Of a stretch of DNA of 64,000 nucleotides, positions 1-64,000 are shown piece after piece. The position numbers and the translations under genes are program-made. The notes beneath the pieces were generated by a model. That model was not told where the DNA came from, did not search any database, and saw only the letters and a list, made by a program, of their open reading frames with translations. Where the stretch lies: contig NC_088924.1 of assembly GCF_038396675.1 (NCBI RefSeq), positions 29,861,501-29,925,500 of the forward strand. Reading direction: 5' to 3'. The stretch is from Hydra vulgaris (lineage: Eukaryota > Cnidaria > Hydrozoa > Anthoathecata > Hydridae). Within the stretch, counting starts at the first letter, position 1. The number at the start of each line of letters is the position of its first letter.

Positions 1-199
1 TTAATTTAATCGTAAATTGCATCTAAAAAATATCGAATATTTTGAACTTTAATATTTAAATTAATAATTTCCTTAGTTGTCTAATTTTTTTAAACATTTC
101 TTTAAACTTTTTAAAAGTTAAATTTAATTGTCTTGTTTTTCTTTCAAAAACTTGACTTGATAAAAACAAATTTTTTATCAAGTAAATTTTTTGAAAAGC

Positions 200-560
200 T
201 ATTTTACCATAATAATTACCGCTTTTAGGTAATCTTTTCTCACAAATTACCGGAATTTCCGATTTTTACCGCTTTTACGCAGTTTTACCGTTTTTACGCA
301 TTTTTACCGATTTTACGCATTTTACTAAAGGTCTGCGTCTCGAAACTTTTCTTATTACAATACGATACGGTAAGATATCGGAATGTGCGTATCGTAAGTT
401 TTTTTATATTACGATAATATTGTAACCAAAAAATTTACACGATAAAGTTTCGATGTTTATCGATTCATTACGATATTTATCTTTCAATTACCATAAATAT
501 CGTAACTCATATCGTAATTCAAACGATAACGATACTTATCGGCTCATTACGATATTACTT
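200..560. repeat. Two-motif repeat block (TTTTACCGC part, then CGATA/TATCG part)
   Basis: Non-coding. The first ~130 bp repeat short words such as TTTTACCGC, TTTTTACGCA and AATTACCG. From about 355 on the text switches to words such as ATACGATA, TATCGTAA and ACGATATT. A second block with the same two-part order lies at 16540-16930 in the opposite orientation. It may be subterminal repeats of the neighbouring hAT copy or an independent non-autonomous element. From 561 to about 1060 I see only AT-rich sequence with no supported feature. Confidence 0.6.
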
Positions 561-1100
561 TTTCCGACTAAAAAAATAATTTTTTTAAAAACCTAAATAA
601 CTTTAATAAAATTTCTGACAAGTGCACTATTTAATGTAAAAAAAGAAATAAACGAAACTTTGTTTATAATTTTGATTTTTTAATTTATTTAAGACTTAAG
701 CTGAAGTAAAAAACAACTAAAAACAAAAAATAACAATGTTTTACTTGATAAATTGTTGGCTTGACATGTTTAACATGTTAAGGTTTGTGCTTGTGACTTA
801 ATATAAGAAAAATATTAAAATCTAATCTCAAAGACAAGGTTTATTGGAATCACTAAATCACTATATGGCAAATTTTATAAACTCTAAGCAGTGAAATAGA
901 CCAATAACGCCACTTAGGCAATGAACCATTTTAAGTTAGTCATCCATTTTAACTGCTGATGTAAGAGTTGAAGTAGAAGGTCCCTGACTTGAAGCAGCTG
1001 AATTCTCAGAGTCATTGGTAGAAGCCTCTTCAAACAGTTCTTCTTTTTCATCCTGACTGGTTAGAAACCATCTTTTGATCTGGATCTTAGGGTAGTTTTG

Positions 1101-3868
1101 CTAAATGTACAACAATTTTTCAACTTGTTCAGGCTGCAATTTTGTTCTTTTATTAGAGACGATTCCACCACCGGCACTAAAGGCTCTTTCTGAAGATGCT
1201 GAGGAAGCAGGTACACATAGCCATTTTTTAGCAACTTTTTAGCAAGGAGAGGAAATTTGTACATATTTGCTCTCTAAAATTCCAGCACGCCCATACCAAC
1301 AACCCCTGTGAGTTTTTGAAATATTTCCCATTCAGTGACTATGTCCGACTTTGCAGGTAGAGACGGACCAGAATAGGAAGTCATAAGTGCAGGACCTTCT
1401 TCTATTCCAACATTATAGAAAGGATCATCTTCTGAAACATGACCTTGGATTTCAGCATGTAACCGTTCATTAAATAATCTTGTTGCAGCAATCCATTCCT
1501 GATAAACATTGGATTGAGTAATTAGTGCCTCATAGGCTTCATCAAATCTACCCAGTTTTTTCAGAGCTCCTCCCTTGTACAAGGGGTTAAGCAAGTTGGC
1601 AAAAGAGTAAAAAAGGTTTTGACAGCCAGTGTCCGGAAAACGAACATCTAAGTTTTCCACCAATTTTTGGTGAAACATGTGTGCTGTTGGTGATGCCCAC
1701 CAGCCCTGATGAAATCCAGGCATTTGTGTCTCAGTGTGTAAATGTTTGAGATAACGAGGTGAATGCTTACAGAGAAACAGTCTGAAATTTTAGCAACTCT
1801 CCTCAGAATAAACAAAATTTTATCATAAAGATTGAACTCATCTTCTGAAGGAATTACTGGAGCTAGTTTGGTGTCATCTTTTCCAGGAATGTCTCTAATG
1901 GAGCTGAGGATATGACGCATTTTTACAATGCTTTCTAACATCATAAAAGTTGAATTCCAGCGTGTTTTCACGGGAGTGATGATTTTCACAAGTTTTAACT
2001 TATCCTTGCCAACAATATCACTGCCATCAAGCAACAGCTTTATCTAAAAATTAAAATAGAATTATAAGAAACATAACATAAAAGGTGATTAGTACTATTT
2101 ACTATCATTAAAAACTGATATTAACTATGTTATATGTTTTTACTTTTTAAGTGTTAACATTTTATCAGTTATTAATAATAGCTATCATTAGAAAAATTTT
2201 GTCACACAAAGTGTACTGAGAAGATTGCGCTTGTATTGTATTAAACTATAAACTAAATTGCTATAAAAGCTAAAAAGAATGTTAAACTAAAAACAAGTTA
2301 CCTCTTTTTTAATATTTTGCTCAGACAAACATGACTTGTGGCATCTTGAACTTAATTCATTTGCTTTTTGGATTGCTTCGTGAAGATCCAAACTGTCGAA
2401 ACCTTTTGTTTCTTTGACAGTTGCTTCAACTGCCAAATTCAAAAAATGATCAGCACATAAAAGAGATGCATCTATAAAATGCACTTGTTAATTGCCGCCT
2501 TCATATTAGCGGCTGAATCATGGACACACAACGGATGAAACTCCATTATTTCCGGCCAACTCTGAGACATTCCTGAAAAGCAAAGTAAAATTAGTTGTTT
2601 GCTTTTTGATATTTTAAAATACAAACTAATATTTTTGTTATTATTGTAGATATAAATAAAAGTATTAATTTGTGCCATTAATTTTAAACTAAATAGCGGG
2701 TTTTGCTTTTTTGTTACAAAAAGTTATCTAAATAATTCAAACGGTTAACTTAATTTACAGAAATTTTTACCTAATAAAAATAAAGTACTAAAACATACTT
2801 ATCCAGACAAAAAGCAATGGCTTCAGCTGTATGTTGTCCGGAAAACGGAAAAACTTCAATCACAAACATCTTTACCGGAAGTCTTTCGCAGTTCCTCCTT
2901 TAGAATGTCATCCACACAGATTTTCACATTTTTGTACAACAACGGCAACCTAAAATTAAAATAAAAAATTAGTTATTACTAGTATTTCTCGATACATATC
3001 AATTTGGTTAACTACTAAGAAAAGCAAAAAAAAATTGGTGTGGATTGGTCTTAAAAAAGTAGCTTTTTAAAAAAGTTAGTTTTCTTGGAACTCTCATTGA
3101 ATTGACTCCCCACCCCAAAATAAAATTTATTTAAAACAATTAAAATTTTGCATAGTTGAACCGAGAGTATGTTGTTGCAGCCTTCACATTCATTTCTGGG
3201 TTCCAGTAGTGAACAAAATCTTTAAAAGCTTCATATTCAACCAAAGAGAATGGCAAATTTAAACGGGCCAAAAACTTGACAATTTCAATGTCTCCTCTAA
3301 GCTGTTCACGGTCTTGTATCTTGTACTTGACCCAATACCTTAGATTTTGGACTTTTTCTGCTGATGGTCCGGAAAGTCTTCCTTGTTTAACCTTACTGCC
3401 CAACACTAATGGCGTCTTATAATCTTGGACCTGCTCATAAGACTAGTCTTCATTGTAGGTCTAAAAATTAATATGAAACCTGGTAAAATACCTAATATTG
3501 AAACATTCATCAGCATTTATTGAAAGTTATTGGTATTTATCGTTAAATCTTGGTATTGTAATATTAATAATAACTAACACATATGAAAATAAAAGTTAGT
3601 ATTTAAATTAAAAAAGTAAAAACGTTTCTAAACTTTATTGCACCTGTTCTAACTAATCAAAAGGAACATGGCGCTTTTTCTCCAGGGCTGCAAACTGAAC
3701 AGGATGTTTCCTTGTCAAATGTGATCTTATGCCAGATGTTTTTCTGTCCGTCAACTTGCAAATTTTAAAACAATACTTGCATTTTGCAGTAACAAGTCGC
3801 TCTTCATCAGGTGCAGTACTGACCTCTTCATCAAAGTGATTCCAAATTTCGGTTCTTGGTCTTGGCAT
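1101..3868 (-). pseudogene. hAT-superfamily transposase with BED zinc finger, decayed, multi-exon
   Basis: Cut-and-paste transposase of the hAT superfamily, read right to left. A BED-type finger opens it (3868-3653: W-NHF, CKYC, then SHLTRKH). A segment at 3406-3140 matches the usual hAT linker (LPFSLVEYEAFKDFVHYWNP). RNase-H-fold pieces follow: GQHTAEAIAFCLDK near 2800, CVHDSAANMKAAI near 2510, CADHFLNLAVEATVK near 2430 and TRWNSTFMMLESIV near 1960. The C-terminal dimerisation segment (ASSASSERAFSAGGG) lies at about 1220-1160 and ends at a stop near 1101. Intron-like gaps carry plausible minus-strand GT/AG borders, for example 2301/2045, 2798/2574 and 3646/3462. Damage includes in-frame TAG codons after the BED exon and near 3442, frameshifts near 2480 and 1215, and an internal deletion near 2860 that removes part of the catalytic core. 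It is not functional. I could not place its terminal repeats with confidence. Confidence 0.85.
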
Positions 3869-3989
3869 TCTTCAAAATGTTGATCAATTACAATTTTAAT
3901 ACTAATTCAAACTAAAATTTTAACATCTTTCCTTATGGAAAAAAAAAAAATTTTAAGAGCCTTATAATTAGAGGTGCGCTGTTATAAAA

Positions 3990-4024
3990 CATGTTGCGAA
4001 AAAAACGTGTTTTTCGCGACATGT
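3990..4024. repeat. Subterminal hairpin of hAT element 2
   Basis: CATGTTGCGAAAAA is followed after a few bases by TTTTTCGCGACATG, its reverse complement with one mismatch. A related palindromic stretch occurs near the other end of the element (14290-14380). In hAT elements such repeated subterminal words usually bind transposase; that role is inferred here. Confidence 0.6.
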
Positions 4025-4250
4025 TTTTTAAAAACATGCCGTCGACCGAAAGAAATAAAACGTTTTATTTGAAAAAAGCTTTTCGCAATATGCTTGTTGT
4101 TATATGTCTTTTGCTTAATATAGAAAAGACATTTGTCTTTTCCAAAGAGTTTTTCGATTTGATGTTGTTATGTGGACTCTTAATTCTTTATTATCATTTG
4201 TATTTCAGATATAATTGAAAACAAAATAATATTCATTTTTCTCAATAAAG

Positions 4251-6786
4251 ATGCCTCGTAAGTCAGATCCAGTCAAGAAGCTTTTTCTAAAAACCTTAGG
4301 TAAAACAATCAACTCTTACAATTGCAAATATTGTGGAAAAGGTTATTCAAAGAATACACATAACTTACTTGTTCATGTTCATAAGTGCAACAAAATACCA
4401 GAAGAGTTAAGAAATGCTGTTGTAAAAGAAAAAATAGTTGAAAAAAACAAACCATTAAAAACATTAAGACTCCATCAAGAAAAGGTAGAGTTTTCAAAAT
4501 TGTTTTTGTTTTTATTTTGTTATTAGTTATTATAATAAAAAAGTTCCTTTATTGTACAGGAATTATGAGATCAATTAGTGAAATCATAAATGCAACAAAA
4601 ATTGATATAACAGAGTTAGAAGAATTCTCTTCATCTCCTGTTCAATCAGTTTATTGTCCGAAAAATCAAAGAGTCGATGAAATGTTTGTTGCGTTGGAAC
4701 AAAAACAAGTATGTTTGTTTTTATCAGCTAAACTCTAATGATAAAAATACTCTAATAAATGAAAAAACTAATTAAATGAGAATTTTTTTTTGACTAACTT
4801 TTTTTTTCAAAAAGCATGATAATAATATACTTGTTGCATAAACAAGCAAGCTTATTGCATACTAATTTTTTGGTAACAGAAGTTATATTGTGGTGTAAAT
4901 TTGTTTAAAAATATCAATAAAATAAATCAATTTTACTTTTTCATTTTATTTGATACATGATTTTCACTTTAGGCCTGAATTTTTTGAGTTACCTTATATG
5001 TATTTAATTTTTTTCTCATAGGATGCTTTCAAATATGACTTTTCTCGAGTTATTTTTGCGTCCGGGTACCCTCTAAACATGGTTGAATACCCAATTTGGA
5101 AGGAATTTTTATATAAAAAAAGTATATGCCTGAATTTGTCTAATCGAAAATTTCTTTCTGAATATTTGCTTGATAATGAATATTATAGGATAAAAGCGTT
5201 AGTTGAAAAAAAAATTTCTGATTCAATTTCTCTTGCAATTCAATGGGATGGCTTTTCCAATATTAGGTAATTTTATTTACTTCTTTGAAAATTATTTAAT
5301 TGGTAAAATAAAAATAAAAGTTCATTAAAATATAAATAATATTTATTAACGTCCAAATAAAAATAGTTTACTACTCAAAGGATTTATATTTTTAGAAGAG
5401 AGCCAATCATTCATGTGGTTTTAACAACACCTGAACCTGTTCTCTACAAGAGCATTTGCCCTGGTACCCAGCCACAAACAGGTGCCTACATGGCAGAACT
5501 AATTATCAATTGTTTAGAGGAGATAGGGCCGCATCGATTTCTAGGAGGAGTTACAGACAATTGCTCTGCAATGCTACTTTCCAGACGTATCATTGTGAAA
5601 AAGTATCCACACTTAGTTTTCTAGGGCTGTGTGGCACACATATTGAATCTTCTAATGCTTGATCTATGTAAAACATCGTTTATAGAAAACATTATGAAAA
5701 TATCCATTTATTTAGTCAAAGAAATAATAAATTCATCGTTAAAATCTTGGTTTGATACTATTCAAAAACAAAAAGGAATTAATGTTTCATTAAAGCAGGC
5801 GTCAAAGACTCGGTTTAAATTGTGGCAAGACCTTGAGCAGACTTGTAAATTTTTAAAAAAGATTTTGTATTGGATTATAGTTTTAGAAGCAGAGGAAGCA
5901 GTATTTAGTATAGTCTGCTTGGCTCTGTCAGATATAAAATTAGCCCTTGATAACTTTATATCGGAAGCAGGGTTGACAGATTTAGAAAGTATGCAAATAC
6001 ATAATTATTTTAAGTTAAGAAAAGACATGGCTGTCACAAACCTTCATTTAGCTGCGAACTTGTTTGATCCGCAAATAAAAGGTTCAATCCTATCTGGATC
6101 AGAATTTCTGGAATTAATGGAGTATACAGAAATGTTAGCAAAAAAATTTTCTATAAATAATAATGTTGATTTGTTGGCTATTGCAAAAGATATTACATAA
6201 AACAAAACTATACCCTGATGGATTTAAACCTTAAAGGCCAATTGCAAGATTTTAAAAGTTCATTTAGCAAGCCAAAGCATAAAAAAATAAGTTTGTCTTC
6301 CCTAACCCAATCATGCATTAAAAATGCAAATAAAGTACTTGATTCGACAATACCTCTTACAGAATTTTCAATGTCTGATGATTTCTCTGAAAATATTGAT
6401 GACAGTGATTACGATGATATAACACAATCAGAAGGAGAAAGCAATGAAAGTGAGTCTGAGGAAGATATAGATTTCATATAATTTGTTTCAGATTCCTCTG
6501 CGAGGTAAAACTTTAAATATATATTTAATTTATTTCAGTGTTAAATGAATTAATTAAATGTGCTAATTTAAATTGTTTAAATGAATTAGTTCTTGTTTAT
6601 TGACTCTAACAAAATTCATACTTGTTTACATATTTTTTTCATAGATATAATTATCAAGTTTTACGTAATTAAATTCTTTCACTTAGACCAACATCAAAGG
6701 ATGAATTGAACCAAGTAAGCTCCCAAGAGCCAGTGATCAAAGAGTATATGGTCGAACAAGTGGAATATGAATACGAACAAGTCTGA
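4251..6786 (+). pseudogene. hAT transposase with BED-type finger (element 2), multi-exon, broken
   Basis: Exon 1 starts at ATG 4251 and encodes a BED-like finger (YNCKYCGKGYSKNTHNLLVH, residues about 24-45). Later exons are about 4560-4708, 5022-5266 and 5396 onward. The 3-to-4 junction (AG/GTAATT to TTTTTAG/AAGAG) keeps the frame, while the first junction does not at the GT/AG pair visible. Catalytic-core signatures are GGVTDNCSAML (about 5550) and GCVAHILNLLMLDL (about 5630). A TAG at 5622 interrupts these two blocks in one frame. The core runs to a TAA near 6198, then a shifted frame (6218-6481) ends in an acidic serine-rich tail. A last exon may lie at 6695-6786, after TTTCACTTAG. The usual C-terminal dimerisation block (A-SSA-SER-FS) was not found. 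The gene is therefore defective in at least three ways. It sits inside its own TIRs and target duplication. Confidence 0.85.
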
Positions 6787-7439
6787 ATTGTTTTATTTTA
6801 TGAAATTTTAAAATTTTATTATAAAAATGATATTTTTCCCTGGATGTGGGTAAGATGGAAGGGTCATAAAGCTTATATAAGTTACTTCTATAGTAAAGCT
6901 AAAATCAAACTAATCTAAATGATGTATGGTGAATGTTCTTGTTTTGTCATTTTTCTTCTAGAGGGAGATTGTCCGGGCGATAATGTTCTCCTTGTCCTTA
7001 AATCACGCCTATGCTTTTATACAGGAGGGATTGTTAAAGATAAGCCTATCGGTTAGTCAGCCTGCAGTTCTGAATTATTAAACGATAGCTTTAACGCATG
7101 GGTCATATTTCCGTGTTAGAATGCCTAACACGGAAAGGGTTTTTACATTCTAAGGCTTTCCGTTTAAGATCCACTCATTTTTTAAACGTTACAAGATTGG
7201 CTATTATATATACTAAAAAAAGTAATTGGTACAATTATTATGCACCACTGCTATCGGAAAAATTAAACTCGATCAATTTTAGTTCATAAAGCAAATTATA
7301 TTGGTTTTCTATATGATTCTTTATTAATTTTCTCAAACCATCATTGATTCAGAATTAAAATAAAAGTAGATCGTGAAATATCCTTCAAACCCCCTTGCGC
7401 AAATAAATATCCTCCTTTCTTTACATGCAACTTTTTTTA
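6787..7439. other. 3' part of hAT element 2, no gene seen
   Basis: No supportable coding region. The one structured site is a short hairpin at about 7109-7137 (TTCCGTGTTAG, 5-nt loop, CTAACACGGAAA). Confidence 0.5.
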
Positions 7440-7635
7440 AATTAGTTATTAAGGTGTTATGAGCAGTCCTAATGGTCTTGTCACAAAGAGAATTTGTGCC
7501 ACAAAGAGAATTGTGTCGCCGCCACGAGGAGAATATCATTTAGTAAGTTAGCTTTCCATTATCTCCGATAACGTTTATGGGCTTCGAGCGGGGATCGAAC
7601 TCTCAACCCATGGATTACGAGTCCAATGTTCTAAC
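7440..7635 (-). mobile_element. tRNA-headed SINE, 3' part (continues at 13770)
   Basis: Read on the minus strand, the tRNA-like head runs TTAGAACATTGGACTCGTAA (anticodon-loop-like CT-CGT-AA, Thr type) then GAGTTCGATCC, a good B box, at about 7635-7568. The body follows to about 7440 and contains GTGACAAGACCATTAGGACT, a tail word also seen at 16480-16510 next to poly(A) and, in variant form, at the 3' ends of the LINEs in this window. The acceptor stem does not pair as in a true tRNA, so this is a SINE head rather than a tRNA gene. Its 5' end was cut off by the P-type element and resumes at 13770. Confidence 0.65.
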
Positions 7636-7640
7636 CACTG

Positions 7641-7669
7641 CACAGTGGGCCAGTAGGTGGACAAAATGG
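7641..7669 (+). repeat. Left RSS-like end: heptamer CACAGTG, 13-bp spacer, ACAAAATGG
   Basis: Heptamer at 7641-7647 is the canonical recombination-signal heptamer. The block GGACAAAAT shared with the other end starts at 7659, so ACAAAATGG begins at 7661 after a 13-bp spacer. Six of nine positions match the RSS nonamer consensus ACAAAAACC. Confidence 0.7.
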
Positions 7670-8100
7670 GAAAAATTTTAGTTGTCTAATCTTGAAAACC
7701 TATTTAATTTTAGTATCTACATATATTAGGAGAAATCTATTGATAATTTATTTATATTAAATCCCTTAGTTACCAGGACTCTAAGCATTTGAATATTGAG
7801 ATAAAATAAAAAAAATAAAAATTATAAATAAGTAATTAACGGTGACATCAACGTTGTGTTATATTTCAATTACATCTACGTTTTTGAAACAAAAAATTAG
7901 TACATGTTATTCTAGAGTATTTAGAGATAAGAAAAACCATTTCTTAAGAAACTTATTTTTTGTCGCACAATAACTAATAATTACCACAATTTGCCATGTG
8001 TTGTCTTATATTTATTTGAGCTATATGATGCTTCAATCGAGTTTTAATTGATTGCTCGTCCCCTTAAATCCCCGTTCAGATTTTATGTATGTTTTAACTT

Positions 8101-8286
8101 GGTTGCTATGGTACTAAATTTTGCATAGCAACAACTCATTTTTACATTAACGTTGTTTTAACAGTATTTTACTTGCGCTAAATACACAATATTGGGGGTA
8201 TGTATTAAAATGAGATTCAGAATTCTTATGAGGTTAACTTTTTTTGGTTACTATGGATACCTTATTTTGCATAACATATCAACAAC
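8101..8286. repeat. Left subterminal repeats of the Transib-like element (two units)
   Basis: Unit 1 (8101-8136) reads GGTTGCTATGG...CATAGCAACAAC and is itself a 9-bp palindrome (GTTGCTATG / CATAGCAAC). Unit 2 (8246-8286) reads GGTTACTATGGATACC, then TTTGCATAAC and CAACAAC. Inverted relatives lie near the right end (10621-10651 and 10759-10795). Candidate transposase-binding sites. Confidence 0.7.
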
Positions 8287-8468
8287 ATATTTTCGGTAGT
8301 TGTTAGTAATTTAATTACTAACACTGACAGTAATTTAATTACTTTTAATTTTAATTACTAACACTTGTAGTAACTTAATTACTAACAAGTATTAGTAGTC
8401 CAGGCGGCATATATATTATAACATTTTACTTTTAAATACAAAATACTAGTTACAATAATTATTTAGAT

Positions 8469-10397
8469 ATGGTTTTGTTAAACTTAGACATTCATAATTT
8501 TCTCCAAAAAAACAATCTTAGTATTTCAAAACAAAATATTACTGAAGATATATTAAAATTTATTCAGCCAAAATTTGCTGATTTTAAAGACGTTGATTTT
8601 AGACATGCTGTTCAACGATTTGTTTACTTGTATAAAAAAAAGTAGAAATCTGCAAACTATACTGTGAAAAATTTTGAAAAGAAGTTTGTGAACTGGCTTA
8701 ATGAATATTTAATTGTCAGAAAAAAAGACAATGAACCAACTGCAAGTAGACGTGGTCGAAAACCAGTTGCATTTGATGATAGTTCTAATAAAACTAAAAA
8801 ACGGCGTGTATCTTGTTTAATTGAATCTCATTCATCCAATGAATTATTTTTTGCTGCTAATAAAAAATTTAGAGATGAATCTGTTGTTATTGCTGCCAAG
8901 AGTGTTTTAAATATATCAAATACAGATAAAGCAACTAAATATTCAGCAGACGAAGCACTGGCTTTAATAATTGATGCAAGTCTGACAAAAGCTTCCTATC
9001 AATTGATTAGAAGCGGAGCCTTGGAGAAAGAATATAACATCTACCCCGCTTACAATGATGTCAGAGATGCAAAATTGAAATGTTATCCTGCAAACATAAC
9101 AGTGGAGGACTATTCAGCTTCAGTTCCTTTAAAAGATTTAATGACTCATACTTTGCAAAGAATCTGTGCAGTTCAGGAACCTGTGCTAAGGCACTTGATA
9201 TTGAACGACAAAGCAATAAAAACAATGACACTAACGTGTAAGGCTGGTTTTGATGGTGCTACTGGCCAAAGCATTTATAAACAAGTTTTATCAGAACCCG
9301 ACATTAACAGAGATTTAAAGCGTGAAGAATCATTATTTATTACTTGTCTTGTCCCATTGGATTTGACTGGATTTAACAACAGCAACGAAAAGGTGCCTAT
9401 TTGGAGAAATCAAAAGTCGTCCTCCACAGCCTATTGTAGACCCATAAGATTTGCATACAAAATGGAATCCAAGGAATCTGTGATTGAAGAAGATCAGTAC
9501 ATTAAAAGTGAGATAGAAAGCTTGGGTATGATTTTATTAGAGGTTTGCGGATCTTCTATTGAAGTGAATTGTATTATTGAACTTACAATGATTGATGGGA
9601 AGGTTCAAACAATATTATCTGAAAAAAATAACTCATACCAATGCTGTTCAGTGTGTGGTGTCTCTCCAAAAAATATGAATAGTCTTGATATCCTTAATAT
9701 AGATTATACTAACAGAGAGTTCAAATATGGTCTTTCCAGTCTTCATGCATGGATTCGATTTTTTGAGATGTTATTGCACATTACATATAAAAAAGAAACA
9801 AGAAAGTGGCAAGCAAGATCTAAAGAACACAAAGAAAAGGCATCTGTAGCTAAACAAAAGATTCAGACTGATTTTATGAACAAAATGGGACTTGTTGTTG
9901 ATTTACCTAAAAGTGGTGGTTCTGGAACAAGTAATGATGGCAATACCTCAAGGCGTGCTTTTGCAGCATACGAACAAACAGCTGAAATTCTGGGTATTGA
10001 CCAAAACCTTATATTCAGATTTTACATTATCTTGGTAACGCTCTCTTCAGGATATAAAATAGACTGCTTAAAGTTCAAGGATTATTGTTTTGACACTTTT
10101 AGACTATATGTGTCCCTTTATCCATGGTATTACGTGGCTCAATCAGTTCACAAAGTATTGATACATGGACATGACATAATTAAAAGCCTTACATTACCCA
10201 TCGGACTTATGTCAGAGGAAGCTCAAGAGGCTAGAAATAAAGACTTTAAATCTTACCGCGAAAATTTCAGCCGAAAAACATCCAGAAAAGCAACAAATAC
10301 TGATCTTATCAATAGACTCCTAGTTTCCAGTGATCCTGTTATTTCATCATTGCGTAAATCAACATCACACCAAACAAATCATAAAGCATTTCCTTGA
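8469..10397 (+). CDS. Transib/RAG1-core-like transposase, one in-frame TAG at codon 59
   Basis: DDE transposase predicted to cut at the CACAGTG ends of its own element. The natural start is ATG 8469; 58 codons run to a TAG at 8643-8645, after which the same frame stays open for 577 codons from 8664 to the TGA at 10395. Total about 642 residues, the usual Transib size. Numbering from 8664: D197 in GFDGATG, D311 in LTMIDGK, a zinc-type CxxC at 328-331 (CSVC), HxxxxH at 496-501 (HKVLIH) and E522 in EARNKDFKSYR. The order D, D, CxxC, HxxxxH, E and the spacing of the last blocks match the RAG1 core (HKTLAH, then ESGNK). A basic N-terminal patch (RRGRKP, KKRR; 29-48) may bind DNA. Codon 8664 is GTG, so a separate 577-aa product has no good start. 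Apart from the amber codon I see no lesion. The family name rests on motifs and the element's ends, not on a search. Confidence 0.82.
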
Positions 10398-10620
10398 GAT
10401 GTTTTACAATTACTTAAACAATCTTCAAACGATATTATTGTTTTATAATTTTTTGATGTAATTTAAAATTGATAACGTTTTCTTGCACTATTTTTTGCTT
10501 TTATTATTCCTAAAACATTATTTACCTAAATACTCAATTTTTATTCAATATAGGTGGGTCAAAAATCCGATAAGATATTCAAATATCAATTTACCACTTT
10601 GTAACTAAGGAAAGCATCCG

Positions 10621-10795
10621 GTAACTAAGCAATATAAGTATCCATAACAACTAAATTTAAAAAATTATCACTTTTGTAAGAAGTGTGATCTCATATTGGT
10701 ACTCATGCCAAATTTAGTGAATATAGCACTTATAAAATATCTGCAGATAACAAAAGTAGGTTGTTGCTAAGCAAAATAAAGGTATCCATAGCAAC
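10621..10795. repeat. Right subterminal repeats of the Transib-like element (two units)
   Basis: Two units, 10621-10651 and 10759-10795, on the minus strand read GTTGTTATGGATAC and GTTGCTATGGATACC, each followed by TTGCTTAG. They mirror the left units at 8101 and 8246. The stretch 10400-10928 otherwise shows no gene. Confidence 0.7.
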
Positions 10796-10890
10796 GAAAT
10801 AAAAAAATATTACCTTCATAAAAAGCGCAGACATCATATTAGTACTCATACTAATTTTAGTGAATATAGCTCTAATATTAAATTAGTTAT

Positions 10891-10928
10891 GAATTTTGTC
10901 CAGTAAAAGTGCATTCTGGCCCACTGTG
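10891..10928 (-). repeat. Right RSS-like end: heptamer CACAGTG, 22-bp spacer, ACAAAATTC
   Basis: Read on the minus strand from 10928: CACAGTG, then 22 bp (10921-10900), then ACAAAATTC (10899-10891). The first 13 bp and the GGACAAAAT block are identical to the left end, but the spacing differs by 9 bp. The 13/22 asymmetry resembles the 12/23 rule of antigen-receptor recombination signals. Confidence 0.7.
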
Positions 10929-10993
10929 CACTGATCTCAAAATATAACTGGATAGCGTATACGGCAAATTTTTTGAAGCCAGTTTTGATGATG

Positions 10994-11130
10994 GATGGCG
11001 ACGGTTTCGGTTGATTACAAATGAAGAAATTTTTGTTACGAACTTATATGATGACTTATTTTGATAACAAGATGGCGACGGTTTCGGTTGATTACAAATG
11101 AAGAAATTTTTGTTACGAACTTATATGTCA
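10994..11130. repeat. Two copies of a ~57-bp direct repeat, 77-bp period
   Basis: GATGGCGACGGTTTCGG begins at 10994 and again at 11071, each followed by the same text to ACTTATATG. It lies just inside the left end of the P-type element. A related word, GATGGCGGCGAT (minus strand), sits just inside the right end near 13690, so it may be a subterminal binding site that was duplicated. Confidence 0.75.
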
Positions 11131-11599
11131 TTTACATATATAAATATTATGAAATGTACATGTCTCAAATATAATTTTTGGTTTTACATAACAATAATTA
11201 AAAAAAAAAAAGGCAATATTACATATTTACGTAAATTTCTCTATTGTTTAACAAAATATATTCTAAATAATAAGTTTGTATAATTATTATTATTAAAAAA
11301 GTAAGATATTATAATAATATCTTGCTTTTTTAAAGATAAATAAATGTTATTAAATAAGATAAAAATTCTTAGTTTTTTTTTAACTAAGAATTGGTTTATT
11401 TAACATTAGTAAAAATCAAATAAGGAACTAGTAGTTATACAAGTTAACAATTTCCAAACAACTTTCGAATAATTATTTTAAGTTTGAAAAACTGAAATAA
11501 TTTTATTCATATTTTGTTTATTTTTCATTTAACTACTTTCTTTTAATTTTAGTTTTACTATAAATTATTTGTTTAATATTGTTTATAATACAATTTATG

Positions 11600-11800
11600 C
11601 ACCTTTTAGTTCTTAACTACCTAATGCTGTATGCTAGAAGGTTAATAACATAACTGCATGGTAGGCAGCTAAATATCTTTTTAAAATAAACTATTATGAA
11701 ATTAGTTTTTCAAATAGATATCACAAATTTACAAATGCTGCATGAACTCTTAGCTGAGCTCTGTGAGTACACACAACTCAGGGGTTCCTTCTTGAATTTT
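11600..11800. repeat. Left arm of a diverged internal inverted repeat in the P-type element
   Basis: Blocks near 11610 (TTTAGTTCTT), 11651 (AATAACATAAC) and 11735-11795 (GCATGAACTCTTAGCTGAGC, then CTGTGAGTACAC and AGGGGTTCCTTC) recur inverted at 13270-13500. It is probably a subterminal inverted repeat of the P element or an older inserted MITE split apart. Confidence 0.6.
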
Positions 11801-11829
11801 TTTATATAGTTATTTGTGTCTTATATTAT

Positions 11830-11835
<6 letters not shown>

Positions 11836-11882
<47 letters not shown>
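11836..11882. repeat. (TA)n microsatellite
   Basis: About 23 uninterrupted TA units followed by TATTTATATATATACATACA. Reading frames through it give only Ile-Tyr repeats. Confidence 0.95.
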
Positions 11883-11894
<12 letters not shown>

Positions 11895-12002
11895 CATACA
11901 TATTTATTTTTCTAGTTAATTTGGCAGCCAAACTGCCAAATGAGCCAAAAAACAAGGAAAATATATTGTTATCACTTTTAGTTGAGTCAAACATGAGGAG
12001 CT

Positions 12003-12870
12003 AGATCAATTATTATTTTAAAGAAATCAACTGATCTCAAAGCAGCACTTGCTAATGCATTTTGAATTCCAATTTCATTTGGAAAGAGGCAATCTATTAA
12101 AACAACCAATTGATTTTGGAAACACCTTTCTGTTTCTTTGCATATAACACTTATGGTTGGTTTAATCAAACCTCCTATGTCTTTGAATTTTAAAAAGCTA
12201 TTTTGTTTTAAGTGAAAAGGGAGTACTAGTGCATTCTGACATTTAATGAGGATATATTTTTTTTGAAGTCATTTTATCTACGTATCCAGCAATATATGGG
12301 ATCAAAGTTTTTTTGTATTCAAATAGATTGTTGCAGTTTGGAATATCTGTATTATCGTGATCACTAACTGTTGGTTCTCTCTCCAACAAATCATATTTTC
12401 TTATTAATTCAATTTCAGTAAAAGATATTTTAGTACTAAAATCACCAAAAGAATCGTCTAAAACATATATATGAGTTTTATCTCTGAGGCTGCTCATTTC
12501 ATTTAATAATTAAACGGTACTTTGCATAAAAAGTTATTTGAATTGTTGGTTATGTGAATTGTTGGCAATTGATATTGCTGTTAAACATTTCTGAAGATCT
12601 CACACCACCAAAAAAGAGCTCTAGATGGTTTTGACTGAGTTTATATGATAATAAATAATTTAATGGTGAACCTTCTTTTTCAACCTAGTCAAGAAATACC
12701 TTGAGCAGATTTAATTGCTGCCAAATATCCAATGAAATCAGTTTTTCGATTATACAAGATCATTTGTGTAGCAGTAATCTCTTTAAGACTAATTATATTC
12801 TTTAGCAAATCATTTTCTTGAATTTAATGTCATATAATCAATCTATTATGCGAATAAACTCAACAACATA
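12003..12870 (-). pseudogene. P-element-type (THAP9-like) transposase, C-terminal half, decayed
   Basis: Read right to left. Around 12790-12690 the minus strand encodes ILYNRKTDFIGYLAAIKSAQ, then about 12680-12620 LNYLLSYKLSQNHLELFFGG, the strongest P/THAP9 transposase signature. Further on (12300-12250) FEYKKTLIPYIAGYVDK matches the YIAGY block, and 12170-12003 encodes GGLIKPTISVICKETERCFQ. Stops and frameshifts separate these pieces, for example at 12240 and 12500. The THAP finger and the first half were not found in 12870-13690, which looks like non-coding AT-rich sequence, so the gene is both 5'-deleted and frame-broken. It lies within P-type TIRs and runs away from the right end, as expected. 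Confidence 0.75.
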
Positions 12871-13269
12871 TTTATAAAATTATTTAACAGCTATTTACAG
12901 TTCATTAATATAAAAAAGTCAGCAAGCTGTAATATATAACCATAATATTTAACAGCAGGTAAGCAGGATATTTAATTAAAGTTAAGGAAATATTTCAAAG
13001 AGGAGGAAATGTTTTGAACATTTCTATATAAAGATATAAATAAATTTTTTTCAAACAAATGTATTTTTATATACATTTGTTTCTTCAATTATATTGAGTG
13101 ATTATCCTTCAAACTATAAGAAACTATTATTTACTTTTTATTTGTTTTAAAAGTTGTTATAAATAACTATAATTCAGACCTGGTTTTTTTTTACCAGTAT
13201 AAGTGACACTTAATAATATTTTATTCAAATAGTTTATGCAATAATAGAATTCAAGTATAATATAATTCT

Positions 13270-13500
13270 AGACGGAACCCCTAAGTTTTTGTATACTCAC
13301 AGCACTCAGTTAACAATTCATGTAGATTTTGTACAAAATGGCATCTTGCTACAAAAAATAGAGAATATAGTAGTAGAGAATATAGAGGGTAGAAATAATT
13401 GCCGTTTATCATACTGTTATGTTATTGGGAACTAAAAACTATAAGACTCATAGTTTTTAATTCCCAATACTTATACATAAGACTTAACTAAATTTGTAAA
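13270..13500. repeat. Right arm of the P-type internal inverted repeat, with a hairpin
   Basis: Inverted partner of 11600-11800. Contains a compact hairpin at about 13428-13466: GGGAACTAAAAACTAT, 7-nt loop, ATAGTTTTTAATTCCC (one mismatch). Confidence 0.65.
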
Positions 13501-13769
13501 TGCCATTTAATAATAAATTCAATTATACAAAAAAATAATTTCTTTTTTTCTCTAATATTTATAAAATTCATTTGTTTTCTTTTATTTTTAACAAATTTAT
13601 AAGCTTATTTAATTTTTTTTTTTTTGTAATTTGATAAAGCCATTTAAAATGTATATCGGTTTCACCGATAGGAACTAAAATCGCCGCCATCTTAGGAGGC
13701 CAATTTTTGCTTCATCTTTTTCGGAAAAAACAATAGAACCAGCTATCCAGTTATATTTTGAGATCAGTG

Positions 13770-13800
13770 GTTCTAACCACTGCAACACGGCTGCTATAAA
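13770..13800 (-). mobile_element. SINE head, 5' part (separated from 7440-7635 by the P element)
   Basis: GTTCTAAC at 13770-13777 is the right copy of the P-element target duplication. Minus-strand text GCAGCCGTGTTGCAGTGG supplies the A-box side of the tRNA-like head whose remainder lies at 7635 and below. Confidence 0.6.
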
Positions 13801-13833
13801 AACTTAATTCAAAAAACAGCCAAAGTAATAAAT

Positions 13834-13873
13834 ATGAGATTTACTTGCACCCCTAGGTGCTAGTAAATCTCAT
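13834..13873. repeat. 40-bp hairpin
   Basis: ATGAGATTTACTTGCACC and its inverted partner GGTGCTAGTAAATCTCAT (one mismatch) are separated by four bases. No T-tract follows in a fixed place, so no terminator role is claimed. From 13874 to 14280 I see no other feature. Confidence 0.7.
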
Positions 13874-14699
13874 AATCAATTAATGATTTAATTACTTGGT
13901 TAAGCTTATGACTTCTCGAAATTAATATAATAATAGCGTTTTATTTGAAGATTATATGCAATTTCAAACATTAAATAAAGACAAAGTTGATTATTTCGGT
14001 CAGCTTATGTGTAATGCGTGTCTTTGAACAGAATGTTGCTTGATGATCAGTATTTATTGCTTGGTAAGCAATGTTTGAACATTGCTAGCTAAAGATGCGT
14101 TATAGCAGACTTCTTCGGGCACTTAAAATAAAATTGTAAAAAAAGCAGCAGGTTGTAATAAAATATTATGATAATTTATTATTACTTAGTTGTATACATA
14201 TTCTTATGAGATAGAGTAGTTACGAATTACAGCTTCTTTATCTCATACGAAAATATAGACTAAGGCCTACGAGTTGCTGATTCAATAGTTGAAAAAATGC
14301 GAAAAATACGTTTTTTGTAAAATATGTTTTTTGAAAGAAATGAAACGTTAAATTGAAAAACATGTTTTTCGCCCACCACTACTTATAATGTATATCTAAG
14401 TAATTTAAAGAGTATTCAAAAACTTTTTCCCAGAGAGTTTTTAAAAAGTAGAACCGTAGTTGAAACCTTAACCAAAACCAAAAAAAGTTATTTAAAAAAA
14501 AAGTAACCACGAAAAGAAATTAAACTATTTAATTGGTGATTTTAATTTTGGTTGTTTACAGTATCACGTCAAATACAACATTAAAGAGTTTTACAATGAC
14601 GTATTTAAAAACGGAACGTTTCTCTTAAAAAAGGAATCATTAAATGCGATATCATAGATCATTTTCCGATTTTTTTTTCTTCATAAATACAGATACTAA

Positions 14700-15600
14700 A
14701 TTAACACTAGATTAAAAAAAATAGCTTTTGTAAACGCATTTGTAGCAAAGCAAATTTAGCATCATTTAATGACCAATTATCAATGCTTCATTGGCACCAT
14801 ATTGATCATTTTCAGGACGCCAACTTAGTTTATAGCAATTTTCTTAAAACATTCTTAAAAATAGATTTGTTTTTGTACTGATTTATGGGATATAAGGTAT
14901 TTAAACGATCAGTATGTAACATGATTTGATAATTTGCGTCATAAAATATTTATGACGCAAATTTTCCTAAAATTGAAATAAACCAAAAGCTTATAAAAAA
15001 TTATAACCGATGTACTAAAAAAATCTTCCCCAATTAAACAAAAACTATATATTAAGTACATGAAATCCAAATCAGTTGAAAAATAAAACCATTTACAAAA
15101 ATTATGCTAGAGAGTTCGAAAGACAAAGAAAAAATTTCAAAAAAAATACTATCTTGACTTACTTGAAAAAAAAAAAAACGACTTAAAACGCATTTGGTAA
15201 GTTTTAAGAGAAATCACTGGTAAAGATAAAACTAAATCAGGCGCTATGCCTAACGGTATTAAAGTTAATGATAAAATTTTATATGCTTCAAGCAATATTG
15301 CAGTTGAATTAAATAAGCATTTTCTTTTAGCAAGGCCTAACTTAGCAAAAACTATTCCATATACTGGTAATTCTTTTGAATTTTTACCTCAAAAAACAAC
15401 AAATCTTAATTGCATTGAAATATCCTATAAGGAATTTGAAGCAGCTTTCAAAACGATTAAACCAAATAAAGCAATAGGATTCGACGGTATCAACGGAAAT
15501 GTTTATATAAATTCATACAATATTCTATTTAAAATCTTTTCGTCTTGCGTTAGCCAAGGAGTTTTCCCTGATCAACTTTAAATTGCCAAAGTAACGGTAA
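14700..15600 (+). pseudogene. LINE fragment: endonuclease-RT linker and start of reverse transcriptase
   Basis: Broken frames before 15246 give linker-like text (SPIKQKLYIKYMKSKS, then LLEKKKN). The frame 15246-15581 reads NKHFLLARPNLA and then ISYKEFEAAFKTIKPNKAIG with FDGINGN, the block that precedes RT motif 1 in CR1/Jockey-type LINEs (there usually K-A-G-DGI). It ends just before the polymerase motifs, and a long (TA)n tract begins at 15663. A 70-bp direct repeat (14863-14935 and 15887-15957) brackets the end, so the LINE was probably rearranged. Confidence 0.7.
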
Positions 15601-15659
15601 AATTGCCAAAGCAAACAAATTTTGATAGTTGTTGCAAACAGCTATGAAATATATTAACA

Positions 15660-15783
<124 letters not shown>

Positions 15784-15886
15784 ATAATAATCTTAAACAA
15801 TAAACAATAATTTTCAAAAACTCCATAACTATGACATTTATTTATCATTCAAATTTGTTTGAATAAATAAATATTTGAAAAAATAA

Positions 15887-15957
15887 AATAGATTTGTTTT
15901 TGAACTGATTTATGGGATATAAGGCATTTAAACGATCAGTATGTAACATGATTTCAT
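15887..15957. repeat. Direct repeat of 14863-14935
   Basis: Both copies start ATAGATTTGTTTTTG and continue ACTGATTTATGGGATATAAG, then AAACGATCAGTATG, differing at only a few positions. They are 1024 bp apart on the same strand. The rest of 15960-16420 shows no gene. Confidence 0.8.
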
Positions 15958-16415
15958 AAAAAATAGAGCATGTGAAAATATTTTAATATTTGATGATCGC
16001 TTAAAAATTGATTTACCACAAACGATTAAATCATCAATGTAATTAGGAAATCATCATGACCCCATATATGAAGTTAAAACAACACAATTATTTTCCGCAA
16101 ATGTTTCTTTTATATATACGAAAATTGTCATTTCTTAAAGTAGGAGTTTCTTAAAGCATAGGACTTTGTTAGGTCACACCACGGTGTGTTTTTATTTAAA
16201 AAACTAAACAGTTGGATTATTCTCCTAATTGCCTGAACCGTTTTTAACAATTTAGTCTAAAAAATGGCATTTCAAAATTAGGCGATTATTAATTTTCATC
16301 AATATTTTAATCAATAAATTGAGAAAATATATTGCAAAATAACTTAACTTAACATTTAGTTATATCTAATACAAAATATTGTAAAATATCTAATATAAAA
16401 CAACTTAACATTTAG

Positions 16416-16422
<7 letters not shown>

Positions 16423-16458
<36 letters not shown>

Positions 16459-16540
16459 TTTTTTTTTTTTTTAGGTGCCCCAAGAAGTCCTAATGGTCTT
16501 GTCACAGAGCACCGCGGAAGTGCATATCTAACACAAAATA
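16423..16540 (-). mobile_element. SINE/LINE 3' tail with poly(A) (minus strand)
   Basis: On the minus strand GTGACAAGACCATTAGGACT then TCTTGGGGCACC runs into about 50 A residues (16474-16423, with one interruption). The same tail word ends the SINE at 7440. Poly(A) directly after it indicates insertion by target-primed reverse transcription. Confidence 0.65.
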
Positions 16541-16930
16541 TTGTAAATAATCGAAACCAAACGATATTTTATCGGAACGTATCGAATCATATCAAAACTC
16601 AAAAAATATCGTTATAAATTTTTCAGCGATAAATTATGCGATATTAATCGCTAAAAGCGATACTGATATAGTGCATATCGAAAGCCAGACGATATTTTAT
16701 CGGAATCATATCGAAACATATCGGATCATAGCAATGCATATCGAAACCCATTATCGTAAAAAATATCGGTTAGTTTCGATATTTCGATAACGATAAGTAG
16801 ATGCTTACATTTTACGCAATTTTACCGTCTTCTGTAATAAAATAGCTTAAAAATGCGTAATACGTATTTTTACCGCATACGGTAAAAATGCATATTGCGC
16901 ATTTTTACCGCATTTTACCGAAATTTTTTT
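16540..16930. repeat. Two-motif repeat block (CGATAT part, then TTTTACCGC part)
   Basis: Words such as CATATCGAAA, CGATATTTTATCGG and AACGATAA fill 16545-16795, then GCGTAA, TTTTTACCGCAT and GCGGTAA words fill 16805-16940. Order and orientation are the inverse of 200-560. Confidence 0.65.
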
Positions 16931-16974
16931 ACCGCTGGTGCGGTAACGCCAATGCTTACCTAAAACACTAAAAA

Positions 16975-17310
16975 ATTTAAGTATCTCTATGAAAATTCAA
17001 TATCAAATTATTGTAACATTTTTTATAAGTTTTTTGATGCCCTGTACAAAAGAAGTATATCTTGAGACGTCTGTAAGATATGATTCTGAAAATTTTTCCA
17101 ATGGTTCTATATATAACAAACTTCTTATTGCAAAAAAACTGCAGGGGTTTTCTTTTTTGAATCTGATATATTTGCATTGAAAGTTTAATAAAAAAATTTT
17201 AGAAAATTGTTTACATTTTCTAAAATTATTTATAAAACATTTCAAAAAATTATATACATTTTTTTTTTAAATTTTAGAATCTCAGGTACAGTTCTAATAA
17301 TTAAACTTGT
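16975..17310 (+). repeat. Short dispersed repeat, copy A
   Basis: One of four related copies in 17-24 kb (others 22100-22340, 19970-20138 and 23630-24020). Shared core: AAGTTTTTTGATGCC, then TATCTTGAGA, AGATATGATTCTGAAATTTT and TTCTATATATAACAAA. Frames through it are short and not conserved in detail, so I do not call a gene. It abuts the LINE that starts just downstream. Confidence 0.7.
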
Positions 17311-18776
17311 TTGCATTTCACATTGAATTGCAATGAATCGCATTTGCATTTCACATTGAAGATTTTCACTTTATGCAACCTTCATGTTAATAATGGTATG
17401 GAAAAAGGTATTTTAAAAACTGGTATAACGGACCATTTTCCCATTTTCATAACAATTAATACATATATAGCAAAAGACATTGAAAATAAAAAAGTATTGA
17501 AGAAACATATTATTTATCAGAATAACCTTAACTTATTCAAAGACTAACTATCCTTACTCCATTGGACTAATATTAACATAAATGATAACGCAAAAAACAT
17601 ATATGAAACTTTCTTCAAAACTTTCTATTCTGTATACGATTCTAACTTTCCTATAGTTGAAATAATAGCAAAATCTAAGAGTTTAAATTCTCCAAGGGGT
17701 TTAAAAACCTTCCAAAATCAAGCAGAAGTTGTACATAAATTTTCTGGAGAAAAAAAAGAACTGCAAACAAAAAAGTTTACAAAAACTATAAGTATATATT
17801 TAATAAAATTTGTAAAAACTTAAAAAAAAAATTATTACTCGGAATTACTTAACAAATTCAAAAATAACACTAAGCGCATTTCGGAAATAATGAAGGAAAG
17901 AAAAATCATGCTTTGGTTTTCTACCACGAATGATTAAAATTGATAACACTTGATAATATTTGATCCAAACGCTATATCACATGAACTTAATAAATTTTAT
18001 ACCGAAATAGGTCCTGAACTATCAAATAAAATTCCTATTACCAGAACTTTATTTAGTGACTTATTACCCTTGGGTAAGTGCATATGCTCTGATGAGCTAT
18101 CCTCTGATTTATCTATTGAAGAATTTGAAGAGGCGCTCAAATCTACAATAATAAAAATAGAAAAATAAATCATGTGGACCAGACAAAATAGATGGAAACG
18201 TAATAAATTGCTTTGAGCAACTAAAAGATGTTCTTTTCAAATTTTTCCTCGATTAAACAAAGAACTTTTCCAGAACAGTTAAAAAATGCATAAGTAAAAC
18301 TTATTAATAAAGAGGATGACCAATCCCATATAACTAATTGTCGCCCTATCTCTGTGATCTCTGTATTTTCAAAAATCCTAGAAAGAATTATGTGCAACAG
18401 GATATATAAACATCCTGACAAAAATAATCTACTCTATGTTAATCAATTTGGTTCTAAAAAGGATAGCTCAACAGAGCATGCAATTATCCAACTTGTAAAT
18501 AAAATTTCAAAATCTTTTGAACAATCAAAATATACCTAAGGTATCTTTATTGACCTATCGAAGGCCTTCTATAACAATAATTGAACACGGTACACGGGAA
18601 AAAATGTCACATTTAAAAAGTTTTGAGAAAGTATATATTAACCATTTATAAAAAGTTTTCACATAAAGCATAAAAGTAAATTAGAAAAAATTATTTCTTG
18701 ATTAATTTATCAGAAGTTTACATTTTTAATAAAGTATTTGTAACTTTTATTAAAAAAAAATTTTTTCCTAACTTTT

Positions 18777-19846
18777 GGGGTCGTCAATAAAGTACGTATG
18801 CCAAAAATTATGAAATTTGACACCCCATCCCCCCTGTTGCCATGCGTACTTTTAAGTCTCTACACCCCTTACGTACGTTTTTCAAAAACCCTCAATATAC
18901 AAATATTAATTTTAATGACAGATCAAATAAAAATAAACTATACTTAAGGCGGACATTTTTTTCAGGCACCCTCTCTTCAGTAATATTGAAAACAAAGCCT
19001 AAAACCAAGAGCCGAGGGTAGGCTACCCATACCCCTTAATTGAAGGAGGAAGGGGGGAGGAGCAGCAAATTTTGTGTTTTTTTGCTGATTTAAGGAGCTT
19101 TTTATTTTAGCAAAACTTAGCGGTAAAATTTGGAAGATTTTGGGACCCTAATGACACGTTTTTTTAGGGGGCCTCCGTCCCATTAGCCGCGGCACTACTA
19201 AAACCTGTTTTTCGTTGACTCAAAAAATAGATTGTCTGAAATACTCAGGGCCAGTATATAAGGGGTGGCATGTGAGCATGGGCGCCAGCAGGATTTTTTG
19301 ATGCTCCAGATAGCACACTTTCACAAGTTGTGCAGACTCCAAACTTAGGTATTTGAATTTAGTTTTAGATAGTAAAAATGAAAATTTTACTAATTTAGTG
19401 CCCTCACGTTTGGGCAGGGGTGAAAGCGATTTAGGGCTTCTTTGTTTCCAGGTTTCAGCTATCCCAATTTTTTGCAAGGGCTCCTCATTTGGCATAGGTA
19501 TAAAGATACTTAAGTTTGGAGTTTACACAATGTGTGAAAGTGTCCTATCTAGAACATCAAAAAATACGGCAGGCGCCCATGCACCTGTGTGCATAGAGGG
19601 AAACTATACCCTCTACTCCCGATACCATACATCTTTTTATGTTGGCAAACTAGGATCTTTAGTGAGAATTTTAGCTTTTCTATTGATTAGCTTGTTAAGT
19701 GTGATAAATTAAAAAATCGAAGTACGTACTTTTAAATTGAACGCTCCCCCCCCCCCCTTTTTTTTTCTCCTTATACGCTTTCGTATGCTTTTTGAAGACC
19801 TTCTCCCTCCCCCCCTATGAACGTACGTACTTTATGGATAATCCCC
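18777..19846. mobile_element. Second TIR element nested in 18590-19944
   Basis: GGGGTCGTCAATAAAGTACG at 18777 mirrors GGGGATTATCCATAAAGTAC ending at 19846 (minus strand). The element is 1070 bp, relatively GC-rich with C and G runs, and holds an internal inverted repeat at 19278-19590. Open frames inside (19353-19712 and its complement) have no recognisable motif and lie across the inverted repeat, so I do not call a gene. Confidence 0.6.
19278..19590. repeat. Diverged ~75-bp inverted repeat
   Basis: Left arm about 19278-19352 (GGGCGCCAGCAGGATTTTTT ... CACACTTTCACA ... ACTCCAAACTTA) and right arm about 19505-19590, its complement with scattered differences. It may be the remains of a fold-back element. 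Confidence 0.7.
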
Positions 19847-19969
19847 TTATACAAAGACTTTTATAAATGATTAATATATACTTTCTATTGACCGTTACTA
19901 AAATACTAATATATACTTAATATTGACCGTTTTTTCCCGTGTACGCTTCAATTGTTTTAATATAACCTG

Positions 19970-20138
19970 TTTTATGACATTTGTTGCGTATAGAACATTT
20001 GAAAAAAATTTCATAATTATATCTTTAAGGCATCTCAATATAAACATCTATTGTACGAAGCATCAAAAAACTTACAAAAAGTATTACATTTTTTTGAAAA
20101 TAAATTTTCATATAGAAGCTTTAATTTTATAATCACAA
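19970..20138 (-). mobile_element. Short dispersed repeat, copy D, with ~21-bp target duplication
   Basis: Minus-strand copy of the family seen at 16975 and 22100. It is flanked by CAATTGTTTTAATATAACCT (19949 on) and CAATTGTTTGAATATAACCT (20139 on), a 21-bp direct repeat of the LINE sequence with one difference. A duplication this long points to insertion by target-primed reverse transcription, not cut-and-paste. Confidence 0.65.
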
Positions 20139-20409
20139 CAATTGTTTGAATATAACCTGTGGAGTTCCACAAGGCTCAATTCTTGAACTCTCCTTTTTTT
20201 AATTTATATAAACAATTTAAATAAAGCAACTAATCTGATGAGCATCATGTTCGCTAATGATTCTAATTTATACATCTCTAAGAGTGATATTCGCGAATTT
20301 TTTGTCGCCGTAAATAAAAAACTTAAACTTTTATCCCAATGGCTCAAATCCAATAAATTAATATTAAATACTGACAAAACTAAATCTTCATTCATAAAAC
20401 TCTTCATTC

Positions 20410-20840
20410 GATTAGGGAAAAAAAATTTTTACCCCGAAACTAAAGCAAACAAAAACTACTTTTTGTTTGCTTTCTTTGTTTTTTTGCATTTTGGATTTTT
20501 ATTCTCATTCTGCCGAAAACCGATAACATTTTTTTGTTTTTTTAAAAAAATGTATATATAAACTTATTTTAAATAAAAGCATCCATAAATATTAGTAACG
20601 TATAGCGGTTTCTTGATGACAAGACAGTCGGTCTTCTGCAAGTTTTCCGCGTTCTTTGAAGTAATTTCTTATACTTTACAGTTTTACATTATATATTTTT
20701 TTGTATAACGTAACTTTGTAATTATTATTATTATTATTATTTTTTTAATTTTACTTACTCTGTAAAGATTCTATTATATTTTACGAATTTGTAAGGATTA
20801 AAGAACAAAAAAATTGAATAAAAAAAAATAATAATAAAAA
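20410..20840 (+). mobile_element. 3' fragment of another LINE inserted in the LINE
   Basis: Contains TTTCTTGATGACAAGAC, then GGTCTTCTGCAAG and CCGCGTTCTTT at 20607-20656, the conserved 3'-UTR tail also found at 25120-25190 (minus) and 43205. It ends in A-rich text near 20815-20840, after which the host LINE frame (IEIKKDSVIKFLGVYLDE) resumes. Confidence 0.65.
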
Positions 20841-20925
20841 AAAACTTGCCTCAAATCTTTATTGATAAAATTGAAATAAAAAAAGACTCCGTTATTAAAT
20901 TCTTAGGTGTTTATCTCGATGAGTA

Positions 20926-21228
20926 GGGGAAAGGGGGGTAATTAGTACCGCTGTGCAATTCGTACCAGCGTCATTGTTCTTTTTCTGATTTGTTGAAATT
21001 GGCGGAAACACGATAAAATCAAGCCAGCAGACGAAATATGTATACTGACCAAAAAATGGCAGAATCGAACGTTAAAGAAAGAAGGTAAGTCTGTTTCCCT
21101 TTTTTTCATGATTGTTTGTTTTAGTTTCATCAATGCTTGTTTCTATCTAAAAATAAACTTTTTCCTACATTTAGTTTTATTTTTATTAATTTTTTTCCTT
21201 AGGGGGTACTATTTAGCCCCCTTTTCCT
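20926..21228. mobile_element. TA-flanked MITE, 303 bp
   Basis: Ends GGGGAAAGGGGGGTAATTAG and, on the minus strand, AGGAAAAGGGGGCTAAATAG, flanked by TA at 20924-20925 and 21229-21230. Deleting it with one TA rejoins the LINE frame exactly, giving D-E-Y-I-T-W-N-Q-H-I. TA duplication fits the Tc1/mariner/pogo group. It has no coding capacity. Confidence 0.88.
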
Positions 21229-22099
21229 TACATTACTTGGAATCAGCATATTAATTATGTATGCACTTAAGTTTTTAAAAGCATTGGAGTTTTATACAAA
21301 GCTTGAACTTATCTCAATAATCACTGTACATAAACTACGCTAATATTGCCTGGGGAAGTGCTGTAAAAAGTAAATTACATCGTCTTTATCGCTTTCAGAA
21401 ACAAGCAATTTTTTCTCATTGTAAACCTTTTTTTATTGAAATGAAAATTTTAAATATATTTTAACTCAATGCTTTGAAAAGTTTATGATTTGTTTTTATG
21501 TGGAAAAACAATTTATCCTCCCCAGTCTTTTAAGATCTTTTCATTTAAAATCCAGCAACAAATACACTCTTAAAAAAAAAAATTGTTTAACAAACCTTTT
21601 TTTCAAACAAATTTTAAATAATTTTGTCTTGCCTATCGTGTGCCGCACCTATGGAATAAACTTATTTTTCCAAACTTTGATTTCGATCGACCAAATTCTT
21701 TTTGTCTTTTTAAAAACAAAATAAAAAATTTAATTCTTTCCCTCGATAACATTTCACAGTATTACTAATAAATTCATCTACTTTTAACTTTATTTTGGAT
21801 TTTGATTATTTTTCTCTAACGTTTTGTTGTTTACAACCATTTATATTGCTTTAACATTTATATATGTTGCTTATATTGTTTACAGTTTTGCATGTGTGAT
21901 TCTATATATATATATTCTACTTTATTGTAACGTACACTTTACAAGATATTTGTAAACTTGTTAGTTTATTTTGTTAAGGTTCCGATGATATGATCTTAGT
22001 GATCTTCTTTCGGAAACCTTGTTTACATCATGTTATCACGACTAACATTGTAAACTAAAAAAATAAAAATAAAGTATTTTCTATTTACGATACTATTTT

Positions 22100-22340
22100 A
22101 GGGAGAGGAACTCAAAAATGATACCAAAAAAATTAAAGCTTCTATACGAAAATTTATTTTCACAATATTGTAAAACTTTTGTAAGTTTTTTGATGCCCCG
22201 TACAAAAAATGTTTATCTTGAGATGCCTGAAAGATATGATAATGAAATTTTTTTCAAATGTTCTATATGTAACAAAAAAGATTTATTTGCATTAAAGTTT
22301 TATAATTCAAAACCCCAACTCATTTTTAAAATACTTTAAA
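22100..22340 (+). repeat. Short dispersed repeat, copy B
   Basis: Begins AGGAACTCAAAAATGATACC as copy C does, then follows the family core with GTAAGTTTTTTGATGCC and TCTTGAGATGCC. It is the closest relative of copy D. Confidence 0.7.
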
Positions 22341-22399
22341 AAATCAGCAATGTAAGAATGAACAGTAAGTTTTTGTAACTTATTTATTAGATTATTAAC

Positions 22400-22640
22400 G
22401 AAAACGTGTGATTTCTGTTAGACTTACTAGCAGATCGGTCTGTTGTTTTCCATTGTTTGTAATCGATACAATCATCTTCATTAATATCTATCTATCTTAA
22501 TATAGAATCTTCTGGACACAAAGGGCAACAATGTATCATGCAATTTTTATTAGCCCTACAACAAACAAGCATATCAATAAGTTCATGATAAACCTTTGAT
22601 AATTCAACTGCACTAATCAATAACTTGGCATTTTGATGGT
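22400..22640 (-). pseudogene. Fragment of an unrecognised gene (cysteine-rich, YKQW-TTDR motif)
   Basis: The minus strand from 22640 stays in one frame for about 70 codons with a single TAG: LLISAVELSKVYHELIDMLV, then CxxxHCCPLC, then INEDDCIDYKQWKTTDRS. A CxxC-type cluster followed by K-Q-W and T-D-R recurs, in my memory, in poorly described mobile-element proteins of aphids and cnidarians, but I cannot name the family. Further decayed minus-strand text may continue through 22690-23250. The 48-bp palindrome at 22642 cuts it off upstream. Confidence 0.45.
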
Positions 22641-22641
22641 A

Positions 22642-22689
22642 GGTACGCATACAGTATGTGTGTGATCACACACATACTGTATGCGTACC
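22642..22689. repeat. 48-bp perfect palindrome
   Basis: GGTACGCATACAGTATGTGT then GTGA, followed with no spacer by the exact reverse complement. There are 24-bp arms and no mismatch. Perfect palindromes of this size are normally unstable, so this is either very young or an artefact. Confidence 0.97.
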
Positions 22690-23629
22690 AGATGCTCACA
22701 TTGTAATGAACCATTTTGAACGATTTGAGCAAAAGTGGACAAAAACAAGTCTTTATATCAGGATAACTGGTTTTAAATTTAGTATAGAGTCAATACACAT
22801 ACGTACAAATGAGATATTTCTTTTCCTTTTTTTTTCAGGGAAAGATAAACTACGATTTTTCAGCAGCAGATAGCGTGATATCTGCACCATATAATTAGAA
22901 ACATTATATTCTTCTTCTATACATTTGTTAGACTAAGGTTTTAAAAACAGTTGTAATTAAATTTTCTGATTCCATTTGAAAGTTAACATTTTTTCTTTAA
23001 TTTTTCCTGCAAGTATATCCATATCATTTGCTTTACATTTAACCTTCTTAGATAACTTATTGAAGGAATCTTCATGGCTTAACTGATTAGGATATTTATT
23101 TAAAGTCCTTGCAATACCTAACTTTATTGTTTTTTAAACGTGTTATGATTTCTTTTTACCGAGAGCAACTTTTGAGATTCACAGTATGCGTTTTGAGAGG
23201 ACTTATGTTCATAGCTGTCAAAAAAGAATTGAGATTTAAGAAGTTCATTATCTTCATCTTCATAAATCTATATTAATCTATAAATGCAATAAATCATTGT
23301 ATTTTTATCACTTTTAATGTCACTTTTAACGACTAATTATCAAGTCTTTTTCTATACCTTCGAGATTTCAAATTTTCTTAATATCATTGGATTTCTCTTT
23401 ATTTTTGATATTTTGATTTTCACATCATTTTTGATATCATAGGATGTTTGTTTGTGACATTTTTCTTCAATTATTAATCCAATTAAACATCTTTCTATAT
23501 CATTAATATTTTTATATAATATTTTAGTTCTGTAAGAAATTATTTTAAAATAATTATTTAAAGATTCGTTAATAGAGAAATCCTTCACTAAACACGAAGG
23601 TTGTATAAAGTAAAGATCTTTAATGTGAA

Positions 23630-24020
23630 ATGCAAACAAGTTTATTCAATAGAACTGAGATTCTAAAATCTTTGTAAAAAAATGCAAAAAAAAAAAGTAT
23701 ATATATTTTTTTTTTCAGTATTAGATAAAAAATTTTCTTAATGTTTTTATGGAACTTTCAATGCAAATAAATCAGATTCAAAAAAAAGAAAAGCCATGCA
23801 GTATTTTTAATATGGATTTTGTTATATATAGAGCCATAGGAAAAAATTTCAGAATCATATCTTATAGGTGTTTCAAGATATACTCCCAGCAAGCAAAGAA
23901 TTCTTTTTGATCGCGGCATCAAAAAAAATGTTATACCATTTTGAAATTGAATTTTCATAGGATTTAATTTTTTGAGGCTTTAATTTTTTATTGTTTTAGG
24001 TATTATTTTTGAGTTCCTCC
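23630..24020 (-). repeat. Short dispersed repeat, copy C
   Basis: Longest minus-strand copy. Starts GGAGGAACTCAAAAATAATA near 24018 and matches copy A through its 3' side (GAATCTCAGTTCTA, AAACTTGTTTGCATTTCACA). From 24020 to 24540 I see nothing supportable. Confidence 0.7.
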
Positions 24021-24550
24021 TCCTAAAAAAATAGCTAGGTACAAGTTTTCAACATTATTGAGCAAGTATTTTATAAGTTAAATCTAATTGTTTTATGTAA
24101 TTAGCTTAAAAAACGAATGGCGCTAAAAAAATAATCAAAAAAGAGATTGGGACTGAGTATTGATATTTCCGAAACCGTAAGGAGTCAGACACTAAAATTT
24201 GAAGTGAAGTTTTTTTTCATTAATATAAGCTTGCATTCCGAAAATCATCAAAATCTGAGATGGCATGGTGCGGAGCATAAATTAAATTTAGCTGGAATGA
24301 CCCATTAGTAACAAAAGTGTTTCAGCATTTTAATCAGCTAGATTATTTCTTCACGTGTATAATTTGGTCTACAAAATCAAAGATTCAAGGTCAAGAATTT
24401 TTGTTCTTATTTTAAGAAACTTTGTTCTTATTTTAAGAACTTCATTCATATTTTAAGAACTTCATTTTTATTTAAGGATATTTCAATAAAAAACATTATT
24501 CCTATTTTTATAATAACATAATAATATTATAAAATTAGGAATAATAATAA

Positions 24551-24822
24551 GTCCCGCGCGATGGGGGAAGGGGTGTGATACCCCTCCATCAATGATTTAT
24601 TTGTTCATTTAGTGGGCGATTTTGACCATTTTTGCAAGTCAGTCGGCAAATGCAGACCTTTCAGACAAGTTAGTCGGTAAATTTAGACAGGCAGTCGGCA
24701 AGTGTCGATAAGGCAGTCGGCAAATTTAAAAAACGAGGACATTATTTATTTATTTTTTATCAGTCAGCAAAAGCTGTAATGGACTCACCCCCTCCCCCCT
24801 ACGTGACACCTACTCGCGCCGG

Positions 24823-24826
<4 letters not shown>
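24551..24826. repeat. GC-rich segment with CAGTCGGCAAAT repeats, possible small transposon
   Basis: The left border reads TCCCGCGCGATGGGGG; the right border on the minus strand reads GGGCCGGCGCGAGTAGG. The centre (24635-24725) repeats GTCAGTCGGCAAATG-type units about five times. The ends are only roughly inverted. Confidence 0.4.
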
Positions 24827-25045
<219 letters not shown>

Positions 25046-25109
25046 TATAAAATATATGATGGTAGGAGAAAAAATAAAATCTCACAACTTTATAGAATAC
25101 AAAGAATAT

Positions 25110-27202
25110 AACTGCAGGGTATCATTATTATTAAAAGAACGCGGGAAACTTGCAGAAGACCAGATGGTCTTGTCATCAAGAAACCGCTTGTACTAGTAAT
25201 ATTTTTTGTATTTTTGTTTTTACATGTTTCTAGTTTCACAAAGTATAATGGTAGTTCATTTTATATTGGATTCACATACAATAAAATGTAAGATAAAAAA
25301 TAATTGATAAATGCTAGATTTTGCACACATAAATATATGATTAGGCATAAATAAAATTATTTTTGATTTATATATTTTTTATATTAATATTTGTTATTGA
25401 AGTTTTTTGGGATTTTCGCTTCAACGTTAATTTTGGCTCTAGTTTCAGTATTAGTTTAGTGTAAGTTCATATAATTGTTTATATTTAAAACGAATTTTTT
25501 TAGTAAGATTTTCAAACAATTTTGGTTATCTAATTTTGTAATTATGGCATTTCTGGATATCAGTTTATTATAGAGATAGGGACCGCGATATGAAATTGTG
25601 AAACGCGATAGTTTTGTTTTTCTAAACGGTATATTAAAGTTTCCTACTTCTCGAGTGTCATATCTATTTCTATTGCTTTTAAAGAAATCATTTGAGAAAT
25701 GTGATGGGACAAGCCCGAGTTTATATTTCAGCATAAACAATAAGTTTTGATAAATGTTTATTCTATAGACGTTTAGTGCATTAAGGAGTTTTAACAAAGG
25801 TTCAGCATGAGTGAATTTGTCTTTTTTATAGACAATTCTAACGGCATGTTTTTGACGTCGATAAAGTGATTTCAAATTGGATTTATTGGTACTTGCCCAT
25901 GCTATATTACCATATGTATAATAGGTCTGTATAAATGAGAAATAAAGACGTTTTAGATTTTCTTGGGATAACATTGGTCTAGCTTTGTATAGCACGCCAA
26001 TGTTTTTGGTTATTTTTGTATTTAAATAGTCAATGTGTGCTTTCCATGAAATATTTTCGTCAATTAGTAAACCTAGAAATTTTGTTATTGAGGTTCTTTC
26101 AATATTTTTGTTTTCTATTTTTAGCAATGGTAATATATTAGGTATTTTTTTTCTTTTTTGGTTGGGATGGAATAAAATGTAATTGGTTTTTTCTGTGTTT
26201 AAAGATAATTTATTAGATTTTAGCCAGATATTAAGTTTTTCAAGTTCGATATTCGTTGTTTCAAAGAGTTCTTCAATAGACTGAGATGAATAAAATAAAT
26301 TAGTATCATCTGCAAACATTATTACATCAAGTTTGTTTAAGACTTTTGGAAGATCGTTAATGTATATTAAGAACAATAAGGGAGCTAGAATGGAACCTTG
26401 GGGAACGCCACATTTAATCTTAAGCAATTTTGAACAGATATTTTCATCAGTATTAACACATTGCTGTCTGTTTAGCAAAAAATTTTTAAACCAGAGTAAT
26501 GCAACATTTTTTACGCCATATTTTTCCAATTTTTTTAACAGGATAGCATGATCAACAGTATCGAATGCTTTCGATAAATCTATAAAGATTCCTAAAACAA
26601 ATTCTTTATTAACAAATGAGTAGTTGATGCTATTTACAAGATCTACGATTGCATGTTCGGTTGCATGTTGCTTTTGAAAGCCGAATTGTTTTGTATTTAA
26701 GATATTGTTGTTTGTTATATATTGGTATAATTTATTATAAATTATTCGTTCGAGGAGTTTTGAGAATACAGGAAGAATTGAGATTGGTCTATAATTGTTT
26801 AGTAAGTATGGTTCTCCAGTTTTATATATTGGTACAATTTTAGCAATTTTCAATTTCTCTGGAACGGTTCCTGTTGTAATTGAAGATTTAAATATTTCGA
26901 AGAGGGGTTTCTTTATTATCGGAAAGATACTCATTACAATATTGCTACAAATTTCATCAATTCCTGGTGCTTTGTTGATTTTTAAAGAGTTTTTTGCATT
27001 TTCGAGTTCTTCATAGCTTAATCCGTTGAAAGTTAGTTCGCTATTTAGATCAGTAAAATAATTTTCAAAGGAGTTATTTGCGGTTTGAATTTTAGACGCC
27101 ATGTTAGGGCCAATATTTGCAAAGAAATTGTTGAATTGTTCGGCAATAGAGTTCTGATCGTTGTGTTCTATTTCATTTATATCATTTCATATATATATCT
27201 AT
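25110..27202 (-). mobile_element. 5'-truncated CR1-like LINE
   Basis: Open RT frame at 27102-25456 and a 3' UTR ending near 25120, where the minus strand carries CTTGATGACAAGACCATCTG then GTCTTCTGCAAGTTTCCCGCG-like text and ATT repeats. The 5' end stops at a (TA)n tract at 27203. Upstream in-frame residues ([16 protein letters not shown]) show the ORF once continued further. Confidence 0.85.
25456..27102 (-). CDS. LINE reverse transcriptase, 548 aa, open but 5'-truncated
   Basis: Copies LINE RNA into DNA at the nicked target. Motifs in order: [12 protein letters not shown] (43-55), [19 protein letters not shown] (about 101-119), [28 protein letters not shown] (about 167-181), [20 protein letters not shown] (about 228-247), catalytic [11 protein letters not shown] (about 257-267), [16 protein letters not shown] (about 338-353), then a C-terminal domain with [24 protein letters not shown] is intact and there is no internal stop. 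The apparent first Met is simply the first one inside the frame; coding text continues upstream ([16 protein letters not shown]) until the (TA)n tract, and the endonuclease domain is missing. It is therefore a 5'-truncated, immobile copy that looks fairly young. CR1/Rex/L2-like by motif style. Confidence 0.88.
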
Positions 27203-28706
<1,504 letters not shown>

Positions 28707-29094
28707 CAGGGTGTTAGCCAGAAGAAAATTCATACAGCGTTTTAGCGAAGTTGGGAATTTAGGTGCGGCTAAAAAAAAAAAAGGTCATTACATTCTGACA
28801 TTTAAAAAAGTAGATACAATTTTTTAGATACAATTAAGTTTCAATAAAAATTTTCTATTTTTGCTGGGTTATTCATAGGAATATTTTTCTGTTTTATTTT
28901 TCAGGAGCATTTTTATATTTTATAAATGTTTAACTATAATTATTCAACTTGTTTCATTTTGAGCAATTTTCGTCAGTTTTTATTTTTAAATTGCTTCTCT
29001 CCTTTGTTTATTATTGTTGAGAGAAAACTAGAACAAAAAACAATTGTTTGCAGTTTTAATGAATGAATTAATAAATTTATTTATTGAAACTTTG

Positions 29095-29155
29095 TCTATT
29101 TTAATTGCGTAAAATCTATTTTAATTGCGTAAAATCTATTTTAATTGCGTAAATC
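29095..29155. repeat. 20-bp tandem repeat, three copies
   Basis: CTATTTTAATTGCGTAAAAT occurs three times in tandem. Confidence 0.9.
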
Positions 29156-29814
29156 GCTTTTAAATACAGTTTTAAAAGGTTTAAACGATTAGTTACATAT
29201 ATTGTCTTTTTTTATTTTTATTTTCATTTTTAAATTATAAATGTAAAAAAAATGCTAAACAGTATTTAATTTTTAACAAAACTATTTTTGACGATTTCCA
29301 AGATCCTCTTGTAACTTTTTAACATGCTAAAACAACTTTTTAACGACAGTCGATAAAAAAACTATACATTATACTTAGGAATGCCAGAATTTTACGGCTT
29401 TTACGAAGGAAAATAAACAAAAAAAAATTATTACAGGTTTGTAAAATCCGTAAAATTGTAATTTTTGTAAAATCCAGACGTTTGACAACCCTAATTATAT
29501 GGAAAGATTTCGAATATATCAGATTTAAAGTACTTATTTATTTATTATACGTATTTAAAATACTTAGTATTTTAAAACGAAAAGTTTTTAAATAGTTAAA
29601 AAAAATTTTTAACTATTTAAAAATTTATTATTGTTCATCATACTTTATATTACAATTTTTATCATAAGATAAATTCAAATAATAAAAAACTTATTTAAAT
29701 CGATAGCTTTTAAATGAAAGTTAAATTAAAGTTTCCAAAATTTTAATAACCTTTTATTGAAAAATTGGTTGGCTCGCTAATTTCCGTCAAATATAATGTT
29801 ACTTTTATTTAAAT

Positions 29815-30497
29815 ACTCGGTGTAATTAGGGCGATTTACAAATTATTCGAATTTATTTATTTGAAATTTGCATGATTTTATAGGCGTATTATGTCCAAAC
29901 GAAAGCATTAGATGTTATATTTTTTTCGCTTCAGGTTTTTTTAATATATGAAGAATTTTTCTCTTTTTATATAATTTTCTAATCCATTTTACTACCCCTA
30001 ATTGTGAATACAAAGAATACCACTTTGGAGCCTTTAGATCACTTTCGCTCATCGGCGTTAACATGAATTTAGTTAAAATCTTTTGAAAAAGTGCCTTAAT
30101 TTACTATAGTTCTTATCGTTTCTGACCTATTAGCTTTATATAGTTGTCAAAATACAATATTTCTATCAATTTTTACAAAAAATACAAGAATTCTGACCAA
30201 AAAAGAACTTGCAATCAAGAGAAAGCGCCAATAAACGTTAAAAGTTTTTAATCTATGATGTTCATTTTACCTAAGAATCGTATTTATTTAAAATCTTATA
30301 CGAATTTGGACAAGCGAATTAGGATTTTAAGAAGATTTAGAAGAAAAAAAAAATCTACAATCTGGGTTTTTTCGCATCAAATATTTATATTTTATGATAC
30401 CGCAAAATTTATCATTTTATTTTTTCCGTCTTTTCATGATTCACAGACCTGATCATTTAACGGAAATATGTAGAAGTCAACAAAATATCATACAGCA
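29815..30497 (+). repeat. ~690-bp MITE family M, copy 1
   Basis: Matches 39665-40363 over most of its length, for example AGATCACTTTCGCTCATCGG then CGTTAACATGAA and AAAATCTTTTGAAAAAGTGC. The left end CTCGGTGTAATTAGGGCGAT is the complement of the right end of copy 2, so the family has terminal inverted repeats. The small frame at 30255-30452 is not conserved and is not called. Confidence 0.75.
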
Positions 30498-30715
30498 CTG
30501 TTCTCCAAATTGACCACCAGGTTGAAACTCTCCCCACTCCCAATTTTTTTGCATTATATCAATCATATGCAATAGTAAACACAATTTATGTTGCCGAAAA
30601 AATCTGAACTAAGTGCTAAGTATGTAAAATTTAAAAATTAAAACACATCATTTCTTTCTTTTTTTCTTTTAAAGTTAAAATAAAGTCAGCCATTATGGTT
30701 GTCAAAATAACACAA
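30498..30715. repeat. Left arm of subterminal inverted repeat of the 7.7-kb element
   Basis: GACCACCAGGTTGAAACTCT then CCCC and TTGCATTATATCAATCATAT recurs inverted at 35995-36230 with few differences. Confidence 0.8.
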
Positions 30716-30849
30716 TAATATTTGTCTATTATATTTAAAAAAAAAACATTTAATAATAATATTTATCTATTATATTTAAAAAAAAACACTCAATAAATAT
30801 ATTTATAACACAAATGATATTTTCACTATTGTTTGTTTAAATTGAAATT

Positions 30850-32297
30850 CACTACAGCAAATTTTAACTTTTCTGCATAATTTTTGTGTCCAATAGTTCT
30901 TTTATAATTCACCCAAATTTCTGATGAACAGCTTCACCACATTGTTCTGCATAGTTACCTAAGCTAGTATTATTGTGTTCTACAAAAGGGAGAATGTGAC
31001 ACACTAAAATATGAATTTTCCATGAAACTGTTAAATTGTAGTCAAAAATATCTTTGGTATACAGTTGAAGATTAAAAAATGAACTTTTGAAGTCTTCAAT
31101 TTTAACAGAAATATCTATACCCAGTTCCAAACCAAACAATGCTGATTTATTAATAAAAATTTACGCAAACAATTAACTATTGGTAAAATATTAATTGCTG
31201 CAGCAAAGGTGACATCTCTCTCTAAGACATCTAACAAGGAGATTAATCTATTTGCGTTGTTTCCATCTAAACCTACACCATGATACCCTCTCATTAGTAT
31301 GTAATGTGTTTTCAACCAATTTTCAAAAGGTGGCCAAACACACAAAAGTAAAGTACAAAATTTATCTACAACTTCCATCAAAATGTGGAGCTCAGGTTGA
31401 GGAACAATGTGTTCAAGAAGAGTTTCTTGTTCTACATGTAAGTAAGTTAAACGAGGATTGATAACATTTTTGTATTCCTGCATTTTCAATCTTTTTTTCC
31501 CATCACATACATATTGATCATAACACAGGTCTATGGAGCCTAAAGTTCCAAGTTTTCCTGTTTCTAGCGAGCTTTCTCCTTCACAATACAAACAGGCATA
31601 TTTACCAGAGTGACCTGATAGTCCAAAAATACTGTTTGCACACTTTAAATTAAATGCAAGACTAAAATTTACTTCTTCAAGTTTTAGAGGAGCTAATAAT
31701 TTTTTTAAGATTGTCATTGTCCTCTGAAACCAACTCCACAATGGCAAGAATATAACAACGTTTTATGCCAGAATCTTCATATATTTCAGATGAAGAATAG
31801 TGATTTTTTGGATCAAAAACATTAATGATAACTTTTAAAAAGTTTTGACCACCATTTATAGAAATTCTATTCTCTCAGTTCCTCTGTTTTGCATTCATAT
31901 AAAGAATCAAGAGTTTCCTCTAATTCAGTCATTTTAATATTAATACTTGATTCTACAACATCAGTTATGTTCCTTCTTAAAGTAGAACATAATTTTTTTG
32001 TTTTGTTTTTAGAAAGTTCTAATTCATTGGATAGCTCCATAATAGTTTGGAATGAGATCTGGTTTATTTTCTTTCTTTTTGACTTAATTTTATTAACTCT
32101 AACTGTAACCGAGAGAAGATTTCCACCTGTAGACAACGTGAACTGCTCTCCGCTTACAATGTTTTCACGTTCCATTTTGCGTTTTAATAATCCAGAAACT
32201 ATTTGTTCTGCATTTCTCTCTCCAAGCGACTCACTGATATCTATGATATTGCTTACAGCGTTACTTTTGCAACAAGTATGAGAAACTCCTCTGCCTA
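30850..32297 (-). pseudogene. Decayed transposase with CxxC and HxxxxH features (RAG1/CMC-like layout)
   Basis: Minus-strand exon begins at about 32297 after TTAATTTTAG with GRGVSHTCCKSNAVSN. It continues through 32175-31867 (coiled, charged, LSTGGNLLSVTVRV), then after a frameshift near 31870 gives ISINGGQNFLKVIINVFDP and YEDSGIKRCYILAIVE. The frame 31747-31115 carries FNLKCANSIFGLSGHSGKYA and CLYCEG, then LHILMEVVDKF and RGYHGVGLDGNN. Frame 31139-30909 carries KIHILVCHILPFVEH (HxxxxH) and YAEQCGEAVHQKF. Order: putative acidic residue, CxxC, HxxxxH, E-x-x-x-E-A-V-H, the same layout as RAG1, Transib and CACTA/Chapaev-type enzymes. Two expected Asp positions read Asn (SINGG and FNLK), and several frameshifts are present, so it is inactive. 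I do not recognise the exact family. Confidence 0.65.
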
Positions 32298-32707
32298 AAA
32301 TTAACAGTGATAATTTAACAAGTATTTTAAAATAACTAAAAATTGAATAAGAAATAAAACAATAAAACTATTGAATCAAACTTTACAGTTTGATTTTAAC
32401 ATTTATCAAACAATATAGAATTTTTAAAGTTATTAAAAACAATATAAATTTTTAAAAATTTCTTGGAACAAACAAGTTAACAATATAATACAAGTGCAAA
32501 ATATTTGCACTTATAAAAAGAATCTAAATAGTTGTGGATTGTTTCTACATTATAAACTTTTTTATATAATTTAATATGCTAGGATCACGAACTGCATGAG
32601 TAATATTAGATTGACCTATACTACCATCCTCTTAATTGTAATAGATGCCTTGACACGTCTATAATACATTGAATGTCTTTTGCTGTTTTTGTGAAAATTC
32701 TTTTCTT

Positions 32708-33080
32708 TCTCAGACACTTTTCTGCTGATCTGGTTGTTTGTGTATGGTGTTTGCAATAAGGACTTTTCACGAATAGGTCAACGAATTGTAGATGTTCCGG
32801 GTAATCCGACTGATTGGTTCATCATAATTAGTTTTTCACGAATATGTTAACGGGTAATCCGACTGATTGGTTCGTCATAATTAGTTTTTGGAGCTTTTAC
32901 CCTACCTAAATATTTACTTCTTTGTACACTAATACACTTTCCTGCTGATCTGGTTGTTTATGTGGGGTGTTTGCAACAAGAACCATTCACCAATAGGTCA
33001 ACGAACTGTAGATGCTCCGGGTAATCCGACTGATCGGTTCGTCCTAATTGGTTCTTCAAGCTTTTACCCTACTTACCTAA
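32708..33080. repeat. ~190-bp direct duplication
   Basis: CTGCTGATCTGGTTGTTT begins at 32721 and 32942; both continue with ATAGGTCAACGAA, TGTAGATG, CCGGGTAATCCGACTGAT and CTTTTACCCTAC. The first copy has an extra internal duplication of GGGTAATCCGACTGATTGG. Confidence 0.85.
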
Positions 33081-33082
33081 AT

Positions 33083-33163
33083 CACGACCTGGTTGGAGTT
33101 GAGTTGGTTGGAGTTGAGTTGGTTGGAGTTGAGTTGGTTGGAGTTGAGTTGGTTGGAGTTGTA
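33083..33163. repeat. 15-bp minisatellite, about five units
   Basis: GGTTGGAGTTGAGTT repeats in near-perfect tandem. One frame reads Val-Gly-Val-Glu-Leu repeats, but the frame has no context, so it is not a gene. From 33200 to 34330 and 34640 to 35030 only AT-rich sequence is seen; an A21 run lies at 34571-34592. Confidence 0.95.
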
Positions 33164-35030
33164 CTGACTCATACCAACGAGCTAAGAATAATACTTATTT
33201 AGGTGGCTAAATATTTTTAAATAATTATTGCCCTATCGCTTAGTTGATGAGGTTGTTCTTGTAGATTCGCGCATTTTTTGGGTACTGTACATTGCTAAAA
33301 ACAATTGCTAAAAAATTGCGACAAACAAATGATAGTTCAGGCCGTTTGAAACTAATTTTACCCAATTTATAGTTAAACCTTGCAGTTTGTGGACTTAAAT
33401 TTATTTACCTAGAGAGCTCTCTTTAATGGTATCTTTATGGTAATCACATTGTGATTACCATAACGATGGCAATTATTAACAGTTGTTTTGGTTTTTGTAA
33501 AAAAAAATTTAAACAGTAAAGAAATATATACAATTGAAGTAATTTAGATATAAAGTAATTGTAAATTTTGTACTTATCTTAGGGGTTCTTATAGTTTTAA
33601 TTGGGTGTTTAATATTTTTCGTCTGAGGCTGACGAATTCGTGTTGCTTGGTGGTGCACGGATTCATTCTGTATATCGCTATCTATAAACTAAATGTAAAA
33701 CAAATATTTTTGCTATAAAGCTGCATATTTTTATAAAAGAAATTTACTAAAACGATCGACTAAACGGTTAAGCTATAATTATATCTGACATTTAAATTTA
33801 TTTTATTTATTTATAAAACGAATATTTCCGGTCCAAGGCATTACTTAAAAGTATTAGACATAAATATAAAACAAACATTTCCCAATTATAATCAAAAATA
33901 AAAAAGCAATAAAACAATAATAATTTTAAAACAAATATTTCCATTTAAAGAGTATTAATTAAGATGAGGATAAGTTTACATAAATTTAAATTATATATAA
34001 TAACAAAGGGTATATTAAAATATAACCTTAGTATAAAACGAAAAATTCTACTAAAATGGTTTACAGGTTTAAAAAACAAATTACTCCACTAAAACGACAT
34101 AGATCGTAAATCGAATAGCTCCATTTATACGGTATAAATTATAATTAATAATAAACTAAATATTAACAAATGTTTTCACTAAAGGACATTATGATTTAAT
34201 ATAAATTGAGAGAGTTTTACTAACATAAAATAAACAAATATAATATAAGCAAATTATAATTTCTTAACAAAGTATTAATTGAATATTTTCAATAAAGCAG
34301 TATAAACTAAATTTAGATATAAACTATATATAAATTGAATATCTGCGCTAAAATGATATACATTTCATATAGCGATATAAATATAAGTGACAAGAACTTC
34401 CCCCTCTTCACTAAATGCTTCTATACTGGGCACCTGTCTAACTTTTTTGATCATTGTCTAACTAACACTAACTCCAATAAAATTATAGCTTCTTTCTCAC
34501 TCACGTTTTTACAGCTGTATGTGTTCCTTAAAGTAACTGGGTTCTTTTGGGGTTCAGATACGAAGTTATACAAAAAAAAAAAAAAAAAAAAAACCCTAAT
34601 TATTAAAAACATACGGAAATCAGTCCTGCCCATTCTTACCACTAAATTGTAAGCTTCTAACTGGACTTTTGTCCTTTTTGATAATTACTTGCTTAATACT
34701 TACTCTAAAATAATCTTTTTTGCATTTTTGCTTAGGATTTGACGGCCTGACGTGTTTCAAATAGTGTCTAGACTTTTGCTCTAGTTGCGAACAATATTTA
34801 ACAAACTTTTTTATATAACAGATTTGATTGATAAAAAATAAAGGAAAAATACATTTCAATAAAATTTATTTAAATTATAAAACCATAATATTTATTATTC
34901 ATACCAAGATTTAAATAGCAAAGACTACAGATTTTCTCAGTTGTATTTAAAACAGTTGTATTTGGCTCTGTATCTACATTTTTTTGGATACCTAGCAGTG
35001 AGGAGGTTTGTCTAATACTGCTTCTATCAA

Positions 35031-35033
<3 letters not shown>

Positions 35034-35078
<45 letters not shown>
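35034..35078. repeat. (TA)n microsatellite
   Basis: About 22 TA units at the 3' side of the Penelope-like fragment. Confidence 0.95.
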
Positions 35079-35079
<1 letters not shown>

Positions 35080-35080
<1 letters not shown>

Positions 35081-35553
35081 GGAAAAAGGTATGCCAAGCA
35101 AAAAAAACAATAATTGAATTTTTGAAATTTGAAAAAAGATTTATTTCTTTTAAATAAATATATAAATAATAAAAAAGCACTAGAGGCCTTTCACTACTTT
35201 CATCAGTAGTGCTATGTTTAATGCTTTATCAAATTTTTTTATATTACTGTAGAAAGTTAGATAATAGAAAAATTAAATTGCTATATTGTAACTATGAGTT
35301 ACCATTGTAACATTTTTTTAAAAAAGGAAGTCTCAATTAAATGTGTCATGTTTTTGTTTATGTAAATGACTTTCATATGACAACAAATTTTTTTCACTTT
35401 TTAATTCAAGGAAAACAAAGAGTTGGAAAAAAGGTTCTATAGTTTTGTTGTGCAATCTCTGGCATTCAAATACATGATTGTCAAATTGGTCTGTAGAATT
35501 TCCTGTTCTGCAACTGGAAATATGACCATTAGTACGGTTTCTTAAACGGCCTA
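35080..35553 (-). pseudogene. Penelope-like element: end of GIY-YIG endonuclease and 3' region
   Basis: The minus-strand frame 35560-35333 encodes LRNRTNGHISSCRTGNSTD then QFDNHVFEC, the second half of a Penelope-type GIY-YIG endonuclease (R-x-R-x-x-x-H-I near its start), and ends in a stop at 35333. Penelope-like elements carry this nuclease after the RT. The first half of the domain is next door on the opposite strand (35560-35830). The RT is absent. The stretch to 35080 is a 3' region with a candidate ribozyme at 35176-35212. Confidence 0.75.
35176..35212 (-). ncRNA. Candidate small hammerhead ribozyme of a Penelope-like element
   Basis: Minus strand, in order: AGCACTA, the core CTGATGA, AAGTAGT, the core GAAA, GGCCTC, TAGTGCT. 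AGCACTA and TAGTGCT form a perfect 7-bp stem I, and CTGATGA plus GAAA are the conserved hammerhead core. A-GG / CC-U would form a loopless stem III with cleavage after C. Small hammerheads with minimal stem III that work as dimers are known from Penelope-like elements. Stem II is poor here (AAGTAGT barely pairs), so the call is tentative. Confidence 0.5.
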
Positions 35554-35559
35554 CAAACA

Positions 35560-35830
35560 ACCACCAAATTTACTTAGACAACTAACTTCTTCAAAATTTC
35601 ATTATATTTCATCTATCAAAAAAACGGGTTTATTCAAATGTAAAGATATTCGTTGTAAAATTTGCCAATTATATTTACAAGAAGTTGATAAGTTTGAGAC
35701 GTCTAATGGAACTATTTGGAATATTAAAAGTCGCATTACTTGTAATAGCAAAAATGTTATTTATTATTTAAAGTGTTTATCATGTAATGGTTTATCTACT
35801 TACACTGGAAAAACAAATAATTTAAGATAA
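35560..35830 (+). pseudogene. Penelope-like element: start of GIY-YIG domain, inverted relative to its end
   Basis: Plus-strand frame: KTGLFKCKDIRCKICQLYLQ, then VIYYLKCLSCNGLSTYTGKT and NNLR before a stop. The Y-L-K-C then Y-T-G-K-T layout is the GIY-YIG core, with the cysteine pairs usual in Penelope-like elements. It breaks off exactly where the minus-strand piece (35553 leftward) takes up with LRNRTNGH, so a ~270-bp segment has been inverted. Confidence 0.75.
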
Positions 35831-35994
35831 GTTGGCCAAATGTATTTTTGAATATTTTTGCATACTGAGGGTGTTATAAGCGTTAGACATTTTGATCTGA
35901 TACCTTTATTTGCCAAGCAAACTGCGCAAGTACACATTTTAAATTCTGTCGTCATGTTGGAAAATATTAATTATATCTTATAAATATTATAGCC

Positions 35995-36230
35995 GTAAAT
36001 AATTTATTTTGAATGCCATAATGGCTGACTTTACTTAAAATATAGTAAAAAAAAAGCAAAAAATGATATGTTTTAATTTTTAAAATTTACATACTTAGCA
36101 CTTAGTTCAGATTTTTTTAACAACATAAATTGTGTTTACTATTGCATATGATTGATATGATGCAAAAAAAATGGGCATGGGGAGAGTTTCAACCTGGTGG
36201 TCTATTTATAGAACAGTGCGCGCGTACTAA
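35995..36230. repeat. Right arm of subterminal inverted repeat of the 7.7-kb element
   Basis: Complement of 30498-30715 (TATGATTGATATGATGC, GGGGAGAGTTTCAACCTGG). It precedes the right TIR by about 150 bp. Confidence 0.8.
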
Positions 36231-36389
36231 TTGCGTTTTTTACTAGTCTAGCGCAACAATTTAAATCTGAGACTGATTTCTTTTTCTTTTTTACCATGAT
36301 TTTAAAAACCTTTGGGAATTTTAAACCAATTAGGAAACCGCGTTATACGCGGCGCCATCAGGCTGGCTAACACCCTGACATGATATATG

Positions 36390-37230
36390 TGTGTGTTTTC
36401 TTTTTAGCAATTACAAGTTTCCAAATATACGCAATGTAAAGTAAGTAAAGAAAACATTACTTTTCAATTATTAAAATTAATATTAATAATTAATTTTGTT
36501 TGTTTTTTACATTCTTTTATCTTTATTTTTATAACATGATCTAATTAAATGAACAAAGAAATTGGATGCTAAATTTACTCAAAAAAGGACCTGTGTAAAT
36601 AAATGTTCAGTTGACAGAGTTGATAGAACTGCAACAGTTTTAGAAAAATACCCATGTTTCTCTAATGTGACAGTGGTAAGATTTTTTTTTTTCATTGTTG
36701 ATTTTATATTTTATTGGAAAAAATCTAACATTGTTTCAAAATCACAAATCCTTTCTAAAGTGAGTAGTTATTTTTCAAAACTCCAATGTCCTAATGGGTT
36801 ATTCTATAATTATCCTCTGCTTTTTAAAACTGTTTGTATGCTTTTTTTTTATTATTGTTTAATTCAGATTGTTGGCAAGATACCTTGTGTATTAAAGTCT
36901 TCTGTCACAGTTGACTCAATGAGAGTAAGCTTGACTGAAGAAATTGACACACTTTTACATTCTGGAATACTCAAGTTGGTAGTTAATTAAGAAATTAAGA
37001 AATTTTCAGAATTAAGAAAACTAAAGTGGGCAATAAATTGCCAACCTTAAACTGTTGCAGGTCGACATCAGATTACAATTTGCAAACATAAAACCATTTT
37101 CACAAAAGGTTTCACCATAAAAGATGAAAACGAGGTCAGGTTTATTCTCAAATGAAATTCAAAGAAAAAAAAGACTAAAACTGGACATATTTTTTAAACA
37201 ATGCTGTAAGTTTGCATGATCTTTTGAAAA
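36390..37230. other. No confident feature; weak exon-like frame at 36562-36990
   Basis: The plus frame 36562-36990 is interrupted by T-rich, intron-like stretches. One piece (IVGKIPCVLKSSVTVDSMRV, then EEIDTLLHSGILKL) follows a TTTAATTCAG acceptor-like site. I do not recognise it and do not call a gene. Confidence 0.3.
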
Positions 37231-37236
37231 CACTTG

Positions 37237-37812
<576 letters not shown>

Positions 37813-38055
37813 TACTATAGCATATTTATGTAAGCATTTGCTCACTTTTTTTGCTTATCTAAATCGATATGGCTGTTTTGGGGAAAAAAAGAAAAAACAC
37901 GAAGAATAATGAATTAAAAGATTGCTGCCCCATGCCAAACCCTCAGTCGATGTAACAGCATTCCACTTCTAGTCAGGCTATTTGTCAGTCGATTTATGTA
38001 CTGAAGCCCCCAGCAGCTAGCTATTATGATATCACACTGCTCACCTAAATCAGCA

Positions 38056-38057
<2 letters not shown>

Positions 38058-38114
<57 letters not shown>
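38058..38114. repeat. (TA)n microsatellite
   Basis: About 28 TA units. Flanks 37813-38057 and 38115-38560 show no gene. Confidence 0.95.
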
Positions 38115-38119
<5 letters not shown>

Positions 38120-38770
38120 TAAGGATTTCTAAAATTTTAACATATGAAAAGATGGTAATGTTAAATTTTAGATTTGAGTTTGTTAAATTTATTTTCAGAT
38201 AAAATAAATCCTTATCATAACAGACGATGGAGACGAGGCAATCGTTAAGCATGACAAAAAAATTATTTTACGAAGTATTTCATTTTCTGACGCCGTGATT
38301 GGACTTATTGGAATACACTATGTAATGGACATGGATTATGACGCCCATGTCATGACGGCATACCCAATTTACATTATATTTTACACTTACATTATATTTT
38401 ATTTAAAAATAAAAGCTCAACACAAACTCGTTTGAGTCAGATGAGTAGCCTATTGCATTGCCGCTACATTACTAATAACTGGACATTCCAAAGAACAACA
38501 AGTTTTATTTCAACGATGAGATTTGTTTAAATGTATAAATACTTTTTGAATATTCTTATTTTATATTATCCTAATTTTAAAATGTTTCATTTTTTCCATA
38601 GAAAAAATACTCTTGTAATATTGTTTTACCGTTCGAGGAAAATATTATTGAAACAAGATAATAGAATCTTATTTTAAGCAAAAATGTCCCTTAAATAAGA
38701 AAAAAATTCTTATTGATAAAAATAAATCTTAAAACAAGAAAAAAAAAGTCTTTATTCTGAGCAAACATAT

Positions 38771-38833
38771 TCTTAAAACAAGAAAAAAAAAATGCTTACG
38801 CGGCGGACAAGTCTTTTTTTTCTTGTTTTAAGA
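38771..38833. repeat. 20-bp inverted repeat (TCTTAAAACAAG...)
   Basis: TCTTAAAACAAGAAAAAAAA at 38771 and its complement at 38814-38833. Additional AAACAAGAA words at 38652, 38733 and 38845 suggest a fold-back MITE ending near 38876 (ACAGCAAAATCC on the minus strand). From 38880 to 39660 I see nothing supportable. Confidence 0.75.
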
Positions 38834-39664
38834 CTTTTTTTGCTTAAAACAAGAATCGTGGATTTTGCTGTGTATCCTTGTGACATGCGTTGATATTTTA
38901 TGCCTTTTAAATTAATTAAGTAAATACCTTGTGACATGTGTTGATACTTTATGTCATTTGTCTGATTTTTTTTATGCATAATGCTGTATTGCTAAAATTC
39001 CAAACAAACTTCTTTGTTTATCATTTAGATCTCTGAGGAAGCATCTGGTTGATTAAGAAGAGCATTGTAAGTCAGAAAAAAAACCTTTACTTTTTAAGTC
39101 CATTATTTCGTATGTTTTTGAAAACGCAGACAAAAGTTAAACAACAAGAGTTCTATCTGTAGTTAACCAAGACTTTTCATAAAATGTTGGAGTTAGATTT
39201 TTATCACATTTAATTGCCTTTGCTTCGATATTTGACTCTGTTACTGATTCTAGAGTTAAATGAATTTTATTACATAAAAGTTAAGAATTTATTTGTTTAC
39301 AGATTTTCACAACATCTCAATAGAAATTTAGGCCCATCAAACATATAACTCGTATTACAAGTTATCATAATATCTAAAACACTTTTTGAAAAAGAATTTA
39401 TATCAATGGTTTTCCGAAAACAGCAACTTCCTCATACAATAACATTTTTGGAGCCTACACCTTGTCACAGAATATTAGTTCCTGGTAGAAAATAGAAAAA
39501 AAAAAGTAGTCGAAAGTTCCTTGCACTTTTAGAATAAACTAAAAATCTATCTGAGAGGAAAATTGTGCAATATGTTTCTTTAGTTTAACATTTTTGAAGT
39601 TTTGATGCCAACTAGATCATATACTAAGTGTTACTAGACGTTTTAAAACTTGCATTAGGTAAAC

Positions 39665-40363
39665 ACTCTGTCAATGTACAAACTGTCGGTGTACAAACTA
39701 TTCGAATTCTTTTATTTGATGCCCAAACAAGAGCTTTAGATGTTATCATTTTTTATTGCTTCAGGTTTTTTCTATATTCAAAGAAACTTTTTTTTTATAT
39801 ATAACTTTCAAAAACATTTTACTACCCCTAATAGTGAATCTAAAGAACACCATTTTGGAGTCTTAAGATCAATTTCGCTCATCGGCGTTAACATGAACTT
39901 AGTTAAAATCTTTTGAAAAAGTGCCTTAACCCGCTATAGATCCTAGTTCTAATCGGTTCTGACGTATATTAACTATATATGGTTGTCAAACTACAATATT
40001 TCTATCAATTTTTACAAAAAATATTAGAATTCCGACGAAGAAAGAGCTTAAAATTGACAATAAACGATCAGAACAGATCATATTTTTAAACTATGACGTT
40101 CATTTCACCTCAAAAACGTTTTTATTCAAAATCTTATTCAAATTTGGACAAACGATTGTAATTTTAAAAAGATTTTTTTTTAAAAAAAAAAAAGAACCTT
40201 CGGTCCGGGTTTTTTCGTTACAAAAATTTATATTTTAAGATACCGCAAAATTTATAACTTGTTAATTTATAACTTATAACTATATGTCTTAGTCAACAAA
40301 ATATAATACAGACGCTATAATATAAATATAAATATTTTAAAATTGCCTTAACTACACCGAGTA
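39665..40363 (+). repeat. ~700-bp MITE family M, copy 2
   Basis: Same orientation as copy 1 (29815). The right end AAATTGCCTTAACTACACCG then AGTA is the complement of copy 1's left end, defining the TIR. Divergence from copy 1 is moderate, mainly indels. Confidence 0.75.
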
Positions 40364-40810
40364 GCCTAAATATTTAATAAACTATCGGGGGTATGTATAG
40401 AGTCGTTTCAAAACATGACGAATTGACTTTTGCTACAGTTGCTACAATCGATTTGCCATTTTATTTAACTCCCAGTCCAATTTAAGTTAATACGCTGCAA
40501 AATGTTTGAAATTATTTCAGAAATTTATGGGCTTTTGAGACAAAACCCGTTAAAAACATGGGTTTTTCAGTAAAGCATTTCATTTCATCCGCCCTTGCTA
40601 CCTGTATCGTCAGTGATAGTGCCAATTAGCGTAACTAGCATTGACTACTATACTTGGATATTAATATTTTCAATATCAAATATTTTTTGAGATTACAAAA
40701 AACACGAATAAAACTCTTTATACTAAAATGAACCCAAAATCTGTTGAAATTTAAAATTTTATTTTTAAATAATAAAAATAAATAAAAGATTTTCTTAATT
40801 TATTTTATAA

Positions 40811-40912
40811 CTTTTCCTTTACATATTAGAATTCTTTTAAATAAATATTATAAACTATAGGCTATGGTTAATAATATTTGTTTAAAAGAATTTTAATATG
40901 TAAAGGAAATTG
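40811..40912. repeat. Fold-back repeat, ~40-bp arms
   Basis: CTTTTCCTTTACATATTAGA...ATAAATATTAT is mirrored by AATAATATTTGTTT...TAATATGTAAAGGAAA around an 18-bp centre with few mismatches. The surrounding 40370-41300 shows no gene. Confidence 0.8.
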
Positions 40913-41307
40913 TAATATGTATATCGTCAGCCGAGAATCAAGAGGCCCCAAGTCAACATTTTGTGTTTTTTCTGTTTATTATCAATAAATATTCAACAAT
41001 CAATTTGTGTCCAAAAAATCTATTCTCAAGAATGATAAAACTTTTAAAAATCTTTAAAAAATTAGTCGGAAATTCTGGCAGAAAGTCTTAACAAATTAAT
41101 TTTCAAAACTTGATTTTCTCAGAAACACAAAAAACGGACATACGACCTTTTGGTTCTCGGCTGACGGTAATGTAACATGTAAAGAATATGTAATTGTAAT
41201 ATGCAAAGAAAATTTATTAAATAAATCAAGAAAATATTTTACTTATTTTTTTCATTGATTATATAAGCTAAAAAACAGCCATATTTCCTCAAAAATAATA
41301 TTGTAAT

Positions 41308-41577
41308 CAGAGGTGGAAAAAGTAACAAAGTTTTGTACAAGTAAAAGTACTGTTGCTTGAGTGAAATTTCACTTTCACATTTACGTAAATCTTACCGGTT
41401 GAAAAGTTTACCCAAGTAAAAGGAAAAATTAGCTCATAAAAAAATGTCCTCAGAGTAAAAGTTACTTTTTTAACAGCTTTTTAATTTTGTTTTAAAACTT
41501 GAAATAGAAAATTAAATTTCTGACGTAAGCAGTGCACATGTTTGATGATGTCTTTGTTAGAAATCGTCCATAAATTA
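41308..41577. repeat. hAT-like terminal region (CAGAGGTGGAAAAAGTAAC)
   Basis: CAGAGGTGGAAAAAGTAAC followed by many AAGTAAAAG, GTAAAAGTAC and ACTTTT words is typical of hAT-type MITE ends. Related GAGTAAATGTAA words occur at 46098-46130, on the far side of the 4.3-kb element, so that element may have split this one. The right TIR was not found. Confidence 0.5.
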
Positions 41578-43199
41578 CCCAGACAGCAAGGCTATAATGG
41601 TCCCGCACTGGTCCTGTATAGGCTACCGCGCTGAACCAGCTATGGCTGCCAACGTTGGCGAAGCTCCGTTTTGCTCTAAGGATTTTTCATGGACCAGCCG
41701 TGGCTAGCCAGTGATGGCAAAACAGCTGCTAGCCAGTGGAGGACAAGAACTGGCAGAACAACGATTAGCCAGTTTTACATCGTAACCATCGTGATTTTGT
41801 CTTTGTTAACTAACTGGGTCGCGCATGGGATTGTTATGGATTTCTTCGGGCAATCCTATTTGAAGTCCCTATATTTTCCTTTATATTTAGACTTCCTTAT
41901 TATTTAAAGTTACCTTTAGCAGAATCGACTGTAATTTTTTGGTTAAAATTTGGCGTATTTTTTATTAGTTTAAGGACAATAAAATGAATTAAACAAATGA
42001 TTATTAAAAATTTTAATTATTATGAATAAATTTAAAAAACAGGCTTATATTTCAAGATATATATTTACGCGACAAAAAGCAATTATTATACAAAGATTTG
42101 ATTCACAACCATTCGACAATGGTGCTTTTCTGCGATTCATATTCAATCGTCAACATGATTCGTAATAAATTTCCGCTTCAATTTGTAATGTTACTTTCTT
42201 CTTTAGTGGTTACATCCATTTTAACTTTTATAAAATAAAAATAAACATAGGCACAACTTAATAATTTATTACATATATACTTATACAACATAGTAACAAC
42301 ATATATACCAAATGGTCACAACATATAAACAACATGATTATCATGTTACAATAACAATTGTTTTTATTATCAACAAAAAAGTTTAATCCATTAACATCAA
42401 ACCATAGTTTCATAGACTTGAGTTAAGGATCTTTTTATAACTTTGTGAACTAAAATGTAATAAATATCGCAATTAAAATTTACAGTTACAAAAAATGCAG
42501 GATACTTACAAATATATTTATTAAAACATGCGTTACTTGGATTATTATGAACCAAAACTCCATTAACAATTTCATTTCTTGAGATTTGACAATTTATGAT
42601 TGAATATTTAATTTACTTTACAGCAGATTCTAAATAAAGTATATAACACGATGTGAAAAAATTAATTTATCATTTTATTATAAATAGATGATTTAAAAAT
42701 CTTGCCACAATATGATTACAATTGAAAGCACCTTAAACATTTTAAGAAAGATGCACATTATCGCTATACCATTAAAATTTTTAAGATTGAACCTATAATA
42801 TTTAGCATTATTAACATATATTTAAAATATTTAAATTGAAATCCTAATATAATGTTTTTCATTATTGACAATATCCAGATGAAATCTGTTTATCTAACTG
42901 TAACACAAACTTGTCAGCAAGGGAACAGAAAAAGATTTAATTTGTATCTGGTAGGTATAAGGTGTTAGGGAGCACTAAAAAAGTTAGGAGACTTAAAAAC
43001 TACATTGATAAAAAAATTCATCAAATTTGAATAAACAAGACAATTGTGCAAATTTAGACATACATGTATAGGAGTGTGTATGTGTAAGTATATATACTAA
43101 TATGTTTGTATATTTATATGTGAGTAAATAATTATATATGTATTTATGGGTGAATATTTACATATGCATCATTAAACAACTATTTTTTATTTAAAAACT

Positions 43200-43375
43200 G
43201 TTAAGGCGGTTCTTGATGACAAGATCATATGATCTTCTGCGAGCATCTGCATACTTATTGTAAAGTTAACAAAATTTCAAATTCTTATTGTATGTATTTT
43301 ATGTACTTTATTTATTCTTTTATTTATTTTAAACTTGTTTTGAATAAATAAAAAGAAAAAGAAAAAGAAAAAAAT
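43200..43375 (+). mobile_element. LINE 3'-UTR scrap inside the 4.3-kb element
   Basis: GGCGGTTCTTGATGACAAGA then TGATCTTCTGCGAGCATC matches the 3' tails at 20607 and 25190, and ends in a GAAAAAGAAAAA tail at 43349-43373. It is a very short 5'-truncated LINE insertion. Confidence 0.65.
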
Positions 43376-45450
43376 TAATTGCCTCTCAATCTTCCTAAAT
43401 ATTTTTATATACAGAAGCTATTTTATAAAACACAGTAAACCTAGTCATTAGCAATAATAAAAATAAGAGAACAAAACTTTTCCTTCACTTTAACACTGAA
43501 AACAGAAATATTAATAACTTATTTGAATAAGTGTAAACTTACCAGATTTAGATGAATCATTTAACTTGAGATTTGGCATTTTGTTTCAACATTATATTTA
43601 TTGCCATAGCTTCATTAATATTTGATACTTTTATGAGGTGGCACATTAATCATCACAAACAATCTCTAAAAACAAAACATCAATACTATTAAATCTAATA
43701 ATTGAAATTATTTTCTTTGAGGTGTTTTCATATAAAATAACAAAATAAGAAAAAGCATTAGAGGCAATTCTTTATAACGATTAATGAAAGTGTTTAAAAA
43801 ATGAAATTATAGAGAAAAAATGACTTTGGAAGTTTAACATTAGGGCGAATCAAATACTTCTTGAAATAATTAGATAAAAGAAATATAACATTATTACTTA
43901 TACCATTATTTAGACCTCACCTTTAATATTGAACCCATTAAGGAGTTTACATATACAGAAACATGTTATTATGATTAAACAACTCCAACATATAGTTTAA
44001 AAAATTTATTATGTAAAAACTCACTGATAAACCTTTCTCTCCACATTAAAAATTAGAAGATTAAGAAGTGATGTGATACAACTATACAGAATTATTAATG
44101 ACTTGGATGTAATAAATTGGTATAATGCTCAAATCTTTATAGAAAATTCTATTACAAAAGACAACAATAAATAATATATAAACAACAATCCAAAAAATCA
44201 AACAGCCAACATAATTTTTTCATAAACAGAATAGCCGACAAATGAAACCATTTATAACTAGGAGTTGAGAAAGTGAAAAAATTAATTATATTTTTAACAC
44301 TCTACGATAAATAAATACTAAACTGTGAAAAGCTGGTAAAGTCATCTACTTTTGTCAGATTATTCACTAATAAATGTATCACAACTTTGTTGGTTTATTT
44401 ATATTTATTTATTCTATTTATAAGTAAACAAATTAGGAAATTTATTTAGATAAAAATATTAAATATTGATTAAACTCCTAGAAAAAAATAAAAATTCACA
44501 AGTCCACAAAGAATTTTTCAAATTATTTTGCTAAAAACACTTATATGCCCAAATCTAGATATATAGACTTGATAACTTTTCCAATCTAATGCCTCATATG
44601 TTAATAATACTTAGGTATCCATTTTTTGATTTCAACAACTTTGCATAACACAATAATATTCTTATGCTATATTTATAAAGAAGATTTTATCTTAATATTA
44701 TTCCTATCAAACAATAAGAATATAAAAGATAAATGTGTTAATAACACTCAAATTATATTAAAGAAAAGTTAAGATTATTACAACAAAAAGATAATAAAAT
44801 AAAGCAAAATTATTCAAATTATCTCTACAATATTATTGTAGATATTTATTGTAGATATGTTATTGTCAATAACATGCATATATTTAACATATTTCCTTTT
44901 CTATCGAACCAACATTTCTATCAGTTTTTTTCTATCAATATCTATCATTCTTCAATTGCCGTTGTTTCAATAAATTAGGTTTTAAGTTTCTTTAACCAGT
45001 TTAGCTTGGCGAAAAAAAATTAATTTAAACATTAAACCAACTTAATGGTTAATATTTGATGTAAATAATTACGTTTGAGATAAATAGACTTGTAAACAAT
45101 GTTGATACAACATGATCATTATGTGATTTGTAGTCTAACAATAGATCCTATCCGAAACTTTATTTATTTAACAAAAGAACTAACTTGCAAAAATTTATTT
45201 AGAAATTATTTAACATAAATTTCTTTTTATAAAATATTAATTTTTAAAATTTATCTAGAAATTATTATGTACGCAATGTAGAGTATAAAAAACAGAATAG
45301 ATTCTCACCTGAAAGTATTTTTTTAAAGAATAAAGTTCTTAGATATATTTGTATGAAAAGTGGAAAAAACGACTTTCAAGATGGATGCGAAAATCTGCGC
45401 TGTTAACGTAAATGCTCTTGTTTATATCATTATTAATGTGATTTTACATC

Positions 45451-45672
45451 TGAATCGATGTATACAAAAACGTTTTAAGTCATAAAAACTATTTTTTCGG
45501 GGAACGAGAAAAAACTTATTAAATCCAAAATTATTACTTTAATAAATTCAAAAAAAAAAATCTGGGTGCTTTTTGACATCTTTAAATATTAGATTTGTTA
45601 AAATATATATCAAAATTTGTTGACTTAAAAATAGTTTTTATGACTTAAAACGTTTTTGTATACATCGATTCA
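45451..45672. repeat. 46-bp perfect inverted repeat around a 130-bp loop
   Basis: Arms 45451-45496 (TGAATCGATGTATACAAAAA...) and 45627-45672 are exact complements. It sits at the inner border of the GC-rich right end of the 4.3-kb element. Confidence 0.93.
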
Positions 45673-46609
45673 ACTGATGGGCCAGTATCGGCCCAGTCTC
45701 TGTTATTCTGCTTCGGCAAATCTTTGTTGGATCATTAATGGTTTTTTTGCGGCTACCCAGCTCAGGCAATTTTATAAAGACTCGGCAATGGCCTTGTTAT
45801 GGCTTCCCAGAACTGGCAATCCAAGAACGGAACTTTATCGGGCCAGTAATGAATTCGCTGGCATAGGCTAGCCACTATCGGACCAGTATATCCTTGCTGT
45901 CTGGGTATGTCATGTTTTTTTTAACTTAAAGATCAAAATATTTTAAATTTTCTTAGCTGGATAAAAAAAACTAAAAAAGGATTAATCGCATCACAAAATT
46001 GAATAACCCCTTGTAACAAATTGTCACATAATCGCTAACCCCTTTCCACTTCCTTCTTATTGCGTGACGTGTAAAATTAAAAAAAAGACTACTCAAACGT
46101 GAGTAAATGTAAATCCCTTGAGTAAATGTAATTCCCTGAACTAAGGAGGGAGGGGGCGATTGCAATATGCATCCTCCCTCCCCCCCCCCCTCCTACCTCA
46201 CTAGAATTTGAAAGTCCTAAAATATGTTAGGAATGGAGGAGCTTTTTTTTTATGATTTGCCTACCACCACAAGTTCCTGGAAACAATCCGTCACTGGAAA
46301 CAAGTTTGTTATTACACAATGCAGTTAAGCGCATTTTTTTAAAATAATCGTTTAGGGGGTGTTATTAAAACTTTTTTAACTTTTGAAATATTAGAGATTT
46401 TGTTCAGTAAAAAGAATATAAACACCAATAAAATGTTTTACCTTATGACATTAAACGAACTAACAAAAACTTTCTTTGATTTTTGATTAAATGCGGCAAA
46501 TGATGAACTTGGCTAATTTTTAGTAACTTGTTGTCACTTTTTATAAATAAAAAGAAAGTTTTATAAAAAGTATTACAGGTATTCATTATAAGATATATAC
46601 ATTGTAAGA

Positions 46610-46705
46610 TCTCTATACAACGTCCGTAAGACGTCTATACAACGTCTTATAGACGTCACATGTCCGTGTGAAGTCCTTAAGACGTCTGACAAACGTTCTG
46701 TGCCC
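46610..46705. repeat. AGACGTC-type short repeats, possible transposon end
   Basis: CGTCCGTAAGACGTCTATAC, CGTCTTATAGACGTC, and AAGACGTCTGACAAACGTTC, then TGCCCGCTAGG. Such ends are common on unclassified invertebrate DNA transposons; no partner end was found. The rest of 46140-47130 has no supportable gene. Confidence 0.45.
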
Positions 46706-47139
46706 GCTAGGAAAACATATCTGGTCAAAGCACGGAACAGAATAAAAATAATTATCTATGTATATATATAATTATCTTTAAGGTTATTGTATTTAAGCTC
46801 CTCTGCAGTTCTTGGAATAAAAATATAAATAATAGTCAATCCAATGTGATCTTTGTAACTCATGGGCTTAAGTCAACATTCTTATACTAGAGTATACCAA
46901 CAAATTCGATGAACTCTCTTGAGACTCTATTACAGAACTAATTACAGAAACATAACTAAAGATCTAAAAAACTGCCCGTTTCTGTTGATTTTAAATACTA
47001 TAACATTATTGATTTCAATAAAACTTTGATATTTAGATAAAGAGGGGAACCGATATAAAATACTGTCCAAGACGGCGTCAAGACTCTCGGCGCACCTTTC
47101 TATTCCCCAATCAAATTTAAACAACATAGTTTTTAATGA

Positions 47140-47440
47140 TTTTATGATTTATTTTTCAAAATATTTAGAATCTAATTTTGTTGAAATTGTAAAGCCTCGT
47201 AAAATAAATATAATTGGCTGCATTTATCGTCATCCTTTAGTAAATAAACACGAACTGGTTTCTAACTCCTCTACTTGAAAAATTAAATTAAAAATAGTAT
47301 TTTTAATGGGCGATTTTAATATGCATCTAATATGTCACAATGAATTTAATCCTGTTTCTCAAATATCTTGAGACTTTAACGACTTACTCACTAAACTCTT
47401 TTACTATTACACATAACGGCTATATCACTAACATTCATTA
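47140..47440 (+). pseudogene. LINE endonuclease (APE-type) fragment
   Basis: Plus-strand text: FVEIVKPRKINIIGCIYRHP, then VFLMGDFNMHL and NPVSQIS. The G-C-I-Y-R-H-P and G-D-F-N blocks are the APE-type endonuclease of CR1/Rex-like LINEs. It is broken by stops and has no RT downstream. Confidence 0.7.
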
Positions 47441-47622
47441 ATAACATGTTCATAAACTTTCATCCTTATTACCAGTTTTCAGGTAACTTTACTATTTCAA
47501 TCTCATACCACATAGCACAATATAAAGCGTGTACACAAAATAAATGTGAAAAAATAAATACGCATTTTTTTTTTTCAGTGGTTGTATTAATATATTTTTC
47601 ATTGGGTTTATATTTTGTTGGC

Positions 47623-47711
47623 AACATGTTATAATGATGATTGATGATTGATGAGATCGCAACATGTAATGATGATAATTAATGATTGATGACATCACAA
47701 CATGTAATGTT
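47623..47711. repeat. ~38-bp tandem repeat, 2.3 copies
   Basis: CAACATGTTATAATGATGAT then TGATGATTGATGAGATCG, repeated as CAACATGTAATGATGATAAT and onward. Confidence 0.8.
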
Positions 47712-47719
47712 TCAAAAAA

Positions 47720-48922
47720 AGATTTTAGTTTTACCATTTAACTTCAAATAAAAGTTATAAAAATGACAAAAGAAGAAGACGTTTAAAAATATTTTGCACA
47801 GATTTTATGGAAAATCAAAATTCAATAGCAAAAAAGTTGTAAACACATTTCTACATCTTTAGTCATGTTGTTTAAGGTTTTTCCTAAACAAAATCAATCA
47901 AATGCAAATCTGGTAATGGAGGAAAAAAGGTTTTTCAAGACATAAAGCAAGTTAAAAAACTGGTTCACAGTTTTAAAGAAAAAAATTTAATAAAGAAAAA
48001 AATTTAATAAAGAAGTATTTATTGAGGAAATATCTAATATCAATTAGGCTTTTTCTATTAAAAAAATTATGATGTCAATTAATCCATGAAATTCATTTTT
48101 AAAACATTTGATGATATCTTAGATTGACGATCTTCCTACCTAAGATAATGAAATACCTAAATCTATTTCAGTAAAAAGCAAACTTTTTAAAAAGTTTTTA
48201 AAATGCAACACCGATACTAAAAATAACTGATTCTCAAAATTTAAATTTTGTAGAAACAAAGTCAGCGACTTGTTAAAATTTAGTAAAACGTACTTTATAA
48301 CATATTTTAATAATAATCTAGACAATTTAAAGTGGGAAAATGAAAATCATTATCCCTGTACAAAGCAGGGGCGGATTCAGCACTTTTTAAAATTTGAGAT
48401 GACTAAATTTTAGAACGTAGAAAGTCAAAAATATTTATATGTTTATACTTATGTCAAAGAAGGATGCTTTGCATAAAATTGCGAAAAATTGGAGCCTGGC
48501 AACAAAAAATCTTTAGAATTTTAGCCTCCCTGCCCCAAACGTTAGAGCAACAAATTAATGAAAAAAATTTTTTATACTACTCTCAACTTAATTTATTTTC
48601 ATCGATAAATTTTAAATTTCATAGTATTATCTCTGAGCGTCCAAAAATTATGACCATATAAAGTTTGCCACCCCCCCCCCCTCCACCTTCTCAATTTTAG
48701 GAGATAGCAAATTTTATATGTTATAATTTTTGAATGTTAAGAGATTATTGTATGAAATTTAAAATTTATCAATGAATATAAATTCAGTTAAAAATAGTAA
48801 AAAAAAAATATTTATCTACTTGTTCCTCTAATAATAATACATAAGAATATCAAAAGGAAAAGCACTACAAAATTAACGATATTAATGCAACAACCACTGT
48901 TTAAAACTTGTACTAGTAATTA
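47720..48922. other. No confident gene; one hAT-like end at 48367
   Basis: Plus-strand text at 47930-48110 is protein-like in scraps (NQSNANLVMEEKRF, EVFIEEISN) but unrecognised and frame-broken. CAGGGGCGGATTCAGCA at 48367 resembles a hAT-type TIR; no partner was found. Confidence 0.35.
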
Positions 48923-49092
48923 AAGAACAATTTAATCCTAATTGATGACTTGACATAATAACTAACAAATAAATTTGTTAGTCATGACAAACAAATAAAT
49001 CATCATGACTAACAGTAAATTATTAGTTATGATTAACAAATAAATTTGTTTGTCATGATACCAAGTTATCAATTAGGATTAAATTATTCTTT
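48923..49092. mobile_element. 170-bp fold-back MITE
   Basis: AAAGAACAATTTAATCCTAA at 48923 mirrors AAAGAATAATTTAATCCTAA on the minus strand from 49092 (31-bp TIR with two differences). The interior repeats AACAAATAAATTTGTT and GTCATGA words that also fold back. Confidence 0.8.
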
Positions 49093-49431
49093 GATGATAT
49101 TAATTAATAAAGATCTTTCTGGATATTGGTGGTATTTTCTAAATCAAATTGTCTAATACAAGATAAAGCGCCAAGATTGACGTTGTTAAATCTTTTGTTA
49201 AAGGCCTTAGAGTAAAGTTTTTACACCGTTTTTTTGTATGTAATAATAATTATTAATAACAATATAAACATTCATTCTATTAACTTTTGTAAACAAAAGT
49301 TGAGTTAAAATTAATTAAATTTTGATTATATGTTTTACGCAGCTAAAAAAAATAATAAATTAACCTCCCAGAAACCATTTTAAAGCTTTATATGGCATTT
49401 GAAATCATGAAAAAAAATTAGGGCGTGAATT

Positions 49432-49439
49432 TATAAATA
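49432..49439 (+). promoter_or_regulatory. TATA-like box of the ATPase gene
   Basis: TATAAATA about 100 bp before the ATG at 49537, followed at about 30 bp by a locally GC-richer stretch (GCGCTTTCGTAGTTGCGAAG) that would hold the start of transcription. Position is the only evidence. 49093-49430 shows nothing else. Confidence 0.45.
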
Positions 49440-49536
49440 TACTGAGCGCTTTCGTAGTTGCGAAGAGCAGTCGAAGATATCGTTTTCATAGATTTAGAAA
49501 AAAAAAAGCTGAAGAAAAACTTAAATATTTACAACT

Positions 49537-51295
49537 ATGGCAGATCCAGGGGAATTGGAATTAAAAGGAGTAAGAAACTAGTACACTTTTAAAAAAAAGC
49601 ATTATGTTACGTTAGTTACAATAACAAATTTTTTTATTTTATTTTGTACTATAAAATTTACTTGGTGCAATTTGCATAAAACATTACCTATTAAGCATAT
49701 GCTATTTATAATATAGATAAGTTTATATGCATAAACTTATCTATTGTATTTATACTTTGATCCCTTTGCTTAGGGAGAAACCAGTATAAACAAAATAGTT
49801 TAAACCGATTAAGTTAAATATAACTTAACGCATCAGCACTTACATAATACTATAATGCACAATATTTAAGAAACAGTTTAGTAAGAATCGATTTTTTGAA
49901 AATTCTAAGGTGCCTTTTAATTCTCAAAATCTATTATTTGTGTTATCATAAATTTTAAAGGAATTATCTATAAAATTTTCTAAATTATTTTCTCACTAAA
50001 CAAATAATTTTCCAAAACTTTAAGTCTTTGTTGCATTTAAACTAATGTCATTTATTTGCCAAGATTATGGAAATAATAACCATAAAATAAACCAAGATTA
50101 TGGGAATAGATTAGTTCATAGTTTTAGACATAGCAATACTTTATTTTTTGTTTTTATTAAATTTTTAATACCAGATGTTAATAATGAGAGTTGTTTACAA
50201 ATCCAGAAATATTGCTATTTATAAGCAATACTTATGATTATATAAATATTGACAAAGGCCTCAGAATGAAATTTTTTTGTAAGGCCTAGACCACAGACAC
50301 CTTGCAATCAAAAACTATGTGTAACTGATAACACATATAAAAGTTATGTATAACTATGATATAGCATAGTGCTGCAAGACCAAAATAAATATCAATAAAC
50401 CAACTATATAACTCTAAATTATCTATAAATTTTATTTTTAAAACTCTAGTGATTTGCATAATCATTAAAATCACTTTGATAGTACAAAACTTTAAAAATG
50501 GTTATATACTTTAATAACTTTATCTGAACTTAAGAGTTTAAAGTATATTTGTATATTTGGATTTTAAAAAATAATAAAGTTGCATGGTGTTTTATTTGAC
50601 TGCCTTCAAATGCACACTAATCTGTTAAAAATTATGCATACTGTCGTACAGAATACTATAGATAGAGATACAGCATGCTATAGCATATATTTTCAAATGA
50701 TGTATATTCACCTACAGTATATTAAAAAGTATTTCAATGTTTTGCAACTCAGGTGAAAAAATGTATTACATTGAATTATTTAGTTGATAATTTTGTTATA
50801 ATGTGTTCAAAAACTAAATGTGTATAACTAAAGAATTGTTATGTATTAATTAAATCAGCAGATTACAATAGCAGGGTCAATTTAACAGTCGGACATCGCT
50901 GCCCCTCAGACTATTTTTGAGACCTTCTAGAAGAGGGCAACAAACCATTGTTGATTTATTCATTAAAAATGTGAAATGGTTGGTTGCCCCCATAAATCAG
51001 ATCTCAAAAACAGTTCGGGAAGCAGCAATGTTTGACCTTTAAATTGAGCCCTGAAATAAACAGAAATATAAAAAAATACAAACTCTTTTTATAATTTAAA
51101 ATATATTTATACTTAAATATAATTTGATTATATTTTTTGTTGTTATCAAGTTTTGAAAGTTTTTTGAGTTGTTATAAATATATGTTCTTAATTTTTTTCT
51201 AGAATGCAGATAGCTATTCTGTTATTACAAAAAAAACTACTAAAAAAAGTCAAAAAAAGACTAAAATGGATGACCTTAAAAAAGAATTAGAAATG
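49537..51295 (+). CDS. Na+/K+-ATPase alpha subunit, exons 1 and 2 (gene continues beyond the window)
   Basis: P-type cation pump of the plasma membrane; only the cytosolic N-terminus is here. Exon 1, 49537-49569: ATG and [11 protein letters not shown], donor GTAAGA. Exon 2, 51203-51295, after [31 protein letters not shown] then [11 protein letters not shown], donor GTAAGT. Both introns are phase 0. The lysine-rich tail followed by M-D-(D/E)-L-K-K-E-(L/V)-x-M is the hallmark of alpha subunits just before the D-D-H-K block, which should open exon 3. I did not find exon 3 downstream, so intron 2 would be at least 12.7 kb and would hold the transposons of 51.3-64 kb. Intron 1 is 1633 bp and holds a MITE. 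The identification rests on 42 residues but the match is specific. It is the only host gene in the window. Confidence 0.75.
50872..51053. mobile_element. 182-bp MITE in intron 1 of the ATPase gene
   Basis: CAGGGTCAATTTAACAGTCG at 50872 mirrors CAGGGCTCAATTTAAAGGTC on the minus strand from 51053; similarity runs about 55 bp inward (CATTGCTGC, TTTTTGAGA). CAGGG ends suggest hAT type. No 8-bp duplication was seen. Confidence 0.75.
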
Positions 51296-51318
51296 GTAAG
51301 TGTTATAAATACAAGTAG

Positions 51319-51700
<382 letters not shown>

Positions 51701-51711
51701 TATATATATAC

Positions 51712-51797
<86 letters not shown>
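51701..51797. repeat. (TA)n microsatellite
   Basis: Right-hand continuation of the tract split by the MITE. From 51800 to 53160 only AT-rich intron-like sequence is seen. Confidence 0.95.
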
Positions 51798-51800
<3 letters not shown>

Positions 51801-53439
51801 GCCTTGTTTTAAATAAAAAAATGCTTAACGCAATAGCCTAATGTGAATTTGATGTTATAAAAGTCTCTTTATTTTTTTATTTTTTAAAGACATTAATTTT
51901 TTTAATTACTGCAATAATATTAATTACCGCAAAACGAGTTAAATATTAATTAACTTCTTTTTTATTATTACTATAAGGGAATGTTTTTTTTCTTTAATTT
52001 TTTTTAATAGTAATTTATTAAATTTAATATCAGATTTTTAAAAATGTTTGATATTAAAAAATTTCTTTCTTTTCTTGACATTTGCTTAAATGAATTAAAA
52101 TATGTTAAATTTTTGAATTTTTAAATGATTATATCTCAAATTTCCAATTGCGACTTTCCAACTACAAATGATTTTTTTACTTTATTTATTAACAGTTTAT
52201 TATTTTTATTAACAATTTTGTTGTGAAAGCAAAGATTATTTTTCCAAGCATCATTTATTAAAATGATATCGCTGTATATGTCATTTATTAAAAAATAATT
52301 GCTGCGATTTAACTTGCATTTTAATAAAAGTTTAACTTACGTTTTGTGCAAATTTTTGATGCAGCCGTTTATTTAAAATTTAATTTTGAGTAATAAATAA
52401 TGTTTAGGAAGAAAAACAGAAAAAAGAAATTGCGATAAAAATGAGCTAATTTTTTTATAAAATAATAAATAAAATTTAAATATTGAACAATATTTAGTAA
52501 TATTTTTAAATAAATTTGACAGTTAAGTTAAACCCAAGCATTAACTTTAATTTTAATAAACTTGAATATATTTTATAAATCAAAATTAAGTTAAACATTT
52601 TTTAAATCTAAATTGAATTAAATACTTTTTTTATCAGAATAAAATTATATTTTTTTATAAAGTTAGTTTTAAATTAAATTATATATTTTTTATCAGAATT
52701 AAGTTATATTATTATGATCTTTGCTTCAAGCTTAAAGCATTAGCGTTTTCTAAGCGAAAGAATCAATCATTACAATTAAATAAAAATAAAATATAAATTT
52801 TTAATTTTATATTACGATATTACTTTTAGTACAATATTACTCTTAGTAATACGTTCATATTGATGATAAAATGCGTTATTTTTAAAGAATATTGAATTGT
52901 TATTGTAAAAAACTGTAAAGCAACAATAACACAAACTGCAAAGTTTAGAGCTTTTGTTAATATAAAACAACTTTGTGACGCTATTCATGTTGCTGTTTTA
53001 TAAAGTTAAGTTTTTATAACATAAAACACATTTAAAATAAAACAAATTAAATAAATAGAAATGTTTTAGAAAAAAAAAATGTATACGCATGCATATCTGT
53101 AGATCAAACGAGTAAGGTCGAAGCAAAAAAACATTACCACCTATACCACATACATACGATATACAGTAGCGTGCAAAAGTAACCGGACAAGAGCATAGCT
53201 CGAGAAAACTTTTGAATGAAAAGTCCAATTTCTTTCAAATTTTCACTGAAATGTTGAAAAATTGATTACAAATCTCAAAACAAATGAGTTTTTACTAAAT
53301 CTAAGCAATCTAATCTTAAAAGTTCATTTAATTAAAATTTGTGCGTGCTAAAGTATCCAGACAGAAAAAAAACTTGAATTAGATTTTTTTTAAACATTTT
53401 TTAAAATGGAAATGCTTTTTATTTTAAAGTAAATTGCTT

Positions 53440-54235
53440 TAGTACTTTGTCGGGAAGCCCTTAGCATTGATTACTGCTTGACAGTGACAAGGCATTGAGT
53501 CCACCAGTTTCATAATCACAATAATTTTGATTTTTCCCCATTCTTGTTTCAGAGTATTCAATAAATCACATTTACTTGTTGGTTTTTGACCTGAAATTTG
53601 TCGATCACATAGACATTCAATAGAATTAAGGTCAAGAATTTCGATTAATTGAAAGTCCTGACCTTAATTAACTTACTAACTAATGCTATTCGATTAATCG
53701 AATTTCTTTGCTTTTGAAAATGTTTTTCGCAAGGGTTGAAGTGTGCTTTGGGTTATTGTTCTGCTTAAACATCCTTCTTTGAAGCATTTTTTCTTTAGCA
53801 TGTGTAGCATAACATCCTTTATACATATTTTTGTCCATTTTGCCATCAATCAAATGAATAGGACCAATACAATCTCTATTCAAGTTAGCCCAGTTCATAA
53901 CGTTTCGACCTCTCTGCTTTACTGTTAGTAGCTAGTATTTAGGATCGTTTTTATGGCTTTTTGGTCGACGGACATATCTAATATTATCAGATCCAAATAA
54001 CATAAACTTAAATTCATCACTAAAAAGTACTTTCAATCACTGTTCTCTTGCCCAATTCAAATGTTCATTAGCAAATCTTAAGCATGCTTTTCAATACATT
54101 ATATAAATAAAAAGTTTCTTTGTAGGACGTCATCCAAATAGATTTGCAGATCTCACAAGATGTTTGATTGTGTTAACACTACATTTTACATTATAAAGTT
54201 CTTTAATTTTAGCATTTACCAAGACATTTTGTGTG
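53440..54235 (-). pseudogene. Tc1/mariner-type transposase, N-terminally incomplete, broken
   Basis: Minus-strand text from 54235: KVLFSDEFKFMLFGSDN with a D in the V-L-F-S-D-E block (about 54030), YVRRPKSHKNDPKY, frame 53898-53686 MNWANLNRDCIGPIHLIDGK, then FKQNNNPKHTSTLAKNIFKS, and C-terminal text to 53440. The Asp usual in Q-D-N-D-P-K-H is Asn here, and stops and frameshifts separate the pieces. The helix-turn-helix N-terminus is missing because the right side of the element is an inverted copy of the left. Confidence 0.8.
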
Positions 54236-54264
54236 GATTATTTTTCATGGCTCGAGGATGGATA

Positions 54265-54530
54265 TTTTAGCAGGGTAATGACCCAAATAACACTTCAACC
54301 CTTATAAAAGACATTTTCAAAAACAAAAAATTCAATTAATGGAATAGGCATTGCAAAGTCCTGACCATAATTCTATTGAACATCTATGGGAACACATAGA
54401 TTGATAAATTTCAGGTTGAAAACCATCAAGTAAACGTGATTTATTGAATATTTTGAAACAAGAATAGGGAAAAATCAAAATTATTTTGATTATGAAGTTG
54501 GTAACCAATGCTATGGGCTGTGTGACAAAG
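54265..54530 (+). pseudogene. Inverted second copy of the Tc1 transposase C-terminus
   Basis: Plus-strand text QGNDPNNTSTLIKDIFKNKK (54271 on) and then scraps matching S-P-D-L-N-P-I-E-x-L-W and LLNILKQEWGKIKII. It corresponds to minus-strand 53775-53440 and lies in the right arm of the fold-back. Confidence 0.75.
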
Positions 54531-55419
54531 TACTAAAGCAATTTACTTTAAGATAAAGCATTTTCAATTAAAAAAATGTTTAAAAAGAAATCTAATTCAA
54601 GTTTTTTTTTCCTGTTTAAATACTTTTGCACGCGCAAATTTTAATTAAATGAACTTTTAAAATTAGATTGCTTAGATCTAGTAAAAATTTGTTTTTAGAT
54701 TTGTTCATTTGTTTTTAGATTTGTAATCTATTTTTCAACATTTCAGTGAAAATTTGAAAGAAATTGGACTTTTCATTCAAAAGTTATCTCAAGTTATGCT
54801 CTTGTCTGGTTACTTTTGCACGCTACTGTATACCACATACATACAATATACATACAATACTACATTTTTTATAATTTATTGCTATTACTATTAAAATTCT
54901 TAGAATAATAAACGTACCATTAAAAATTTAATTATAAATAATTTTTTCATTCAAATAGTTTTTAAGTTTATGTTTTCATTTAAGTTTTTCATTCAATTTT
55001 TTTCGTTCAAATTTTTTTGTAACAAAAATTGAGAAAAAAATTTGGTTTAATAAATCGATTTATATTTCATTAAGTTTAAGTATATGCTTAAATTATTTTT
55101 TTTGAAAAAAAATTTCCTTAAACGCCGTTTTTTGTAAGAATCAGGCAAATTCCTGAATCTGTGGAAGTGACCTCCTCCAAATTGCTTGAATTTTTTATAT
55201 ATTGATCAGAATATAGAGAAAACCTGTTGGGGAAAAGTTTTTGAATCCATTTTTTTGGCAAGGCAAAAAGCTGCACAAAACTTTTGTAGTTAATATCAGA
55301 CATAACCCAAAAGCTCTCTCCAAAAAATATAAAAAAGTTGTGTGACACTGTGCAGTGGGCAATTATCATAATTCAAAAGTACAAAAACATTCAGTTTTGT
55401 TAATTAATATAGTTGTTAA

Positions 55420-55557
55420 TATATATAATAATAATAAATATAATAATAATAAATAATATAGTTAATAATAAATAATAATAAATAATATAGTTAATAATAA
55501 ATAATAATAAATAATATATATAATAATAATAAATATAATAATAATAAATAATATAGT
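55420..55557. repeat. (AAT)n-type microsatellite
   Basis: Units of AATAATAAATAAT and AATATAGTT repeat up to the 5' border of the LINE. 54840-55419 shows no gene. Confidence 0.95.
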
Positions 55558-57994
55558 TGTTGTCGGTCACTTTAATGCTCACCACTCTGAATGGCTTGGC
55601 TCTAGTGTCAGTGACTCTGCAGGCATTAAAGCCCACAACTTTTGCCTTTCTCAATCCCTAACTCAAATAGTCAGCTTTCCAACTCGCTTTCCTGACAACC
55701 CTAATCATTTACCTTCTCTACTCGACTTATGTCTTGTTTCTGATCCTAGTCAGTGCTCAGTTTCTCCACATTCACCCTTAGGTGCTTCTGATCACAGTTT
55801 GATCTCTTTAAAACTAATATCTCATTCTTCTTCATCACCTGAATACCCCTATTATCGAACCTCTTACAACTACAGTAAAGCTGACTGGGATTCTTTCCGT
55901 GATTTTCTTTGTGATGGCCCTTGGGTAGAAATCTTTCAACTTCCTGTCGACAAATGTGCTTCTTACATAACTTCGTGGATTCAGGCTGGCATGGAATGTT
56001 TTATTCCCTCTCGACGATTTCAGGTCAAGCCTCACTCTCCTCCATGGTTTTCCTCACACTGTGCTGCTGCGATTGCCAATCGAAACCGTTACTTCCATAT
56101 TTATCAGCAAAACAATTCTCCAGAAAACAGACGTCTGTTTATTACTGCTAGAAACAACTGTAAAAAGGTTTTGTCTAACACCAAAACCCGCTATTCTCAG
56201 GTCATGAAATCTCGTATCTCATCTCAAAAATTAGGCTCTCGTGACTTCTGGAGAATCTTTAATAATATCAATAATAAGGGCAAATCTATAATTCCACCTC
56301 TCTTGTATGGTTCAGACTTTGTCACCTCACCTAAAGACAAAGCCGAACTGTTTGCTAAAAACTTTTCATCAATATCATCTCTTGATTCCACTAATTGCGT
56401 TCTACCTGATATTGCCAACAAACAGGTTGATCCATTGCTTGACATTCATATCACTCCAGCATCTGTATCTAAAGTGATCTCCTGCCTAGACTCTTCTACA
56501 GCTTGTGGCCCAGACAACATACCTGTTATTGTCTTGCAGAAGTGCTCTCCGGAGCTGTCGTCTATACTCTCAAAACTATTCAACAAGTGCTCATCAGAGT
56601 CTTGTTTTCCAGCCTGCTGGAAAGCCGCATCTATTATCCCTATCTTCAAAAATTCTGGGGAGCGATCTGATTCGTCTAACTACCGTCCCATAAGTCTTCT
56701 TCCTATCATAAGCAAGGTTTTTGAATCTTTAATTAACAAACACTTAATTTCTCATCTTGAATCTAATAACTTACTTTCTGACCATCAATATGGATTTCGA
56801 TCTTCTCGTTCTACAGCTGATTTGCTAACAGTAATAACTGACAGGTTTTATCGTGCATTAGATGAAGGTGGAGAGGTTAAGGCCATCGCTCTTGACATTT
56901 CAAAAGCGTTTGATAAAGTTTGGCATGCTGGTCTTCTCCATAAGCTTTCTTTTTATGGTGTATCCGGCAACATCTTTAAGATCATTGAATCCTTCCTTTC
57001 CAATCGTAGCATAAAAGGTGTCCTCGATGGACAACACTCTTCTTCTTATTCTGTAACTTCAGGGGTTCCTCAAGGTTCTATCCTTGGCCCTATACTCTTT
57101 TTAATTTACATTAACGATCTTACAGATATTCTCACATCTAAGGTGGCATTGTTTGCTGATGATACTACCATTTATTCTTGTCGTGATAAGAAACCAACAC
57201 CCTCTGATTGCCTGGAGGGGGCATTTGAGCTTGAAAAGGATCTCACTTCTGCTACAGCATGGGGCTCACAGTGGCTGGTGAACTTTAATTCAGATAAAAC
57301 TCAATTTTTTTCAGCCAATCGTTATCGCAATAATTTAGACCTTCCTATATTTATGAACGGTGATGTACTCGATGAGTCACCTACTCTTCATCTTCTAGGA
57401 TTAACTCTTACTTCCAATCTTTCTTGGAAACCATATATCAAATCGGTTGCAAAATTAGCATCTGCTAAGGTTGCATCTCTTTATCGAGCTCGCCACTTTC
57501 TTACTCTGGATTCTATTCTCTATCTCTATAAATCTCAAATCCGGCCTTGTATGGAATACTGTTGCCATATCTGGGGCGGATCTTCTAATGATGCCCTTTC
57601 TCTTTTAGACAAGGTGCAAAAACGCATTGTAAACATAGTTGGACCTGCTCTTGCAGCCAACCTTCAACCATTATCACATCGTCGTAATGTTGCTTCTCTT
57701 TCTCTTTTCTACAAATACTATAATGGGCACTGCTCTAAAGAGCTAGCGTCTCTTGTGCCATCTACTAAAATTCATTCTCGTGTTACTCGTCATTCAATTA
57801 AGTGTCATCCTTTTTCTGTGACTGTTCCTAAGTGCTCCAAAAACGCTTATTCGTCTAGTTTTTTTCCTCGAACATCAGTTCTTTGGAATTCGCTTCCTTC
57901 ATCTTGCTTTCCTGATTCATATAATTTGCAATCTTTTAAATCGTCCGTCAATCGTTATCTTGCTCTACAACCTTCATCTTTTCTCTTACAGTAA
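55556..57994 (+). CDS. LINE ORF2 (endonuclease end plus reverse transcriptase), Jockey-like
   Basis: The same frame is open from about 55556; the first ATG is at 55799 and gives 731 aa. Before it lie GHFNAHHSEWLGSS and LLDLCLVSDPSQCS, then LGASDHSLISL, the end of an APE-type endonuclease. The usual catalytic G-D-F-N reads GHFN. RT blocks, numbered from 55799: CGPDNIPVIVLQKCSPEL (about 235-252), SSNYRPISLLPIISKVFESL (about 300-319), YGFRSSRSTADLL, IALDISKAFDKVWHAGLLHK (about 364-383), [20 protein letters not shown] (about 419-438), catalytic ALFADDTTIYS (about 449-459), LLGLTLTSNLSWKPYI (about 531-546), YCCHIWGGSSNDALSLLDKV and a C-terminal RHSIKCHPF block. FADD is intact and there are no stops. 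It is dead for mobility because the endonuclease is truncated and altered, but it is the best-preserved LINE frame here and looks young. Confidence 0.9.
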   Translation, partial: VVVGHFNAHHSEWLGSSVSDSAGIKAHNFCLSQSLTQIVSFPTRFPDNPNHLPSLLDLCLVSDPSQCSVSPHSPLGASDHSLISLKLISHSSSSPEYPYYRTSYNYSKADWDSFRDFLCDGPWVEIFQLPVDKCASYITSWIQAGMECFIPSRRFQVKPHSPPWFSSHCAAAIANRNRYFHIYQQNNSPENRRLFITARNNCKKVLSNTKTRYSQVMKSRISSQKLGSRDFWRIFNNINNKGKSIIPPLLYGSDFVTSPKDKAELFAKNFSSISSLDSTNCVLPDIANKQVDPLLDIHITPASVSKVISCLDSSTACGPDNIPVIVLQKCSPELSSILSKLFNKCSSESCFPACWKAASIIPIFKNSGERSDSSNYRPISLLPIISKVFESLINKHLISHLESNNLLSDHQYGFRSSRSTADLLTVITDRFYRALDEGGEVKAIALDISKAFDKVWHAGLLHKLSFYGVSGNIFKIIESFLSNRSIKGVLDGQHSSSYSVTSGVPQGSILGPILFLIYINDLTDILTSKVALFADDTTIYSCRDKKPTPSDCLEGAFELEKDLTSATAWGSQWLVNFNSDKTQFFSANRYRNNLDLPIFMNGDVLDESPTLHLLGLTLTSNLSWKPYIKSVAKLASAKVASLYRARHFLTLDSILYLYKSQIRPCMEYCCHIWGGSSNDALSLLDKVQKRIVNIVGPALAANLQPLSHRRNVASLSLFYKYYNGHCSKELASLVPSTKIHSRVTRHSIKCHPFSVTVPKCSKNAYSSSFFPRTSVLWNSLPSSCFPDSYNLQSFKSSVNRYLALQPSSFLLQ

Positions 57995-58065
57995 CTTCCA
58001 ACTTTAATTAGTAGCTGCTTGCAGCCTTGTTGGAAGCGAAGATGTTTAAAAAAAAAAAAAAAAAT
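55556..58065 (+). mobile_element. Jockey-like LINE, 5'-truncated, poly(A) tail
   Basis: Starts abruptly in the endonuclease domain at an (AAT)n tract. It holds one open frame to 57994, a short 3' UTR (GTAGCTGCTTGCAGCCTTGT) and an A17 run at 58049-58065. Its G+C (about 40%) is well above its surroundings. Confidence 0.88.
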
Positions 58066-59800
58066 TTAAATGGGAGTTAATTCTAACGGCAAAGTGTTGC
58101 ACACGATTTTTCTTTCAGGATTTGTAAGTATCGTAGGTATTGAGTCTAAAAATAAAAGAAAGTTATGTGATCCCTAAGGCCTATTTATAGATTAAGGCTT
58201 GAAATTGAAAAAAAATGTTATAGTATACTTACAAAAAGACCCATTATGGCAGAGGCTATGTTTTGTGAAAATGTAAACATGCCTAAATGTCGATACAACA
58301 TGGTTCTAACATAATTAAAAAAAATTGTGTCATTTTGTCACACACATGATATAACATGAATTAAAAACTGAACAAAAATTGAACAGCAAGAAAACTTTAT
58401 TGCTAATTAAATAAAACATAAGTCAAACATTTAATTGTAAAAAACCTCCTCTTTCCTTAAAACTGTGGCTGCGACAATGATTTTTTATCATCATTTCAAT
58501 CATTTGTGTTTATCTTGTTAGTTTTATCCTAAGATAAGGAGTTGATTTAAAGACATTTGTTGAATACATGAATTTACTGGTGGACGATGTTACTCTCGTT
58601 TGGATAAGAAAACTATTTTACTTAAGACTTGGATAAACGCTTTTGTTCCAAATACCACGCTATTAGTAAATATTTATTGAAAATTGTTTAAAGTATTTTA
58701 AGCATTTATTAACTATATTTTGTAAATTTAATTTTAGTAGTTATTAATATTTTAAATAATTATTATTTAAATGATTAAAAGCTTTAAACAATTTTTAATT
58801 AATATTTACATTTCATAATATATTTTTTACATATCGGGTAATATTTGTAAAATTAATAAAATAGTTTTATGTCTTCAAATAACTATTTCAACAAAAAAAA
58901 TGTTTATGTCTTGTATTCAAATAACTATTCCAACAAAAGAAATAGGCATTTAATAAATGTATTTAATATTATTTTAGTTTTAAAATTTTGATTTAAATAT
59001 TAGCAAATCTGTTCAATGAATTTTTACTAAAGGTTAATAATTTTTAAAGTGATTTTAAGGCGTCTTTTAAATTAATCATAATTAAAGGAGATATTATTAG
59101 ATAGGAGATATTATTAGATAGGAGATTTATTAGATAGGAGATTTATTAGATAGGAGATATTATTAGATCATAATTAAAGCGGTAAACATAATTTTTAAAA
59201 TGTTATATTTTTTCGATTAAAAAACGTATTATATTTTAAAAAACATACTTTTAAGAATATAGAGTATTTTTTTAGTTATTATGTATAATTTAAAAAATTA
59301 CGTTTAATAAATAAATTACATTTACTATGGGTTATTTTAAACAGATCGTAATAAAACCTTTATTAGCTTATTGTAATTGTTATTTTTATTATTTTAAAAG
59401 CCAAAAAAAAAAAAAAAAAAAGGAAAAGAAACAAAACTTTCTGAAAAAGTTTAAATTTTGTCTTTTCATTTTCCTCCAGTAAACTAAAATAGCAAAAGAT
59501 GAAAAGTTCATTCATTAAAAAATTAAATTTGCGTGATAGTTATTAACACTGAAAATTTTGACTTAAGTTTATTTATTATCAAAAGCAGTTTACTCTTAAT
59601 TGCCATAAAACAAAAGTTAACTTCACTCTGAATGAGAATTTTAAAATTGCTCCTATCTTTCAAAATAGCAAATTTATATACATTTCATTGTTATAAAATT
59701 TTGCAACAAGTTTTTAAAATGAGGTTTTGTAACGAGATTCTTTTTTTTTAAAACAAACATAACCAAAGGACAGTTTAGTCACGTAATTACGTAAAAAAGC
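58066..59800. other. AT-rich, no gene; 19-20-bp tandem repeat at 59085-59170
   Basis: Five units of the type AGGAGATATTATTAGAT / AGGAGATTTATTAGAT lie at 59085-59170. An A19 run is at 59403-59421. Nothing else is supportable. Confidence 0.7.
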
Positions 59801-59809
59801 AATTTCTTT

Positions 59810-62800
59810 TTAATTCATTTTATTGACCTGAAGAAAAAACGAGGTAGCTAAAATTAACTGAAAGTTATTTATATTTTTTTTTTTTAATAAAAAAAGTAAA
59901 AGAAAAATTAAAAATAATTTTAGGGTGCCTTTTTTTGGGCGTCCATACTGCTTCAGCGGTACTAAAACAGGTCTGGGTTTGTCCCTGTATACAGTAGCAA
60001 CCCAATCATTCACTTTTCATGCAAGACAAATTTCTTTTCCAAGGTCGGCGATGTCTTCCTTATATTTATCATCATCTTCATTGTCCCCTGTCTGATTACA
60101 GTCATCGTTTTTGCCATAAACTTCTTTGTTACCGTTAATCTGACTGTTTTCATCATTTTCTGTTGTCGGTTCTACTAGCGTACCTTTTCTTTTCAGGTTA
60201 CTAAATCTACAACAATGTCAATTGTACATTTTTTTAAACATTGTGAACAAACAAAATTACAGTTTTCACTGAAGTTTTAGTTTCATATTTGCAAAAGAAC
60301 TATTTAACAATCAGAAACATAATCTAATTTGTAAAAGTTTTAATATCAACAATGCCTACCTTGAAAATAAAGATCTTATCTGTTGGCTAGTTACATATTG
60401 ATCAGGTGGAAGGAGGAGGCTGAATAAGTGCGAATTTCATAACTGCGAATCTGCATAAGTGCGAAGCAGTTGCAAAGACTGGCATAAGTGCGAACTGGCA
60501 TAAGTGCGCCGAAAGAATTTGCAAAAATTGGCATAAGTGCAAACTGGCATAAGTGCGAACTGGCATATGTGCGAATCAATTGCAAAAACTGGCATAAGTG
60601 CAAACTGGCACAAGCGCGAACTGGCATAAGTGCGCCGAAAGAATTTGCAAACATTGGCATAAGTGCGAACTGGCATATGTGCGAACTGGCATATGTGCGA
60701 ATCAATTGCAAAAACTGGCATAAGTACCAACTGGCACAAGCGCGAACTGGCATAAGTGCGCCGAAAGAATTTGCAAACATTGGCATAAGTGCGAAGTGGC
60801 ATAAGTGCGAACTTGCCAATTCGCCACTTATGCCAATTTGCACTTATGCCAATCTTTGCAAATTCTTTCGGCGCACTTATGCTAATTCGCGCTTGTGCCA
60901 GTTCGCACTTATGCCAGTTTTTGCAATTGGTTCGCACTTATGCCAGTTCGCACTTATGCCAATGTTTGCAAATTTTTTCGGCGCACTTATGCCAGTTCGC
61001 ACTTGTGCCAGTTCGCACTTATGTCAGTTTTTGCAATTGTTTCGCACTTATACCAGTTCGCACTTATGCCAGTTCGCACTTATGCCAATGTTTGCAAATT
61101 GTTTTGGCGCACTTATGCCAGTTCGCGCTTGTGCTAGTTCGCACTTATGCCAGTTTTTGCAAGTGATTCGCACTTATGCCAGTTCGCGCTTGTGCCAGTT
61201 CGCACTTATGCCAGTTCGCATATGCCAGTCACACTTATGCATGTGAACCTGCTCAGAGCTCATTTTATTACCTGATTCTCCTCAATGAATAAAGTATCTA
61301 TATAACAGTGCTTTCTGTTGACTTAAAAATCTAAAAAAAACTTCAAACTGGTAATGTCCAACCTTTTAATACAAAAATGTTCATGCAATGTGGTTTGTCT
61401 TTAACAGAAACATTGTTAGAGAATGAAGAAATCTGTATATTTAGTTGTGAAGTAATTTTCATCTTATGAACAAATGAGTTGCAAACTTTATCCAATGATG
61501 TTAATGATTTTGGAACTGTATGAAGACCAGATAGCATGTGTTCTTCTAACTCGGCATCACTTTCAAATAATAAGGTACAATTGATTTCAGTGCAAAATCT
61601 TAATAAACATAATTGTCTGTCAATTTTCTGATTTTCCTTTAGTGACTTTTTTCGCTTAATTGAATTATCTGTTTTGCTATATGGCAACAACAAATTAATC
61701 AAAGGTTGAATTTTAAGATTTCCATGCTCTTTTTCAATTCCCTCACCGATATCGAAATAGCATCTTCATACTTATCTCATCAAACTCAAATAAGTGATGG
61801 TTGCTAATGTTCTTAATCTTTGGCCCAGTAACTACAGTTTTATCATGCTAATTTGAGCAACTGCTACTTTTGCATCTTTAGCGCCAAAACTATAATGCAT
61901 AGTCTTGTGTATATCTTCAGCAGTCAAAAGATTATTTCCAGAATCAACGTAACTCCTTAAGATTGTCTTTCCAACTGCACTATCCCTGCCACATTGATCT
62001 TTTTCACAACAGGGTTCATTATAATCATATCTCAGCAATTTTATATTTCTCTCTTTGTATATATTGTAGATTGCTTCAGCTGAAAGATTTCCCTGATAGC
62101 AGTCAGCATTATCAGATTTGGTAAACATCTTGAAATGCAATTGATCAATTCTGAATTGGTCTATAACTGCAGTGGCTAATGAAACAACATCGCCTATTCT
62201 CTGATCACACCTATACATTGAAGTAAAGTAAACACGCTTTAATAACTTTCCTGCTATTTTTATGAAGAATATATCCACATGTAAACTCATTCCTTTCTTG
62301 CCAAAATACTCTCTTTGGCCCTCTCTGTATCGAACCGGAATAATTTTTGACAAAAATCTTTAAGCCAGAAAGCTGTTTCATCGTTTAGTTGCTTAAAAGC
62401 TTCGATTTTTGCCTTTTTCTGTTGAGAATCTCTAATCAGATGTAATATGTAGTTTAATACATCCTTTACAGCAATTTCCAAATCATAAATCAAATCAGCA
62501 CCAGAATTTTGAATTGCTACTTCTTTAATCATCTCGATAGCTTTGCACAAATCATAACAATCAACACATAGCACTTCTATCTCTGTGTTGGATTGAAGAT
62601 TTTTTTTAGATGGATCTGATAAAGCATGTTTTGAGCTATGAGAAGAAATGTTTGAGTCATTGACACTACAAATGGTTTGATAACTTGTTTTCAGATACCT
62701 TTTTTCTTTCTCAAGGGCAGCTTCGAGAGGTTTAGAATTAAATCTTCATGCCAATTTTTGTAATGTTTGAAAACCATTCATTCCTGAAGCAGTGACATCA

Positions 62801-63700
62801 TCTTATCCAGCTAAGCTTTTTCGACTTAGGGTTTTATTGCATGCAATACTTTCCACATACTTGAATCGGATAATGGTACATAATTATTTTCGATGCAACT
62901 TTTTTGATAGAACATGATAGCGTGGCTAAATCTTTTGCTCTTCACCGCTGTCGTATTTCAATTTTTTTATTCCATAAGCAAAATCATGCAAAATGCTGTG
63001 TGTAAATATAAAATCTAAGAAATGTTCACACTTTGTTTGACCAAGACTAAATTGGATGAACACTTTCTTCTCTGGAAATGCCAACCCTTCATGCCATTTT
63101 CTTGCTATTTCTATACGGTGTTTGGTACACTCAAATGTATTCATTATAAACATTTTGGTATACTTAGTATGGTCTAATAATGAAAGGATAACTAACTTTC
63201 CCATGGAATCACTTTGTTTATATACTTTCTGAGCATGAATAATTTCATTTGGGAGAGGGCTATTTATTTTATTAACATTTTTACTGTTAAGAAAATCTAT
63301 AAGTACTTTCTCTTGTCCAGGAGCTACAGGTTCCGCAAACTTTTTTTTTAATAAGTTTCCTAAGAAAACATACTTGCGCTTTAACTTATCTTTAGTAGTA
63401 TCTTCAAGATATTTGAACTTCCTTTTTAATCTATATTTTATTAGACTTGCATTAAGAACCTCAGTTACACTCTCACAGCTTCTAAGAGATTCGTCCTAAA
63501 TCTCTTGTGAAACAATAATTTCACCGGGGTCAAATTCTTTATCTGGAGTAGCAGGTGTCATATATGTTTGTTCTTGTTTTGTTTGTTTTTCTGTACATAA
63601 ATTAGTGTTTTCATTGACTCTAGATAAAACAGTTACTTGTTTTAAATGAGTAAAACACAGCATTGCACCAACTGAAAATACTTCATTGTATCTCATTGAC
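59810..63700 (-). pseudogene. Unnamed transposase-like gene (DNADCY motif, C2H2 finger), decayed
   Basis: Minus strand, in order. 63696-63200: charged N-terminal region ending KQSDSMGKLVILSLLDHTKY. 63204-62926: CTKHRIEIARKWHEGLAFPE, then HSILHDFAYGIKKLKYDSGE. About 62850-62740: SRKSLAG then DDVTASGMNGFQTLQKLA. 62574-62287: IYDLEIAVKDVLNYILHLIR. 62353-61832: FGKKGMSLHVDIFFIKIAGK, then the strongest block KSDNADCYQGNLSAEAIY, YDYNEPCCEKDQCGRDSAVG, LLTAEDIHKTMHYSFGA. 61702-61343: a C2H2-like finger (C-x4-C, then H-x5-H in LEEHMLSGLH). Scraps at 60240-59810 (VNDWVATVYRDKPRPV) may be its last exons. Stops and shifts occur at about 62900, 62760 and 62330. The layout resembles a protein I recall as common in cnidarian genomes and probably transposase-derived; I cannot name the superfamily. 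The repeat array 60425-61230 lies between its last pieces. Confidence 0.6.
60425..61230. repeat. ~800-bp array of 16-bp repeats in two opposed arms
   Basis: Left arm (60425-60810) repeats TGGCATAAGTGCGAAC; right arm (60835-61230) repeats the complement GTTCGCACTTATGCCA. The arms meet at about 60820. Higher-order units of about 125 bp contain GCGCCGAAAGAATTTGCAAA (60508, 60637 and 60757) and, inverted, GCAAATTCTTTCGGCGC-type text (60866, 60967 and 61093). A CAATTGCAAAAACTGG spacer also recurs. Open frames of 125-252 codons cross it on both strands only because the period avoids stops; they are not genes. Confidence 0.95.
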
Positions 63701-63875
63701 GTTGATAAGACAACATGTATTAGTGATGCTTTTGACTTTTGTCCAACATTTGCATGTTAGACGAAAGTAAAAACCATTAATTTAATTACAAATAAATCGT
63801 TTTTAAAAAAAACCACAAAAACGCAAATTTAATTGACCAGAATGTTTTAAAAACATTCTGAATGTTTTTAACAAT

Positions 63876-63955
63876 ATAAACAATGTTTTTATTTTTATTT
63901 TTTTTAATAAAATGTTTTTATTTTTAATTTTTTTAATAAAATGTTTTTATTTTTA
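63876..63955. repeat. ~30-bp AT-rich tandem repeat
   Basis: AATAAAATGTTTTTATTTTT recurs three times near the window end. Nothing else is seen from 63720 to 64000. Confidence 0.8.
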
Positions 63956-64000
63956 CTGTAAATCATGCGCAGAGTGTTGCTACATCGACTATCTTATAGC

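Follow-up and report, generated by a model that had tools for sequence, protein, structure and literature searches.

Transib transposons whose two ends differ in spacing have been described before. In the excerpted text of PMC8355894, Transib5 of Drosophila and Transib2 and N1-N3 of Anopheles resemble the element analysed here in having heptamer- and nonamer-like blocks and asymmetric ends within one base of 12/23, a feature attributed there to Kapitonov and Jurka 2005. Tao et al. 2022 (PMC9435367) report asymmetric ends in all Subgroup I and in some Subgroup II Transibs. Given that asymmetric bipartite Transib ends are in print in both sources, the former as excerpted, the class of element is already known. 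How the 12/23 restriction came about has yet to be explained in accounts of the origin of adaptive immunity.

In the window, by which we mean the whole 64,000-nucleotide stretch of Hydra vulgaris DNA analysed, we find a complete Transib transposon of 3,288 bp at positions 7641-10928. The sequence CACAGTGGGCCAG begins at 7641 on the plus strand and at 10928 on the minus strand, and CACTG lies on either flank (7636-7640 and 10929-10933). A relative of the insertion site that holds no element, 31 bp long and 100% identical to the joined flanks, is located at 13742-13772 on the minus strand; because it carries a single CACTG, the borders of the element and its duplication are settled without assumption, and the target duplication is 5 bp long, as the first-pass annotation had proposed, and not 6 bp. 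The left flank looks by eye like a tRNA-like repeat; at the insertion site, neither ARAGORN nor Rfam makes a tRNA or Rfam family call.

Both ends are bipartite. At the 5' end, on the plus strand, block 1 (CACAGTGGGCCAG, an RSS-type heptamer CACAGTG plus 6 bp, 7641-7653) is followed by the 4-bp short spacer TAGG (7654-7657) and by block 2 (TGGACAAAAT, in the nonamer-like position, 7658-7667). At the 3' end, on the minus strand, an identical block 1 (10916-10928) is followed by the 13-bp long spacer AATGCACTTTTAC (10903-10915) and by the same block 2 (10893-10902) at a different distance. Past the 13-bp block, TGGACAAAAT therefore occupies bp 18-27 of the left end and bp 27-36 of the right end. 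Between the 13-bp and the 10-bp block there are thus 4 bp at the 5' end but 13 bp at the 3' end, which in RSS counting is 13/22. The heptamer had been placed at the start of both ends, with 13 bp on the left and 22 bp on the right between it and ACAAAAT, and these coordinates and lengths are exact. A shared word of at least 10 bp between bp 14-60 of the two ends arises in 87 of 20,000 shuffles and in 201 of 20,000 pairs of stretches drawn at random from the window, or in 21 of 20,000 such pairs if at least 3 G/C are demanded; from the window copy alone, the match between the two copies of block 2 is unlikely to be accidental but not decisive.

The transposase frame (8469-10445, plus strand) is 659 codons long, with two early stops at 8643 and 10395 that many copies elsewhere lack. 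Aligned without gaps, it is identical at 646 of 659 residues to P0001. That protein is uninterrupted, comes from an ENA contig and belongs to a 90% cluster of 82 members. Its core, residues 155-659 of P0001 (8931-10445, plus strand), holds the catalytic residues D 9252, D 9594 and E 10227 and the zinc ligands C 9645/9654 and H 10149/10164, so that the order D, D, CxxC, HxxxxH, E read initially is present in full. The catalytic residues of HzTransib, quoted in an excerpt of PMC6941560 as D126, D225 and E436, correspond to D262, D376 and E587 of P0001 when counted by hand along the alignment; among 52 aligned members E587 is invariant and the two aspartates nearly so. The transposase matches HzTransib at E 3e-103, and the 52-member profile is far nearer to HzTransib (1.7e-199) than to RAG1L and RAG1 chains (2e-16 to 5e-9). 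Pfam yields no match above cut-off for the transposase.

A single ORF of at least 80 aa overlaps positions 7000-11500, and the element has 828 bp before and 483 bp after the transposase frame. For a RAG2-like partner, the ORF list, which does not reach spliced genes, holds no second ORF of at least 80 aa within the element. By its reading frames, then, the element is a single-gene Transib; the label RAG1-core-like stands insofar as the transposase is RAG1-related, whereas single-gene Transib is the better name. A RAGL/ProtoRAG transposon is ruled out, since no RAG2-like ORF of at least 80 aa is present and the transposase resembles HzTransib much more than RAG1L. The features of the Transib superfamily are all found here: a DDE transposase, a 5-bp duplication, heptamer-like inverted termini that start with CAC and a single gene. 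Subgroup II Transibs are defined by the absence of a CCGHC-type tail (CTT1) and of an alpha11-alpha12 insertion (Tao et al. 2022, PMC9435367). No cysteine occurs in the final 60 residues of P0001, and the alignment of P0001 with HzTransib shows no long insertion between CxxC and HxxxxH.

Upstream of the core, residues 95-154 of P0001 (8751-8930, plus strand) contain a GRK motif and a predicted three-helix region, a candidate nonamer-binding domain (NBD). In the model, the N-terminus aligns structurally with the NBD part of RAG1 chains; comparison of the sequences is not significant (score 4.1 against 59 shuffles with a mean of 2.1 and a maximum of 7.5). A further point against the match is that AlphaFold was trained on solved structures, RAG1 among them. 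The candidate resemblance to the RAG1 NBD draws on the model together with the published statement that Subgroup I and II Transibs carry a GRP-bearing NBD equivalent (PMC9435367).

Is the asymmetry a peculiarity of one copy? In 911,502,276 bases of genome on 15 contigs, the pattern CACAGTGGGCCAG, 0-30 bases, GGACAAAAT has 988 matches, and its reversed control has none. Among the 100 matches listed, every one on contig C1, the spacer before TGGACAAAAT is 13 bp in 55 and 4 bp in 42. Spacers of 7, 14 and 15 bp occur once each, and these three ends of 100 count against strict fixity. All 31 pairs of convergent neighbours less than 8 kb apart among these 100 matches are 4/13 and none has equal spacers; on these pairs the spacing withstands the refuting condition set at the outset, copies with equal or random spacers. 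For 38 of the 100 ends (24 long, 11 short, 3 odd) there is no convergent neighbour; one of the long ends, that of the short copy L015, completes within its own locus as 4/13. We fetched the surroundings of 20 long, 5 short and 3 odd unpaired ends, leaving out 3 long and 6 short. Within about 5 kb, 11 of the 20 long ends have a partner, always with a spacer of 4, that had escaped the exact pattern through small changes; in L049 block 2 is broken, in L039 block 1 is degraded, and for the other seven (L040, L043, L048, L053, L055, L056 and L057) no partner was found in that distance. The eight further regions, around the short and odd ends, yield three 4/13 elements and one 4/15 element, and no partner in four (L059, L063, L064 and L066). 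In all, 11 of these 28 regions are partnerless and 2 have a damaged partner.

Altogether we read 47 two-ended copies, of which 46 are 4/13 and belong to two families, one is 4/15 and belongs to a third, and none is equal. This number includes both L046 and L047, whose shared flanks mark one duplicated insertion, and L050, counted as two-ended though its flanks mismatch (2 of 5 differ). The asymmetric end pair suspected from a single copy thus recurs in 47 of 47, and it is probably functional. Other DNA copies were found neither in public genome contigs or viral contigs, by pattern and alignment, nor in plasmids or phages, by tblastn.

Perfect 5-bp duplications flank 18 of 24 copies, namely 11 of 12 paired full copies and 7 of 12 others. 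They read C-R-N-Y-G, in AT-rich DNA: C leads in 15 of the 18, all 18 have A or G at the second position, 14 have T or C at the fourth, and 15 end in G. The count omits L047, because its flanks equal those of L046, as well as L060, L061, L062 and L065, whose flanks by eye are perfect 5-bp duplications.

The family of the window copy is young, to judge by its copies, and has many uninterrupted frames. Thirteen copies, compared in 78 pairs over up to 1,200 bp, have a median identity of 98.4% and a minimum of 89%. In a protein search that scored 68 of 8,750 candidates, 56 of the 68 are at window-family identity (47-49% to P0004), and by our own count 37 of these 56 run through the matched stretch without a stop. 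CMC-Transib is one of 14 element families that the excerpted text of PMC12220107 gives as putatively active and enriched in H. vulgaris AEP relative to strain 105. The window copy is best read as a recent, slightly damaged cut-and-paste Transib of a kind that multiplied in a Hydra genome.

Since the copies of the window family are about 98% identical, common descent would by itself keep the spacing fixed among them, and more can be learned between families. The second family keeps 4/13 with a different short-spacer sequence; its transposase, present in pieces, is 38-48% identical to P0001. One of its short ends agrees with that of the window family at 13 of 13 positions in block 1, 9 of 10 in block 2 and 1 of 4 in the spacer, while the DNA beyond the blocks agrees at 8 of 23, against a shuffle average of 7.2. 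Some short-end partners, marked by TGGACAAAAG, belong to elements without a recognisable transposase that resemble deletion derivatives of the longer L057, whose own transposase best matches P0115 (73-84%). The third family, that of the H. vulgaris protein P0002, is represented by one element, L065, 2,996 bp long with a perfect CTGCG duplication; its protein is 95% identical to P0002 and 57-59% to P0001. Compared with the window family, block 2 of its short end is the same at 8 of 10 positions, the spacer at 2 of 4 and the DNA farther on at 12 of 33. With a long spacer of 15 bp the element is 4/15, or 13/24 in RSS counting. The short spacers of these two families, TGAC and GTGG, have the same 4-bp length as TAGG. 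The long spacers of the three families are 13, 13 and 15 bp, and the offset between the ends is therefore 9 or 11 bp; given that families 1 and 2 have about 300 bp of their 3' ends in common at 80-85%, the P0002 family alone offers independent evidence on the long spacer, and there its length is 15 and not 13. In a fourth family (L067-L069), a 3' end with the heptamer is seen at two of three loci, with no clear TGGACAAAAT block, and the 5' end was not found at the three loci. Thus across families the blocks are conserved, whereas the short-spacer sequence and the DNA beyond are not. That the blocks and the length of the short spacer outlast its sequence is what one would predict of two protein surfaces contacting the blocks a fixed distance apart.

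Taken as a whole, the best explanation of these observations, and one we hold to be probable, is a functional synapsis of one short and one long end in which the blocks are read by the core and the NBD-like domain. A transposase dimer would place its DDE core on the heptamer side and its N-terminal RAG1-NBD-like domain on the TGGACAAAA block, and the synaptic complex would be assembled on one short and one long end, because, as we propose, its two N-terminal domains are linked and would have to contact blocks that lie at different spacings. The ends would be cut by nick and hairpin, in the manner of HzTransib, and the element would insert into 5-bp C-R-N-Y-G targets. A rule for the pairing of unlike ends is plausible; unlike ends alone are no proof of it, since one short and one long end are inherited anyway. 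We suggest that the asymmetry works in the way of the forerunner from which 12/23 arose and could share its ancestry, without being 12/23 itself.

A question remains, is the asymmetry merely inherited, a 4/13 founder having spread in a recent burst with a spacing that has no functional meaning? The median identity of 98.4% among the 13 copies would fit such a history, as would non-autonomous derivatives that retain the parental ends, yet two families with transposases 38-59% identical retain the blocks and the exact 4-bp spacer despite turnover of its sequence, and we regard inheritance alone as unlikely. Somewhat less unlikely, though still doubtful, is that the asymmetry serves to tell the two ends of the element, 5' and 3', apart for some other reason, such as promoter or repressor placement or ordered assembly, with pairing of like ends allowed. 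In its favour, each of three families has at least one gene-bearing copy in which the transposase gene is followed by the long end (the short end of L057 was not found); against this purpose, non-autonomous copies without a recognisable gene retain the asymmetry too, though they may do so by descent.

Two further readings concern the blocks themselves. That the ends obey a genuine 12/23 rule of the V(D)J kind, in which the nonamer and the spacer lengths equate to those of the RSS, seems improbable to us. The heptamer is the RSS consensus, block 2 has the ACAAAA nonamer core, and 13/22 and 13/24 are each within one base of 12 and 23, but two families have ends offset by 9 bp and one element has an offset of 11 bp, against 11 in 12/23. 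Moreover, the nonamer consensus ACAAAAACC, as given in the excerpted PMC8289069, is matched by ACAAAATGG at only 6 and by ACAAAATTC at only 7 of 9 positions, and the ORF list shows no RAG2, which according to a passage of PMC8355894 RAG1 needs in order to favour 12/23 over 12/12. Of the 12/23-like pair first described, the heptamer, the asymmetry and the closeness to 12 and 23 hold up, and literal 12/23 spacing is ruled out by 13/22 in the window copy and 13/24 in L065. Coincidence within AT-rich DNA, as an account of the nonamer-like block, has next to no probability left: a 10-bp match does occur in 0.1 to 1% of random comparisons, but 988 genome copies against none in the control, together with conservation between families, refute it.

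It is also conceivable, although we hold this only tentatively, that the 4/13 bipartite geometry goes back to the ancestor of the entire RAG/Transib lineage as a synapsis code kept up by function, read by an NBD that HzTransib has lost. An algal RAG-like transposon and the Hydra Transibs, although most of eukaryotic history lies between them, have the same spacers of 4 or 13 bp between a 13-bp and a 10-bp block; on this reading the vertebrate 12/23 rule would be an older short/long rule that was lengthened, rather than an invention of the immune system. The Hydra families offer a natural series of spacers and a protein with a candidate NBD, and could be used to ask whether the pairing of unlike ends predates RAG2 and vertebrates. 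Their value is as a test case; the type of system itself is not new. What is added here is a genome-scale tally, spacer turnover between families, a 4/15 sister element and an NBD-like structural register, none of which was found in a literature search that left aligned-end figures and supplements outside its scope.

Among known systems, the Transibs of Subgroups I and II, among them HvuTransib-7 and -9 of Hydra vulgaris, share the asymmetric bipartite ends and the GRP-bearing NBD equivalent (PMC9435367), and the window family may be one of those of Tao et al. or a sister to one, as compared by text and not by aligned ends. Transib5 and the Anopheles Transibs, set beside it by the description in PMC8355894 as excerpted and not by alignment, differ in host and sequence. 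HzTransib of Helicoverpa zea has the same transposase family, core fold, heptamer-type ends and 5-bp duplication (PMC1852546, in excerpt); in contrast, its ends are described in the excerpted PMC8289069 as symmetric, with little or no nonamer similarity, and its solved protein starts where the NBD-like region of the Hydra protein stops. AanRAGL of Aureococcus anophagefferens likewise has 13-bp and 10-bp elements, 4/13-bp spacers and a 5-bp duplication, with other block sequences and a RAG2-like gene of its own (PMC9435367). ProtoRAG of amphioxus shares asymmetric bipartite ends and a RAG1-like protein, whereas its spacers are 27/31, its TR5 block is not nonamer-like and it has a RAG2-like gene (PMC8355894 and PMC8289069, both as excerpted). 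Vertebrate RSSs and RAG1/2 have in common with the Hydra element the CACAGTG heptamer, the ACAAAA core, a short and a long spacer, a related core fold and, in the Hydra protein, a candidate NBD; unlike it, they use spacers of exactly 12/23 and a RAG2 partner, and act as a recombinase rather than as a transposon.

The last 300 bp or so of the window's Transib element (about 10625-10928) are held in common by two Transib families of the Hydra genome, and over this 3' end the DNA of the window element is 80-85% identical to that of loci L045, L050 and L057, among others. The transposases of the same two families are less than 50% identical. The likeness of their 3' ends could be accounted for if ends had been exchanged or if one element were chimeric. 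We find sub-terminal repeats at 8088-8268 and 10625-10877 of the window, with a tandem duplication near the 3' end, spaced by about 143 bp, and a GGTATCCATAGCAAC-like motif that recurs on both sides of the transposase gene in both orientations. These repeats are possible sites for a host factor or for the transposase.

In the fourth Hydra Transib family (L068, L069) the 3' end carries the heptamer and, about 21 bp further, GCCAAAACC; the TGGACAAAAT block is absent from this end, and a search for the 5' end of the family did not find one. Rare spacers of 7 and 14 bp occur at two ends (L063 and L064, at G000:C1:48253539 and 64897924), neither with a partner end within the stretch fetched around it.

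Target duplications of the Transib copies in the Hydra genome (e.g. L009-L037), 18 of them perfect duplications, show a palindromic consensus, C-R-N-Y-G. The insertion-site repeat of the window element lies at 7590-7640 together with 10934-10960, and again at 13742-13772. By eye this repeat appears tRNA-derived; ARAGORN and Rfam gave no match for it. Elsewhere, the window holds two LINE-type reverse transcriptase ORFs, at 25456-27102 on the minus strand (RVT_1, E 2e-36) and at 55799-57994 on the plus strand (RVT_1, E 1e-36).

The name of P0007 assigns this partial protein to a Rickettsiales MAG, and over 503 aa it shares 95.6% identity with a Transib of the Hydra genome (locus L067 1597-3105, G000:C15). 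Judged from this sequence match, its bacterial label probably stems from contamination. A reverse transcriptase, P0222, is also assigned to a Rickettsiales MAG and may be a candidate for the same mislabelling. Claims of bacterial Transib elements deserve checking for mislabelling of the P0007 type.
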